Shown in pieces: positions 1 to 64,000 of a stretch of 64,000 bases of DNA. The DNA lies in contig JANQSC010000077.1 of assembly GCA_028284235.1 (NCBI GenBank), forward strand, positions 54,554 through 118,553, given 5' to 3'. The stretch comes from Opitutaceae bacterium (GTDB taxonomy: Bacteria > Verrucomicrobiota > Verrucomicrobiia > Opitutales > Opitutaceae). Each line of letters starts with the position of its first letter. Within the stretch, counting starts at the first letter, position 1. The notes beneath the pieces are model-generated. The model was not told where the DNA came from. It ran no database searches and saw only the letters and a list, made by a program, of their open reading frames with translations. Made by a program: the position numbers and the translations under genes.

Positions 1-73
1 ACAAGACGAGATTCAGCGGATAATTGAGTAAAAGTAATTTCGGATACAGACCGGAGGCCCGGAAGACTCCCCG

Positions 74-922
74 TTACTGGGGGGCGAGTCCGGACTCTTC
101 GTTGGAGTAGTGATTCGGGGGAGCGAATTCGGAGGCCTCGACATCGATCTCTTTGAGGGAATCGATGGCAATTCTCCGTATGGGAATCCCCCTGCTATTA
201 AAGAAGTTGATCTGGACCGGCACCCCGTCGAAGGCCTCGATGTGTTCGATCCAGCTCGAGCCCGGAACCGACGTCGCCCGATTCCCGTTGGAGACCATAG
301 CATTGATCTCAAGCACATCGCGATAAATCGACGCAAGTCCTCGAAACAAGCGGACGACATCCTCTTCGCGGTTGAGCTCTTCCAAGTCCGAAATCCAGAC
401 GTCCTTCTTCAACGCGTTTCGTTCCAACTGAATATATCGACGCGCCCGAAGGTCGCTAACGGTTTTGACCTCGTCGGTTTCTCGTATCAGAGAAGCGTCT
501 TTTTGCTCCGCTTTTTTACGCTTCTCCCAATTTGCATGCAATCGCTTCAATTCGCGCTTCGCCTTGCCGTTTCGCGGGACAACTCCGTTTTCGTAGTCGG
601 CGAGAATCGATTGAACCTCAGCATTAAAGGTATCAATCCACGCGCGATCAAACATCGTAAACGATCGCATCGAGTGATTCACCAAAACAAGTCGATCCTC
701 GTCCTGCTGGTAAATGAAATCGAAGGTTAGCGATCCATCTCGGCGCGTATGGCTGACTTTTAATCCCACCCCTTCGAGCAAGACAATCGACTCGGTCACG
801 GGATCCCGCGCATTGCCCGACAATTCCACATCGACCAGAGTAAACGTGAGAGCGCTTCCCAGAGCGGACTGGAGGAGAAGCCCCGCGCAAGCGGTTGCGA
901 TTCTGCGACTTGCCGTTCTCAC
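74..922 (-). CDS. hypothetical secreted protein
   Basis: 282-aa ORF with N-terminal signal-like segment (CAGLLLQSALGSALT); no family recognised with certainty. Confidence 0.6.
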   Translation of the reverse strand: MRTASRRIATACAGLLLQSALGSALTFTLVDVELSGNARDPVTESIVLLEGVGLKVSHTRRDGSLTFDFIYQQDEDRLVLVNHSMRSFTMFDRAWIDTFNAEVQSILADYENGVVPRNGKAKRELKRLHANWEKRKKAEQKDASLIRETDEVKTVSDLRARRYIQLERNALKKDVWISDLEELNREEDVVRLFRGLASIYRDVLEINAMVSNGNRATSVPGSSWIEHIEAFDGVPVQINFFNSRGIPIRRIAIDSLKEIDVEASEFAPPNHYSNEESGLAPQ

Positions 923-1161
923 AAAGAAATTCGAAGGGCTCGCGCCTAGAAAGTCAAAACTTGGGACTACTGAAATTGGACAACAAGATCCCCTAGACCA
1001 AGGGCCCGCAGACTAGAACAACATGAAAATGATCATCAACCTATTCGAGTCAGTTAAAAGAACCTTATCGGCTCCGAAGGAGACGCCTATTTGTCCCCGC
1101 CTACGAAGGGGACATCCTAGCCCCGGCGGGCCGGGGAAATAAGGTTAGCTCCCTGAAACAA

Positions 1162-1311
1162 CAGGAAACCCATTTTTCGCTCGGCGAAAACCCATCGTGA
1201 CGAAGGAGCGCAAGGCCATCGGCCGATGTTTTAAAACACCGCTCACTATCGTTCGCTAGTCTCGACTTCGTCGAGAATGGGTGTCTCTGCTATGCAGAGA
1301 CAATGGATCTG
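1162..1311. repeat. multi-hairpin intergenic element, divergent member of the three-hairpin repeat family
   Basis: Hairpins TTTTCGCtcgGCGAAAA, TCTCGACttcGTCGAGA and GTCTCTGCtatGCAGAGAC, separated by ATGGGT-type linkers and mirrored around TGTTTTAAAACA. Confidence 0.55.
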
Positions 1312-1341
1312 CTTTTCAATTTTTTTGTTTTGCTCCGCGGT

Positions 1342-3957
1342 CTACTTCGACTGGAAGATCGAACTCTGCGTCACCGCGTGTATCAGCGAACGAAAACCGT
1401 AGTCGCCTTTTTCCAATGAGGCCACGATCGCGTCGATCTCGCGCCGGTCCGCGAACTCGATTTCGGCGCCGGTCGCGTAGGTCGTCACTTGGTTGACCAG
1501 GTTCCGGGCGATCTGCTCGCGATCGGAAAGAGCCAGGCGCTTGAAGCCGTCGATATCGGCAAAGTAGCTTCCATCGGTGAGACTGTAGCTCGGATCCACC
1601 TCCGGACCGTGTGTCCACTTCTTCCCATTGGAGTCGATGGCTCGGTACTTGTCTCTCCAACCACCGATTACATCGAAGCTTTCCAAAGCGAAGCCAGGTG
1701 GGTCGATCATCTTGTGGCAGGCCATGCAGGACTGGGTCGAGCGGTGCTTGTCTAGCTGATCCCGAATTGACACTGCGCCGCGAATGTCCGGCTCCACCGC
1801 GGGCACTTGGTCCGGCGGTGGCGGGATGTGCTTGCCCATGATGCGCTCCAGCAGCCAAACCCCGCGCACGATCGGCGACGTAGTCGTTCCATTCGCTGTC
1901 ACTTTCAAGACACTGGCGTGCGTAATGATTCCGCCACGACGGGAGTTCTCATCCAAATCCACCTTGCGTAGACCGGTCTCCGTCCCGAATTCAATCCCGT
2001 AGTGTTTCGCGATCCGCTCGTTCAGCACCGTGAAATCCGAGTCGATCACGTTGGCGACGCTCAAATTTTCGTCAACCATGCGCTTGAGAAACGAATACGT
2101 CTCGTCGAGCATGGAATGTAGAAGTATGTTGTCATACTCCGGATACAAGGTCGCGTCCGGAGTGGTGAAGGTGATGTCTCGCAGCTCGAGCCAGCTATCG
2201 GCGAAATTCTTCACGAACGACTCGGCTCTCGGATCGTTCAACATGCGCTCAACTTGGGCCGCGAGCCCCTCCGGCTGCGAGAGGCGACCGTTGCGGGCGT
2301 CTTCGAGCAGCGATTCGTCCGGCGGACGACTCCAGAGAAAATAGCTCAAGCGAGACGCAATACTGTAGTCGTCCAACCGACCGTTGCCCTCGTTGAAATA
2401 AAGAAAACGGTGCGACGAGAGGATCGCCCGATAGCCCGCTTTGACCGCGCTCAAGAGCGAACCGGTCGCGTCCAGCTCCGCTTTGGCGAATTCATAGTAC
2501 GGCTGCAGATCGAATTCCGCAGCAGGACGCCGAAAGGCCCGATCGGCAAACTGGTTCAGAGTTCTTTTCAAATCCCTCACCGGATTCGCGCTCACGAGCT
2601 CGCCGTTCTCGATCTCGAGGGCGCCAAATAGTCGCTTCCTCAAATCGGCTGTCTCCAGGCCCGGATAGATTCGTTCAATCTCCAGTCCTTCCACCGCGAT
2701 CCCCGTAGTGCCGTCACCCAAAACAGACAAGTCCGCGATATTTTTCGACGGCACCCAATCGATGGTCTTGTCGATCGGCTGAATACCAACGATGTGGCTT
2801 TTTTGTATCCACGCGTCGTAGACAAATTCCTGAGTCTCCCGAGTGGCTTCAAACTTTCCGACCCAGAATACCGCCGGCGCTTTGGCCCTCAAGATTCCCG
2901 TATAAATGCGTCCCCACACATTGCGCCCTTCTGGAGGCTCGTGGGCCCGGGCCTTGACTCGAATCCGATACCAACCCGTTTCCGGGACTTCCGTTCCCGC
3001 CATCCGTCCGTGGAATCCATGCGTTGTCGGAAAACTGTACACCGCTCCGTCGTGATAGATCCCCTGCCGTTCGTTGGGAATACGCTCAGCCCCGACCCCA
3101 AGCTCATTTGGGTGAAAAACTCGTTTGAAGGGACGTCGGGCCAGTTCTTCCGCGATCTCGGCATTCAAGGCGATCGTTCCTTGCAAATCGAGCGTCGAAC
3201 CCGTGTCGACAAATTGCCCGTTCTCGTAGCGGTAGGTCTTGTTCTCGCTCGGCAGAAAGCAGCGGTAGCCCTCGTAGAAAAAGATTGTCGGCAGTTTTGA
3301 AGTGGCAAAGGGCTCAATTTCGATGGGCCGCAGATCTTTAGGCAGAGACTCGGTTGCCTTTTTCGGCGGATGGACCGCTCGATGGAACGACTCGTCGAGC
3401 ATTGTATCCACCACGCCGAGATACTTCTGCAGGAGATGATAGGATATTTGCTGCCCTTCCGCGATGTTGCTGAATCCATCGGTCGTAACGTCAGTCGGCA
3501 GGTCGCCCCGCAGCGGAATGTTCACGCCCAAGAGATCGTGCATCGTATTCTCATACTCGATACGACTCAATCGACGCGACTTTACGCGGCCTTCCGACTC
3601 GATCTCTTCTCGAGAGATTTTGTACAGGATCTTCTCGAACTGGCTCAGAAAACCCGCCCGCTCGTCCGCCTCGACCAGCGAGTCTTCCGGCGGCGGCATC
3701 TCTTTTTCCTTGATTCGGTCGTGCACGAACGCCCAGCGATCCATGTTGGAGGCGTCGGAGGGGTCGAAAACGAGCGACTCCAAATCGAGCTCACCCTTCT
3801 GATCCACATCGTTGTGGCACTCGTAGCAATTCAGATCGAGGAATTCGACGACTTCGGTAGGAAGAGTCGCGGACGCGAAAGCCACCTTAAGCGGAGCTAT
3901 GAGACCTATCAGTCCTATCGGACCTATACGTCCTATCAGTCGGGCGTTTCGGTTCAT
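1342..3957 (-). CDS. DUF1592/DUF1588/DUF1585-type planctomycete cytochrome-like protein
   Basis: 871 aa; CYECH and CMACH motifs; typical motifs such as SRIEYENTMHDLLG, RLSYFLWSRPPDESL and KMIDPPGFALESFD. Confidence 0.9.
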   Translation of the reverse strand: MNRNARLIGRIGPIGLIGLIAPLKVAFASATLPTEVVEFLDLNCYECHNDVDQKGELDLESLVFDPSDASNMDRWAFVHDRIKEKEMPPPEDSLVEADERAGFLSQFEKILYKISREEIESEGRVKSRRLSRIEYENTMHDLLGVNIPLRGDLPTDVTTDGFSNIAEGQQISYHLLQKYLGVVDTMLDESFHRAVHPPKKATESLPKDLRPIEIEPFATSKLPTIFFYEGYRCFLPSENKTYRYENGQFVDTGSTLDLQGTIALNAEIAEELARRPFKRVFHPNELGVGAERIPNERQGIYHDGAVYSFPTTHGFHGRMAGTEVPETGWYRIRVKARAHEPPEGRNVWGRIYTGILRAKAPAVFWVGKFEATRETQEFVYDAWIQKSHIVGIQPIDKTIDWVPSKNIADLSVLGDGTTGIAVEGLEIERIYPGLETADLRKRLFGALEIENGELVSANPVRDLKRTLNQFADRAFRRPAAEFDLQPYYEFAKAELDATGSLLSAVKAGYRAILSSHRFLYFNEGNGRLDDYSIASRLSYFLWSRPPDESLLEDARNGRLSQPEGLAAQVERMLNDPRAESFVKNFADSWLELRDITFTTPDATLYPEYDNILLHSMLDETYSFLKRMVDENLSVANVIDSDFTVLNERIAKHYGIEFGTETGLRKVDLDENSRRGGIITHASVLKVTANGTTTSPIVRGVWLLERIMGKHIPPPPDQVPAVEPDIRGAVSIRDQLDKHRSTQSCMACHKMIDPPGFALESFDVIGGWRDKYRAIDSNGKKWTHGPEVDPSYSLTDGSYFADIDGFKRLALSDREQIARNLVNQVTTYATGAEIEFADRREIDAIVASLEKGDYGFRSLIHAVTQSSIFQSK
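3902..3943. repeat. 9-bp tandem repeat array (GWCCTATNN)
   Basis: GACCTATCA GTCCTATCG GACCTATAC GTCCTATCA; lies inside the 5' end of the DUF1592 ORF and encodes IGPIGLIGLI. Confidence 0.8.
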
Positions 3958-3972
3958 CGTCGAGGAGCGGGA

Positions 3973-5262
3973 TCAGACCATTTCGAGTCCGGTCATCTCG
4001 CCGGTGCTCGTAGCGAATCGCTCCGTCTCCAAACCGTGGCGGCGCAGGATGCTAAGATAGAGGTTCGGCAACGGGTAATTGTTCTCCGTGTCGAAGGCCA
4101 AGTGTTGCCCATGTTTGAAGCCTCCTCCAGCCAGCACCACCGGCATGTTGCGATTGTCGTGCGAACTGCCGTTGCCGAGGTTGGAAGTCATGAGAACGCT
4201 GGTGCGATCGAGCATGGTGCCATTCGATTCTTCCGCTCCCTTGAGGTCGCGCAGGAAGTCGCCCCATTTGCGAACGAGTTCGGTCTCCACAATCGTCAAT
4301 TGCTCGAGCTTTTCCTCGTCGAGGCCATGGTGGCTCAAACTGTGGTATCCCTCGTCCACGCCATCGAGCGGTACTGCTCCTCCTTCTCCATTTAGGTGGA
4401 TGGTGATAAAACGCGTCGAGTCCGTCTGCAACGCGAGAAACATCACGTCTAGCATCAGTTTCTTGCGATCGATGATCGCGTCGCTGTTGTCGATGTCCAC
4501 CGGCGGGGCCACGCCCACCTTCGGTTTCGGCTTCAATGCCCACTCCTGGGCCAACCCGAGCCGCTTTTCGAAATTGCGAACCGAGGTAAAATACTGGTCC
4601 AGCTTCTCGCGGTCCCCCGCGCCGAGCTGCTTCTCCACTCGCTTGGCATCCGCCCCAACCACATCCATGATGCTGCGGCCCTGCTTGAGACGCTCCACTT
4701 GACGCGCCTTCTCCTCCTCCGTGTCCGCGATGAAAAGCTGGTTGAAAACGCGTGAGGGCGATTGCTCCGCCGGGATCATACTCCCCGACTCCGTGTAGGA
4801 AGCGCTCGTCGTCCCATTGATATCGAGCACCAATGACGGATAGCGCGTGTGGTGGCCCTGGTGCTTGGCAAGGTACTGGTCGATGGATATCGAATTCTTA
4901 AACGCAGCGCTGCGGGAATACGGAGCCGCCGTGAGGATGCTCCCCTCCGCTTGGTGCCCGCCGCTTACCCCGGGATGGGACGATCCCGTGACCACCGTCA
5001 GGTCCCCAAGCAAGTCCTGGACTTCCGAAAGGTAGAGTGACGGCGTGTAATTCCTCCCCGCTTCCTTGGGATTCAAATTCGGTCCGTGCAAACCCAAGGC
5101 CAAAGTAATCGCCACGAAGCGGCGCGGCGGCTGGTAGGCGGCAGAAGCCGCAAAGGCCGGAGTCATCGCTTCTAGCCAGGGGAGCGCCATGGCGGCTCCC
5201 GCTCCTTTCAAAAAGGAACGCCGGGAAAGGGATTTCGAGAAATTGAAGTATACGTTTTTCAT
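3973..5262 (-). CDS. DUF1552 domain-containing protein, Tat-type signal
   Basis: 429 aa; [22 protein letters not shown]-terminus; DUF1552-like sequence; 15 nt upstream of the DUF1592 gene on the same strand. Confidence 0.88.
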
Positions 5263-5504
5263 TGGGGCTCGATAGTGTTAGCAAACGACCAATATCGTCT
5301 CAAGAGATTCTCGCCTCCCGAGCGCGATTGGACAGGTTCTGGGTCGTATATCTACGGTTCCACTCCTGCTCTAATTGCGCCAGATAAAGAAAAGAACGAC
5401 AACCCATACGTAGGTAAACCGTTGACCAAATTCATCTGCGCAATTCAACTACAACGCTTCTCGTTCCCCAGCAATCAGGATGTAAATACTCCGAGACTTA
5501 GACA

Positions 5505-6263
5505 ATGATCCTCAAAAACAAAGTCGCCCTCGTCTCCGGCGCCACCAGCGGAATGGGAAAGGCCATCGCCCTGCTCTTTGCGTCCGAAGGCGCTCGAGTC
5601 GTCGTCAATGGACGCGATGAAGCCCGAGGCGCGGAGACCGTCGACGCCATCCAGAAAAACGGCGGAGAAGCGCGTTTCGTCCGCGCCGACGTCTCCCAAG
5701 CCGACCAAGTAGAGGCGCTTGTCGCCGAGACGATCGGCGCCTTCGGGACGATCGATATTCTCGTCCCTAACTCAGGCGTACTCGGCCTCGGCTCCGCGAC
5801 CGAGGTTCCCCTCGAAACCTGGGACCAAACCATCGGCACCAATCTGAATGGCGTCTTCTACCTCTGCCGCTACGCGATTCCACACATCGTCAACGCCGGA
5901 GGCGGCTCCATCGTCATCAACGCCTCCATCGCCGCCTTCAAATCCTTCCCCAACCATCCCGCCTACTGCGCCTCGAAAGGCGCCCTCGTCCCTTTGGCCA
6001 AGAATCTCGCCATCGACTACGCGTCACAAAACATACGCGTAAACTGCCTTTGTCCCGGTCCTGTGGATACGCCCATGATCTGGGAGTCCGCCGACGCTTT
6101 TCCGAATCCGGAAGAGGCAGTTCAAAACGCAAGCGAAAACACGCTCCTAAAACGACTGGGCACGCCCGAAGACGTCGCCCGCGCCGCGCTCTTTCTCGCG
6201 AGTGACCAGTCCGCTTGGATCACGGGCGCGGCTCTCCCTGTCGACGGCGGAATAATGGCGTAG
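5505..6263 (+). CDS. SDR family oxidoreductase
   Basis: TSGMGKAIA cofactor motif region, YCASKGA active site, and C-terminal WITGAALPVDGGIMA. Confidence 0.92.
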   Translation: MILKNKVALVSGATSGMGKAIALLFASEGARVVVNGRDEARGAETVDAIQKNGGEARFVRADVSQADQVEALVAETIGAFGTIDILVPNSGVLGLGSATEVPLETWDQTIGTNLNGVFYLCRYAIPHIVNAGGGSIVINASIAAFKSFPNHPAYCASKGALVPLAKNLAIDYASQNIRVNCLCPGPVDTPMIWESADAFPNPEEAVQNASENTLLKRLGTPEDVARAALFLASDQSAWITGAALPVDGGIMA

Positions 6264-6284
6264 ACACGAAACGATGCCGATGGC

Positions 6285-8030
6285 CTACAACCGACGCAAC
6301 ACTACTTCCTTTACTTCCATCGCTGCCTCTCCAGGAATATCCGTCACCCGGATACGCGCCTTTGTTTCACCCCGCTTGAGCGTCACCTCTCCCAGCGAAA
6401 TCGATTTCCAATCCTTGTTTTCGTACTTCACCGCTTCGCCATCCAGCAAAAAGGGCTGCGGATTCGCGGGCGGATCGAAGGCCTCCGTGATCGCGATCGG
6501 CAATCGCTTTCCTTGAAGTTCGAAATAAGCGTCCACTCCCAGATCGCTCTCAGGAATGCAGTACCGTAGAATCACCTCGAATCGGCCCGGATCGATCACT
6601 TCCACCTTCCATTCGGGAAACGCGTCCGTATTCGTCCAAAAACTGATCCATTGGTGCGAAATTCCCGCCGGGAAATTGTAGTCGATTCCCTTGCCTTTGT
6701 ACTCTCGAGGCAGCGTCGCATCTTGCCCTTCCAAGGCGACATCGGAATACCCATTTTCCCGAAGAGGATACGGGGCACTCTCTCCTAGTGGAGGCATCGT
6801 CGCCAGCGTATCCAAAAATTGGTCGCGGAGTCCATTCAGCGCCTCGGGGTGTTCTCGAGCGAGATCGTCTCTTTGACGGACATCCGCGACAATGTCGTAA
6901 AGCTCCCATTTGCCCGACCGCATCACGGCAGACCATCGGTTAGTGTGCACCGCTGCTACCGATCGAACCCTCGATTCGCTCCCATGTGAAAACGAGATGT
7001 ACGTCCGGTCCTCCCAAGGGATCTCCGGATTCTCGGCGAGCTTGGCAAAACTCTTCCCGTCCAAGGCCAATTCGCGTGTCCCTCCGAGGCCGCACCACTC
7101 CGCAAGCGTCGGAAGCAGATCGATGTGGGCTAGTGGATAGTCGACAGTGGAAGGCTCCAGCGTTCCCGACCAGCGAATGAAACAAGGGACACGCGTTCCG
7201 CCATCGTAGACGTGGCTTTTCTTTCCACGCAATCCAGCGTTGTACCGCCATGTGGCTGGACCGTTGTCGCTCATGAAAATAACGATGGTGTTTTCCGCCT
7301 GATCCGTGTTTTCAAGAAACTGAATCATTCGACCAATTTGCTCGTCGATTACGTCGATCATCCCGAATATGACGGACTCCCATCGACCTACGCTCTTCTC
7401 GTAGTACGGTTTCCAATACGACTCTTCGACCAATCCGGGCGTGTGGGGGGCGTTGAACGGAACATAACAGAAAAACGGCTCATTCGCCTCCACCTGTTCG
7501 CCCATCCATTCGATCGCCGCGTCCGCCAGGATCTCCGTAATGTATCCGGAATAGTCTTTCAACTCTCCATTGTGATTGAGCTCCGGGTCGAAGTAGAGCT
7601 GGGACAATCCACCGAGCACTCCCAAGAACTCGTCGAACCCCTGTCCATTGGGCGTTTCGGGAAACACCGAGCCATTGTGCCACTTCCCAAAGCACCCTGT
7701 CGCGTAACCGTTTTCCTGAAACAACTCGGCGAGCGTCACTTCCTCGGGATCCAACACTTCATCTCGCCGAGTGACACCGAACGCTCCCGTACGTAAATGG
7801 TAGCGTCCCGTCAACAAGCTCGCCCGCGTCGGCCCACAAACGGGGCTGACGTAGAAACGGTCCAGCCGAACGCCCTCCCGACCAATCCGATCCATAGCCG
7901 GCGTCTTCAGATGAGGACTTCCATGCAAGGACAAGTCTCCGTAGCCTTGGTCGTCTGTCAGAATCAGCAAGACATTCGGGCGGGCGGAGGCCATTTGGCT
8001 TAAAAGGACTCCTAACGCAAGAATCACCAT
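6285..8030 (-). CDS. sulfatase (alkaline phosphatase superfamily)
   Basis: RPNVLLILTDDQGYGDLS and CGPTRASLLTGRY signature. ORF track starts at 8114 but the first 28 codons are encoded by a palindromic repeat; MVILALGVLL at 8030 is a better start. Confidence 0.9.
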   Translation of the reverse strand: MVILALGVLLSQMASARPNVLLILTDDQGYGDLSLHGSPHLKTPAMDRIGREGVRLDRFYVSPVCGPTRASLLTGRYHLRTGAFGVTRRDEVLDPEEVTLAELFQENGYATGCFGKWHNGSVFPETPNGQGFDEFLGVLGGLSQLYFDPELNHNGELKDYSGYITEILADAAIEWMGEQVEANEPFFCYVPFNAPHTPGLVEESYWKPYYEKSVGRWESVIFGMIDVIDEQIGRMIQFLENTDQAENTIVIFMSDNGPATWRYNAGLRGKKSHVYDGGTRVPCFIRWSGTLEPSTVDYPLAHIDLLPTLAEWCGLGGTRELALDGKSFAKLAENPEIPWEDRTYISFSHGSESRVRSVAAVHTNRWSAVMRSGKWELYDIVADVRQRDDLAREHPEALNGLRDQFLDTLATMPPLGESAPYPLRENGYSDVALEGQDATLPREYKGKGIDYNFPAGISHQWISFWTNTDAFPEWKVEVIDPGRFEVILRYCIPESDLGVDAYFELQGKRLPIAITEAFDPPANPQPFLLDGEAVKYENKDWKSISLGEVTLKRGETKARIRVTDIPGEAAMEVKEVVLRRL

Positions 8031-8056
8031 CCGAATAGAGTTCTTCGCTCGTAAGA

Positions 8057-8088
8057 TTGTAGGGGCGTTGCTCGCGACGCCCCTACAA
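8057..8088. repeat. palindromic repeat TTGTAGGGGCGT-N8-ACGCCCCTACAA
   Basis: Perfect 12-bp arms; near-identical copy at 45578-45607. Confidence 0.9.
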
Positions 8089-8131
8089 GTAAAAAACTGT
8101 CCAATCCGAAACACGTTTATCCAATTGTCAA

Positions 8132-9826
8132 CTACATCGAAACCCGCGAATAGTCGCGGTATTGCGGCTCCCAGAAATTGTCGTCGATGGCCTGGTCCAA
8201 GGCCAACTCGCTACGATCGCGGGCCACGCCGTCCTCCATTGCCTGACGTCCCACTCTCCGGGCAATCATCTTGCTAAGCCCTCGGATCGCATCCAGCGGC
8301 GGCAGCAGGCTTTGGCTCGGGTCATTCGACTTCTCGGTGCTGTCCGCCAATGCTTCGCTCGCGGCGATGAGCATGTTCTCGGTCACTCGGCGCGCTCGGC
8401 TAGCAATCACACCCAATCCGACGCCCGGGAAAATATAGCTGTTATTGCACTGGGCGATCGAATGGACCCGCCCTTTGTGTTCGACCGGAGCGAACGGACT
8501 TCCGGTAGCCACGATGGCGGCCCCGTCGGTCCAGTTGATAATGTCCTCGGGCGTGGCCTCCGCCAGCGAAGTTGGATTCGAGAGCGGAAAGACAATCGGC
8601 TCCTCCACATGTGTCGCCATCTCGCGGACAACGTCTTCCGTGAACAACCCGAATTGCCCGGAAACGCCCACCAGCACCGTCGGGTGAACGTGTTGCATTA
8701 CGCCCAGCAGGGACACCTGCCCATCCGCGTCTCGCCATGCGTCCACCTCTTCGCTCGGGCGGGCCAGCTCCATCTGAAAATCGCGCATTCCTTCCGCGTC
8801 CGTCGCCAAAAGTCCATTACGGTCCACCATGTAGATCCGCTGCTTGGCCTCCGCTTCGCTCAATCCGTCTCGACGCATGTGGGCGATCAGGTGCGACGCG
8901 ATCCCGCACCCCGCCGAACCGGCGCCGGCAAAACAAACTTTCTGGTCCTGCAAGCGCTGGCCCTTCCGTTGGCAGGCGGCAATCAATGTGCCAGCGGTGA
9001 CCGCGGCCGTTCCTTGAATGTCGTCGTTGAAACAGCAAAGCCGATCCCGATAGCGCCGCAGAAGCGGCATGGCCGTCGGCTGGGCGAAATCCTCGAACTG
9101 CAGCAGGGCATGGGGCCACACGTCCAGGACGCTTTCGATGAACCGATCCACAAACTCGAAATACGCCTCGCCCGACACGCGCGGGGCCCGCTTGCCCATG
9201 TACATCGGATCTTCGACCAACTCCTCGTTGTTGCAGCCGACATCCAGCGTTATCGGCAGCGTGTGGGCAGGACTAATGCCTCCACAGGCTGAATACAACG
9301 CAAGCTTTCCAATCGGAATCCCCATTCCCCCGATTCCCTGGTCGCCCAGACCCAAAACGCGCTCCCCGTCGGTAACGACGATCACCTTGATATTCTGCTT
9401 GGTCGCGTTGCGGAGGATCCGGTCGATCTTCTCGCGGTCGTCGTAGGAGATGAACAATCCGCGCTTGCGGCGGTAGATTTGCGAGAATTTCTGGCACGCC
9501 TCGCCCACCGTCGGCGTGTAGATGATCGGCATGAGCTCCTCGAGATTGTGGACCAGCAAACTGAAATAGAGCGTCTCGTTGGTGTCCTGGATCGAGCGCA
9601 AGTAGATATGCTTGTCCATGCGACTAGTGAACGCGCAAAGCTGCTCATAAGCGCGGTCCCGCTGCTCGTCGATCGACTCGATGCAATGAGGCAGTAATCC
9701 CTCTAGGTTGAACTCGCGTCGCTCGGTTTGCGTGAAGGCGCTGCCCTTGTTCAGCAAGGGTGTCTCAAGCAGTACGGGGCCTGCGTAAGGAATGTAGAGG
9801 GGACGCTTCGACCTTCGCCTTGTCAT
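8132..9826 (-). CDS. maeA: NAD-dependent malic enzyme
   Basis: 564 aa; [65 protein letters not shown]. Confidence 0.95.
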
Positions 9827-9894
9827 CTACAAGGGCGAAACAGCCTTTTGCCCAAAACGCAACGTTCTTTGAGAGGATTAGTGACCTAAATTTC

Positions 9895-10097
9895 TTAACA
9901 GTGATCTCTACGAGATCAAATTCCGCGTTGCGGAAGCAGGATCGCTTCGCGAACAGGATCTTGCGGATAGTTTTTTAGAGGCTTCCATCGAGAACTCTCA
10001 CAAACAAATCCTGTTCCCGTGAAACCACCGACGAGTCGGGGTCTTTGACGGGATCCTGCTGACGCGCAAGCGTCATTTCGCCGTAGGCGAATGTTAA
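9895..10097. repeat. three-hairpin repeat, inverted pair (heads outward)
   Basis: TTAACAGT[GATCTCtacGAGATC]AAA[TTCCGCgttGCGGAA]GCAGGAT[CGCttcGCG]AACAGGATC, with the mirrored unit ending ...GGCGAATGTTAA. Confidence 0.75.
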
Positions 10098-10124
10098 ACA
10101 ACTTCCACAAGAAGCACCTGACCG

Positions 10125-11603
10125 CTACCGCCGTTCCAAGTCGTAAACATGACTCGGCAGAGGCAGGAAATCACTCTCTCGGATCATCCACTTGTCCATC
10201 TCCACTCGCAAACGTGTCTCCACTGACTCGAGTTCTTCCTTCCCTGCGAGATTGTCCAACTGAAACGGATCCTCCTCCAAATCGTAGAGTTCGAAAATCG
10301 GCCGCGGCAAATCGAAGTAGAGACGCTGGTATAGGGCGGAAAGTTCGCCCTGTTTCGCCATTGACTGCATCCGCCTCCAAACCGGATTCCGGCCCATGTC
10401 CACCGGAGAGTAGCGCCGCTCGGGTATCGCGTTGTAAATATACAAGTATCGACTCGATACGACGGATCGCGACAGGTCGAAACCGTCCGTTTGCATTATA
10501 GGGCCAAAGTGCCATCCTCGTTCCGCGAATACATAGTCGCGTCCCTCAAACGCTTTCCCTTTCAAGGCGTCCAGAAAACTAACCCCAGTCATGCCCGAAG
10601 CTGCGCTTAACCCCGCTACCTCCAAAATCGTCGCCGACAAATCGGTACCGCTCACAAGAATGTCGCTCGTCGAACCTGCTTCTACCACTTCCGGCCAGCG
10701 AACGAGCAATGGGACGTGAGTGCCTCGCGAATACAATGTCCCTTTCCCCCTCAAAAGAGCTTCCCCGTTGTCTCCCATAAAAATCAACAGGGTATTCCCC
10801 TTAAGTCCCCGTTTCTCCAATACATTGTCAATCAAACCGAATCCCGTATCTAAGTCGCGTACCTCCGCAAGGTACCGAGCGTAGTCCAGTCGGGTTTCCG
10901 GCAAGTCTGGCCAGTCGGGCGGCAACACGAGCTGATCCGGATCGATCCCATCGTGATCGTCCCCCCAATTTCGATGCGGCTGGCTGAAACCGAAATAGAG
11001 GAAAAACGGCTTCCCGTCCGGCACCGAGTCTAAAACCAAATCAACCTTCTCACCAACCTTGAGGATTTCGTCTCTCTTGGTCGCGGCTCCGCGAACGAAA
11101 TGGTCGAAACGCGATTCAAACGCCTCCCCTCGCATCCCCAACTCGACGAGCCCATCCGTCACGTGATCCAGATCGCGGTTGCGTCCGTCGAGGTGTTGAT
11201 GTCGCCCATCCATTCCGACCCAGTAGCCGCCCGCTCGCAGCAGGTCCGTAAAGAACGTCGTTTCCGCCCGGGCCGGCTGGGCAAACCGTGTAGCCGATAG
11301 ACCCACTGGCGAACGGCCCGCGAATATTGAAGTTCGCGACGGCGCGCACTGAGGCGCCGTCGTGTAAGCCCGATCGAATCGCATCCCCTCCGCTGCCAAA
11401 GCGTCCAGATTCGGCGTAATGGAGAAACGCTTACAGTTTTCGTCTCCATAGGCGCCGAGATGCGGCACGCTGTGGTCGTCGGAGAGAACGAGCAGGATGT
11501 TGGGGCGGCTACTTTCGGAGCGACATGAAAGCGCTCCGCAGAGGACAACGAAAATAGCAATTAAACGATGGGGCATACGAATGACTAAGAAAAGTCGATT
11601 CAC
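10125..11603 (-). CDS. sulfatase
   Basis: RPNILLVLSDDHSVPHLGAYG and CAPSRTSIFAGRSP; possible alternative start at 11576 with signal peptide/lipobox-like sequence. Confidence 0.9.
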   Translation of the reverse strand: MNRLFLVIRMPHRLIAIFVVLCGALSCRSESSRPNILLVLSDDHSVPHLGAYGDENCKRFSITPNLDALAAEGMRFDRAYTTAPQCAPSRTSIFAGRSPVGLSATRFAQPARAETTFFTDLLRAGGYWVGMDGRHQHLDGRNRDLDHVTDGLVELGMRGEAFESRFDHFVRGAATKRDEILKVGEKVDLVLDSVPDGKPFFLYFGFSQPHRNWGDDHDGIDPDQLVLPPDWPDLPETRLDYARYLAEVRDLDTGFGLIDNVLEKRGLKGNTLLIFMGDNGEALLRGKGTLYSRGTHVPLLVRWPEVVEAGSTSDILVSGTDLSATILEVAGLSAASGMTGVSFLDALKGKAFEGRDYVFAERGWHFGPIMQTDGFDLSRSVVSSRYLYIYNAIPERRYSPVDMGRNPVWRRMQSMAKQGELSALYQRLYFDLPRPIFELYDLEEDPFQLDNLAGKEELESVETRLRVEMDKWMIRESDFLPLPSHVYDLERR

Positions 11604-11790
11604 TGCATCCTGGCAAACGAATACGACCTAACCACATCTGGATGGCAATCGGCGCCCCTAATTCAAACGATCTATCGAACCACTTCTCAATCGGTCGCAA
11701 CACTCGCCGCAAATCAAGAGAATTTGAACAGGTGGCCTGGCCCCCAATTGTAGACCGTATCCAATATTTGATACAGAATCGGTAAAACAA

Positions 11791-11820
11791 GAACCCGGCG
11801 GAGGTTGCGCCGCCGGGTTC
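11791..11820 (-). terminator. putative intrinsic terminator of the TonB receptor gene
   Basis: Perfect GAACCCGGCG/CGCCGGGTTC 10-bp stem; T-rich sequence follows on the minus strand, downstream of the 11863 stop. Confidence 0.7.
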
Positions 11821-11862
11821 GAGTTATCAGTTTGGAAGAAACGCTTCCCTGCACGCTCGGCG

Positions 11863-14800
11863 CTAAAACTCCACGCTCAGAGAGAACTTGTAGGAGGTGT
11901 CGTTGGGGATGCCCCATCCGGCGTAAATCACTTCGTTGGTAATATTGCCGTCCGCATCCTCGCCCGGTATGGAGGCGATGGGGTAAGGTTCGTCTCTCGG
12001 GAATAGATCATTGATGGCAACACCCATCTTGTACCGCGCGTCCTTAACGTTGCGCGTGTAGTTGAACGTAATCCCGATGGGGATGTGCGAACTTCCATAG
12101 ACGGGGTTGTCGATGTCCCAGTAGTCGCGAACCTCTCCGTTCACTTCTCTCTGCACTCCCAGATAGCCGATCACGGGTTTATTGCGCGCTCGGGCATTCG
12201 CGGAAATGCGCAGTCCTTTGAGCGGTCCCTCAATGAATCCATAGCTCGCTACGAAATTCGCGCGAAACGAGCTGAAGCTGTCGGTTTGGCGACCATCCAA
12301 GCTGCCAACATACTGGATGAAGTTGAAATCGATCTGGTTGTCCCAGTACTCCTCGAGCGTCGTATTCGCGCTTTGCATGAGATTCTCCCAACCTACAACC
12401 GTGATATCGGCCGGGGTGTCAAGCCCCGCCCAATCGAAGTAGTCGTCGATTGTCAGGTCCTCGGGATCCCCGCCAATATCCGCTATGAAACTATTATAGG
12501 TGTCCGCATCGACTGTCGCCATTCGGTCGATTCCATTGTCCGCATAATAATAGTAGGTCGAAGCAATCAGGTCTTCCGCGGGATCGTCGGGAATCAGGGC
12601 GGGTTTCGCTGCCCCACCGTTCTCGGCTGGGTCCCAAGTGATGTCCCAGAGATCCGAACGGAATTGCGTCAGATCGGAATTCGTGGAGAGGTCGGCGTAG
12701 TAGTTTTCGACGAGATCTGTTTTGAGATAGTCGAGCCATTCGAAGTAGTCGCCGCCGATATTGCGCTCGACCGCTTCACTACGTGAACCGTTGAGTAGGA
12801 AACGCCAATTGCGATTGGGCTGGTAGGTAACGCTCCACTCCACCCCGGTGTTCTCGCGATCACTCTTGATTTGATAGAGCGACCTCCAGTCTTCATCTTC
12901 CGTATTGAAAAAATTCTGACCGTACGTCTCCTGATTCCTATCCACCCAGGACTCCCAGAGCTCGAGATTTACGTTTTCGAGCCCGGCCTGGACGAAGGTC
13001 TCGACACGGTTCGAACGTCTCTGGATTTCGCCGCTGGCTCCGACATCGTTATTGGACGCGTCAATGTAGTCGACTCTCACGTTGAGCGCATCTTCCATCA
13101 GCCTGAGGCGAAGCCCGATGTTCGCGCTTTCCCCGTGGTTGGATCCGAGAAGCGCGCCGAAGGGGCTGTATCGTTCGTTTGGCGGTTCGAAATTCGTCGA
13201 ATACTTGGCCTGCAAACTGAGCATGCGATTCACTTTGTAAACCGCTCCTAGATTCCGGTTGCTGCCCGAGGATCGCTGAGGATCCTCGTCGCGATAAGGA
13301 ACTTCCCGATAGTGGGGAAAGATGCCAGTCGTCATGCTGGACATCGCTTGCACGCTATCAGCATCATACAATTCGTCCCCCGGTTGGGCCCAGATCAGAT
13401 CCTTGCCGTCCTCGATGTAGTACCCGTTTGAGGATTCCACCCAGTGTTGCGCTTGCCCATTGACGGGATCGTAGTACATCTGTCCATCGGCATCCAGGGA
13501 CGTCAGAATCGGATTCCCTCTTTTGTCGACCATACGGTGAAACACGCCCGGGACGACCATGCCGGACCGCTCCAGACGCTCGCGTTGCAAGAACTCGGTA
13601 TCGACTCCGCGGTAGCCCAGAGTCGTAACCAGTTTGCGGTTTAAGAAATAGCTCTGCAAGGCCAGCATTTCACTGTTCGTCTTCCGGCGATTTCCAGAGG
13701 GCCTGCCCGTGTATCCAAACGGATTGTCGAACAAGTACACGTTGTAGGGATCTCCGTTCAGGTCGTCCAACACCCACGTGTCCTCCACATCTTGGAAAAC
13801 CGGTATAAACGGGTTGTCGGGGTCCATGTAGTTGAAGAACTCCGTTTCGTGAGAGGTGTTGTTAAGGTAGTTGCTGTTGTAACTATAGGCGTTGAGCTGA
13901 TTGTCCTTAACGTAGCCGTCGTCTGTGAACGCGCTGGTGGCTTTGGCCTCGATCTGCTCCAGCGTCTTGTTGACCGTCACCGTGCTGAGCGGTTTGCCCG
14001 CGTCTCGGAGACCGGCAATGTAGGTAGACTCGGGACCATAGAGCGAGATGCCGGGCGAGTAGGCCCTTCGCTCGGATACCTGCTGAATCGTCCAACTACT
14101 CTTGGTCTCATACTGGGCGGCGAACCGGTGCGAACCGAGCCATCCAAGGCTGTCGCTCTTTTGAGCGAAGTCGAACTCGTAGGCTAAGGCGCCTCTAAGA
14201 GAGTCGTTGTATCGCTCCCGCAGACGTCCATTGGGAGCTCCCTTTACGAAGAAGTGAGTGTAGTTCGGATTGGCCAGGTAGTTGGATTTGTCATACGAGT
14301 CCGCACCCTCCGGCAGCTCATAAAGACCGGTGGACTCGTCGAGCACGCCGACCTCGGGAGAAACGAGCGGAAACCCGCTCGCGTCTCTTTGAAACGGGTC
14401 CGCGTCGATCTGCACGCTGTAGCGGCCGTTGGCGAATTGGGACGCCCGTTTTTCGAGCGAATACTCCTCCGCGTAGTTGAACAGCAGGTGAAGGTTATCC
14501 GTAACGCCCAAATCCAATGTCGCCGCATGCTTCTGCGTATCTTTAGTGACAATGTTTCCTTCCCCCCAGAAATTGCCAAATGGATTCAGGCGCTCGTCGT
14601 CCCGGAACTTCATTTGATTGACGAGAAGGTTGAGCGGGTTTTGGTAGAAGTAGGTATCCGCAGTGGGCGCCTTAGCGAGCTTCAGTCCCTGGCTGTCATT
14701 CGCGAGTATCGGTTGGGCGGGGCGATTCAATAGATCGTTCTGGAAGATCATAATACGATTGTTCGAATTGAATCGGGCGTTAGGCCGAGGCCATTCCGCG

Positions 14801-15783
14801 GAGGTGTATGCCTGCCCCTCCCAGTCCCAGTCGTCGAGAAAGTTGCCCCAGTTGGCGTTTATGCGCTCCGTCATGAACGCCTCGTATACCTCGAGTCGTT
14901 CGCCGCCTTCGTCTACGATATTCAGCAACGGGGTAGCCTGGTCCTCGGGAAGCGTGTTCGGAGCCTTGGAGGTTCTTCGTTCCGCGGTTTCGTAAGAGTA
15001 GCGGAAGGTCGCCTTTTGCATGGGTTGCCAGGTAAAGGTCGAATAGAGTCGGCGATCGTGGTCGAAATTCGGTTCGCGTTCCCCTCGGGCCTTGTCGTCC
15101 AAACCGGCGAACCGAATTGCGAACTTCCCTTCCAAAATCGGCCGCCCGATGTCAAACGTATAGCGGGAGGAGTCGTTGCTGTCGAAACGGGTTTCGAACT
15201 CGGTGATCGAGTTCTGAATATTCGCCCGCTTTGACGACGTATTGATGATCCCCGACGCTCGTCCCATTCCGAAGAGAATCGCCTCGGCGCCTGTGGCGAT
15301 GGTAATGCGTTCGGAATTGTAGCTGTCGATTCTGAGATTGGTCTCGGTGAAATCCGAGGTCCGGGTCGCCATCCCAATTCCGCGAACCTGGTTGTTGTTC
15401 TCGGGATTAATGACCGAGCCCAGCCCGTTGTCCTCCGAGTTTATGTACTCGCCCGTACTCTGGATACTGACTGTGAAGTCGAGCGCCTCCTCAAGCGTCA
15501 CGGCTCCGATGTCCTCCATGAATTCCGGCGTGAGCACTTCGACAGTAGCGGCGACGTCGCTGTATTCTGTATTGAGACTCGAACCGGATATCGTGTGGGT
15601 CGCTCGATAGCCGTCTGTATCGGATCTGACTTCGAACGGAGAAAGTTCAAATACTTCCTCTTCGTCGCCGTTGTTGTCCTCGTCGTTCGCGTTCTGGGCT
15701 CTCAGCTCCCAGTCTCCGCTAGCGACTCCTGCGATGAGTGTTGCCGCAATTGCATATAGCAATCTGCATCTATTGATGTTCAT
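11863..15783 (-). CDS. TonB-dependent receptor
   Basis: 1306 aa; signal peptide; plug-like segment ATVEVLTPEFMEDIGAVTLEEALDF; C-terminal aromatic KFSLSVEF. Confidence 0.9.
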   Translation of the reverse strand: MNINRCRLLYAIAATLIAGVASGDWELRAQNANDEDNNGDEEEVFELSPFEVRSDTDGYRATHTISGSSLNTEYSDVAATVEVLTPEFMEDIGAVTLEEALDFTVSIQSTGEYINSEDNGLGSVINPENNNQVRGIGMATRTSDFTETNLRIDSYNSERITIATGAEAILFGMGRASGIINTSSKRANIQNSITEFETRFDSNDSSRYTFDIGRPILEGKFAIRFAGLDDKARGEREPNFDHDRRLYSTFTWQPMQKATFRYSYETAERRTSKAPNTLPEDQATPLLNIVDEGGERLEVYEAFMTERINANWGNFLDDWDWEGQAYTSAEWPRPNARFNSNNRIMIFQNDLLNRPAQPILANDSQGLKLAKAPTADTYFYQNPLNLLVNQMKFRDDERLNPFGNFWGEGNIVTKDTQKHAATLDLGVTDNLHLLFNYAEEYSLEKRASQFANGRYSVQIDADPFQRDASGFPLVSPEVGVLDESTGLYELPEGADSYDKSNYLANPNYTHFFVKGAPNGRLRERYNDSLRGALAYEFDFAQKSDSLGWLGSHRFAAQYETKSSWTIQQVSERRAYSPGISLYGPESTYIAGLRDAGKPLSTVTVNKTLEQIEAKATSAFTDDGYVKDNQLNAYSYNSNYLNNTSHETEFFNYMDPDNPFIPVFQDVEDTWVLDDLNGDPYNVYLFDNPFGYTGRPSGNRRKTNSEMLALQSYFLNRKLVTTLGYRGVDTEFLQRERLERSGMVVPGVFHRMVDKRGNPILTSLDADGQMYYDPVNGQAQHWVESSNGYYIEDGKDLIWAQPGDELYDADSVQAMSSMTTGIFPHYREVPYRDEDPQRSSGSNRNLGAVYKVNRMLSLQAKYSTNFEPPNERYSPFGALLGSNHGESANIGLRLRLMEDALNVRVDYIDASNNDVGASGEIQRRSNRVETFVQAGLENVNLELWESWVDRNQETYGQNFFNTEDEDWRSLYQIKSDRENTGVEWSVTYQPNRNWRFLLNGSRSEAVERNIGGDYFEWLDYLKTDLVENYYADLSTNSDLTQFRSDLWDITWDPAENGGAAKPALIPDDPAEDLIASTYYYYADNGIDRMATVDADTYNSFIADIGGDPEDLTIDDYFDWAGLDTPADITVVGWENLMQSANTTLEEYWDNQIDFNFIQYVGSLDGRQTDSFSSFRANFVASYGFIEGPLKGLRISANARARNKPVIGYLGVQREVNGEVRDYWDIDNPVYGSSHIPIGITFNYTRNVKDARYKMGVAINDLFPRDEPYPIASIPGEDADGNITNEVIYAGWGIPNDTSYKFSLSVEF

Positions 15784-15972
15784 AGGTACCTCAGGTTAAC
15801 TAGTTTGATTAGCGTAGGTTTGATTCGGATCGGGTCATTGCCAGCCGGCCGGCTCCGCTTCTCGTTCGGTAAACGCGGCCTCACGAGAATCATGAGACTT
15901 GCATGAACGCGGAGCACGGCTGGCTCGATGACTATCAACTCAAGAAGTCTAGCGCTCGCATCCGCCAATTCG

Positions 15973-16029
15973 TTAGCAACTTTGCCGCTGTAAGTTGTAA
16001 TTTTGTAGCAACTACCGCCTGTAATTTTT
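15973..16029. repeat. imperfect direct repeat in divergent intergenic region
   Basis: TTAGCAACTTTGCCGCTGTAAGTTGTAATTTT followed by TAGCAACTACCGCCTGTAATTTTT between divergent genes starting at 15783 (-) and 16215 (+). Confidence 0.5.
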
Positions 16030-16214
16030 CTTACGCTTTCATGAAAGAGACTAAATCGCTTCGAAATCGCCGGTATATGAGCGAGTGGCCGCAACGTTCG
16101 CTCACCTTAGACTCAGCAAGAAGGCGTGGTTTGACACGGGCCGCATCGAAATGAACGCATCGGGCGTTCCATTCTTTTTATTGCTTCGTTCCCCGCCCGC
16201 GATAAACCGTCCCT

Positions 16215-19067
16215 ATGCTCGGAAACACTACCCCGCTCCGGCCGCTCGCGCTTAGTCTACTCACAGCCTTCGCTTGCGTCACCCTAGCCCAGGGACAACG
16301 CCCTCCAAGCCCAATGAACGCCATGGACCACGGTCCATTCGTAACCGCAACCATCGCCGCAGACCCCTATTCGACGAAGAGCATCATCGCCTATAAAGGG
16401 ATCGCCATAAAGGTCAGTCCGGACGCGGTCATGGTCTTCGACACGGATTTGCTGCGGATGGCCAGCGCCTGGACGGGAGGGTTCCTCAAGTGGTACCCCG
16501 GGAGAGACGGCTTGCAGGAATTCCCCAGCCCGGACGGGTTCACCCACTTCTCGACCAGCCAGCGTCCCGGCTGGTCCTTGGACGGCAAATTCGGAGACCC
16601 GCGCCCTTGGGGCTATGGGCCGATCCCCCCCGGCTTAGGAGTCTACAAAGGACTCTACTTGCAGGAAGGAAACGTCGTCCTGTCCTACTCGATCGGTTCC
16701 AGCGAAATCCTCGAGTCCCCCGGATTCGAAACAAGCCTAGATCGGCCTCTATTCACGCGTACGTTCAACCTCAGCCCAACCTCCGAGTCGCTTTCGCTCC
16801 AAATAGCCCAGACACCCGACGGAGCCGCTACTTCGCTCCAATCCACGAGCCTGTCGGCGACCACCGGTTTCATCCGCATCCAATCGGGCGGCCACTCCCG
16901 ATTGATCGGCTACAACAGTCTGCCCGACGGCGCCAGTTGGCGAATCGATCACGCCCATCTGATTCTCGACCTGCCTCCGATCGATCACCCCCTCGCTTTT
17001 ACCCTGGCCTTGGGGCCCATCGCGACCGACGACTCGGATCGATTCCTGGTCGACTGCCAATCCCTCAAAAACGCCCCGGCAAACCTCGCCTCCGCAACCG
17101 AACCCGGACAATCCCAATGGCCCGCGCAAACCACCCAAATTCGTCGCGGGGACGCCTCGACAGCCTTCGCCAATGACGAGTTGACCGCGCCGTCCGACAA
17201 TCCCTGGAACTCCTTCCTCCGATTCTCCGGCGTGGATTTTCTCCCCGACGGACGCGCCGTCCTTTCATCGCTCAGCGGCGAGGTCTGGCTCGTCGACGGC
17301 CTCGAGCCCGGCAACGACACCCTCCGATGGACGCGCTTCGCCACGGGTCTCTTTCAGCCGATGGGAATCAAGGTAGTCGACGACCAAGTCTACGTGACCG
17401 GACGCGATCAGATCACCCGCCTCCACGACCGCAACAACGACGGGGAAGCCGACTTCTACGAGAACTTCAACAACGAGGTGATGGTCTCGACCAACTTCCA
17501 CGCCTTCACCCTAAATCTGGATACAGATTCCAAAGGTAATTTCTACTTCGCCAAAGCCACCCCCTGGCCACCCGTGCCGAAAGGCGTTCCCGCCGAAATA
17601 ATCCCTCACCACGGCGCTCTTTTTCGCATGCCTCCCGACGGCAGTCGACTCGATGTCATTGCCACCGGACTACGCAACCCCAACGGGCTCTCCATCGGTC
17701 CGAACGACGAAATTCTCTACAGCGACAACGAGGGAAACTGGGTCCCCACCAGCAAAGTCCATCGCATCCAAGTAAACGGATTCCACGGATTCCGCCCCTC
17801 CGCCCAACGCAGCCAGCCCCCCGCCGATTTCGTCAAACCAATCGCCTGGATCCCCCATTTCATCGACAACTCCCCTTCGGCTCCGATCTTCATCGACAGC
17901 CCCGCCTGGCCCGAATCGCTGCAAGGCCAAGCGCTCCTCGCTTCCTACGGCCGCGGCACCCTCTCGCTCCTCCTCAATGAAGACGTCGACGGCCAATGGC
18001 AGGCGGCCCACTTGCCGCTCCCGATAACGCTCCAGTCCGGCGCTATTCACGGCCGCTTCCACGCGGATGGAAATCTCTACTTGGCCGGGCTCACCAGTTG
18101 GCAATCGGTCGGCCACGGAGGCGACTGGGGATCCTTCCACCGCGTACGCTACACCGGAAATCCACTCCATCTCCCCGTCGCCGTCAATACGCTCAAGGGC
18201 GGCATCGAGCTCCGGTTCGCGGAACCGCTCAATCCGAACTCGGCAATCGAGCCCGGCAATTTCTCCCTCAGCCAGTGGACTTATCCCTGGACAAGCCAAT
18301 ACGGGACGCGTGGAAAAGTCTACTCCGCCAATCGACCGGGCGAAGCCGGACCTGATCCTGTCGCCATTCGATCGATACTCCTGTCAAGCGACCGTACAAC
18401 ACTCACGCTCGAAATCCCCGAATTGCGTCAGTCACTCGTTCAACGTTCCGTATCCAAACAATCCGGACTGCCCGATCTCGTCGAAACTCCAATGGGACTC
18501 GTCATGGCCATCAGTTACCGCCTCCAATCCGCGGACGGCGCCGCGATGAACCATCTCGTCCACAAGACCATTCATCGCGTTCCCGGCGACACTATCGACC
18601 CGAGCGAAACGAAGATGCCGATAGGTCACAGTTCCCATTCCCCGCCCTCCGAGGCGCCTGCCGTTCCAAAAACTGCTCGCAACGCGCCCACTGCAACCGC
18701 CGATCGGGTCATCGACATTCGATCCACCGGTATCACGCTCACCTACGACGTCACCGAGGTCCGCATGAAGACCGGGGAGCAGATCGCCCTCCGCTACACC
18801 AATGCAAGCGACATGGTCCACAATCTGGTGATCGTGAACGCCGAAGCCGACATCAATCCCGTCGGCATCGCCGCCCTCACCGCCCCCCAAGACGCCTTCA
18901 TTCCGAGTGCGGAAAAAGACCGCATTCTCGCCGCGTCCGAATTGGCCTATCCAGGCGACACAGTCACCGTCGAGTTCACCGCTTCCGAACCCGGAGTCCA
19001 CCCCTACATCTGCACCTACTCGGGTCATTTTACAATGATGCAAGGACGCATTATCGTAGAACCCTAG
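16215..19067 (+). CDS. secreted beta-propeller (membrane-bound dehydrogenase/DUF6797-like) protein with C-terminal azurin/auracyanin-like cupredoxin domain
   Basis: 950 aa; propeller segments (SGVDFLPDGRAVLSSLSGEVWLV, TGLRNPNGLSIGPNDEILYSDNEGNW); C-terminal VHNLVIV...HPYICTYSGHFTMMQGRIIV carries H, C, H, M copper-ligand pattern. Confidence 0.8.
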   Translation: MLGNTTPLRPLALSLLTAFACVTLAQGQRPPSPMNAMDHGPFVTATIAADPYSTKSIIAYKGIAIKVSPDAVMVFDTDLLRMASAWTGGFLKWYPGRDGLQEFPSPDGFTHFSTSQRPGWSLDGKFGDPRPWGYGPIPPGLGVYKGLYLQEGNVVLSYSIGSSEILESPGFETSLDRPLFTRTFNLSPTSESLSLQIAQTPDGAATSLQSTSLSATTGFIRIQSGGHSRLIGYNSLPDGASWRIDHAHLILDLPPIDHPLAFTLALGPIATDDSDRFLVDCQSLKNAPANLASATEPGQSQWPAQTTQIRRGDASTAFANDELTAPSDNPWNSFLRFSGVDFLPDGRAVLSSLSGEVWLVDGLEPGNDTLRWTRFATGLFQPMGIKVVDDQVYVTGRDQITRLHDRNNDGEADFYENFNNEVMVSTNFHAFTLNLDTDSKGNFYFAKATPWPPVPKGVPAEIIPHHGALFRMPPDGSRLDVIATGLRNPNGLSIGPNDEILYSDNEGNWVPTSKVHRIQVNGFHGFRPSAQRSQPPADFVKPIAWIPHFIDNSPSAPIFIDSPAWPESLQGQALLASYGRGTLSLLLNEDVDGQWQAAHLPLPITLQSGAIHGRFHADGNLYLAGLTSWQSVGHGGDWGSFHRVRYTGNPLHLPVAVNTLKGGIELRFAEPLNPNSAIEPGNFSLSQWTYPWTSQYGTRGKVYSANRPGEAGPDPVAIRSILLSSDRTTLTLEIPELRQSLVQRSVSKQSGLPDLVETPMGLVMAISYRLQSADGAAMNHLVHKTIHRVPGDTIDPSETKMPIGHSSHSPPSEAPAVPKTARNAPTATADRVIDIRSTGITLTYDVTEVRMKTGEQIALRYTNASDMVHNLVIVNAEADINPVGIAALTAPQDAFIPSAEKDRILAASELAYPGDTVTVEFTASEPGVHPYICTYSGHFTMMQGRIIVEP

Positions 19068-19094
19068 TAATCCATGTCCTGAAACCCCGTTCAA

Positions 19095-19931
19095 ATGTCC
19101 CGTTGGAAAATCATCCTCCGCGCCTGGCCTCCGGCCGGCGCTGTCCTCGTCATTCTCTCCTTTCTGGTAACCGCGTTCTGGCTCTGGCACGCCATCACCG
19201 GTTCGCCTGACTGGGAACTTGGCTGGCTCGAGCCGCTCGCCGGGTTCCTGGCTGGAGCCGGCGCCTTCATCGTCGCCGCCATCCTCATCTTTCGTCGCGT
19301 CGATCACGCCGAGGCGGAAACCACTCCCTACGGGCTCGCCCGAGGACTCGCCACCGGCTACTATTTCAACTACATCCGACCCGTCGTCACTACGATTCTG
19401 GATACAGAACACACGCTCCATCAAGACCCGGTCTTACAAGAACGCCACCAAATCGAAGGACTAGTCGTCGGTCTCCCCCAAGACTTGGAGGAGTTCAACC
19501 CGGACAATCACCCTGAAGTGTACGACAGCTTCAGCAAAGGCGATCGCGCTCCATTCGACCTCGTCTCTATCGAGATCGTGATTCCCAAACGACGGCCCAT
19601 CTACACCAAGCTCGCGCTCAGCAAGACCTGCTCCACCGCCTTGGTCGTCGACATTCCCACGACCCTCTCAGTCATTCCCGACTTCGCCGCCTTCTTCGCC
19701 GAACAAGAACTCGCCAACAGCGCGGGAGCGGATGATGGCGTCGTGGAAGCGAGAGAGCAGAACGTGACCAACAAGCAAACAAACCAATTCAAAGAAGTGC
19801 TCAACGAGTTTATCGAAACCGTGAATACAGTCGGGTCAAAAGAGCAGCGAACGAGATCGCCCGCCTGCGTGCTCCACGTCGTTCCCGTAAAACGGCTGGC
19901 CCGGCGCATGGACGAACTCGCCGATCACTAG
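19095..19931 (+). CDS. two-TM protein with putative prokaryotic STING-like cyclic-dinucleotide-binding domain
   Basis: 278 aa; TM segments at about residues 14-34 and 47-66, then YGLARGLATGYYFNYIRPVV, EGLVVGLPQDLEEFNPDNHPEVYDSF, KRRPIYTKLALSKTCSTALVVDIPTTLSVI and CVLHVVPV. These align by eye and in order with human STING [75 protein letters not shown] and CRLIAY. Confidence 0.7.
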   Translation: MSRWKIILRAWPPAGAVLVILSFLVTAFWLWHAITGSPDWELGWLEPLAGFLAGAGAFIVAAILIFRRVDHAEAETTPYGLARGLATGYYFNYIRPVVTTILDTEHTLHQDPVLQERHQIEGLVVGLPQDLEEFNPDNHPEVYDSFSKGDRAPFDLVSIEIVIPKRRPIYTKLALSKTCSTALVVDIPTTLSVIPDFAAFFAEQELANSAGADDGVVEAREQNVTNKQTNQFKEVLNEFIETVNTVGSKEQRTRSPACVLHVVPVKRLARRMDELADH

Positions 19932-19964
19932 AAATACGAAGCGCATTACGATTCGGGTTTTGGA

Positions 19965-20045
19965 GGAACCACGAATGCACACGAATCAACACGAATTTTC
20001 CAGTCTCACATTCATTCGCGTCAATTCGTGTGCATTCGTGGTTTC
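19965..20045. repeat. ATTCGTG-type inverted repeat
   Basis: GGAACCACGAATGCACACGAATCAACACGAAT ... ATTCGCGTCAATTCGTGTGCATTCGTGGTTTC, near-perfect inverted arms. Confidence 0.9.
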
Positions 20046-20156
20046 AAAATAGTCCGTAACATCCTCCCAACTTGACACGCCGCTCAATCAGTACACGTTA
20101 CTAACTACAAAACGCGTCGTCGAACCGACGACCTCAACGAGAAAGGAGTGAACCCG

Positions 20157-20222
20157 ATGATTGCCCCCCAATACAGCGCCAACGCCGCCCACAATCGTTC
20201 GCTCCTTCCCGCGCTCGCCTAA
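20157..20222 (+). CDS. putative 21-aa leader peptide MIAPQYSANAAHNRSLLPALA
   Basis: AAAGGAG ribosome-binding site 5-6 nt upstream of ATG; hairpin CGCGCT/AGCGCG spans its stop; terminator-like hairpin follows. Confidence 0.5.
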   Translation: MIAPQYSANAAHNRSLLPALA

Positions 20223-20251
20223 AGCGCGCTCAACCGCAAGAATTGCAGTAC

Positions 20252-20280
20252 GCCGCGAACGACTGGTTCGCGGCTTTTTT
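20252..20280 (+). terminator. intrinsic terminator-like hairpin in the rsgA leader (possible attenuator)
   Basis: GCCGCGAAC-GACTG-GTTCGCGGC-TTTTTT; perfect 9-bp GC-rich stem followed by six T, 70 nt before the rsgA ATG. Confidence 0.75.
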
Positions 20281-20349
20281 GGGCCCGAACGCCTCGCCCT
20301 CGACCAAAGGTCGAACCCAAACAACCCATCCAAACCCATTTTCCCATCT

Positions 20350-21480
20350 ATGAACTCACATCTAGCGCTGCTCGGCTGGACCGAGCGCCTTCAACACGAA
20401 TTCGAGTCAATCGAAAATAGCTCCCTCGTTCCGGCCCGAGTGGTCCGAGCGAATCGGGGTCAATACATCGTCTCCAACGGAATCGACACCCGCCCCGGGC
20501 TAATCTCCGGCGCCTTCCAACTTCAATCTGAAGACGCCCAGTCATTTCCCACGGTCGGAGACTGGGTCGGGATCGACCTCCAAACCCGCAAGGAGGATGC
20601 CGCGATCATCCAGGAATTGCTGCCGCGAAAGTCCCTCATTGAACGACAGGCCGCCGGCAATGAATCGCGACATCAACTCATCGCCGCCAATGTCGACACC
20701 CTATTTCTTGTCAGCGGACTAGACGCCGAATTCAATATCAATCGTATCCAGCGTTATCTTACGCTTGTCGGCAACAGTGGCGCTCAATCCGTCATACTCC
20801 TCAACAAGTCGGACGTCGCCACCGATCTGGACGACGCAATTCGCTCCGTAAACGCAATTGCGCCGGACACGCCCATTCATCCGATCTCGGCGCTTTCCGC
20901 TGACGGGCTCGCGTCCATACAGCCCTACCTCCAGCCCGGCCAGACCGTCGCCATGCTCGGCTCCTCTGGAGTCGGCAAGTCCACATTGGCCAACGCGCTG
21001 ATAGGAGGGCCGCAACTCGCCACCCAAAGCAATCGCGACACCGACAGCAAAGGGCGCCACACCACCACCTGGCGGGAACTCATTTCGCTTCCCCAAGGCG
21101 GTATGCTTATCGACCTGCCCGGAATGCGCGAAATCCAGTTGACCGGCGACGCGACAGGACTCGAACAGACGTTTTCAGACATCGAAGCCCTCGCCAAGAA
21201 GTGCCGCTTCCGCAACTGCAGCCACCAAAACGAGCCCGGCTGCGCCGTCATAGCCGCCCTGGAAACGGGAACTCTCGACCCCAATCGTTTCAATCAGTAT
21301 CAAAAACTTAAACACGAAACAGAATCCGCCCAGACTCGAATCTCGGAGCGACGCAAACGCTCAACCGCCGCCCGCAACCCGCGGCGCGAGAAAGAGCAGC
21401 GTTTTAAGGAGATCAGCAAACGGCTACGCAAACACCAGAACGCCCAATCGAAATGGCGACGAAAAAACGATTCGTACTAG
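20350..21480 (+). CDS. rsgA: ribosome small subunit-dependent GTPase A
   Basis: GSSGVGKSTLANAL P-loop, circularly permuted G motifs (NKSDV before the P-loop, DLPGMRE after), zinc-binding CRFRNCSHQNEPGC. Start set at MNSHLALLGW. Confidence 0.92.
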   Translation: MNSHLALLGWTERLQHEFESIENSSLVPARVVRANRGQYIVSNGIDTRPGLISGAFQLQSEDAQSFPTVGDWVGIDLQTRKEDAAIIQELLPRKSLIERQAAGNESRHQLIAANVDTLFLVSGLDAEFNINRIQRYLTLVGNSGAQSVILLNKSDVATDLDDAIRSVNAIAPDTPIHPISALSADGLASIQPYLQPGQTVAMLGSSGVGKSTLANALIGGPQLATQSNRDTDSKGRHTTTWRELISLPQGGMLIDLPGMREIQLTGDATGLEQTFSDIEALAKKCRFRNCSHQNEPGCAVIAALETGTLDPNRFNQYQKLKHETESAQTRISERRKRSTAARNPRREKEQRFKEISKRLRKHQNAQSKWRRKNDSY

Positions 21481-21497
21481 ACCAGCGAATACAAAAA

Positions 21498-21590
21498 TCA
21501 AGCCAGGAGATCCTTGATCACCTTGGCGTCCTCAACGTTGTCCCCGTCAAACGACTCTCGCGACGCATGGACGAACTCGCGGATCATTAG
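21498..21590. pseudogene. chimeric relic of two gene tails: DUF1501-like (minus) fused to STING-like (plus)
   Basis: Minus strand reads VEDAKVIKDLLA* (compare VKDAKVIKDLLA* of 21721-23208); plus strand reads VLNVVPVKRLSRRMDELADH* (compare VLHVVPVKRLARRMDELADH* of 19095-19931). Confidence 0.85.
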
Positions 21591-21623
21591 AAAAACCAAA
21601 GATCTCAAATTGTTCGCTTTAGA

Positions 21624-21706
21624 GGAACCACGAATGCACGCGAATTAACACGAATTTTGCAGGCACACATTCATTCGCGACTATTCGTGTGTATTCGCGG
21701 TTTCAA
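21624..21706. repeat. second copy of ATTCGTG-type inverted repeat
   Basis: GGAACCACGAATGCACGCGAATTAACACGAATTTT ... ATTCGCGACTATTCGTGTGTATTCGCGGTTTC; same 33-nt spacing from the tail stop codon as at 19965. Confidence 0.9.
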
Positions 21707-21720
21707 ACAAGCAACAATCG

Positions 21721-23208
21721 CTAGGCTAGGAGATCTTTGATCACCTTCGCGTCCTTCACACCCGTCAACCGCTGGTCCAACCCCTGGAAGGGATAATTAA
21801 GGTGTTTGTGCTCGAATCCCAACAGGTGAAGCAGGGTCGCGTGATAATCTTCCAGCGGCACCGGATCCACCGCGGCGCTGTAGCCCACCTCGTCCGTCTC
21901 ACCGTAAGTGACACCCGGTTTGACGCCGGCACCCGCTATCCAGGCGGTAAACGCCCCAGGGTTGTGATCGCGGCCAATCAGCTTCATCTCGACTCCGCCC
22001 CGGTTTTCCCGCATGGGCGTGCGTCCGAACTCGCCGCTCCAAACTACCAGCGTATCTTCCAGCAATCCACGTTGCTTCAAATCCATGATCAACGCCGCCA
22101 TCGGCTGGTCTACCTCGCGGCACTTGTCCTGAAAACCCGCGTTAAGCGCTTCCTGCCTGCCCGCGCCGTGCGAGTCCCATCCCCAGTCGAAAAGCTGCAC
22201 GTAACGCGTGCCCCGCTCGATTAGTCTTCGGGCCAGCACGCAGTTGTTGGCAAAGCTCTCCTCGCCGGGCGCCGTTCCGTAAAGCTCGTGGATATGGGCG
22301 GGTTCCTGACTGATATCCATCGCGTCCGGAACCGCCATCTGCATCCGAAACGCCATCTCGTACTGGGCGATTCGGGTCAGCGTTTCCGGATCGCCGAAAT
22401 CCGAATGGGTCTTCTCGTTGATGTCCTTAAGTGTATCCAACGCGCTGCGACGGAGATCACGGGAAATGCCGCCCGGATTGGATACGTTGAGCACGGGATC
22501 CCCGTGCGAACGGCACTGCACGCCTTGATAAACCGACGGCAGAAAGCCCGAACTCCAAAGCGCCTTGCCTACGCGCGGAATGCGCCCGCCCGACAGCAAA
22601 ACGACAAAACCGGGGAGATCCGTGTTTTCCGTCCCCAGCCCCCAGGTCACCCAGGAGCCGATCGACGGGTAGCCAATACGGGCATGGCCAGAGTGGACCA
22701 TGAGCTGGGCCGGGCCGTGGTTGAACTGGTCCGTCTGTAGGGTCTTGATGAAAGACACTTCGTCGACCACTTTCGAGAAGTGAGGCAGTCGGTCCGACAC
22801 CCAAGCGCCGGAGTGCCCATGCTGCTTGAATGGGAATTGCGGCCCCAGCATGTTTGGCGTCCCTTGGATAAAGGCAAAGTTCTTGCCTTCGAGAAACGAT
22901 TGCGGGCAGGGTTGCCCGTCGAGCCGCTGCAGGTCCGGTTTGAAGTCGAACAACTCGAGCTGGCTCGGAGCGCCGATCATGTGCAAGTAGATGACTCGCT
23001 TGGCCTTTCCCCGAAAATGGGGCGGAAGCGATTCGAAGGGGTTGGACGAGTCATGCTGAGGCATGCCTGGCCCGCCCGCCGCCTTGCCCGCCTGATTCGC
23101 CAAGAAAAGCGCCCCCAAACCCGTCGTGCATCGAGTTAGAAATTGTCGGCGCGTTTCACGCTCCAAAGAGCGTAGGTGCGTTTCGCTAAGCAGTGATTCC
23201 AGATTCAT
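21721..23208 (-). CDS. DUF1501 domain-containing protein
   Basis: 495 aa; TRRQFLTRCTTGLGALFLANQ; KRVIYLHMIGAPSQLELFDFKP; VVWSGEFGRTPMRE. Confidence 0.92.
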   Translation of the reverse strand: MNLESLLSETHLRSLERETRRQFLTRCTTGLGALFLANQAGKAAGGPGMPQHDSSNPFESLPPHFRGKAKRVIYLHMIGAPSQLELFDFKPDLQRLDGQPCPQSFLEGKNFAFIQGTPNMLGPQFPFKQHGHSGAWVSDRLPHFSKVVDEVSFIKTLQTDQFNHGPAQLMVHSGHARIGYPSIGSWVTWGLGTENTDLPGFVVLLSGGRIPRVGKALWSSGFLPSVYQGVQCRSHGDPVLNVSNPGGISRDLRRSALDTLKDINEKTHSDFGDPETLTRIAQYEMAFRMQMAVPDAMDISQEPAHIHELYGTAPGEESFANNCVLARRLIERGTRYVQLFDWGWDSHGAGRQEALNAGFQDKCREVDQPMAALIMDLKQRGLLEDTLVVWSGEFGRTPMRENRGGVEMKLIGRDHNPGAFTAWIAGAGVKPGVTYGETDEVGYSAAVDPVPLEDYHATLLHLLGFEHKHLNYPFQGLDQRLTGVKDAKVIKDLLA

Positions 23209-23226
23209 GGCCCGTTGTATTGTGTC

Positions 23227-26103
23227 TTAGTACGTCAGCGTTTCATCGAGATTAAGAAGGACCTGGGCGACCACGGTCCACGCCTGTTCGGGGGACTGAA
23301 GATTCGCGTCTTCGTAAAGCGAATACAGCTTATCGATCCGTTCTTGGCTAGGTGGACGCCCGGTCACCATTCGGTGGGCTTGGGCGAGACCGGCTTTCAG
23401 GTCGCCGTCAGCGGTATTGGCTATCCGCCCCCCCAGCGCTTCCGCGCATTCCACAAATACCGCGTCGTTCAGAGTCACCAATGCCTGCAACGGCGTATTC
23501 GAACTGAGGCGACGCGGATTGCAGAACTCGCGCGAGGGCGCGTCGAATGCGGCGAAGGTTGGAAACGGGATGCTGCGCTTTACATACGTGTAGAGCGATC
23601 GGCGATACCGATCTGGCTCCCCTCGTTCCGGGGTCTCCCACAGGTCCTTGCTCAAAAACGGTTGCCATACCCCTTCCGGCAGCGGCGGGTGCACGGGCGG
23701 GCCGCCACGCTTCAAGGAAATTAGTCCACTCGCGGCCAAAGCCTGATCCCGCACCATCTCGGCAGTGAGTCTCAGGCGCGGACCGCGGGCAACCAGTCGA
23801 TTGTCCGGATCGCGTTCGAGCAACTGCGGAGTGACGCGCGACGATTGCTGATACGCGTAGCTGAGCGTGATCTCTCGAAGAATCGCTTTCACGCTCCACT
23901 GGTAGTCGTCTTGGAACCTCACTGCAAGGTAGTCGAGCAACTCGGGATGCGTCGGTTTCTCCCCCGAAGATCCAAAGTCCTCCAAGGTCGGAACAATTCC
24001 AACGCCAAACAGCTGCTCCCAAAGTCGATTGACGAACACCCGGGCCGTGAGCGGGTTCTCCTTCGAAGCCCACCAGCGAGCCATGTCCAGACGATCCGGA
24101 TACGAACTACCGGATTCGGTTTCCACCAGCGAAGCGGGGAGCCCTGCGAAAACGCGATCCCCCTTGTCCATCGCGTTGCCGCGTTCGAAAATCCGGGTTC
24201 GCCGGGCGAGCTCCTCCGGTCGCTCCAGCATAATCGGAACCGTCGTTCCAGGTATCGCTTTCAGACGTTCGGACGCGTCTGCGATATCCAGGCTCCAGCG
24301 ATACGCGTCGCTTCCCGGCGCCGACCATTCCGTCCAGCGAGGGTCCGAACTGCAGGCGAGACGGCCGCGCTGAATGGCCATGGGAAAACTGCCTTGACCC
24401 ACCTCGTCGCAATGGATACGAAGAGCAAAGCGTTCGCCTTCGGCCAAGTCGATCGGCGCTTCCGGAACGAGGACGAGTGTCCGCTCGTAGTTGATTTGCG
24501 AATTCGCTCCCCAGTTAGCGCCGTTGCTTCCCACCCGACCCATCGGATCCGTCGGCATCCATGGGACGTCCGGTAGGCTCGCTCGGAAGCAAACCGGCAG
24601 GCGTGAGCCGTCCTCCGACTCGACCCAAGCCTCTAAGTCGTCGATGATAAAGCCCCACTCGGAATTGTCGATCGCCGTATCCAAATCATGGGGAAGAACG
24701 GTTAAGCGAAGAGCCGTCATCGGCTCCTTTCCAAAACTCGATGCTGGCGCGTCGATCAAGGTGTGCGTTTTTATCGCCACCGTTCCCACGGTATGGAATT
24801 CGTCGTAGTCCGCATATTCAACAACCGTGTACTCGGTGCTGTTGTTCGATTCGACTGCAAGCGATTTCAAGCCCGTCCAGTCCGTTTCCCCCGCAAGGGC
24901 CTGACCGCTTCCCCAAAACGCCTCTTTCAATTCGAGGACGCGCTCCCGCAGGGTCATCGCCTCTTCGTAGCGATCCGGGGATTCCGGGACTTCCAGCAAC
25001 GGCGCGTCGTCGGAAAGGTCCGTATCGGCAGAGTTGTTGTAGAACGCCAAGAACCGGTAGTACTCCTCGTGGCGAATCGGATCGTAGGGGTGATCGTGGC
25101 ACTGCACGCAACTGAAGGTGATCGATCCCCAGGTCTGCCAGGTCGTGTTGACCCGATCGAGCACCGCCTCCACCCGGAACTCCTCGTCGTCGGTACCGCC
25201 TTCGTCGTTAGTCTGGGTGTTGCGCTGGCTGGCAGTGGCCACCAGATCGGCGAGCGTCCGTTCGGGAAGCAAGTCCCCGGCCAGCTGTTTGATCGTAAAT
25301 TGATCGAAAGGGAGATCGTCGTTGAAGGCCTGCACCACCCAGTCGCGGTAGGCCCAGATCGTTCGCTTCTGGTCCTGTCCCAGTCCCCCCGAATCCGCGT
25401 AGCGGATCAGGTCGAGCCACATCGTCGCCCATCGCTCGCCAAATGCGGGTCGGCTCAGAAGATCGTCCACCGCGTCTTCCAGCGCTCCATCCGAATCCGT
25501 TGCATAAGCCGCTTCGAACGCTTCGAGTTCTTCCAGCGACGGCGGCAATCCAGTTAGCCCCAAGCTCAAACGCCGCAGCATTCGACCGGGCTCCTCCAAA
25601 TCGCTAGGAGCAAGACCCTCCGCTTCCAAGCGGTGAAATAAAAACCGATCCACATCCCCTCTCACCCGGGATTCGAACGCGGTTTCGGGAACCTCCGATC
25701 GCTTTGTGGACTGGAAGGCCCAGTGGCCACTCCACTTCGCGCCTTCCTCGATCCAACTCGCCAGCAACGCGATCTCTCCCTCGGACAACGGGGGATGATC
25801 CTTAGCAGGCGGCATGCGATCGTCCTCGTCGTCCGTGGTAACTCTATAGTACAACTCCGAATCTTCCAATACGCCCGGAGTCACAACCGGATTGCCCGAG
25901 TCGCCCCGGAAATTGATCACACGATCTTCGTAGACGAATGAGACCTCCCCGGCCGCCTTCACCCCACCGTGGCACTCGACACAATTGGCGTTGAGAATGG
26001 GCTGGATATCCCGAGCGAAATCGACCTCCGCGAACACGGTCGACAAAGGCGCCGTCGCAATAACGGCAGAGACAAACAATGAGGGGCGCATCGGTTTACC
26101 CAT
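23227..26103 (-). CDS. PSD1-type cytochrome protein (PSCyt1/DUF1549/DUF1553)
   Basis: CVECH and CVQCH motifs; DRVNTTWQTWGSITFSCVQCHDHPYDPI; ARVFVNRLWEQLFGVGIV. Start moved from 26424 to MGKPMRPSLFVSAV because the upstream in-frame segment crosses an intergenic hairpin repeat. Confidence 0.9.
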   Translation of the reverse strand: MGKPMRPSLFVSAVIATAPLSTVFAEVDFARDIQPILNANCVECHGGVKAAGEVSFVYEDRVINFRGDSGNPVVTPGVLEDSELYYRVTTDDEDDRMPPAKDHPPLSEGEIALLASWIEEGAKWSGHWAFQSTKRSEVPETAFESRVRGDVDRFLFHRLEAEGLAPSDLEEPGRMLRRLSLGLTGLPPSLEELEAFEAAYATDSDGALEDAVDDLLSRPAFGERWATMWLDLIRYADSGGLGQDQKRTIWAYRDWVVQAFNDDLPFDQFTIKQLAGDLLPERTLADLVATASQRNTQTNDEGGTDDEEFRVEAVLDRVNTTWQTWGSITFSCVQCHDHPYDPIRHEEYYRFLAFYNNSADTDLSDDAPLLEVPESPDRYEEAMTLRERVLELKEAFWGSGQALAGETDWTGLKSLAVESNNSTEYTVVEYADYDEFHTVGTVAIKTHTLIDAPASSFGKEPMTALRLTVLPHDLDTAIDNSEWGFIIDDLEAWVESEDGSRLPVCFRASLPDVPWMPTDPMGRVGSNGANWGANSQINYERTLVLVPEAPIDLAEGERFALRIHCDEVGQGSFPMAIQRGRLACSSDPRWTEWSAPGSDAYRWSLDIADASERLKAIPGTTVPIMLERPEELARRTRIFERGNAMDKGDRVFAGLPASLVETESGSSYPDRLDMARWWASKENPLTARVFVNRLWEQLFGVGIVPTLEDFGSSGEKPTHPELLDYLAVRFQDDYQWSVKAILREITLSYAYQQSSRVTPQLLERDPDNRLVARGPRLRLTAEMVRDQALAASGLISLKRGGPPVHPPLPEGVWQPFLSKDLWETPERGEPDRYRRSLYTYVKRSIPFPTFAAFDAPSREFCNPRRLSSNTPLQALVTLNDAVFVECAEALGGRIANTADGDLKAGLAQAHRMVTGRPPSQERIDKLYSLYEDANLQSPEQAWTVVAQVLLNLDETLTY

Positions 26104-26195
26104 AATCGCGGCCGATTCTCCACCTCGCCCCAGACGTGTCAACAACGACCCGGACAGGATCAGGCCTCGGCGAGTTGGACCTAGTTCCAGCACAA

Positions 26196-26230
26196 AAGGT
26201 GGAACGCGCCGTCCCGGCGCGTTTTTTCCA
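26196..26230. repeat. AAGGTGGAACGCGCCGTCCCGGCGCGTT hairpin repeat
   Basis: AACGCGCC-GTCCC-GGCGCGTT; second copy at 61812-61840. Confidence 0.8.
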
Positions 26231-26285
26231 GAAGAGGATGCAATTTCGAGATCTACGAACGAGCGGCCTCCCCGGAGGAGATCTA

Positions 26286-27776
26286 CTATTCCTTCTTCGC
26301 TTTTCGCTCCGCCCTGCGCTTCTCTTTCTCCGCTTTGCTGAGTTTGGATGACTCCACGGGTGATCCCGCCTCGGCCGCGGGCATGACTCCGCCATGCTCC
26401 GACCGCTTCATCTCCTTGTGCCAAGCGGCGTGCAGGGCGAACAGCTCCTTCGCCTTCGCCGAGTTCTTCTTAGACAGGTCCTTCGTTTCGGAGGGATCGT
26501 CCGTCAAATTGTATAGCTCGTACTTCTCCTTGAAGCCGTGGGCCTTCCAGTCGCCTTGACGAACGGCCCACTCGCCCTTCGGCTCGCCCGAGTTCCAATA
26601 GAGCTCCGAATGCAGCGAATCCGACTTTCCGCTTAGCAAGGGGAGCAAACTCTTGCCGTCGAACGACGTTTCGTTTGGAGCCGCCACACCCAGCGCATCG
26701 AGGGCCGTCGGCAGAATATCCAAAGAAATGACCGGAGTATCGATGGAACGCCCTCCCGAGAACTTTTTCGGCCAACTAGCGATCCACGGCGTGCGAATAC
26801 CGCCTTCGAAAAGACTGCCTTTAAAGCCGCGCAAGCTGCCGTTGTCCGCCTGCATCGCTTTGGAGCCGCCATTGTCGGTGAGGAAAAACAACAGGGTATT
26901 CTCCCACGCGCCCGTGTCTTTCAGCTTCTTGACCACGGACCCCACCCCTTCATCCAAGTGATAGAGCATGGCCATCAGAATTGCCCTCCTCTCGCTGATT
27001 CCGGGAAACTTGTTTCGGTAGTGGTCGATATCCTCGCGAGGCGCCTGAGCGGGGGCGTGGACCGCGTTGTACGCGAGATAGAGAAAGAAGGGACTAGCCT
27101 GCTCTGCCTGCCTCGGCGTAGCGCCCGAGCGAAGACGGGGGCGTGTCGAACGGGCCATTTGCCGATCGATGAACGCGACCGCTTCTTCAGTCAATCGCGT
27201 CGTTAGGTAGCCTTCGTATTCATCCGCCGGGATTCGCGTCTTGTCGCGATAGACTGGAGCGTAGTCATCTCCGTTTACTCCCTTCGACTCGAAATAGTCG
27301 TGTCCTCCCCGCCCCATGAACTTGTAGGCCTCGTCGAAGCCGCGACTCATCGCGTGCCACTTCAATTCCGGATAGTCGTTGTCCAAGCCCAGATGCCATT
27401 TCCCGATGGCCATGCTTGTGTACTCGTCCGGCAGGAACGCGGGGAAGATCGGCAACTTCGGATCGAAGCCGCGCCCCCCGTCGCCCGCAGTGTACACACC
27501 CACACGTTGCTGATAGCGGCCCAGCATAAGCCCAGCCCGCGTCGGCGAGCAAACGTGCCCGCTCGTATAGGCCTGCGTGAAAAACACGCCCTCTTTCGCT
27601 AAAGCGTCCATATGCGGCGTATCCACCTCCTTGGGATGCTCCGGATTGAAACTGATATCCGCGTATCCTTGATCATCCGTCAAGATGACCACGATGTTGG
27701 GGCGGTCCGCCGAATAGGCGATTTTCAGCAGTATCAAACAACAAAATACAGTGGAGATTATAAATCGTATTTTCAT
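26286..27776 (-). CDS. sulfatase
   Basis: RPNIVVILTDDQGYADISFN and CSPTRAGLMLGRY. Start moved from 27977 to MKIRFIISTVFCCLILLK at 27776. Confidence 0.9.
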   Translation of the reverse strand: MKIRFIISTVFCCLILLKIAYSADRPNIVVILTDDQGYADISFNPEHPKEVDTPHMDALAKEGVFFTQAYTSGHVCSPTRAGLMLGRYQQRVGVYTAGDGGRGFDPKLPIFPAFLPDEYTSMAIGKWHLGLDNDYPELKWHAMSRGFDEAYKFMGRGGHDYFESKGVNGDDYAPVYRDKTRIPADEYEGYLTTRLTEEAVAFIDRQMARSTRPRLRSGATPRQAEQASPFFLYLAYNAVHAPAQAPREDIDHYRNKFPGISERRAILMAMLYHLDEGVGSVVKKLKDTGAWENTLLFFLTDNGGSKAMQADNGSLRGFKGSLFEGGIRTPWIASWPKKFSGGRSIDTPVISLDILPTALDALGVAAPNETSFDGKSLLPLLSGKSDSLHSELYWNSGEPKGEWAVRQGDWKAHGFKEKYELYNLTDDPSETKDLSKKNSAKAKELFALHAAWHKEMKRSEHGGVMPAAEAGSPVESSKLSKAEKEKRRAERKAKKE

Positions 27777-27816
27777 AATGGATACGGATTCAATTGAGAT
27801 CGTAAAAAATGTCGCC

Positions 27817-29397
27817 CTATCGAGCCGACAAGAGTCTCCCCTTCTTGGGAGCTTGGTAGAGCCGTTCGATGTCCTGAGCGGCCAGCGCGTGATTGAAGAT
27901 CGCCAGCTCGTCGATGCGGCCGTCCCAAAACCCAAGAGAACCGCTCGAGTCGGAAGGTCTCCGATTTTCGGATTCATGGGGCTTAACGCCGATTCCCAAG
28001 GCGGGATAGCTTGGCGTTACCAAGCCATCATATCGCTCTACGGCCACTTCGACGCCGTCCCTGTACAGCCGGACAAACTCTCCATCAGCGACAAACGCGA
28101 CATGATGCCACTCGTTCAAGGGAAGCGGCTCCGAGTCGACTACTTGGGCGACACTGCCATCTGACTCGCGAATCTGCACTTCGAGCTCCCCCTCATGGCG
28201 ACGCAAACCAAAGTGAAACTGACCTGTCTCGCCAAATGTCCAGTTTTTGGCAATGCTCGCCCACGTCGGACGCGACTCGGCGTAAACCCAAGCGACGACG
28301 GAGATTCTGTCATTCGTCGCCTTGGGGTAGTCTGGCACCATGGCAAACGCCATCCCGGAAGGCCCCTCCAACCGCAGGGCCTTGCCAATGCGCCCAGGCG
28401 CAAACGCGGAACGTTCCATCATCCCCGTCTCAATACGTCCGTCGAAACCGCCTCCCGAGCGATCCAACAAAGTGAGCCCGTCGTCGCTAACCGCCATGCG
28501 ATAATAGACTGCCGGGTTCAAACTCCTAACCCCCTGAGAATAGTAGAGCATCGGCTCTTCGAAACTTCGAAGGAATCGCTGTGGCTCAACCGCGATTCCC
28601 GAAAGCTCTCCAGTCGTCGTATCCACGCGAGTCGCCTGATCCGTCACCAGTCGAACCGGCTCTACAAACGCCCCTTGGGTCTTCACTTCCACTTCCCCCT
28701 CGAATACATGCACCTCGCTTCGTTGCATCGCGTCGACTTCCACGCCAAACTCCGTCCCGTAGTCTACCACCTCCACCGAAGGCGTCTGGACAGTGAACCC
28801 GACACCCTGCGGGGGCACATTCGCGGACAGGCGACCCTCGGAGAGCAATAGCTGCTTGGACGTCTCCAAACTAAAGCGAGCCGGCGCCTCTATCAACACA
28901 TGTACCTCATTGTTGAATACAACCTGAACGATCCCTCCCGTCAATTCGTACTCTCCCACCTTTATCGAATCCCCTTGTTCCAATTGAATCGCCAATTTCG
29001 AAACTCTCAATTCACCGCCAGCCATCCGAACGATCGAACCGATGGCCTCACTCGATTGCCACTGGCTGGTCCGAACCGCGGGAATCGCGATCTGCCAGAC
29101 GAAGCCCGCAACCAGGGCGAAACCGGCCGCCCAGGCCAAGGACCGCTTCCAGCGTCTGAACTTAATTGGGACTCGAAACGGACCAAGGTTTCCTCGACTG
29201 GTTTCCGCCTCAAACGGATTCTCCATCTCACCCAATGCTCCATGCTCCCAAGCCAAGGCCGCATGCAAGGAGCAATGCTCCAGATATCGAGCGCGGTATT
29301 CACCATTAGACTCGATCAGTTCCGCGAGACGCTCGCGTTCCTCGGCGCTCAACCCCTCGTCGAGAAAACCGGATAGCAGGCGTTCAAACTCACTCAC
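27817..29397 (-). CDS. FecR-like protein with C-terminal LamG-type domain
   Basis: N-terminal anti-sigma-like segment, TM, FecR-like segment (FTVQTPSVEVVDYGTEFGVEVD), LamG-like C-terminus (ISVVAWVYAESRPTW...WDGRIDELAIFNHAL). Confidence 0.85.
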   Translation of the reverse strand: MSEFERLLSGFLDEGLSAEERERLAELIESNGEYRARYLEHCSLHAALAWEHGALGEMENPFEAETSRGNLGPFRVPIKFRRWKRSLAWAAGFALVAGFVWQIAIPAVRTSQWQSSEAIGSIVRMAGGELRVSKLAIQLEQGDSIKVGEYELTGGIVQVVFNNEVHVLIEAPARFSLETSKQLLLSEGRLSANVPPQGVGFTVQTPSVEVVDYGTEFGVEVDAMQRSEVHVFEGEVEVKTQGAFVEPVRLVTDQATRVDTTTGELSGIAVEPQRFLRSFEEPMLYYSQGVRSLNPAVYYRMAVSDDGLTLLDRSGGGFDGRIETGMMERSAFAPGRIGKALRLEGPSGMAFAMVPDYPKATNDRISVVAWVYAESRPTWASIAKNWTFGETGQFHFGLRRHEGELEVQIRESDGSVAQVVDSEPLPLNEWHHVAFVADGEFVRLYRDGVEVAVERYDGLVTPSYPALGIGVKPHESENRRPSDSSGSLGFWDGRIDELAIFNHALAAQDIERLYQAPKKGRLLSAR

Positions 29398-29927
29398 GTC
29401 GGCTGCTCCTTCATTTTAAAACGCACACAATCAATCAGCTTGCAGCGCGCCCGAAACAACGCTTGTTTCACGGCGCTCGCTGCAACCCCAACTTGATCGG
29501 CGACCGTTTTGATTGAAGCTCCGTCCGAATAGCGACGACGCACCAGGTCACGCTGGTTCTCCGTCAGCCGAGATAGGCAGTCCCTCAATGCCGATTGCTG
29601 TTGCTCCGTATAGCCTGTCGAATCGACGGCTTCTTCCGCCAAAGTGGAAAGAAACCCCTCGTCCGCGACAAACAAAGCCCGCCGATTCGATTTACGACGA
29701 TACTCCAAAACCTGGTAGTAGGCGATTTTCATCATCCACGCGGCGAAATTAGTCCCTATCGTGAATTGGCTCGCCTTGCGCCAAAGTACGATATTCGTCT
29801 CCTGCATCACCTCGCGAGCCGCCTCGCGATCGCCCAGAAGCGAAAGCGCATAGGCGTACAAACGGCTCTGATGCGTCGTCAGGAGCTGTATGAATTCAGT
29901 CGATACTTCTGTTCGAGAACTTTCCAC
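29394..29927 (-). CDS. ECF-type RNA polymerase sigma factor (Rhodopirellula/Verrucomicrobium-like)
   Basis: Region 2 (LLGDREAAREVMQETNIVLWRKASQF) and region 4 (LTENQRDLVRRRYSDGASIKTVADQVGVAASAVKQALFRAR); stop overlaps the next gene's start by 4 nt. Confidence 0.9.
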   Translation of the reverse strand: MESSRTEVSTEFIQLLTTHQSRLYAYALSLLGDREAAREVMQETNIVLWRKASQFTIGTNFAAWMMKIAYYQVLEYRRKSNRRALFVADEGFLSTLAEEAVDSTGYTEQQQSALRDCLSRLTENQRDLVRRRYSDGASIKTVADQVGVAASAVKQALFRARCKLIDCVRFKMKEQPT

Positions 29928-30223
29928 TTTTCTTCGTTCTAATGCGTTAAGGTAATGTATCTAGAGAAAAGAAGGTAACGGACTATTCGATCAAATACGC
30001 AGCCTCTTCCCTATTACAGCTTTAGCTAGAAAAACACAACTACTACTAGCCCGGGATTCAATGACCACCAACCCGACGGGGAACAGCTCCCGATGGGCTG
30101 TGGGACAACTATCCTGTTCCCGGCGCAGGCAGGACCCTTTCAGGGACTCCGACCCAATCGGCGCCAAGTCAGGGGATTTGACGCGGATTCGATTCCGGGC
30201 GGAATCACTGTATATTCAATCAG

Positions 30224-30664
30224 TCATATCGGCCCTCGTTCCTCATCCAGAAAGACGAGTCGCTTGCCGTGGCCACCCGCCCACTCCACCACCATCCAGG
30301 GTCGATCCGGAAAAGCGTCCCGCAAGCTCTCGTAATTCAAGATCGTCACAACGGGAGGCGGTCCACTACTCAAATCCGGATCCGGTATCCACTTTTCCGT
30401 ACGAAATACCGAGTAAACGTTTTCTAGCGAATCGGGACTTGGCCGATTATCCACCATTGGCGCCGGTCCGCTTAGCTCGCTTCCCCAGTCAATAAGAGCA
30501 ATCGCCGATCCAAACGCCAACACAGCCCAACCAATTCGCAACCTAGACCGACGACAGCGGCGTTGTCGAACGTTCGCCAATAACGCCACGCGCATACGCT
30601 CTTCCGCGTTCAACGCGCTTTCCTCCGCCAAGGCGTCTCGAATCGCTTGCTCGTCGTCACTCAC
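30224..30664 (-). CDS. small membrane protein, candidate anti-sigma factor
   Basis: 146 aa, one TM (IGWAVLAFGSAIALIDWG); start overlaps the end of the sigma gene at 30657. Confidence 0.6.
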   Translation of the reverse strand: MSDDEQAIRDALAEESALNAEERMRVALLANVRQRRCRRSRLRIGWAVLAFGSAIALIDWGSELSGPAPMVDNRPSPDSLENVYSVFRTEKWIPDPDLSSGPPPVVTILNYESLRDAFPDRPWMVVEWAGGHGKRLVFLDEERGPI

Positions 30665-31274
30665 AGTTAGGACCCTCTGTCATTAATCGCCTCAATTTTC
30701 GCCGGACTCGAACAAGCCGCGACTCGACCGCTTTCGCCGTCAATCCAAGCTCCTTCGCGATCGATTCATACGAGCGACCATCGAAGTACTTTGATCGAAC
30801 AAGCGCCTGTTCGTCTTGATTCAACCGATTCAAACCACTCTCCAGTCGCGCCCAGGACGCTTCCGCTGGGACACCCACGCTCTCGACTGGGTCAGAGCAG
30901 GCATCGTCGCGAAAACGACGAATCAGGCGCCTGAATACCGACTCTTTGCGATAGCAATCGATATAGGCCGACTTCGCCAACCGAGTCAACCATCCCCAGA
31001 ATATCGACTCTGTATCGAAAACACGGATATGCTTGATCACTCTCGTAAAGGTCGCTTGCAATGCGTCCTCGACCATGGACTCGTTCCCGCCGGAAACCGC
31101 GTAAAGATAGGCCCAAAGGCGCTGGTAGTAGCGACGGAAAAACTCCCGATAAGCCGCATCGCTCATCGACTTCATCCCGCGCGTCAATTGCGATACGTCC
31201 ATCGCGTGGATACTCGCCCGGTCAATTGGGCAGTCATCGAAAGCGCCAAGCGGAATGTTCAGCGAAGCATCCAT
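30657..31274 (-). CDS. ECF-type RNA polymerase sigma factor
   Basis: YQRLWAYLYAVSGGNESMVEDALQATFTRV and LNQDEQALVRSKYFDGRSYESIAKELGLTAKAVESRLVRVRRKL. Confidence 0.88.
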   Translation of the reverse strand: MDASLNIPLGAFDDCPIDRASIHAMDVSQLTRGMKSMSDAAYREFFRRYYQRLWAYLYAVSGGNESMVEDALQATFTRVIKHIRVFDTESIFWGWLTRLAKSAYIDCYRKESVFRRLIRRFRDDACSDPVESVGVPAEASWARLESGLNRLNQDEQALVRSKYFDGRSYESIAKELGLTAKAVESRLVRVRRKLRRLMTEGPNCE

Positions 31275-31335
31275 GGGCGACCGCTCGTCTCATCGATGCA
31301 GAAGATCCACGCGCCCGACTCCCATCATTCGAGAC

Positions 31336-32136
31336 TCATCCACCCGCCTCATCCGCCCGACCCAGCGTTCTCCGGTATATTTCCAGCTTCACGGCGCTGT
31401 TCCTTAATTCCGCGAGCGTCTTCATAGCCAGGTCCATAGACGCGTTTCGCCCCGCCAGCACCAGCAGATTCGTTTCCGGGTGATAGGACATCAGGATCGG
31501 CTGATCCTCGTAGTCGACGCCATTGACCTCGACCCCGATCTTCACCGCTTGATTGATCGCGGTGGTTACATCGTCCACGGACAGTCGCTCCAGTAGATCG
31601 CCGATAAAAACGGGTTCCGCCCGCGTTTTCGGAACCTCCGCCAAGACGGGAAACTGCTTCTGCTCCAACACGCGATTGACCACGCCTTCAATACGCTGCT
31701 CGAGCGCTTTTTCGTCTACGTTTCTCCGTGGCGACGCAATCGACTGCTCAACCAACGTCCAAACCCCGGGAGAGCCGCTTCGCACTGGCCGCGCCATGAA
31801 GGACGCTCGGGGCGAGCGCTCCTGGGAATCCAGAAGATAATTGAGAGCCGTGAAAAGCTCGCTTCCGGAAACGTTGCTCACCTGGAAAGGAGGCACCGGA
31901 ATCTGATCGGCCAATTCCGAGGCGATCACGTTCACGCCGTGCTCCCGCATTGCGTCGATAAGCGACCGGGCGTTGCCGCCCTCGAACTCGAGACTGAAAA
32001 CGCCCTTATTATCGGAAGAGCGAGCCGCAGCGCTCTCGGATGCGGGAGCCTGCCCACGGACAATTGGAGCCAGAGCGGTCGCCGTAGAAATCAGGGCGAG
32101 CCAAAGGAGTGGATAGTACAGCGTGTTGGTTTTCAT
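31336..32136 (-). CDS. hypothetical secreted protein
   Basis: Signal peptide MKTNTLYYPLLWLALISTATALA; upstream of the sigma gene on the same strand. Confidence 0.6.
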   Translation of the reverse strand: MKTNTLYYPLLWLALISTATALAPIVRGQAPASESAAARSSDNKGVFSLEFEGGNARSLIDAMREHGVNVIASELADQIPVPPFQVSNVSGSELFTALNYLLDSQERSPRASFMARPVRSGSPGVWTLVEQSIASPRRNVDEKALEQRIEGVVNRVLEQKQFPVLAEVPKTRAEPVFIGDLLERLSVDDVTTAINQAVKIGVEVNGVDYEDQPILMSYHPETNLLVLAGRNASMDLAMKTLAELRNSAVKLEIYRRTLGRADEAGG

Positions 32137-32396
32137 AGATCTTAGGCGATTCAACAAGCAATACGCTGATCCCTCCAAAATCCTTCGCTTTACTTTTGGC
32201 AAACGCGTGATTCGCCCCTCGCAGTCTCGTAGAAAGACAATCAAGGCAGACCCGCTCGAATAAGGGTGTCGGGCCTCCGCTTGCTATTCGAGAGGCCCAG
32301 GGCCATGAGCTTCGTCGACTAGCGAAGCGCCGCGCCGCTTCGTCGGCTCGCCGTACCCTCATACGCGACGCTCCGCGCGGGGAGGCCAAGCAAACT

Positions 32397-32432
32397 GCAC
32401 ATTTATATAAAAACGTTTTTGTCTAAATGTGC
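32397..32432. repeat. 36-bp AT-rich nested palindrome
   Basis: GCACATTTA-tat-AAAAACGTTTTT-gtc-TAAATGTGC. Confidence 0.75.
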
Positions 32433-32478
32433 TGTTGCTAGATTCCCAAGCATTTGCGATCGGGGATCGCGACTCGCC

Positions 32479-34647
32479 TCAAGGACTCAATTTCATTCCG
32501 AGATTCTTGGCCAGAAACGCGTAGATGTCCGCCGATTCTTCGATGAGCTTGGAGGTCGGTTTACCGGACCCGTGGCCTGCTCGGGTTTCAACTCGAATCA
32601 AAACCGGGGACTCGCCCGCATGGGCCTCCTGCAAGCGAGCGGCGTACTTGAAAGAATGCCCAGGAACGACTCGGTCGTCCGTGTCGGCCGTCGTCACGAG
32701 AATGGCCGGATAACGTGTGCCGTCCTTCAAATTATGATACGGCGAGTATCCCAGCAGGTACTCGAACATCTCCTTCGACTCCGACGACGAGCCGAAGTCG
32801 TCCGTCCAGAATCGGCCCGCCGTAAACTGGTCGAAGCGCAACATGTCCATCACCCCCACGGCCGGCAACGCCGCCCCGAACAAATCCGGCCGCTGGTTGA
32901 CCACTGCCCCCACGAGCAGTCCTCCATTGGAGCCCCCCTGGATTGCCAGCTTATCCGACCGCGTGTAGCCTTGATCAATCAAGTACTCCGCCGCCGCGAT
33001 AAAGTCGTCGAAAACATTCTGCTTGTTTTGCTTCTGGCCCGCCTGATGCCACGCCTTCCCGTATTCGCCACCCCCTCGAAGATTGGCGACCGCGTAAACA
33101 CCGCCCATTTCCAGCCAAGCCGCTCGAGTCACGCTGAATCGGGGGAGAAGCGAAATATTGAATCCTCCGTATCCATACAACAACGTCGCGTTCTCTCCGT
33201 CTAGTTCGATCCCCTTCTTATGAGTAATGAACAGCGGAATTCGCGTGCCGTCGTTCGACGTGTAAAACACCTGCTTGCTTGTATAGCCATCGGGATCGAA
33301 GTCCACGGAAGACCGACCGATCAACTCCGTTTCTCCAGATATAAAGTCGTACCGATAAATCGAAGGCGGAACCGAATAGGACTGGAACTGGAAAAACGTC
33401 TCGGAATGAGACGGCTTGCCGCCAAATCCGGACGCGGTCCCCACCCCGGGAAGTTCGAGTATGCCCACGGACTCTCCCGACTTGCGAAAAAAGCGAACCT
33501 GAGTCTGTACGTCCTTCAGGTAGGTGGCCACGATCTGATTGTGAACCATATTCACGCCACGCAGAGGTTCCGTCTGCTCTGGCACGACCTCGACCCAATT
33601 GTCGCGTTCCGGGCGATCAAGATCAATCACGATCACTCGCCCGCGCGGCGCCTCGTAGTCCGTCTGAAAAAAGAACCGCGAACCATCGTTGTGAAAATAG
33701 GAAAAATCGTTCGTGAACGTATCCACGATTTCCATCGGCATGGCTAGAGGCTGGCTCAGGTCCATCACGAGAATTCGATACTTGTTGTCGGTCCCGACGC
33801 TCACCTGGATCACCAGATAACGCCCATCCTCGGTCACGCGCGAAAAATAACTCCACTCCGGATGGTCGGGTCGGTAATGAACTACGATGTCCTCCTCTTG
33901 CCGCGTCCCTAACCGGTGGAACATGACCTTCATATCCGTGTTCAACGATTGAAACTCGGACCCTTCCTCGGGGTCCGGATACTTCGAATAAAACACTCCA
34001 TCCGATGTCCCATTCCAAGAAAGGCCTGTGTATTTGAGGTTCTCCAACGTATCCGCGAGATCGTCACCTGTATCCAAATCGCGGATCTTCCAAGTTCGCC
34101 AGTCCGAACCCGAATCCTGAATACCATAAGCAACGTAACGGCCATCCTTGCTGAAGGACAGGCCCGCCAAGGCTACCGTGCCATCGGACGACCACTTGTT
34201 CGGGTCGAATACGACTTCCTCGTCCCCGTCGAGTGTCCGCTTGCGATAGAGGACAAACTGGTTCTGCAATCCATCGTTTTTGTAAAAGTAGTACCAGTCC
34301 CCTTGCCGAAAGGGAGCGCCCAGTTTCTCGTAGTCCCAGATTTCAGTCAGCCTCTCTTCGATCGCCGACCTCCCCGGCAGAGACTCCAAATAGTCGAAGG
34401 TCACCTGGTTCTGCGCCTCGACCCAGGAACGGACGCGTTCCGATTCCCGAACGTCCTCCTCCAGCCAGCGATAAGGGTCCGCAACCTCCGTTCCAAAGTA
34501 AGTGTCCACCTGATTCATACGCTCGGATTTCGGATAGTTCAGATCGGCGAGTAAGTGTTCATGCACAGCAAGCGAGGCGATTGCCGAAAAAGCGATTCTC
34601 AAAGGGGAAGACAAGCGTCGGGGCATCCATTTCATGCGAGGATTCAA
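32479..34647 (-). CDS. prolyl oligopeptidase family serine peptidase
   Basis: MNQVDTYFGTEVADPYRWLE; LYGYGGFNISLLP; IQGGSNGGLLVGA; catalytic His context AGHGSGKPTSK. Confidence 0.95.
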   Translation of the reverse strand: MNPRMKWMPRRLSSPLRIAFSAIASLAVHEHLLADLNYPKSERMNQVDTYFGTEVADPYRWLEEDVRESERVRSWVEAQNQVTFDYLESLPGRSAIEERLTEIWDYEKLGAPFRQGDWYYFYKNDGLQNQFVLYRKRTLDGDEEVVFDPNKWSSDGTVALAGLSFSKDGRYVAYGIQDSGSDWRTWKIRDLDTGDDLADTLENLKYTGLSWNGTSDGVFYSKYPDPEEGSEFQSLNTDMKVMFHRLGTRQEEDIVVHYRPDHPEWSYFSRVTEDGRYLVIQVSVGTDNKYRILVMDLSQPLAMPMEIVDTFTNDFSYFHNDGSRFFFQTDYEAPRGRVIVIDLDRPERDNWVEVVPEQTEPLRGVNMVHNQIVATYLKDVQTQVRFFRKSGESVGILELPGVGTASGFGGKPSHSETFFQFQSYSVPPSIYRYDFISGETELIGRSSVDFDPDGYTSKQVFYTSNDGTRIPLFITHKKGIELDGENATLLYGYGGFNISLLPRFSVTRAAWLEMGGVYAVANLRGGGEYGKAWHQAGQKQNKQNVFDDFIAAAEYLIDQGYTRSDKLAIQGGSNGGLLVGAVVNQRPDLFGAALPAVGVMDMLRFDQFTAGRFWTDDFGSSSESKEMFEYLLGYSPYHNLKDGTRYPAILVTTADTDDRVVPGHSFKYAARLQEAHAGESPVLIRVETRAGHGSGKPTSKLIEESADIYAFLAKNLGMKLSP

Positions 34648-34766
34648 AAGACAGATCGTCGACGCGCCAATGAAGAAACGCGCAATCCTCTTCTATCCTT
34701 TGCACCGCCGAAAACCGCAATTTAAATTTGCAAGGCCGCCGGACACCCGGTTCGTTTGCTCCCGGC

Positions 34767-35318
34767 ATGCCGCGGTACTCCATCAACATTCACAGTATGT
34801 TTATCGCGCCAGAACATAGAGTTTTTGGAAAAGGGAATGCCGGGAACCTCAATGGCGCAGACCTGAAATCGATCGAAACCGCTCGGATACTCGCCCATTC
34901 AGGAATCGAAGGTGACCGGTTTTGTCGCGATCGGCCTGAATACAACGGACACGTCACCTTTTTCAGTCTGGAAGCCTGGAACGAGATTTCGCTGACCCTC
35001 GATCTTCCAAAGCCGATCGGACCGGAGATCGCTCGACGCAATATCGTTGTATCCGGTATCGATCTCAAAGCGCTCTATGGCGCTGCATTCACCATCCAGG
35101 ATATCCAATTTCTCGGGACAACGCATTGCGCCCCCTGTCTCGCCATGAATCGGGCCCTGGGTCCGGGCGCTCGGGAGGCAATGCGGAGCCGCGGGGGTCT
35201 TCGAGCTCAAGTCAAGTCCAGTGGAGCCCTCGCCATCGGCCCTTGCGAACTGACCACCAGCGTCCTATTCGATCCGAAGAATGCGGGCTCGCAGACACGC
35301 AGTCCGAGGATCCCGTAG
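34767..35318 (+). CDS. MOSC domain-containing protein
   Basis: INIHSMFIAPEH; GIEGDRFCRDRPEYNGHVTFFSLEAW; ARRNIVVSGIDL; THCAPCLAMN. Start set at MPRYSINIHS. Confidence 0.85.
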   Translation: MPRYSINIHSMFIAPEHRVFGKGNAGNLNGADLKSIETARILAHSGIEGDRFCRDRPEYNGHVTFFSLEAWNEISLTLDLPKPIGPEIARRNIVVSGIDLKALYGAAFTIQDIQFLGTTHCAPCLAMNRALGPGAREAMRSRGGLRAQVKSSGALAIGPCELTTSVLFDPKNAGSQTRSPRIP

Positions 35319-35458
35319 CGTTGCCTCATTCTCTCTAGTACGCTTTGACACTTCGCGCATAAGTGTGGACAGGTCGTTCACGCTCTGGCTTACTATCGGT
35401 CCCCTCTTCTAGAAACCCCTCTAGAAAACCCCTCAAATCTGAAACAAAGGACTTCATT

Positions 35459-36160
35459 ATGTCTCTGTCTAAAAAACTGGGAGCGGAATTCATTGGAACC
35501 TTATGGCTCGTTCTGGGCGGATGCGGCAGCGCCGTGCTCGCCGCTGCCTTCCCCAACGTCGGGATTGGGCTACTCGGTGTATCGCTCGCCTTCGGTCTGA
35601 CCGTTCTTACCATGGCCTACGCGATTGGCCACATTTCCGGCTGCCATCTCAACCCTGCCGTGTCCATCGGGCTTTGGTCCAGCGGACGCTTTTCGACAGG
35701 AGAACTGCTGCCCTATATCGGCGCTCAAGTGGCCGGCGGACTCGCCGGAGCGGCCATCCTCTATCTCATCGCCAGTGGTCAAGCCGGTTTCGACGCCGCA
35801 GCCGGGTTCGCGTCCAACGGATACGGCGAGCATTCCCCCGGCGGATACAGTCTCACCGCCGCCCTCGTCACCGAAATCGCCATGACCTTCATGTTCCTAG
35901 TCATCATTCTCGGCGCTACCGACAAGCGGGCTCCCGCGGGGTTCGCCCCGATCGCCATCGGTCTGGGACTCACGCTGATCCACTTGATCAGTATCCCCGT
36001 CACAAATACATCGGTCAATCCCGCTCGCAGCACGGGTGTTGCCCTGTTCCAAGGCAGTTGGGCGATTTCCCAGCTCTGGCTTTTCTGGATCGCGCCAATT
36101 GTGGGAGCCGCTCTCGCCGGAGTCGTTTACAAGTGGTTCGAGCCCGGCGAAAGCGACTAG
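35459..36160 (+). CDS. aqpZ: aquaporin Z family channel
   Basis: Two NPA motifs ([18 protein letters not shown]); start [11 protein letters not shown]. Confidence 0.93.
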
Positions 36161-36205
36161 TTCGTTAGAATCGACCGTTCGCTCGGGCCGACGCTCGAGC
36201 GAAAC

Positions 36206-37627
36206 TCACATCTTGTAGAACTCCTCCCAACCCTTGCGCGGGGCGGGATCGAGGAGCGCGTTCGCCACTTTGTCGTTCGTTATCCGGCGTTTCTTCGGGT
36301 CGAACTTGAGTCTGCCGCCCAAGCGCTGAGCGATCACCCCCAAGTTGAATACCTGCGTGAGCTCGCCGCTCACCGCGAATGGAGACCGCGCCTCCTCCTC
36401 ACCCTTGCAGGCCAAAAGAAAATTCGCGTAGTGATTCGAGTTCTTCCCGCCTACACGCGGTAAAGACTCCCTAACGTCCATGAACTTCGCCTGCGGAATC
36501 ACGCGCAAGGCGCTCGAATGACTGCCGCCGGCAAAGGTCAGATCCTTGCCGTAGATAATCTTGCCCGGCTTGCTGATGTTGACCGGTTTCAATTCCGTTT
36601 TTCCCGTGTCCGGATTGACGACTGGGTCGCCTAGCTCCGCCTCGACATCGGGACGGTTGTCAATCCCGTCGTACCAAGTCACGGCGCAAGGCGGCATGTC
36701 GCCCCGTTTGGCGAAGTTGAATCGAATCGTCGACGCCTGGGGGAAGACGAGTGGATTGGGCCGATCCCGCTTCACAGCCGTTATTTCGCGGGGCAGTCCC
36801 AGTTTGAGGAATCGATGGGCCGTATCCAAAATATGCGGACCCCAATCACCGAAGGCTCCGCTTCCATAATCGTACCAGCTCCGCCATTCCTGAGGATGAA
36901 GCCGATCGCTGAAGGTGTTCTCCGGCCCGCTGCAAAACCACGTATCCCAGTCCATTCCTTCAGGCAATGGCTGGCTCGGATACTCGGTGACCGACGCGCC
37001 CCAACCGTGCCAGCGACGCGGGTTGTTCATGAAGGCGCTGATGCGCCGGACGTCTTTGATGACTCCCGCTTCCGTCCAGGCTTTGAACTGAAAGTAGTTG
37101 GCTCCCGAATGGCCCTGATTGCCCATCTGCGTCACCACTCCGCTACGTTCCGCCAGGTCGATCAGTCGCTCGCACTGGCCGAAAGTGTGGGCGAGCGGCT
37201 TCTCCACGTATACATGCTTGCCCAGCGACATGGCCAGCATGGCCACGCAAAAATGGGAATGGTCGGGGGTCGCGATCAGCACCGCGTCGATCTCGTCCGC
37301 CATCTCGTCGAACATCACTCGGAAGTCCGTGAACCGTCGCGCGTTAGGATGGTTGGCCTGCGACTCCTGCGTATGGGCCCCCGCGAGATCAACGTCGCAC
37401 AGCGCCACCACGTTGCAGTGTCCCGAGGCGAAGAGAGTCCTCAAATCGCCCCGGCCCTGATTTCCAATTCCCACCGCCGCCAGATTCACTTTCCGACTCG
37501 GGGCGAGCTCGCCGCCGCTCGACCGTTGCCCCAGAATAAAATGGCTTGGCAAAACGGTGAACGAAGCGAAAAGCGCCGAGCGCTTGATAAATTGCCTACG
37601 ACTGCGAGATAGGGGCATATTCTTCAT
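36206..37627 (-). CDS. Gfo/Idh/MocA family oxidoreductase, Tat-type signal
   Basis: SRRQFIKRSALFASF; NLAAVGIGNQGRGDL; KHVYVEKPLAHT. Start moved to MKNMPLSRSRRQF. Confidence 0.92.
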   Translation of the reverse strand: MKNMPLSRSRRQFIKRSALFASFTVLPSHFILGQRSSGGELAPSRKVNLAAVGIGNQGRGDLRTLFASGHCNVVALCDVDLAGAHTQESQANHPNARRFTDFRVMFDEMADEIDAVLIATPDHSHFCVAMLAMSLGKHVYVEKPLAHTFGQCERLIDLAERSGVVTQMGNQGHSGANYFQFKAWTEAGVIKDVRRISAFMNNPRRWHGWGASVTEYPSQPLPEGMDWDTWFCSGPENTFSDRLHPQEWRSWYDYGSGAFGDWGPHILDTAHRFLKLGLPREITAVKRDRPNPLVFPQASTIRFNFAKRGDMPPCAVTWYDGIDNRPDVEAELGDPVVNPDTGKTELKPVNISKPGKIIYGKDLTFAGGSHSSALRVIPQAKFMDVRESLPRVGGKNSNHYANFLLACKGEEEARSPFAVSGELTQVFNLGVIAQRLGGRLKFDPKKRRITNDKVANALLDPAPRKGWEEFYKM

Positions 37628-37803
37628 AGGGCGGCGTTCTAGCCGTCCCTTCCGAAAACCGCAAGCCTCGCCGCCCGCGCCCCTCAAAACCACCCCCTCC
37701 GCCTCCCGTTTCCAAACTCCAAACTACCACTTAACTTTCCAACCTTGGAAAGTTAACACGTAAAACCTTTCCTCGACACGCTCTTCCGAGTCTTGAAACA
37801 TGG

Positions 37804-39237
37804 ATGCCCATGTCCGTTTCGAAACTACCCCTCGTCTTTGTTTTCGCTCTCTTCGTCGCGGGCGCGACGTCCGGCAGTACGAACCCGAACATCATCTATT
37901 TGATGCTCGATGAGTGGGGCTATTTCGAGTCCTCTCACATGGGTCACCCGGAATTGCTCACGCCGCATATCGACCAATTCGCCGACGAAGGCATGCGGTT
38001 CACTCGGGCCTACGCCGGGGCGCCCGTCTGCGGTCCCACCCGATGCGTATTGCTCACCGGCCTCCACTCCGGCCACACCTCCATGCGGGTCAATGACGGC
38101 TTCACTCCGATCCGCGAGGACGAGCCCACCCTCGCCAGCATGTTGAAAGCGGACGGCTACGCGACGGGCGGATTCGGCAAGTGGGGCATCGGCGGGCGCG
38201 GCACCTCCGGCGTTCCCGAAAAACACGGGTTCGACACGTTTTTCGGATACTACGACCAGGTCCACGCCCACACGTTCTATCCGAAATACCTCATTCGAAA
38301 CAGCGAGGAAGTGCCCCTCCCGGGGAACTCAGGCCACAGTTTCTACGAAGGGGAAACACACGCCCACGACGAAATATTCAAAGAGTCGATACGTTTCATC
38401 CGGGAAAACAAAGACCAGCCTTTCTTTTGCTACCTGCCGTGGACTCCGCCTCACGGCCTTTGGGGAATCGATGCGGACGACCCGTCGTGGCGCCTATTCA
38501 AGGACAAGCCCTGGACGGCCGGTCAGCGGACCGAAAACGACGCTAAGGTCTACGCAGCCTTCATGCACATGGTGGACCGACAGATCGGCGCGATCATCGC
38601 CCTGCTCAAAGAACTCGGAGTCGATCAAAACACCATCATGTTCCTCTGCGGCGACAACGGCGGTCAGGATTATTTCCATACGCCCGAGCGTCCTCACGGA
38701 TTTTTCGGCCCCAATCTCAATCCCCAAACCCAGGAGCGATTCCGGGCCGGAAAGGGATCGCTCTACGAAGGCGGGCTGAGGGTTCCAATGCTCGCGCGCT
38801 GGCCGGGCAAGATTAGCGCCGGATCCGTTTCGGACCACCTCCTCTACTTTCCCGACGTCATGCCCACACTCGCTGACATCGCGGGATCGAGTTCTCCGCA
38901 AACCGACGGCCTCTCCTTTCTTCCCACCCTTCTCGGCAACAGAGGGCAGAATACCCACGCGTATCTATACTGGGAATACAGAGATCAAGTCGCCGCGCGG
39001 ATGGGTGATTGGAAAGCCTACCGGAAAGGCGATGGCGACTGGGAACTCTACGACCTGTCGCGGGATATCGAAGAGAACAACAACGTGGCTTCCCGCAATC
39101 CGAACGTCCTTCGAACGCTCGTCCGATTCGCCAAACAAGCCCACGAACCCGTAAAGCCCGGCGAGATCTACAATCGGGTCCTTACCGACAAGGACCACCG
39201 CCAAGCCCCCCACGAGCGAAACCGTCCCAGTCGGTGA
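37804..39237 (+). CDS. sulfatase
   Basis: NPNIIYLMLDEWGYFESS and CGPTRCVLLTGLHSGH. Confidence 0.9.
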   Translation: MPMSVSKLPLVFVFALFVAGATSGSTNPNIIYLMLDEWGYFESSHMGHPELLTPHIDQFADEGMRFTRAYAGAPVCGPTRCVLLTGLHSGHTSMRVNDGFTPIREDEPTLASMLKADGYATGGFGKWGIGGRGTSGVPEKHGFDTFFGYYDQVHAHTFYPKYLIRNSEEVPLPGNSGHSFYEGETHAHDEIFKESIRFIRENKDQPFFCYLPWTPPHGLWGIDADDPSWRLFKDKPWTAGQRTENDAKVYAAFMHMVDRQIGAIIALLKELGVDQNTIMFLCGDNGGQDYFHTPERPHGFFGPNLNPQTQERFRAGKGSLYEGGLRVPMLARWPGKISAGSVSDHLLYFPDVMPTLADIAGSSSPQTDGLSFLPTLLGNRGQNTHAYLYWEYRDQVAARMGDWKAYRKGDGDWELYDLSRDIEENNNVASRNPNVLRTLVRFAKQAHEPVKPGEIYNRVLTDKDHRQAPHERNRPSR

Positions 39238-39246
39238 ACGAAGCTC

Positions 39247-39372
39247 GTAGGGCCTTCGCTTGCGAAGAGCCGCGTGAGCCGCTTATGGTATAGGACTTAT
39301 AGGTCCTATAGGTCTTATACGTCCTACAATGCCAGGCAGCTAACGCTGCATGGCGCAAGCGCGAGCCCTACA
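39247..39372. repeat. composite element: TAGGGC...GCCCTA inverted arms enclosing a 9-bp tandem array
   Basis: GTAGGGCCTTCGCTTGCGAAG left arm; GGACTTATA GGTCCTATA GGTCTTATA CGTCCTACA array; TGGCGCAAGCGCGAGCCCTAC right arm. Confidence 0.75.
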
Positions 39373-39381
39373 AGGACCTCC

Positions 39382-40878
39382 TCAATAATCCGCGCCGGTT
39401 AAACTGTTGAGGACCGACTCCTGCCAGTTGCGCAGAACGACGCGGAGTCGCTCTGCCGTCTCGGGGTCGCGCTTGAGAAGATTGCGTGTCTCCTCGGGAT
39501 CACGTTTTAGATCGAAAAGTTCTTCTTTGACCGCGCCGTTCCTGTCTTCGTGGACCACCAGCTTCATCGATCCATCGATCACAGCTCTCGGCCCGACGTA
39601 GTCTGTATCCAGAACTTTGGGATAATGGAAATTGGTGAAGTTGCGCGTGAGCAAACCCCGCATTTTCTTCACTAGGGGAGTGGTGCCGACCTGCAGTTTC
39701 GGATCAATGTAAGGAACCGCTCCCGACGCCTCGTCCGGGGCGTTTCTGAATTGCCAGAAATAAAGGGGGTTCGAGCGTTCGGCCATTTTTCCGTCGATCA
39801 ACGGCGTCAAGTCGATTCCATCAATTGGCCGGTCCGGAAGCGGCTGACCCGCGATCCCGCAAATGGTCGGCAGCAAGTCGCTCGTGCTCGTCCGGATCGA
39901 CGTTCGGCGCGGCTTCGGTATCCGAGCCGGCCATTCGATCACACCGGGAACGAGGATACCCCCATCGTAAACCATCCCTTTGACGCCGCGATGTGGCGTG
40001 ATCAATGATCCGTCCGAAGAAGTTCCGTTGTCGCCGCAGTAAAAAAGGAGCGTGTTCTCACGCAGCCCCGCGTCCTCGAGGTAGCTGCGCAAGGTCCCGA
40101 TTGAGCGATCCATCGCGGTTATCTCTGCATACCGCTCACGCAGCACATCCCCTTGCGGGCGCTCTGTCCGCTCGCCGGTCTCGTTGGACGTGAGTCGCAC
40201 CCGTTTTTCCGAATACTTGGCGGGCAGCGCGTCGTAGAGCGCCAGGTCGTCGGGCAAGCCGCTGTACGGCTCGTGGGGCGAGCCGAACCAGACCACCGAG
40301 AAGATCGGTTGCCCGCTGCCTTTGACGCGAGCGATAAAATTGATCAACTCGCGAATGAGTACTTCCGAACTTTCACCCGGATACACTCTAGGCGGGCCGC
40401 CATTGCTGGAAAAAGACGCGTTGAGCTCGAAAAAATTGTCGTGCGAAAGCCACTCGTCGAAGCCCATCGCTCCCGGGTTGACGGGCGAGCCTGTTTTGAC
40501 CGTTCCGATGTGCCATTTGCCGAAATGAGCGCTTCGATAGCCCGCTTTGGCCAAAATGTGGGCGCTGGTGATTTCTTCCGGTCGAACCGACCAGCCCGGC
40601 GAAAAGGTGCCCATCCGATTCGGATGGCGCCCCGTCATGAAGCTGGCTCGCGTCGGTGAACAGCTCGGGTGGGCCGCGTAGAAATTCTCCAAGTGGAGAC
40701 CGGTCGCTGCCATCTCGTCCAGCACCGGGGTCTTGACGTACGGATGGCCATTGTAACCGGTCTCCTCCCATCCGTGGTCGTCGCCCATCAACAGGATGAT
40801 GTTCGGCAACTCCGCCGAGGCGGAAAGGGAAGCAAAGATCGACAATGCCGTTAGAGCGAAAAAGGCTTTGAGTTTCAT
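39382..40878 (-). CDS. sulfatase
   Basis: LPNIILLMGDDHGWEETGYNGH and CSPTRASFMTGRHPNRMG. Start moved to MKLKAFFALTALSIFA. Confidence 0.9.
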   Translation of the reverse strand: MKLKAFFALTALSIFASLSASAELPNIILLMGDDHGWEETGYNGHPYVKTPVLDEMAATGLHLENFYAAHPSCSPTRASFMTGRHPNRMGTFSPGWSVRPEEITSAHILAKAGYRSAHFGKWHIGTVKTGSPVNPGAMGFDEWLSHDNFFELNASFSSNGGPPRVYPGESSEVLIRELINFIARVKGSGQPIFSVVWFGSPHEPYSGLPDDLALYDALPAKYSEKRVRLTSNETGERTERPQGDVLRERYAEITAMDRSIGTLRSYLEDAGLRENTLLFYCGDNGTSSDGSLITPHRGVKGMVYDGGILVPGVIEWPARIPKPRRTSIRTSTSDLLPTICGIAGQPLPDRPIDGIDLTPLIDGKMAERSNPLYFWQFRNAPDEASGAVPYIDPKLQVGTTPLVKKMRGLLTRNFTNFHYPKVLDTDYVGPRAVIDGSMKLVVHEDRNGAVKEELFDLKRDPEETRNLLKRDPETAERLRVVLRNWQESVLNSLTGADY

Positions 40879-40968
40879 AAACGAGACGGTTGCGAGGACG
40901 ACAGAGGAAACACAAAAAATGGGCCTTCCAACCAAGCAGGTCAAGCGCACCGAGAAATGCGAGTAATG

Positions 40969-41141
40969 TTTAACAGTCGCCTCACGGCGAAATGACGCTT
41001 CGCGTCACAAGGATCCCATCCCGCTGAGCGGGACGGGACAAGGATTGAAGACGACCCGCAATATCTTGTTCGCGAAGCGATCCTGGTTCCGACCCGTCGA
41101 AGCGGGACGGAATTTGATCTCGAAGAGATCACTGTTTAAAA
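40969..41141. repeat. three-hairpin repeat, inverted pair (heads outward)
   Basis: TTTAACAG[TCGCCtcacGGCGA]AA[TGACGCttcGCGTCA]CAAGGAT[CCCATCCCGCTgAGCGGGACGGG]ACAAGGATT, with the opposite unit on the minus strand starting TTTAAACAGTGATCTC. Confidence 0.8.
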
Positions 41142-41155
41142 ATGCGTTCTTGGAA

Positions 41156-42544
41156 CTAATCTAACGTATCGTCCCACCGATCGAACTCGTTCACCAGTTC
41201 TTGGAGTTTCCTCGGATTCGCCATCGCCAAATCGCGCGATTCCGCGATGTCCGTATTCAATGAATACAGTTTCCACGGAAGTTCCGGGCGTTCCCTCACG
41301 ATTTTCCAATCGCCCTTTCGCAAAGCGGCGTGGGTTCGGTAGATGAAGAAGAGCGACTCGTGGGGCGACTCCTCCCCCTGGATCAAAACCGGAAGCGGGT
41401 TCTTCCCGTCCAACACGCGACCCGATGGTAGCGGCGCCTCCGCAAGACGAGCGCAGGCGATCATCAGGTCGGGCGACCAAAGCGGTTCGGAAATGCGGGA
41501 GCCTGCTTGGATCTTGCCGGGCCATCGGGCCATCGCCGTCACGCGGATTCCGCCTTCCCAGCAAGTGACGCCGCCACTGCGCAGCGGCGTATTGATGCCG
41601 ACGTCGAGACCCGCGCGATCGAGGCGGAATGCGCCGTTGTCCGACATGAAAAACAAGAACGTGTTCTCCGCCTCGCCAGTCGCCTCCAGCGCGTCGAGTA
41701 CGCGCCCCAAAGCTGTGTCCAAGGCAGTGACGACCGCGAAGTAGCGTTTTTCCGGATCCGCCTCGTCCGCTTCGAATGGATACGGCTCGAACGCCCAATC
41801 CGGCGCTTGCCACTCGTTTGGCTGGCCAGGTCGCTTGTTTCCCGCCGTGGGAAAGTGCGGCGCATTGAATGGCAGGTAGCAAAACCAGGGACGGTCCGCC
41901 GCAGAGTGGCGTTCAATAAAGTCAATCGCCGCGTCGGCGAATATATCCGTCGTGTATTCTCCCTCTCGGTACAGAGGTTCGATTCCCTCGTACAAATCGT
42001 GTTTTTCCCGGTAGTTGTGATAGTAGTAGTCGCAATTTCCCGACGCGTTGCCGATAAACTCGTCGAATCCGCGCTCGGTCGGTCGCGACCCCTCCGCAAA
42101 GCCGATATTCCACTTCCCAAAGCATCCCGTCGCGTAGGCATGCGGACCCGCTTTCAGTACACTCGGAATCAACACTTCGCTCTGTTCCAGTCCGACGCCA
42201 TAGTTTCCTTCCACCCCCGGCAGTTGGTAGTCCAGACCGTGACGCTGGGCAATCCTCCCGGTCAGCAGGCAGGCCCGGGAAACCGTGCAAGTCGACGAGG
42301 CCGTATAAAAGTCAGTTAGAAGCGCGCTTTCCGCCGCCAAGCGATCGAAGCTGGGGGCGACGATCTTCGATTCCGGATTGTAGCAAGGCAGGTCGCCATA
42401 GCCGAGGTTGTCCGCAGTAATGATCAGAATGTTCGGAGGCGACCCTGCCAAAGGACCCGCCAAGGCGATCAGAATGCCCAACCAACCGGTCAAACTCAGA
42501 AGCCTAGGCACTCTCGCCGTATTCAAATGATCACTCCCACCCAT
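41156..42544 (-). CDS. sulfatase with atypical CTVSR signature
   Basis: PPNILIITADNLGYGDLPCYNPES; TCTVSRACLLTGRIAQRHG; start overlaps the end of the upstream gene by 14 nt. Confidence 0.88.
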   Translation of the reverse strand: MGGSDHLNTARVPRLLSLTGWLGILIALAGPLAGSPPNILIITADNLGYGDLPCYNPESKIVAPSFDRLAAESALLTDFYTASSTCTVSRACLLTGRIAQRHGLDYQLPGVEGNYGVGLEQSEVLIPSVLKAGPHAYATGCFGKWNIGFAEGSRPTERGFDEFIGNASGNCDYYYHNYREKHDLYEGIEPLYREGEYTTDIFADAAIDFIERHSAADRPWFCYLPFNAPHFPTAGNKRPGQPNEWQAPDWAFEPYPFEADEADPEKRYFAVVTALDTALGRVLDALEATGEAENTFLFFMSDNGAFRLDRAGLDVGINTPLRSGGVTCWEGGIRVTAMARWPGKIQAGSRISEPLWSPDLMIACARLAEAPLPSGRVLDGKNPLPVLIQGEESPHESLFFIYRTHAALRKGDWKIVRERPELPWKLYSLNTDIAESRDLAMANPRKLQELVNEFDRWDDTLD

Positions 42545-44114
42545 TGTTCATCAAAACTCCTTCCACCGAAACGGGTACACCGCCCCGACGCTTGCTCTCG
42601 TCCGCCGCTTCCATAAACGCGTAAATCTCAATCGTCTCCTCCAGCGAAACCGGAGCCACTCCCGTCCGGAAAAATCGGACGATCTCCCGCAACATCGGCG
42701 TGTAGTCGCCTCCGCGCGACTGACTCACGACTCGCTCCGTGCCGAACGCGGTTACTTTGTATTCAAATTTCGAATTGCGAATCCCGTAGACCGTTCCAAT
42801 TTTTCCGTCCTGCCAAATACCCGTAATGACATCGTTGTCCGGCGTAAAACTACGCGTCACCGTCCTAACCCCGGGGCCCATCACCGTGAACAGCGCTTCA
42901 GTCGGATGGATTCCGTACCAAAAAAAGTCCGGATGGTTGGGCTCCCGTGTCGCCGGGCCATAAGAGATCGCCCCTTTGAGCGCTCCTTTCTCCGCCTCCG
43001 CCACGTCGACAACGCCGGGATAGAATCGCAGAGACGAAGAACTCCAGCACGGGACTCCTGTTCGCCGAGCTATCTTATAGATTGTAATCGCGTCCTCGAG
43101 AGAACCCGCGATCGGCTTGTCGATAAACAGCGGCAGACCCGCTTCGAAGACCGGCTTGGCCTGCTCGAGATGCGGTCGCCCATCCACGCTCTCCAGCATG
43201 ACCGCGTCGACATTCGCGCACATCGCTTCGATCGAATCGTAGAGGACCACCCCGTACTCTTCCGTGAGCGTACGCGTAAACCCCTCGATACGATCCGCGC
43301 TGGCCGGAATGTCCGGACTCCCTCCTTTGAACGCCGCTACCACGCGGGCTCCCGGTACGTGGTTTTCGTGCTCCGAATTGTTGAAGCGACTGGTGAACGC
43401 GATCACATGCGACGTATCCAAACCAATCATACCGACTTTGAAAACCAAGTCCGGCCGCTCTCGCTCAATCGCGTCTACAACTTGGTCCGCGAGAATACTG
43501 GACCCTTCCGGCGTGTAGTGCACATCACCTGGGGCCCGAAAGAGGCCCGGCTCAAACTCAGCTGTAAGTCCATGAAGATCGTTCACCGGGACGCCGTTCC
43601 GGGCCATCACTTTCGCCGCGACCGCGTTGTAGCGCGCGTCGTCCCCGAGCTTCCGCCCCGCTTCGCCTTCGGGCACGTAGGATGTATTCGCCCAGATCAA
43701 CTGGGCATTCGTCTTTTTTAGGCGCGAAACGAGCCTCTCCAAATTGCTCGCGTAATCGTTCAAGGTCGTGGTTACGGTCCCCCGCTCCTTGTCGCGATTC
43801 CCTTGATTCGGACTGTCCGGATGCCGGTAGCACAAGTCCCACAAGCCCCAATTAAAGTGGATGACATCCCACTTCTCGTCCCCGAGCCAATCGTCGAGCT
43901 TCAGCAGTCCCGTCCCCGTATGCTGGGCGTTTCCAGGAATCCGCTCTACAACGGCCCGGCCCTGAAAGCGCTCCGCCACAAAAGGCGTATAGCCAATCGA
44001 AATGGAGTCTCCAACTATCAGGATCCGGGGCAGGGTTTCCGATTCAGAAGCGGCGGACAATGGACCCACGCAAGTGACGAACAGAAGAAGGAAACGGAGG
44101 AGGAGTCGACTCAT
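42531..44114 (-). CDS. SGNH/GDSL hydrolase domain fused to Gfo/Idh/MocA-like oxidoreductase domain
   Basis: SGNH blocks GDSISIGY, NWGLWDL, DVHYTPEG; then FKVGMIGLDTSHV...GLPLFIDKPIAGSLEDA. Start moved to MSRLLLRFLLLFV. Confidence 0.85.
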   Translation of the reverse strand: MSRLLLRFLLLFVTCVGPLSAASESETLPRILIVGDSISIGYTPFVAERFQGRAVVERIPGNAQHTGTGLLKLDDWLGDEKWDVIHFNWGLWDLCYRHPDSPNQGNRDKERGTVTTTLNDYASNLERLVSRLKKTNAQLIWANTSYVPEGEAGRKLGDDARYNAVAAKVMARNGVPVNDLHGLTAEFEPGLFRAPGDVHYTPEGSSILADQVVDAIERERPDLVFKVGMIGLDTSHVIAFTSRFNNSEHENHVPGARVVAAFKGGSPDIPASADRIEGFTRTLTEEYGVVLYDSIEAMCANVDAVMLESVDGRPHLEQAKPVFEAGLPLFIDKPIAGSLEDAITIYKIARRTGVPCWSSSSLRFYPGVVDVAEAEKGALKGAISYGPATREPNHPDFFWYGIHPTEALFTVMGPGVRTVTRSFTPDNDVITGIWQDGKIGTVYGIRNSKFEYKVTAFGTERVVSQSRGGDYTPMLREIVRFFRTGVAPVSLEETIEIYAFMEAADESKRRGGVPVSVEGVLMNNGWE

Positions 44115-44272
44115 AGGAAAAACAAAACAGTGGCTCGCAATCACGCCGAAGGCAAGCGCTCGCGACCGCAATCGACGTCGCTTTACGGGAACACGCAATT
44201 TCGCTTGTTCCCGCCCGCCAATTGAGAAAAAATAGACGTTTCAGCGAATACGCACTCAACCCCCGCCCCGCC

Positions 44273-45553
44273 ATGACCTCATCCCCATTCTCCCGACGCG
44301 ACTTCGTCAAATCCGCCGGAGCGCTCAGCGCCGCCTCCTTCGCCGTCCTCCCCAACGTCCGCGGCCAGAACGCGCCTTCCCGCAAACTCCGCGTCGGCGT
44401 CATGGGGCTCAAGCGCGGCGCCGCCCATATACGGAGCTTCCAAAAGGCGACCAACGTCGAGATCGCCTACGTTTGCGACGTCGACTCGAGTCGGGCGGAA
44501 GCCGGCGGCGTATTGGCAAGTCAAGGACAGGCAAAACCTCCGAAAGTCGTGGGCGACTTTCGGAGCATTCTCGACGACGACTCGGTCGACATCCTCTCGA
44601 TCGCCGCTCCCAATTTCTGGCAGGCTCCCGCCACGATCCTCGCCTGCGAGGCCGGCAAGCACGTCTACGTAGAGAAACCCGGTAGCCACACGCCTCAAGA
44701 AGCCGAGTGGATGGTCGCCGCCGCTAGAAAGTACGACCGGCGCGTTCAACTGGGCACGCAGCGTCGCAGCTACGCATCGATGATTCAAGGCATGGACGCG
44801 CTTCACAGCGGGATTATCGGCAAGGTTCGCTTCGCCCGCGCCTGGTATCGAAACACGCGCGGCTCTATCGGTCGCGGCAAGGTCGCGCCTGTCCCGAAGC
44901 AGCTCGACTACGATCTCTGGCAGGGACCCGTTCCCGAGCAACCCTACCGGGACAACCTCATCCACTACAATTGGCACTGGCGGTGGGACTACGGCGGGGG
45001 CGAGCTGATCAACAACGGCGTCCACGCCCTCGACATCGCCCGCTGGGGCCTCGGCGTGGAGTATCCCACGCGCGTCAGCTATTTCGGCGGGCGCTACCAT
45101 TTCGACGACGATCAGGAAACTCCGGATACAGGAACCGCCCAGTTCGATTTCGGCGACGTCGGCGCCTCTTGGGACGGGAGCAGTTGTCACCGACGCGACG
45201 GCGACAACCTCGCCTTCTGCACTTTCTACGGGGACGGCGGATCCATCGCGTTCGACACCGCTGGATACACGGTCTACGATTCCAAAGGCCTGCTCCTCAA
45301 AAAAGTGAAAGGCACGCCCGGCGACGTGCCCCACTTCCAAAATCTATGCGACGCAATCCGTGACGACGCGCCGCTCAATCAGGAGATCGCCGAAGGCCAG
45401 AAAAGCACTCTCTGGTGCCACCTGGGAAATATCGCCCTGCGCACAGGCAGCGTATTGGACATCGACCCAAACAACGGCCGCATCCTCAACAACAGCGCCG
45501 CCCAGAAACTCGCGAAACGAACCTACCGCAAAGGCTGGCAACCGCGAGTTTAA
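44273..45553 (+). CDS. Gfo/Idh/MocA family oxidoreductase, Tat-type signal
   Basis: SRRDFVKSAGALSAASFA; LRVGVMGLKRGAAHIR; KHVYVEKPGSHTPQEAEWM. Confidence 0.9.
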   Translation: MTSSPFSRRDFVKSAGALSAASFAVLPNVRGQNAPSRKLRVGVMGLKRGAAHIRSFQKATNVEIAYVCDVDSSRAEAGGVLASQGQAKPPKVVGDFRSILDDDSVDILSIAAPNFWQAPATILACEAGKHVYVEKPGSHTPQEAEWMVAAARKYDRRVQLGTQRRSYASMIQGMDALHSGIIGKVRFARAWYRNTRGSIGRGKVAPVPKQLDYDLWQGPVPEQPYRDNLIHYNWHWRWDYGGGELINNGVHALDIARWGLGVEYPTRVSYFGGRYHFDDDQETPDTGTAQFDFGDVGASWDGSSCHRRDGDNLAFCTFYGDGGSIAFDTAGYTVYDSKGLLLKKVKGTPGDVPHFQNLCDAIRDDAPLNQEIAEGQKSTLWCHLGNIALRTGSVLDIDPNNGRILNNSAAQKLAKRTYRKGWQPRV

Positions 45554-45577
45554 GAATTCTAGTCAACTAGATGGTGA

Positions 45578-45607
45578 TGTAGGGGCGTTGCTTGCGACGC
45601 CCCTACA
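45578..45607. repeat. palindromic repeat TGTAGGGGCGT-N8-ACGCCCCTACA
   Basis: Near-identical to 8057-8088; between the ends of convergent genes 44273-45553 and 45618-46511. Confidence 0.9.
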
Positions 45608-45617
45608 CAGGTTGGAG

Positions 45618-46511
45618 CTAGTCCAACCGCTCGGATACAAACGAACCGATCCGTTCGATCGCGTCCAAAGCCTCCGGAATATTGGGGACCACGTGCTGGC
45701 TATTGTGCCAGCCGTGAATCACGTCCTCAAACGGCTCGAAGCGGACCGGTACGCCCGCCGCTCGAGCCTCGTTCACGTATGCTAAAGCGTCGCCGTACAT
45801 GGTCTCGGAAGTCCCCGCCTGCACCAGCATCGGCGGCAGTCCTTCTAGATCCGAGTAAACCGGCGACGCCAGTGGATCCTTCGGATCCGTTCCTCTCAGA
45901 TACTGCGCCGCCATCCGATCCAAATACTCCTTCGAAATAGAAGGGTCCGATTGCACATTGGAAACAAAGGTCTCGGCGCTTTGCGTCAAATCCGTCCACG
46001 GTGAGAGGAGAACCGCAGCGCACGGCATCGCTTCGTCGTTTAATTTCAATCGCGCCAAAAGCGCTGCAGTCAAGCCGCCCCCTGCCGAACTACCGCCTAC
46101 AACGATGCGATTCGCCTCTATCCCCTGCCCCAGCAACCAATGGTACGCCGCGTAGGCGTCGTCCACCGCGGCCGGAAACGGATGCTCTGGCGCTAGACGG
46201 TAGTCGACCGTGAAACAACGGCAACCGCAGGCCGCGCTCAAATCGGAAGCGATCCGCCGACTCGCAACCGCTGAGCTCCGATAGTAGCCGCCCCCGTGAA
46301 AAAACAGAAACACCGCGTCGCTCGAGGCCGAACGGGAAACCACCCATTCGCAATAGACGCCATCCGCGTCCACCGACTCGATATTCGTATCAACTGCAGG
46401 GATACGGCCGCCATCCGGCCCATCGCCTCGAAGCGCATCGATCGATTGGGTCGAATCGTAGGGATTGGCTCGTTTTAGTTCGATTAGTGTTTTCAATTCC
46501 TCGCTTGCCAT
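45618..46511 (-). CDS. alpha/beta hydrolase (hormone-sensitive-lipase-like)
   Basis: FLFFHGGGYYRSS oxyanion motif; GGSSAGGGLTAALL nucleophile elbow; VIHGWH. Confidence 0.93.
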   Translation of the reverse strand: MASEELKTLIELKRANPYDSTQSIDALRGDGPDGGRIPAVDTNIESVDADGVYCEWVVSRSASSDAVFLFFHGGGYYRSSAVASRRIASDLSAACGCRCFTVDYRLAPEHPFPAAVDDAYAAYHWLLGQGIEANRIVVGGSSAGGGLTAALLARLKLNDEAMPCAAVLLSPWTDLTQSAETFVSNVQSDPSISKEYLDRMAAQYLRGTDPKDPLASPVYSDLEGLPPMLVQAGTSETMYGDALAYVNEARAAGVPVRFEPFEDVIHGWHNSQHVVPNIPEALDAIERIGSFVSERLD

Positions 46512-46530
46512 AGTGATCGTTTCTTTTCTG

Positions 46531-46608
46531 TAGGGCTGGCGCTTGCGCCACGCCGCGTGGTTTTATATAGGACCTATACGTCCTATAGGTCCTATAAGTC
46601 CTATGGGC
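46531..46608. repeat. TAGGGC palindrome plus 9-bp tandem array
   Basis: TAGGGCTGGCGCTTGCGCCACGCCGCG followed by GACCTATAC GTCCTATAG GTCCTATAA GTCCTATGG. Confidence 0.75.
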
Positions 46609-46642
46609 AGCCCGTCGCGCATGAGAAGTCCCACCACCGCAG

Positions 46643-48367
46643 TCATTCGCTTTCCCCCTTCTCCGCCTTGCGGACAAAATAGTAAATTCCAGCGCCGATC
46701 ACGGCCAGAACCAAGGCGAGGATCGCCAGTAAAACCGCCTCTTCGCGATTCAGTCCCGACAGCGCAATCATCACGACCGCGACAACCCACAGGGAAACCG
46801 CCACCATTTTCGCCGGCAAGGGTGACGACTTCAACATTGGTTCCTCGCGAAACGCGCCTTGCCTCGCCCCCACTCGACTCCAGCCCGGGTGCTCTCCCTT
46901 GGATGCAAACTCAATCGTCAGGAGTATCGCAATTGGAAATACAATTCCCGCGGCGAGATCGACGATCCGCTTGTTGTCGGCGATAAACTCGACGAGCGGA
47001 TTGAGAGCGACTACTCCCGTCAGAAAACCGTTGTTGGACAAGCCAAACTTGACAATGAACGCGGTGAAGAAACCCGCCAGGATCGTCACCCAAACCGCTC
47101 GCAATCCGACCTTCTTTGAAAAAAGCCCCCAGAGCGTCGGCAAGAGCAAGGGTCCATTGAGTAGCGTATTGATTTCGATGATAAAACTCGTGTATCCATA
47201 TTTCGGTATGAGCAATGCCCCAGCCAGGACAATACCGCCCAGAACGACCGTCGCCACACGACCCACGAAAACAAGACGTCCTTCGCTCGCCACTTGATTC
47301 ACCACTCGATGGTACACCTCCGTCGTAAACGCGCCCGCGAATACATTTAGTCGCGTCGTCGCCATGCTGGCGGTCGCCGACACCATCGCCGCCACCATCA
47401 GCCCCATCATCCCCGCAGGGAGCACCGCTTGGCAGGCGAGGATATACGCCTGCTCCGAGTCGGCATTCGAATCGAGAGCGCGATACACGATAGGCGGCAG
47501 CATCCAGAGAATTGGAGTGAACAAGTAAAGCCCGCCGAACAAGTAGGCTGAAGCCCGGGCGTCCTTGACGCTCGGCACGCACAAGTAGCGTTGGACAAAG
47601 GTCCACTCCGCGCCAATGTTGAAAAAATTGACGATCATCCACCCGGTGACGAACCACCAGGTGAAGTCTGCGGCGACCGGGGAAGTAAATCCGTCCGGGA
47701 CGCGTTCCAAGAACGAACTCCAGCCACCGGCTTCGAGAAGAATCAAAGGGGCCACGAATACAACGGATACGGTGATGATAATGAACTGCAGCACATCCGT
47801 CATCAGGACCGCCCAAAGGCCCCCGACAAAGGTGATGACCACTACCAGAGCGCACAAAGCGATCGACGTATAGGTGACCGACAGTTGCCCCGTCGCCGCA
47901 TCCGCCAGGATGTGCCCTTCCGGCAAAGGCGCCAAGGCGCAGACGATTTTCGACAAGGCGTACACGCCGCCACCCATCGTGAACAGCGTGGCGACTCCCT
48001 TGAACCAGGTGTAGAACTGGACTACCGATCCGCCGAATCGCAAATTCAGGAACTCCGAAGCCGAATCGACCCCAAGCGTCTTCCAGCGACCGGCGACAAA
48101 GCGACCCACTAAGAGCGCCGCTACACCGTATCCAAGATTAATGACAATTGCGACTAGTCCGTAGCGATAGGCGATCCCGCCCCAAACCACGAAGGTTCCC
48201 GCCGAAAACTGTGTCATGTATCCTGACAACCCCGACACCCACCAAGGCGATTGGCCACCCGCGGAGAACATCTCTTTCGAGTTCTTCATCTTCCCCGCGA
48301 ACACCATCCCCGCAGCGACAATTCCACACACGTAGAGGAGAATTACCGTATAGTCGACTCCGGTCAT
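46643..48367 (-). CDS. SSS family sodium:solute symporter
   Basis: 13-14 TM-like profile; GGQSPWWVSGLSGYMTQFSAGTFVVWGGIAY; similar to 62130-63890. Confidence 0.92.
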   Translation of the reverse strand: MTGVDYTVILLYVCGIVAAGMVFAGKMKNSKEMFSAGGQSPWWVSGLSGYMTQFSAGTFVVWGGIAYRYGLVAIVINLGYGVAALLVGRFVAGRWKTLGVDSASEFLNLRFGGSVVQFYTWFKGVATLFTMGGGVYALSKIVCALAPLPEGHILADAATGQLSVTYTSIALCALVVVITFVGGLWAVLMTDVLQFIIITVSVVFVAPLILLEAGGWSSFLERVPDGFTSPVAADFTWWFVTGWMIVNFFNIGAEWTFVQRYLCVPSVKDARASAYLFGGLYLFTPILWMLPPIVYRALDSNADSEQAYILACQAVLPAGMMGLMVAAMVSATASMATTRLNVFAGAFTTEVYHRVVNQVASEGRLVFVGRVATVVLGGIVLAGALLIPKYGYTSFIIEINTLLNGPLLLPTLWGLFSKKVGLRAVWVTILAGFFTAFIVKFGLSNNGFLTGVVALNPLVEFIADNKRIVDLAAGIVFPIAILLTIEFASKGEHPGWSRVGARQGAFREEPMLKSSPLPAKMVAVSLWVVAVVMIALSGLNREEAVLLAILALVLAVIGAGIYYFVRKAEKGESE

Positions 48368-48602
48368 TGGGGAAACCGTATTTGCATAATCGTTACAGAT
48401 CTAATCGAAGAACTGAGAGGGGAACAACCTATCCACTTAAAATGGCTAGACTCGCTTTCATTCAACCCGACATCGCCCTCGGGTCAATGCCCATTCTAAT
48501 CGATTCCGGTCAACTGTAGACTAGGAAGGCTCTTGCGGGTCAAGCAACCCGAACGTACCTTCAATTTCGAGTCGCGGCGAAGCACAGTCGCCCCTCCAAT
48601 CG

Positions 48603-49313
48603 ATGAAGAAAACCCTTTCTACATTCGCCACAATCTTGCTCGTATCCAACACCTGGAGCCAGGATTTTGGTACACTGATATTCGAAGACACGTTCGACCG
48701 AAACGAATCGCAGGAACTCAAAGACGAGCCAGGCAACAACTGGACAACCAGCAGCGACAAAACAGCTAGGGGCCACAAGGAAGTCGACCTTCGGGACGGC
48801 CACATGTACATCTACACTCACGCGGAAGCGAATCACGCCACGTCCGTTAGGCAAGCCTTCGCATTCAAGGACGGGACCGTCGGACTTCGTTTCAAGTTCG
48901 ACGATCCGAACGATTCCCTAACCCTTAACTTCGCCGACTTGGAATTGAAATCCGTCTGGGCGGGCCACCTGTTCAAGGTCGCTCTCAGCGCCGACGGCGT
49001 GAAGCTAACCGACCAAAAAACCGGCGAGATGGACCTGAGAATTCGCAACGCTCGCAAGAACGGTTCAGTGACGTCCAAAATGAAAGCGCTCGTCGCCAAG
49101 AAGAGCGCCGTCTTCCCTTATCCAATCCAAACTGGCCGTTGGCATCAGGTATACGCGACAGTTGACGGCGACACGCTCACCTGCACGATAAACGGCAAAA
49201 CAGCCGGCGTGTTCCAATCGGAAGGCTTCGCCCACGAAACCAAGCGACTCCTCCGGCTTCTCGTTCCTAAAAACGCCCATGTCGACGACGTTAAAATCTG
49301 GAGACATAGATAG
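48603..49313 (+). CDS. secreted LamG/DUF1080-like protein
   Basis: Signal peptide; EDTFDRNESQELKDEPGNNWTT; HQVYATVDGDTLTCTINGKTAGVFQSEGF. Confidence 0.65.
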   Translation: MKKTLSTFATILLVSNTWSQDFGTLIFEDTFDRNESQELKDEPGNNWTTSSDKTARGHKEVDLRDGHMYIYTHAEANHATSVRQAFAFKDGTVGLRFKFDDPNDSLTLNFADLELKSVWAGHLFKVALSADGVKLTDQKTGEMDLRIRNARKNGSVTSKMKALVAKKSAVFPYPIQTGRWHQVYATVDGDTLTCTINGKTAGVFQSEGFAHETKRLLRLLVPKNAHVDDVKIWRHR

Positions 49314-50310
49314 ACAGGCGCAGCTCGAACGAGTCGCCGAAACGACTCTCCTGTGGCCCTACAAAATCTGGGGATTCGGAGAAGGAATCGCCCTGCGTGG
49401 ACTCCAAGCCGCCGCCCGGGCAACCGGCAACTCCGAAAACAGCGACTTCGCCAACGCCTTGCTGCGATCCTACGTCGTGCGCGGCGTCGCGAAAGGAAAT
49501 GACGAGCATATCGCCCCGGGAGCGCAATTGCTTTCCCTCTACGAGGAAAGCGGCGAACCCGACTTGCTCATCGCCGCCAAAAAACTGGCCGCACTCCATG
49601 CGTCGTTTCCGAAAAACGAATACGGAGCGCGAATGCACCGTCCCGATTTGCCCGGCTGGCGAAAGCAAATCTGGGTCGACTGCATGGACGTCGACGCGCC
49701 GTTTCTCGTCCGCCTAGGAAACGTCACCGGGAACGACGCTTTCATCGAACAAGGAACAGAAGAAATTTTTGGATACGCTCGTTCCCTTCAGGTGGAAACG
49801 GGGGGCGACAACGAAGGTCTCTTTTGGCACGGGCGCGAAGAAGACTGTGGTCAAAACGGGCAACTGTGGGCTCGTGGCAATGGCTGGGCGCTGATGGGCC
49901 TAGTCGAAACCTTGATCCAGCTACCGGCAGGGCACGACGCGCGGGCTGAGCTTTCCGAGCGACTAGCCGCTCTTTGCCAGGCCTTAAGCCGCTGCCAAGA
50001 TTCGGGCGGGCTTTGGCATACCGTGATGCCCAACCCCGAAACCTACCTGGAATCAACGCTCGCCGTCATGACCGCCTTCGCGCTGCGGTCGGCCTTTGAA
50101 TCCTCGGTCTTAAGAGAACGCGATTGGGGTGGAATGGAGAAAAGCGCTCGCTCCGCCGCCCACAAGCTCGTCAACGGACGCGGCGAACTCGAACGCGTCA
50201 GCGACGCCACGCCAATCGGAGAAGAGAAAATGTACGCCACCCGCCCCTTCGGCGTTTTCCCGTGGGGGCAAGGCCCCGCCCTGCTCATGCTCGCCCAAGA
50301 ACTCCCATGA
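49279..50310 (+). CDS. glycoside hydrolase family 88/105-like protein
   Basis: YKIWGFGEGIALRGL; WVDCMDVDAPFLVRLG; LWARGNGWALMGLVETL; GLWHTV. Confidence 0.8.
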   Translation: MSTTLKSGDIDRQAQLERVAETTLLWPYKIWGFGEGIALRGLQAAARATGNSENSDFANALLRSYVVRGVAKGNDEHIAPGAQLLSLYEESGEPDLLIAAKKLAALHASFPKNEYGARMHRPDLPGWRKQIWVDCMDVDAPFLVRLGNVTGNDAFIEQGTEEIFGYARSLQVETGGDNEGLFWHGREEDCGQNGQLWARGNGWALMGLVETLIQLPAGHDARAELSERLAALCQALSRCQDSGGLWHTVMPNPETYLESTLAVMTAFALRSAFESSVLRERDWGGMEKSARSAAHKLVNGRGELERVSDATPIGEEKMYATRPFGVFPWGQGPALLMLAQELP

Positions 50311-51509
50311 AGATCGCCCACATAGAAACGTACGCCGTTCAAGCCAAGCCCATCGACGAGAAACCCTACTGGGGAAGCCGCGGATGGGGCGACGAAAACC
50401 GTTCTCCCGAACTTTCCACCGAATACCCGCCACCCCTCCGGCGCCGGTTCATCTACTCAAAAACGATCGATACCGTCATCGTGAAAGTCACCACCGACGA
50501 CGGACTCGTCGGCTGGGGGGAAGCCAAAGCGCCGGTCGCGCCGCAAGCGACGAAAGAGATCATCGACTTGCTCCTTCGCGACATCGTCATGGGCGAGGAT
50601 CCCCACGATGTAGTCGTTCTTTGGGAACGCATGTACGCAGGCATGCGCGTTCGAGGCCACCGAGCCGGTTTTTACTTGGAGGCCATCAGCGGCATCGACA
50701 TCGCCCTCTGGGACCTCATCGGAAAAGCCTCCGGAAAACCGCTCTACCAGCTCCTCGGCGGCTGTTTCCGTAACCCCGTTCGCGTCTACGCTTCCGGACT
50801 TCCCGCTTTAAGCAACGACATGTCCGAAGAGGCGTTCGAACACCTCGCCGCGGACGCTCGCGATCTCAAGGAGCGCGGCTACACGGGTCTGAAAATGGCC
50901 ATCGGCCGCGGAATCAAAGGCGACTTGCGCAGTATCCGCAAAGTCCGGGAAACCCTCGGCGACGATTTTCTGATCTACACCGACGCGGCGGGAGTCTACG
51001 ACCGGGCCCAAGCCATGCAATTGGGACACGAACTGCAAGAGCTCGGCTGCATGTGGTTTGAAATGCCCACCGCGCCTGAAGACGTCGCCGGATACGGCGA
51101 ACTGGCCAAAGCCCTGCGCATACCAATCGCCACCGACTCGCTCACTTCCCGCTACGAGACGGCCGAGTTCATCCGGGCGGGCGGGCTTGACGTCGTTCTA
51201 CCGGACGTCTGCCGGGCGGGCGGACTCACCGAATGCAAGCGCATCGCGGAAATGGCCGACGGGTTCGGACTCGCCTTTGCCCCGCACATCAGCATTGGAT
51301 CCGCCATCCACTTCGCCGCTAGCGCTCATCTGGCCACATCCATGCCAAACACGATCACCTCCGAATACTGGTTCGGCAACAACCCGCTCGGCGACCGGAT
51401 TCTCAAGACGCCAATGCGACTGGAGAACAGCTACCTGCACACCCCAGAAGGACCCGGCCTCGGCATAGAAATCGACGAAGACGCGCTACACAAGATCATG
51501 GGATCTTAG
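50307..51509 (+). CDS. mandelate racemase/muconate lactonizing enzyme (enolase superfamily) protein
   Basis: MKIAHIETYAV; DIALWDLIGKASGKPLYQLLGG; IYTDAAGVYD; WFEMPTAPED; ATG overlaps the preceding stop (ATGA). Confidence 0.9.
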   Translation: MKIAHIETYAVQAKPIDEKPYWGSRGWGDENRSPELSTEYPPPLRRRFIYSKTIDTVIVKVTTDDGLVGWGEAKAPVAPQATKEIIDLLLRDIVMGEDPHDVVVLWERMYAGMRVRGHRAGFYLEAISGIDIALWDLIGKASGKPLYQLLGGCFRNPVRVYASGLPALSNDMSEEAFEHLAADARDLKERGYTGLKMAIGRGIKGDLRSIRKVRETLGDDFLIYTDAAGVYDRAQAMQLGHELQELGCMWFEMPTAPEDVAGYGELAKALRIPIATDSLTSRYETAEFIRAGGLDVVLPDVCRAGGLTECKRIAEMADGFGLAFAPHISIGSAIHFAASAHLATSMPNTITSEYWFGNNPLGDRILKTPMRLENSYLHTPEGPGLGIEIDEDALHKIMGS

Positions 51510-51546
51510 GGGAGGCGCTTTCCAAAGCCTTGTGGCTCGTCAGAGC

Positions 51547-51708
51547 CATCCTTGTGACGCGGCACAGCGCGTCATTTCGCCGCGAGGCGACTGTTAAACA
51601 GATTTCTCGCAACAGTGATCTCTCCGAGATCAGATTCCGTCGAAGACCCCCGACGCTGTCGGTGGCCTCGCGGAAACAGGATCCCGCGTGCGCGGGAGCA
51701 AGATTCCG
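51547..51708. repeat. three-hairpin repeat, inverted pair (heads inward)
   Basis: CTTGTGACGC...GCGTCATTTCGCC...GGCGACTGTTAA | AACAGT[GATCTCtccGAGATC]...CAGGAT[CCCGCGtgCGCGGG]AGCAAGATT. Confidence 0.8.
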
Positions 51709-51811
51709 AATGCAGTCAGGAACTTAGATGGTTGATTCTAGATGCCCCCTTTCTAGGCTGTTACCCACGAATGGATTCTCATTACGACGAAAAGCAACGC
51801 GCACTAGAACT

Positions 51812-52813
51812 ATGAAGATCGGAATTATCGGAACAGGCTGGGTGGCGGGACTCCATCTGGACGCTCTCAAGCAAATCGAAAACGCCCATGTAGTTGCCAT
51901 TGCCGGACGCAATGAAGCCCGAGCCCACGAGCTCGCTCAGCCATTCGGCGCGAAAACTTACACAACGCCGCTTGCAATGCTGCAAAGCGAATCGCTCGAC
52001 GCCGTCTTCATCCTGCTCCCTCCACATATGCACGGCGATCTCGAACGGGCGTGTTCCGAACACGTGAAAGGCGTCCTCATCGAAAAGCCGATCTCCCAAT
52101 CTTTGGATACGGCCCGCTCCGTTAGCGAGTATTTCAAGAACGCGGGGACAATCGTATCCGTGGGCTATATGAATCGCTATCGCCAGTCCGTTCAGACCGC
52201 CCACTCACTTTTCTCCCAGCCCGGCAACGAGGGCATCCTCGCCCACGGCTGGTGGACTACCCAGATGCCGCCTCCGCTTTGGTGGCGTACATTCGACCAT
52301 TCCGGCGGCCAATTCGTCGAGCAATGCACTCATTTGGTCGATATCTGCCGCTATGCAATGGGCGATATCGAGGAAGTCAGCGCGTATTCAACGCGCGGTT
52401 ACATGTCCGATACGCCCGACTACAGCGTGGACGACGCCATGGTCGTAAACGCCCGGTTCGCATCCGGAGCCCTGGCGACCTTTTCGACTGGCTGCTTCCC
52501 TCTGGGCGGACACCCGGAAAGCGCGGGCGGGGGCATCGGGCTCAGCCTTTCGTCTCGCGCCAATCGCGTCACCCTCACCGGCTGGGGATTTGAAGGCGCC
52601 GTGCATTCCGGCGATGAAGACAGACGATCCATCCCCGTTGACGACAATATTTTCTACGTCCAAAACAAGACCTTCCTCGACGCCGTCGCGAGCGGCAACG
52701 ACTCAGGCATTCTCTCCTCCTACGAAGACGGCATGAAGACCCTTGCCACCACCCTCGCTGCCAACGAGTCCGCCCGCGATCGAAACGGCGCGCCCGTAGC
52801 GGTCGCGGTTTAA
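51812..52813 (+). CDS. Gfo/Idh/MocA family oxidoreductase
   Basis: MKIGIIGTGWVAGLHLDAL; GVLIEKPISQSLDTA; QFVEQCTHLVDICRY. Confidence 0.93.
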   Translation: MKIGIIGTGWVAGLHLDALKQIENAHVVAIAGRNEARAHELAQPFGAKTYTTPLAMLQSESLDAVFILLPPHMHGDLERACSEHVKGVLIEKPISQSLDTARSVSEYFKNAGTIVSVGYMNRYRQSVQTAHSLFSQPGNEGILAHGWWTTQMPPPLWWRTFDHSGGQFVEQCTHLVDICRYAMGDIEEVSAYSTRGYMSDTPDYSVDDAMVVNARFASGALATFSTGCFPLGGHPESAGGGIGLSLSSRANRVTLTGWGFEGAVHSGDEDRRSIPVDDNIFYVQNKTFLDAVASGNDSGILSSYEDGMKTLATTLAANESARDRNGAPVAVAV

Positions 52814-52827
52814 CCTCGCCAAATCAA

Positions 52828-54321
52828 ATGCGCGGTCTAGCGATCATTTCGAAAATTTTAGCGGTATTCCTGCAGGCAATACACGCCGAATCATCGCCAC
52901 AAAACTGGCCGCAATTCAAAGGGGTCGGCAGCTTCGGGAGTGCCGGAGAGCAGACTATTCCCCATCAATTCGGACCGAATCACAACCTGCTTTGGCGCAT
53001 CGACGTTCCCGGAGGGAACGCCTCCCCGATCATTTGGGGAGACCAGATTTTCCTTGCCGGCTATCGCGGCCAGGAACGTCTCATGATCGCCATCGATCGT
53101 GGAGACGGGCGAACGCTCTGGGAACGATCAGTCCCCGCGCACAGCGAAGAGGAGTTCACGCATCGGCTGGCCGGGCCCGCCGAAGCCACTCCCTGCACCG
53201 ACGGCGAACGCGTTTACTTCTATTTCGGCAACTACGGCTTGGTCGCCCTCCATCTCGACGGAACCCTCGCCTGGGAAAAGCCGATGAGCCGGCCTCGATC
53301 CGGGATGGGTGTCGGAACGTCCCCGATTCTTGTCGACGACGCGCTCGTTCTTATTCGCGACGGCTCGGACGATCCCTGCGTGCTCTCCCTCGACCCCGCG
53401 ACAGGCGAGGAAATTTGGAAGCATCCACGCCTTGGATACCGGACGAGCCACTCGTCGCCCTTCGTCTGGGAAAACGAATTACGGACCGAACTGGTAATCG
53501 CCGGTACCACCTCGCTCGTCTCGCTCGATCCGCGAACGGGTCGACTCCTCTGGGAAGTCGAGGACACCAACGGATTCCCCTGCACCACGCCGACCGGCAA
53601 TGCGCAACGCTTGCTATTCCCGTCCTGGTCCGCCAACAGCTCGGGCGGGCGCGACACCTTGGAAGCGCACTTCGACGACGAACTCGAGTTTAGCGACGAC
53701 GAACTCGCCGATCCGAAACTCTTCTTCAAACGCTTCGACCAAAATAACGACCAGGCAATCGAACGCGAAGAACTTCCCCCCAGCCGCGCTCGCGACGTAT
53801 TCAAATGGCTCGACCGCAACGGCAACTCTCTCTGGGAACTCGACGAGTTTTCCGTGCTTCTCCGACCTCCTGGTCGAGGCAGAAATGTCATGGTCGCTAT
53901 CAAACCCGGCGGCGAAGGGCTCTTAAACGACACCGAGTACGTCGTCTGGGAACACCGCAAGCACCTTCCTTACGTCGCCTCTCCGCTGATCAGCGAAAAC
54001 CGAGTCTACCTCGTAAAGTCGCTCGGAGTCGTCTCCTGCCTGAACGTCCAGACGGGAGAGCCCTATTATTCCGGCGAACGCGCCGGCGTCAAAGGCGAGT
54101 ACTTCGCCTCCCCATTGAAAGTGGGCGACGCGATCCTGACCGCTTCCAGTCTCGGCTCGCTCATCCTTTTCAAAGACAGCGAAACCTTCGAACTAATCGC
54201 CACCAACTCCATTGACGAGGAGATCGTCGCCACCCCCGCCATTGTGGACAACACGCTTTACGTGCGTTCACTCGAGAGCCTGTGGGCGTTTAAGGGTCCG
54301 AGGAATAAGGCTGAAGAGTGA
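52828..54321 (+). CDS. secreted PQQ-like beta-propeller protein with inserted EF-hand pair
   Basis: NWPQFKGVGSFG...LLWRIDVPGGNASPIIWGDQIFLAG; EF-hand-like DQNNDQAIEREE and DRNGNSLWELDE. Confidence 0.88.
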   Translation: MRGLAIISKILAVFLQAIHAESSPQNWPQFKGVGSFGSAGEQTIPHQFGPNHNLLWRIDVPGGNASPIIWGDQIFLAGYRGQERLMIAIDRGDGRTLWERSVPAHSEEEFTHRLAGPAEATPCTDGERVYFYFGNYGLVALHLDGTLAWEKPMSRPRSGMGVGTSPILVDDALVLIRDGSDDPCVLSLDPATGEEIWKHPRLGYRTSHSSPFVWENELRTELVIAGTTSLVSLDPRTGRLLWEVEDTNGFPCTTPTGNAQRLLFPSWSANSSGGRDTLEAHFDDELEFSDDELADPKLFFKRFDQNNDQAIEREELPPSRARDVFKWLDRNGNSLWELDEFSVLLRPPGRGRNVMVAIKPGGEGLLNDTEYVVWEHRKHLPYVASPLISENRVYLVKSLGVVSCLNVQTGEPYYSGERAGVKGEYFASPLKVGDAILTASSLGSLILFKDSETFELIATNSIDEEIVATPAIVDNTLYVRSLESLWAFKGPRNKAEE

Positions 54322-54330
54322 ATTAAATAC

Positions 54331-54438
54331 GTAGGGCTGGCGCTTGCGCCACGCCGCGTCGTCTTGATCTTCATTCGCGGCATCCGTCTTCGCTCGTCAA
54401 GCTTCGCCGAGACATGTGGCGCAAGCGCCAGCCCTACA
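54331..54438. repeat. long inverted repeat of TAGGGCTGGCGCTTGCGCCA arms between convergent genes
   Basis: GTAGGGCTGGCGCTTGCGCCACG ... TGTGGCGCAAGCGCCAGCCCTAC. Confidence 0.85.
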
Positions 54439-54447
54439 TCTACTCCC

Positions 54448-56004
54448 TCAGTCCTCCATCCACTCCAGTTCCGGCCATCGAACGGGACCGTCGTTCCGCT
54501 GAGGCGCGCCAGGCGTGCTTCGACCCTCGTCAACGTACTTCGTTAACAATCGCTTTAGCGCGTCCACTTTCTCTGGATACGCGGACTCGAGATTCTCGGA
54601 CTCCGCAGGATCGTCTTTCAAATTGTACAATTGAAATCGAGGCAGGCTCTCCATCTCTTCTGGCTCGCTCGGATAGGCCCAGCCTCCAGAGCCCGGCCAT
54701 AGAATCAACTTCCAGTCGCCTTGGCGAATGGCAAATCGGCCTCCGCTCGAGTGCAGGACAGTCGCCTCTCGGATAGGCGACGCCGTTTCCTCGCCCAACA
54801 AGGCTGGCAGGATATTATAGCTGTCCTCGGCCGCGTCGTCCGGCAGCTCCTTGTCAAGCAACGCAGCCGCCGTCGCCATGAAGTCTGTCGTGCAAATCGT
54901 CTCGTCAGATTCGGATCCAGGAGCAATTCTACCCGGCCAGACGGCGACGAACGGGACGCGATGACCCCCCTCGTATATATCGAACTTCTTGCCGCGATAA
55001 ATGTAGCTCCCGTTGTGACCCGCCAAAGGCAATTCGTCGTCGTCGAAATCCGCCCGGGGAGACTGACCATTGTCGCTCGTAAAGACGACGAGCGTGTTCT
55101 CCAATCGGTCGTCGTCTTCAATGACGCTTACGATCTGGCCGACGATGTCGTCCACCATCAAAACAAAATCACCATAGGCGTTTGTATTGCTTTTTCCAAT
55201 ATACTCCGTCGGCGGAATGATGGGAGCATGCGGAGCCGTCAACGCGCAATAGAGGAAAAACGGCTTCCCATCCTGAGCACGGTCTTCGATATAGGAAACC
55301 GATCGACGGGCGATGTTCGACAAAGTATCCACGTGGTCAAAATCGGGCGCTTTGGGCCCTTTACGCCAAAACGCCTTTTCATCGTAGTTCACCGAAACGC
55401 TATCAGGCAGAGCCGTCGGACGACTATTCTCCACATAGACAAAGGGGGGCGATGAAAGCGACGCCATCGTGCCGAAGGAGTAGATGAAGCCATGGTTCTC
55501 GGGTCCATTGCGAATTCGTTTCCGGAAGTCGATGACCCGCCGAACCTTCCCGTCGTAATCTACTTCGTCGTCGCCGTGGTACTGCCAGTTCCAGCCTAAA
55601 TGCCACTTTCCAATGAGGCCGGTGTGGTAGCCCGCATTCTTGAAGAGCTCCGCGATCGTCAGTCGACTATTAGCTATAAGTGGCTCGGAGTACCCGTCGT
55701 ATCCACTTTTCTTCAACACCGTTCGCCAACTGTAGCGTCCTGTAAGAATTCCATAACGCGTAGGCGTGCACAGAGCGGCATTGGTGTGAGCGTCGTTAAA
55801 CATCCGGCCTCGGGAGGCGAGTCGGTCGATGTGCGGAGTCTTCCACGCCGACCGCTCATTGTAGGCCGACACATCGCCAATCCCCAGATCGTCAGCGAGA
55901 ATGATCACCAAATTGGGGGGATCGTCCGCCTGTGAAGTTGAAGTCAAGGCGGCCGCAACCACCACAAGCCAAAGGCGCGTGAAAAATCGGTTTTTCTTTT
56001 TCAT
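54448..56004 (-). CDS. sulfatase
   Basis: PPNLVIILADDLGIGDVSAYN; CTPTRYGILTGRYSWRT. Confidence 0.92.
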   Translation of the reverse strand: MKKKNRFFTRLWLVVVAAALTSTSQADDPPNLVIILADDLGIGDVSAYNERSAWKTPHIDRLASRGRMFNDAHTNAALCTPTRYGILTGRYSWRTVLKKSGYDGYSEPLIANSRLTIAELFKNAGYHTGLIGKWHLGWNWQYHGDDEVDYDGKVRRVIDFRKRIRNGPENHGFIYSFGTMASLSSPPFVYVENSRPTALPDSVSVNYDEKAFWRKGPKAPDFDHVDTLSNIARRSVSYIEDRAQDGKPFFLYCALTAPHAPIIPPTEYIGKSNTNAYGDFVLMVDDIVGQIVSVIEDDDRLENTLVVFTSDNGQSPRADFDDDELPLAGHNGSYIYRGKKFDIYEGGHRVPFVAVWPGRIAPGSESDETICTTDFMATAAALLDKELPDDAAEDSYNILPALLGEETASPIREATVLHSSGGRFAIRQGDWKLILWPGSGGWAYPSEPEEMESLPRFQLYNLKDDPAESENLESAYPEKVDALKRLLTKYVDEGRSTPGAPQRNDGPVRWPELEWMED

Positions 56005-56886
56005 CTATTTACTGTTTAGAATTCCTTTCTGTCGTTCGAACGCCTCCGCCAGTGTCTTTGGTTGACGCCAACCCAGTTCGTCCTCCGCCCGGGAGCAGTC
56101 CACTAACGAGTCCCACTGCTCCAACGGCCGCCGCCATGAAATATGGGCAAGCTGCTCATTCACCACCTCGCGCGTCGAGCGCTGTTCCAAATTGTCGCGC
56201 GACGCGACGAAGTACTGGCTGTACCCCTTGATATTTGATTTCAGCGCCTCGACCGTAGCTTCAGCTGCCGATCTCATTGGTAGGTAAGTGTATCCATCAA
56301 AGCACTTCCCTCGCTCGATTCCTCCTTGAACGTGCGCGGTCTCCACGAGTTCGTCACTAAGCAGCCAAGGAAAGCGAATCGCAATGGCTGAAACGGTTCC
56401 CCCCTTAGTCAACGACTTCAGCATATTCTCACCCGTCTCCTTACTAAATGCGTAACTGTTCCTGGGATACGTCGGCATGTCGGAGTCAATAGGTAAGTAG
56501 GGGAATACAATATCCTGCTTCTCCCGATCCGGCACTGAGTGGATTCCATTGAAAACCTGTATGGAGCTGGAATAGACAATCATTCGAACCCCGGATTCCG
56601 AAGCGGCGCCAAACAGATTGCGGCACATTTCCACGTTCTCGTCGTACAGTTTCCCGGGCCAATCGCTAAAGTGCTCCGCGCAATTGGCAAAATGGGCAAC
56701 CGCGTCTATTTTTTCCACGAGACGGTTACATGTGGTCCGATCCAGCCGTTCAACGACTTCAACGGGATATCCCAATTCCGCGTCGACTACTTTGTCCACC
56801 GCTCTGAATTCGATCCCTTCCTGCATCAACAGACTGCAAACGCTTCGACCCAACTGACCCGACGCTCCTGTAACGAGAACTTTCAT
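56005..56886 (-). CDS. NAD-dependent epimerase/dehydratase family protein
   Basis: MKVLVTGASGQLGRSV; IVYSSSIQVF; YPRNSYAFSKETGE (YxxxK). Confidence 0.9.
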   Translation of the reverse strand: MKVLVTGASGQLGRSVCSLLMQEGIEFRAVDKVVDAELGYPVEVVERLDRTTCNRLVEKIDAVAHFANCAEHFSDWPGKLYDENVEMCRNLFGAASESGVRMIVYSSSIQVFNGIHSVPDREKQDIVFPYLPIDSDMPTYPRNSYAFSKETGENMLKSLTKGGTVSAIAIRFPWLLSDELVETAHVQGGIERGKCFDGYTYLPMRSAAEATVEALKSNIKGYSQYFVASRDNLEQRSTREVVNEQLAHISWRRPLEQWDSLVDCSRAEDELGWRQPKTLAEAFERQKGILNSK

Positions 56887-56928
56887 ACAAACTCTAAAAT
56901 AATCTCTCAGGGATTAACCCGACCTCCC

Positions 56929-57999
56929 CTATTTCGTAGTCCTCAATTTGATGGGTCGAGCCCTACCCACTTTTCGAAGTGTGTTTCCTTCTCGAAAGTG
57001 GCTGTCCACGAGCACCACCTTCGGGTTTTCCGGCACGCCCGAATGATTAAGGTTGATATCGGAGAAGGTCAGCTTGAGCGCTTCGCTTCCAACCAAGTCG
57101 TGTCGATGATCGACGCCCGACGCATGCTCGTGATCTTCGGAGAGCTCCAGACTGGCGAATCCCATCGACTCGGGCATCCGGTATCCGAGGTTCTCCAGAA
57201 TTCGATAGACCATTCCCGAACTCACCACTACGTCAGGCTTATACTTGTCCATCCATTTTTGGATACCGACCACACCCACATCTCGACGCCGTAAAATCGG
57301 AATGCGTAGCGACTCGTCAATCAACGTGGAATAAAAAAGGAACGAAGACGAATAAAGCTTGTGGCCGATCCCCCCCGAAGCATAGGTCATGATGAACCCG
57401 ACTCGCTTGTAGCCCAAGCGGCACACGCGCTCCAATAGCTCGTCCATCATTTGCAAATAGTCGGGACAGGCGCGATTGATCGTAGGCGTGATTATACTGT
57501 ATCCCGGTGTCGATACGCAGAATCCGCTTATATCCATTTCGAACTTCCCCACACCGGTCTGAAAAGGCATGACCACGACTCCCTTTATCCCGCGGGCGAC
57601 TAGAATATCGCGCAGCCGCTTCAGGCTCACGCCGAGATCTTTCAAATACATGAAGTCCACCCCGTATCCGTTTTTCTTCGCCTCCGCTTCCACCCCGCGG
57701 GTCAACGAGACCATGCGTGGGTAGCTTTTCAGCTCCGACTTGTGTATGTCCGAAATAATGACGGCGATCGTCGACATGCGCTCTTTCGATCGAAACGTCC
57801 GCATATGCTCCATCAGCTCGGCGACGCGCCCGTCCTTGACGTAGCCAATCCGTTCCGCCGCTTGCTGAATCTCCTCCCGCCGGCGTTTTGACACTTTGGG
57901 GCTGTTGCGCAAGGCGAGCGACACCGCCGAGACCGATACACCCACTTCCCGAGCGAGGTCCCGCATGCTCACACGACTGCTTTCAGATTTTGGGCTCAT
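56929..57999 (-). CDS. LacI family transcriptional regulator
   Basis: SMRDLAREVGVSVSAVSLALRNSPKVSKRRREEIQQAAERIGY helix-turn-helix. Confidence 0.93.
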   Translation of the reverse strand: MSPKSESSRVSMRDLAREVGVSVSAVSLALRNSPKVSKRRREEIQQAAERIGYVKDGRVAELMEHMRTFRSKERMSTIAVIISDIHKSELKSYPRMVSLTRGVEAEAKKNGYGVDFMYLKDLGVSLKRLRDILVARGIKGVVVMPFQTGVGKFEMDISGFCVSTPGYSIITPTINRACPDYLQMMDELLERVCRLGYKRVGFIMTYASGGIGHKLYSSSFLFYSTLIDESLRIPILRRRDVGVVGIQKWMDKYKPDVVVSSGMVYRILENLGYRMPESMGFASLELSEDHEHASGVDHRHDLVGSEALKLTFSDINLNHSGVPENPKVVLVDSHFREGNTLRKVGRARPIKLRTTK

Positions 58000-58037
58000 A
58001 AGTGTAGTTCTCCTTTCTCGTTCACCACATCAACTCC

Positions 58038-59720
58038 TCATACATTCGCAGTTTGTTCTCTGACTCCTCGCAATATCCACCCTCCTGCCAGAGCAACGCA
58101 AGCGCCGACACAGGCGACCAAGAAGCGTCCCGTATCCGAAGCAAGGCCCAGCCCCGCGATCAAGCATCCCGTCGCCAAGATTCCAATACCAATCACGCGT
58201 ACACCGTGTACATTCTCGCGACTGGGTTCGCCACTCTCGGCTCTGCTTTCCGCAATTTGAGATTCCGCTCGAATTCTCTCGACGCGAGCCGCTTCGTACT
58301 CGCGGAATTGCGGGGTGTCGACTACCGTTCGAGCCGCGTAGGTTTCATAGACCGCCATCAAGGCCAAAGGCAGCAATGCTCCAAGAGCCATTGATTGAGC
58401 CTGAGTCAAATCGTGGACGCCACTCCATTTGAAAAACGAGTTCACGGCGAGGCAAATAAGCGTGACGCCCAAAACAGTCCGCCCGGTGTGGCGTTTGGAG
58501 AACAGGGCCCAGAGCATCGGAATGTACATCGCTCCGCCGGTAATCGCCCCCACCGCCCAGATCACGCTCAAAATCCCTCCCATGTGGTCCACCAGCAAAG
58601 CGATGAACAAAGTCGCTAGCCCGAACAGCGTCGTGGACAAGCGAGCGACGTAGATAAGCTGCTTTTCCGAGGCGTTCGGCTTTATCGACTTGTAAAGGTC
58701 GTTGGTGAACACACCCGACATGATATTCAAAGTCGTGTTTACCGAGCTGGCAGTGGCGAAAATCATCGCGCCGACCATCAACCCCAGCATCCCCATCGGG
58801 AGCACCTCCTTGGACATGAACATGTAGGCGTGGTTCGCCTCCCCGGCGTCGATGTCCAAGGCGGGATTGTAGATGCGGTAAATCATGGGCGGCAGCATCC
58901 AGATAACTGGGCTGACAATGTACAAGCAGCCAAAGAGCATCGCCACTTTTTTGGAATCCTTGGGCGTTCTCACGCTCGTATAGCGCTGCACGTACGCCCA
59001 ATTGCCTGCGATGAAACACAGATTGTAGAGCCCGAATCCGATGTAGAAAAGCGGCGTGATCTCGCCCGTCGTGAAATTGAAAAACCCATCTGGCGAGCTG
59101 GCAAGAAATCCGTCCAGTCCGCCTATTCTGTCGAAGGCGATCGGGACGATAATGACTACTGCCGCCGTCAGTATTATAAATTGCAATACGTCGGTAACGA
59201 TGACCGCCCACAAGCCGCCCGTCGCCGTGTAAAGCACGATCACCAACGCCAGAAACACCACCGCGTATTCGAAGGGAATGCCCGTCGCCCCTTCCACGAT
59301 CTTGGCAACGGGGTACAGAAACGCCCCGCTGGTGAAAACGGAAATCGCCACGAACAAGTAGGTGTAGGCCTTCTTCACGCCTTCCCCCAGCCGGGCTCCG
59401 ATAAACTCCGCTCCCGTGAGCACGCCCGTGTTTCGCCACCGGGCCGCGATGAATCCCGCGATGGCGAAACCCGCCAAACACATAGTCCATTGAATGCCCA
59501 CCGATACCCATCCGTGAATGTACGCCAGCGATCCCCAAGCCACGAACGTGCCCGCCGAAAAAAAGCTCATGAACAAGGAAAGCCCATTGATCCACCAAGG
59601 CACGGCGCCGCCGCCCGCGAAGAAGGTCTTCATGTTCTTCCCCGTCCGGGAAAACGACATCCCCGCCGCTAGCACGCCAAACGTGAAGACGAAGATCACT
59701 ATATAGTCCAACTTCGACAT
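58038..59720 (-). CDS. SSS family sodium:solute symporter
   Basis: TFFAGGGAVPWWINGLSLFMSFFSAGTFVAWGSLAY; multi-TM. Confidence 0.92.
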   Translation of the reverse strand: MSKLDYIVIFVFTFGVLAAGMSFSRTGKNMKTFFAGGGAVPWWINGLSLFMSFFSAGTFVAWGSLAYIHGWVSVGIQWTMCLAGFAIAGFIAARWRNTGVLTGAEFIGARLGEGVKKAYTYLFVAISVFTSGAFLYPVAKIVEGATGIPFEYAVVFLALVIVLYTATGGLWAVIVTDVLQFIILTAAVVIIVPIAFDRIGGLDGFLASSPDGFFNFTTGEITPLFYIGFGLYNLCFIAGNWAYVQRYTSVRTPKDSKKVAMLFGCLYIVSPVIWMLPPMIYRIYNPALDIDAGEANHAYMFMSKEVLPMGMLGLMVGAMIFATASSVNTTLNIMSGVFTNDLYKSIKPNASEKQLIYVARLSTTLFGLATLFIALLVDHMGGILSVIWAVGAITGGAMYIPMLWALFSKRHTGRTVLGVTLICLAVNSFFKWSGVHDLTQAQSMALGALLPLALMAVYETYAARTVVDTPQFREYEAARVERIRAESQIAESRAESGEPSRENVHGVRVIGIGILATGCLIAGLGLASDTGRFLVACVGACVALAGGWILRGVREQTANV

Positions 59721-59943
59721 GGGCAGGAAGAGATTCGGCGAGGCTAGGTGAAGGTCAGGGGTAGAAAGGGTTTTCAGGCGCGGATCCGCCGTTTGGAGAA
59801 CGGTTGACCAAGACTATCCCACTCACTGAATCAATAATCGAACGCCATGGAGGTCAACAGTTGACTAACTTTGTTCATCGCACGCCGAATTCAGTGTTTT
59901 CCGTTCGAAACAGCCCGTCGACGGGCTACAGCTCGCCACGCTT

Positions 59944-61725
59944 CTAAAGCGGCCAGAAAAAGAGGATCGCCGGCAATCCGACCAACACGACGAGTATCTC
60001 CAAGGGAAGGCCCATCCGCCAGTAGTCCCCGAACTGGTAGCCACCGGGGCCCATAATGATCGTGTTGTTCTTGTGCCCAATCGGAGTCAAGAACGCGCAA
60101 GACGCCGCCACCGCGACCGCCATGAGAAACGCGTCCGGATTGGCCCCCAGGCGATTGGCGATCTCCACGCCGATCGGCGCCGCGATCAAGGCCGTCGCCA
60201 CGTTGTTGAGCACGTCCGACAAGGTCATCGTCACAATCATCAACACCGCCAGCACCAGAATCGTCGGGAATCCGGACGTCCAATTCACAATCTGGCTGGC
60301 GATAATATCCGTGCCGCCGCTCGCCTCCAGGGCCGCGCCAATCGGGATCATCGAAGCCAGCAACACAATCACCGACCACTCCACGGACTGATACACTTGC
60401 TTCAGGCTCACAATTTTGATGGCGATGAAGGCTACGACCACCGCTGCCAGAGCAAGCGGCAAGTACACCCAGCCCATCGCCGAACCAAGTATCGCTGCCG
60501 CGAATACGCCGACCGAAAGCCACGCTTTGCTTCGCTGCACGATCTCGAGCCCCCGGTCCGCCAAAGGAAGGCACTCCAGCCATTCCACCACGTCGGGCAA
60601 CCGGTCCTCCGGACCCTGCAAGAGAAGCAAGTCGCCGGCCTGAATCCGAACTTTGCGCAAACGCTCGTGGATTTGGCGACCGTTTCTCGAGATTCCCAAC
60701 AAAATGACGCCTTGCCGATAGAGCAGCCGAACATCCATAGCGGAACGACCCGCGATTCGACTGTCGGGGGGAACGGCGACCTCGATCAAGGCGGTGCTGC
60801 CGGCAGCGATTTCCTCGTGCTTCTTCGTCTGGCTGTAGGTCAATCCCCCTTCGCCTAAAAACTGATCGATCGCCTCCGGGCCGCCTTCGATGACAAGAAT
60901 GTCGCCCTTGCGCATCGTCTCGCGACGGACACTCCCCGGCAATCGCTTCCCGCGGCGAACGAGACCCAGGACTTGGACGTCCTTGTCGTCCGCGACCGCC
61001 TCCGCCTCGCTCACGCGCTCCCCGACAAACCGGGACTCCTCCGGTATTGAAAGTTCGGACACATAGCCTTCGAGGTCCTGCAATTTGGATACGGAATCGT
61101 TCTTGCCACGAGCGGTGGGGATGAGTCGCCACCCCACCAGAGCCACGAACAATACGCCGACCACCGCCACGATCAGCCCGACCGGAGCGAAATCGAACAT
61201 ACCGTACGGCTCTCCCAACGCGTCTTCGCGAAAGGTAGCGATCACTACATTGGGCGGGGTCCCGATCAAGGTGATCATTCCACCCAGTATCGAAGCGAAG
61301 GAAAGCGGCATAAGCGTCAGGGCCGGGCTTCGCTTGGCCTTCGTCGCGGTTTGAATGTCCATCGGCATGAGCAACGCCAAAGCCGCCACATTGTTCATAA
61401 TCGCCGAAAGCAAGGCCGCCACGCCCGACATAATTCCGATGTGGGCGCCCAAAGAGCGAGAGGAGTCGATCAACTTCTTGGCGAGCAGCTCGATCGCCCC
61501 GGAACGGTTCAACCCCTTGCTAATAATCAAAACCAAAGCGATAATCACCACCGCCGGATGACCGAAACCCGAAAACACGTCTTCCTTTGGGACAACTCCC
61601 AGCAAGTAGGCGACCACCAGAGCTGTGAACGCTACCAAGTCGTAGCGGAATCTTCCCCACAGCAAGAACCCGAAGATCAGCGCGATGAGGCCGAAGAGCG
61701 TAATCTGGTCAAACGAAAGATCCAT
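59944..61725 (-). CDS. SLC13/DASS-type permease with central RCK_C (TrkA-C) domains
   Basis: SAIMNNVAALALLMP; LIGTPPNVVIATF; two TrkA-C-like segments; DVLNNVATALIAAPIG. Confidence 0.9.
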   Translation of the reverse strand: MDLSFDQITLFGLIALIFGFLLWGRFRYDLVAFTALVVAYLLGVVPKEDVFSGFGHPAVVIIALVLIISKGLNRSGAIELLAKKLIDSSRSLGAHIGIMSGVAALLSAIMNNVAALALLMPMDIQTATKAKRSPALTLMPLSFASILGGMITLIGTPPNVVIATFREDALGEPYGMFDFAPVGLIVAVVGVLFVALVGWRLIPTARGKNDSVSKLQDLEGYVSELSIPEESRFVGERVSEAEAVADDKDVQVLGLVRRGKRLPGSVRRETMRKGDILVIEGGPEAIDQFLGEGGLTYSQTKKHEEIAAGSTALIEVAVPPDSRIAGRSAMDVRLLYRQGVILLGISRNGRQIHERLRKVRIQAGDLLLLQGPEDRLPDVVEWLECLPLADRGLEIVQRSKAWLSVGVFAAAILGSAMGWVYLPLALAAVVVAFIAIKIVSLKQVYQSVEWSVIVLLASMIPIGAALEASGGTDIIASQIVNWTSGFPTILVLAVLMIVTMTLSDVLNNVATALIAAPIGVEIANRLGANPDAFLMAVAVAASCAFLTPIGHKNNTIIMGPGGYQFGDYWRMGLPLEILVVLVGLPAILFFWPL

Positions 61726-61811
61726 AAACCAATCCCGCCCTTATCGTAGATTTAAGCGACCGCCTCAACACCTTTCCTAAAACAGATGGTAACTGATCAG
61801 CATACCTACAT

Positions 61812-61840
61812 AAGGTGGAACGCGCCGTCCCGACGCGTTC
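61812..61840. repeat. AAGGTGGAACGCGCCGTCCCGACGCGTT hairpin repeat
   Basis: Second copy of the 26196-26230 repeat. Confidence 0.8.
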
Positions 61841-61924
61841 GCTCCATCGATGAACGCGAGATTGTAGCAACGTATCAACTAGACAGTGACGAGTGTAGTA
61901 GTCGTTGATTCCCCATTTTATTCA

Positions 61925-62100
61925 AAATCCTTGTCCAGGCCCTCAAAGAGGGACGGGATCCTTGTGACGCGGCATAGCGCGTCATTTCGCCGCGAGGCGA
62001 CTGTTAAGCTAATTTTTATAAACAGTGATCTCTTCGAGATCAAATTCCATCCCCCGAGCGGGATGGAACCAGGATCTGTCCTTGCAGGACAGACAAGGTC
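61925..62100. repeat. three-hairpin repeat, inverted pair (heads inward)
   Basis: AAATCCTTGTCC[..]GGGATCCTTGTGACGC..GCGTCATTTCGCC..GGCGACTGTTAA | AACAGT[GATCTCttcGAGATC]AAA[TTCCATCCC..GGGATGGAA]CCAGGAT[CTGTCCttgcAGGACAG]ACAAGGT. Confidence 0.85.
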
Positions 62101-62129
62101 TCTAAACAACCTGTGCTCGCAACTACAAG

Positions 62130-63890
62130 CTAACCGTCCGTTGTTTCTCTTGTAGCAGACGCCTTGATCAAGCGCCGGACGCCCGCGTAGAGGATGCCCG
62201 CGATGACGAGTAACGAAAGCGCAAATACAAGGATTATTCCCCGCCCACTGTCCGCGATGAGCGCGAGGAAAACCATCGCTCCGCAGCAGACAAGCAAACT
62301 GACAATGACAATGTTCGCCGGCATGGGGTCGAACTTCCCCGGGGCCGCGTAGGTCTCCATGTCCTTGACCATCGACTTGCGTTGACTTTCAAGCTTGTCC
62401 CAACCCGGATCGGTCACCCGGTTCCGCCACTCCAGGTACACCAGCATCAAAACCGGCAGCACCACTCCGATGCAGACCTCGACGTTCTTGGAGTTGGCTT
62501 TCAAATACTCGATCGTCCCGACCAACCCTTCGAATTGAAGCATCCAAGGGTTGCTCGTAATGCCAAATTTGACAATTGCTCCTAACGAAAAGCAGGACAG
62601 CGACACCCAAAGCATGTCTTTGATACCAATATGCTTGCTAAACAATCCCCACAGCGCCGGAGCATATAAGGGAACAACCAGCAGCGAATTGATCGCTATA
62701 ATCAACTTCTCCGCTCCGCCCATATACGGTACAAGCAAGGCCGAGCCAATCAACAGTCCGCCGATGAGCACCGTAAACACCCGCCCCGTGCGCACTAGCG
62801 AAGACTCGGTCGCGTTCGGCTTGAAAAGCGGACGGTAGAAATCGTTGGTCAAAACGCCGGCGAATACATTGAGCTGGGAGCTGACCATACTCGCGGTGGC
62901 GGAAAACATCGCCGCGAACATCAGCCCCAGAACTCCCGGCGGCAATACCGACTGGGCCGCCAGAATATACGCCTGCCCCGGATTGACTTCCGGACCCACA
63001 CCGCGGTAGAGCAGCGGAGGCAACAACCAGAAAAGCGGCGTTGTCAAGTAAAGCGCCCCAAACAAGTAGCACCCCTTGCGAGCGTCTTTCGGCGAACGAA
63101 CCGCTATAAAGCGCTGCACGAACGCCCATTCCGCCCCCGTGATGAAGAAATTAATGAGCACCCAGCCCATGAGAAAGAACCACCCGTAGCCTCCAGCGAC
63201 CGGCGAAAGGAAATTCTCCGGCACGTTGGCCATGAACGCGGCGGCGCTGTCCACCTTGAATATCATCAAAACGGATACGAGAAATACCACCAGCGTTAGG
63301 ACGATAAACTGGAGTACGTCCGTCATCAACACCGCCCAAAGCCCGCCTTGCATGGTATAGATGACCACGATCGCCCCGAAAAACACGACCGCCCAGGTCA
63401 AAGACAGCGTCCCGGTCGCCGGATCCCTCAAGAAGTTGCCCTCGTCGAGGGGGATGAGCGCCACCAGCAGCAGCGCCAGCGCGTAGAGCGATACCGATAC
63501 GCCCATGATCCGCTTGATCATCATCGCCCAGGTAAACAAGTGAAGCCCCGCGGTCCCGTACCGCAGCTTGATGTACTCGGCCGGAGTCGATATCCCCAAC
63601 CGGTTCCAGCGACCCGCCACCCAGAATCCGACCGCTAAAGCCGCGATCCCGTAGCAAGTATTGATCATGATCGCCACAAATCCCAGCCGGTACGCAATCC
63701 CTCCCCAGACCACAAACGTGCTGGCGGAGAACATCGTCATAAACCCGCTCAAACCCGACACCCACCAGGGGGACTGCCGTCCCGCAGCAAACATGTCCTT
63801 CTGGTCCGTGATCCGCTTGGACGTGACCCAGCTGATGGCGAACAAGCCGATAATATATAGAACAACCGTTGTGTAGTCGAAGCTAACCAT
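62130..63890 (-). CDS. SSS family sodium:solute symporter
   Basis: AAGRQSPWWVSGLSGFMTMFSASTFVVWGGIAYRLG; multi-TM. Confidence 0.92.
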   Translation of the reverse strand: MVSFDYTTVVLYIIGLFAISWVTSKRITDQKDMFAAGRQSPWWVSGLSGFMTMFSASTFVVWGGIAYRLGFVAIMINTCYGIAALAVGFWVAGRWNRLGISTPAEYIKLRYGTAGLHLFTWAMMIKRIMGVSVSLYALALLLVALIPLDEGNFLRDPATGTLSLTWAVVFFGAIVVIYTMQGGLWAVLMTDVLQFIVLTLVVFLVSVLMIFKVDSAAAFMANVPENFLSPVAGGYGWFFLMGWVLINFFITGAEWAFVQRFIAVRSPKDARKGCYLFGALYLTTPLFWLLPPLLYRGVGPEVNPGQAYILAAQSVLPPGVLGLMFAAMFSATASMVSSQLNVFAGVLTNDFYRPLFKPNATESSLVRTGRVFTVLIGGLLIGSALLVPYMGGAEKLIIAINSLLVVPLYAPALWGLFSKHIGIKDMLWVSLSCFSLGAIVKFGITSNPWMLQFEGLVGTIEYLKANSKNVEVCIGVVLPVLMLVYLEWRNRVTDPGWDKLESQRKSMVKDMETYAAPGKFDPMPANIVIVSLLVCCGAMVFLALIADSGRGIILVFALSLLVIAGILYAGVRRLIKASATRETTDG

Positions 63891-63940
63891 GGGGATTTTG
63901 AGGGTCGAAGAGTGGGGAACTAGGAGCGCAAGTAATCTCG

Positions 63941-64000
63941 TAGGGCCGGCGCTTGCGCCGCGCCGCGTTTGTTCAATTTCGTCGGCATTCGCGGCGCGGC
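63941..64000. repeat. TAGGGC-type palindromic repeat, truncated by window end
   Basis: TAGGGCCGGCGCTTGCGCCGCGCCGCG, matching 46531 and 54332. Confidence 0.7.

Follow-up and report, generated by a model that had tools for sequence, protein, structure and literature searches.

Positions 9,895 to 10,097 of the window (the whole analysed stretch of 64,000 nucleotides from an Opitutaceae bacterium) hold two short units on opposite strands, each composed of a head, three hairpins (hp1, hp2, and hp3), and short linkers (Table 1). All the stems and linkers named for this site in a first-pass annotation of the sequence are present, and the eight units to which that annotation referred were found as four pairs, near 9.9, 41.0, 51.6, and 62.0 kb. 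The pair had been described as an inverted one with heads outward. This arrangement holds for the copy at 9895-10097, whereas the idea of the same unit used twice does not, the partners belonging to two different classes that are distinguished by the start of hp1 (TGA or TCG). Linkers are equal in both units of this copy and the stems are quite different, those of the TCG-class partner (10095-10008 on the minus strand) being TTCGCC/GGCGAA, TGACGC/GCGTCA, and CCCGT...ACGGG, with a nested CCGAC/GTCGG hairpin inside hp3. The first bases of the spacer between the two units recur in several sister elements. Several units carry a second small palindrome, CACCGAC..GTCGGGGTC, nested in the loops of hp2 or hp3 or placed at a linker; such sites lie at 51640-51675 of the window and at three further loci (L014, 7000; L038, 10060; L026, 9900).

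Table 1. Three-hairpin units in the window and their parts
Feature	Position	Strand	Remarks
Whole tail-to-tail pair	9895..10097	.	ladder is the minimum-energy DNA fold
TGA-class unit	9897..9959	+	found by parser; covariance model 66.6 bits
head AACAG	9897-9901	+	
hp1 TGATCTC.TAC.GAGATCA	9902-9918	+	
AA	9919-9920	+	
hp2 TTCCGC.GTT.GCGGAA	9921-9935	+	
linker GCAGGA	9936-9941	+	
hp3 T.CGC.TTC.GCG.A	9942-9952	+	
linker ACAGGAT	9953-9959	+	
Tail-to-tail spacer	9960..10007	.	begins CTTGCGG
TCG-class partner unit	10008..10095	-	covariance model 57.7 bits
Second pair, TCG-class unit	40972..41045	+	tail-to-tail, 17-nt spacer
Second pair, TGA-class unit	41063..41136	-	tail-to-tail, 17-nt spacer
Third pair, TCG-class unit	51526..51595	-	head-to-head, 15-nt spacer
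Third pair, TGA-class unit	51611..51704	+	nested palindrome in hp2
Fourth pair, TCG-class unit	61927..62005	-	head-to-head, 15-nt spacer
Fourth pair, TGA-class unit	62021..62100	+	head-to-head, 15-nt spacer

A parser constrained to the AACAG head, the AA, three T...A hairpins, and the NCARGA linkers, every stem being left free, recovered 111 units of about 55-120 nt from 1.16 Mb of sequence of this genome, whereas the reversed control yielded none; most of this sequence was fetched around known matches, so that the density of units is not a genome average. Exact class heads occur 26 and 23 times, respectively, for the two classes in the 6.13 Mb genome. A covariance model trained on 24 units returned at least 91 hits for this genome, the candidates scored being limited to 92; it recognises the two units of the copy at 9895-10097 with E values of 1.8e-15 and 6e-13, the training set having included unit 9897-9959. 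Of 250 genomes in the GTDB family, 10 have matches: six of the 11 genus members examined, two genomes of one other genus, and two more with weak single hits. One unit of a carrier outside the genus, Opitutaceae bacterium isolate IP29b_bin.74, has the same TGATCTC hp1 stem as the window copy. In relatives, the parser identified 27 units (control, 0) with the same architecture and linkers and with other stems. A loose DNA pattern searched in 272 genomes of the order returned only background outside this genome. The family is centred on the genus and comprises roughly a hundred short DNA elements. At one locus (L106, 105-204 and 5809-5908), two near-identical units lie in the same orientation 5.6 kb apart and contain a long insert in hp2, of which a similar version appears again in G318. 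Separately, a unit-carrying relative harbors a full integron integrase (L233, G022:C68:106000-106935; 386 bits).

All 44 close pairs consist of units in opposite orientation, and in 43 of them the partners belong to different classes, TGA and TCG. Tail-to-tail pairs number 25 and head-to-head pairs 19, the heads-inward arrangement being nearly as common as the heads-outward one. Spacer lengths fall into rough groups of 15-24, 30-41, and 48-60 nt. Once oriented by the TGA-class unit, the spacers of four of the five length groups resemble one another more than shuffled spacers do (z 4.3 to 9.8), part of which may be explained by A/T-rich edges; the spacers therefore seem to share ancestry yet to have diverged. 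An exact TGA-class hp1 is carried by 32 of the 37 paired copies and by 6 of the 14 single copies (Fisher p 0.003). The sequences that flank one copy bear no relation to those around another, and nothing points to recent movement, since no two whole pairs exceed 88% identity. At one conserved gene junction (L041), a 169 bp element is present here and missing in five same-genus genomes, a difference most simply read as an insertion, although the exact element ends are not readable because the flanks have diverged; at a second synteny locus (L022), divergence is too great to define an empty site. Homologous but diverged spacers, better conserved pairs, and the absence of the L041 copy from five relatives indicate that the units are dispersed elements. 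Element ends read (T)TTAACAG...CTGTTAA(A), with short AACAG/CTGTT inverted ends. A search for sharp insertion boundaries at the elements yielded none, and exact direct repeats (2-12 nt) immediately at the two ends are absent from all pairs; a MITE with target duplication was accordingly discarded.

In the predicted DNA fold of the copy at 9895-10097 (z = -5.7), the heads and linkers of both units cross-pair (TTAACA/TGTTAA, GCAGGAT/ATCCTGC, and ACAGGAT/ATCCTGT), leaving six hairpins to protrude from the resulting ladder. The second pair of the window, near 41.0 kb, does not form the full ladder in its predicted fold. Among the minimum-energy DNA folds of 43 pairs, cross-pairing occurs at the head in 26, at the inner linker in 25, and at the outer linker in 31, a given step not being formed in 12-18 of the 43. 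A mobile repeat recognised by shape, in which two different units pair via their fixed linkers to build a ladder made of four-way junctions, and which a structure-reading protein other than a RAYT mobilises or uses, appears rather unlikely.

The loops provide a means of distinguishing folded DNA from RNA. Loops follow the rule GNA or GNNA when read on the strand running tail-to-head (5'-ATCCTGT...CTGTT-3'); at hp1, 58 of 63 TGA-class triloops and 35 of 36 TCG-class tetraloops conform to it. With distinct hairpins counted once, 99 loops obey the rule on this strand, compared with 8 for the opposite strand (binomial p 4e-21, a statistic that ignores shared ancestry); in relatives, where stems differ, the corresponding numbers are 40 and 0. 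Among the other C-G-closed hairpins of the genome, 27% of triloops and 17% of tetraloops are of this kind when both strands are allowed. GNA and GNNA loops form unusually stable DNA mini-hairpins (PMC4686876). Only 15 of 37 GNNA loops are GNRA, the third base being without purine bias. RNA loops, by comparison, would favour GNRA. Stem mismatches show no excess of G-T over A-C (12 versus 17). Loops that are fixed to one strand and lack a GNRA or G-U bias therefore favour folded DNA and point to units that act as such rather than as an RNA gene. The strand-specific GNA/GNNA loops also constitute a simple sequence test for DNA-level versus RNA-level hairpins that could be extended to other repeats.

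A structured RNA, with hairpins serving stability or termination at the 3' end of an mRNA or forming a small RNA and with RNA pairing under selection, would be consistent with the location of the elements, the strong two-sided covariation described below, and the RNA fold of the copy at 9895-10097 (z -5.3). Elements lie mostly downstream of genes and prefer convergent junctions (28 of 64 as against 56 of 311 other gaps, p 2e-5), divergent junctions being depleted (p 0.006), with gene context derived from a simple codon-bias caller rather than from annotation. Besides the loops and mismatches, however, the occurrence of both orientations, with opposite-strand pairs at each site, argues against an RNA product, as do T-runs that precede rather than follow the hairpins in unit orientation. 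Nor do the units match any Rfam family, either at gathering level or at E<=1, in agreement with the earlier statement that they belong to no named REP, ERIC, or ncRNA family. A structured RNA is hence considered improbable.

In a loop-padded alignment of 24 distinct units, 98.9% of stem cells are paired, and stem changes are two-sided in 66 cells and one-sided in none, these counts referring to cells and not to independent events in units that share ancestry. None of 500 shuffles matches the paired percentage or the covariation score of these units, both of which are destroyed when stem partners are slid out of register. The proposal that structure rather than sequence is conserved is borne out by these counts and by the recurrence of the same linkers with other stems in other species. 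Template switching can perfect palindromes (PMC8794818), and covariation alone is therefore no proof of selection: correction by this route could yield stem covariation without it. Both selection and template-switch correction are possible causes of the perfect stems. In the extreme case, the units would be relics in which template switching copies arm onto arm, covariation reflecting mutation and not function. Such purely mutational maintenance rests on a documented mechanism and would account for stem changes that are all two-sided without intermediates; linkers of partners also resemble each other more than they resemble those of other pairs, which could, however, also stem from subfamily structure. 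In contrast, loop orientation is strictly kept, and hp1 and the linkers have been retained while spacers diverged; correction within a hairpin would not keep linkers. The constancy of loop orientation and of the linkers speaks against correction as the sole cause, and a purely mutational origin of the pattern has a low probability.

Three Y1 transposase genes are present in this genome. One, a RAYT gene (L009), is flanked by GTAG palindromes, and another (L010) has a GGTGGAACGCG...CGTCCCGGCGCGTTT repeat on both sides; at the Y1 loci examined here and in related genomes, no three-hairpin units flank the gene. One genome (G009, 85% complete) contains about ten units, and no Y1 gene was found in it. 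None of the Y1 genes tested is linked to units, and the mobilising enzyme may have been lost. A 3.3 kb contig with units at both ends (G022, C2) was dismissed as an autonomous element since it holds an unrelated large gene. The existence of genuine RAYT genes, one with GTAG palindromes beside it, and the REPIN-like pairing of units would fit a RAYT-dependent GTAG REP class after loss of its tag, but with neither a GTAG nor a CGTC tag conserved at either unit end (the head is AACAG), three hairpins per unit, and units at none of the Y1 loci tested, this derivation is very unlikely. Resemblance to integron attC sites, that is, folded single-strand recombination sites of variable sequence whose AAC/GTT core motifs recall the element ends, was rejected as extremely improbable because this genome has no integron integrase scoring above the family cut-off (the matches present are partial and Xer-like), cassette arrays are absent, the elements lie between conserved chromosomal genes, and a six-hairpin ladder is unlike attC.

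Several other repeats share the window. GTAGGGC...GCGCTTGCGCC palindromes at 39247, 46530, 54331, and 63940, of the same kind as those at the RAYT gene, are an ordinary GTAG REP family of this genome. A GGTGGAACGCG...CGTCCCGGCGCGTTT repeat as found at the L010 gene lies at 26192-26230 and 61808-61846, nine-base tandem repeats (TATAGGNCC / TATACGTCC) at 39289-39326 and 46566-46603, and a palindrome TGTAGGGGCGTTGC(T/C)...CGACGCCCCTACA in two copies at 8058-8087 and 45578-45607. A repeat of 90 nt whose inverted arms are AACCACGAATGCACACGAAT / ATTCGTGTGCATTCGTGGTT (19959-20048 and 21618-21707) is adjoined by another repeated stretch (19867 and 21526).

Taken together, the evidence speaks for an interspersed, REPIN-like element at the level of DNA rather than for an ncRNA, which refines the earlier reading. 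The copy at 9895-10097 is probably one copy of a non-autonomous element of this type, and the three-hairpin pairs are rather likely to represent a new REPIN-like family. In such an element, the hairpins would fold when the DNA is single-stranded, on the lagging strand or upon extrusion from supercoiled DNA, and a protein would read the fold and the fixed linkers together. The leading, still tentative candidate for this reader is an HUH-type single-strand transposase acting in trans, which would have copied the element around the genome in the past. Weighing against this reading are the Y1 genes without units, the genome with units in which no Y1 gene was found, the lack of target-site duplications and sharp boundaries, the limited identity between pairs, and the folds in which ladder steps are missing. 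The shape of the element would be kept by selection, by template-switch correction, or by both.

The family falls outside the GTAG and CGTC REP classes, since its units lack both tags and comprise three stem-loops instead of a single one of 20-50 nt. BOX/ERIC-type mosaic elements are likewise modular or long-palindrome intergenic elements but, as judged from their architecture, differ from the present family. Among known systems, REPINs share an inverted pair conserved as a unit with a diverged spacer, compensatory stem changes, single units more decayed than doublets, and an intergenic location (PMC3116915). The family differs from REPINs in lacking the GTAG tag, in joining two different unit classes per pair, each unit with three hairpins and fixed linkers, and in occurring in both tail-to-tail and head-to-head forms, with no linked RAYT found at the Y1 loci tested. 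BIMEs and enterobacterial REPs are likewise intergenic palindromes alternating in orientation (PMC8266576), yet their units measure 20-50 nt, whereas in the present family stems are not sequence-conserved and pairs rarely form longer arrays. Family identity would lie with the architecture and the linkers, not with the sequence of the stems, and such a repeat would therefore escape sequence-based repeat finders as well as surveys of REPs. For CGTC REPs, too, a class of palindromic repeats, no dedicated transposase is known (PMC3733652), though the present family lacks their tag and has a multi-hairpin architecture; if an enzyme does read the element, the spread of orphan palindromes such as the CGTC REPs would become testable.
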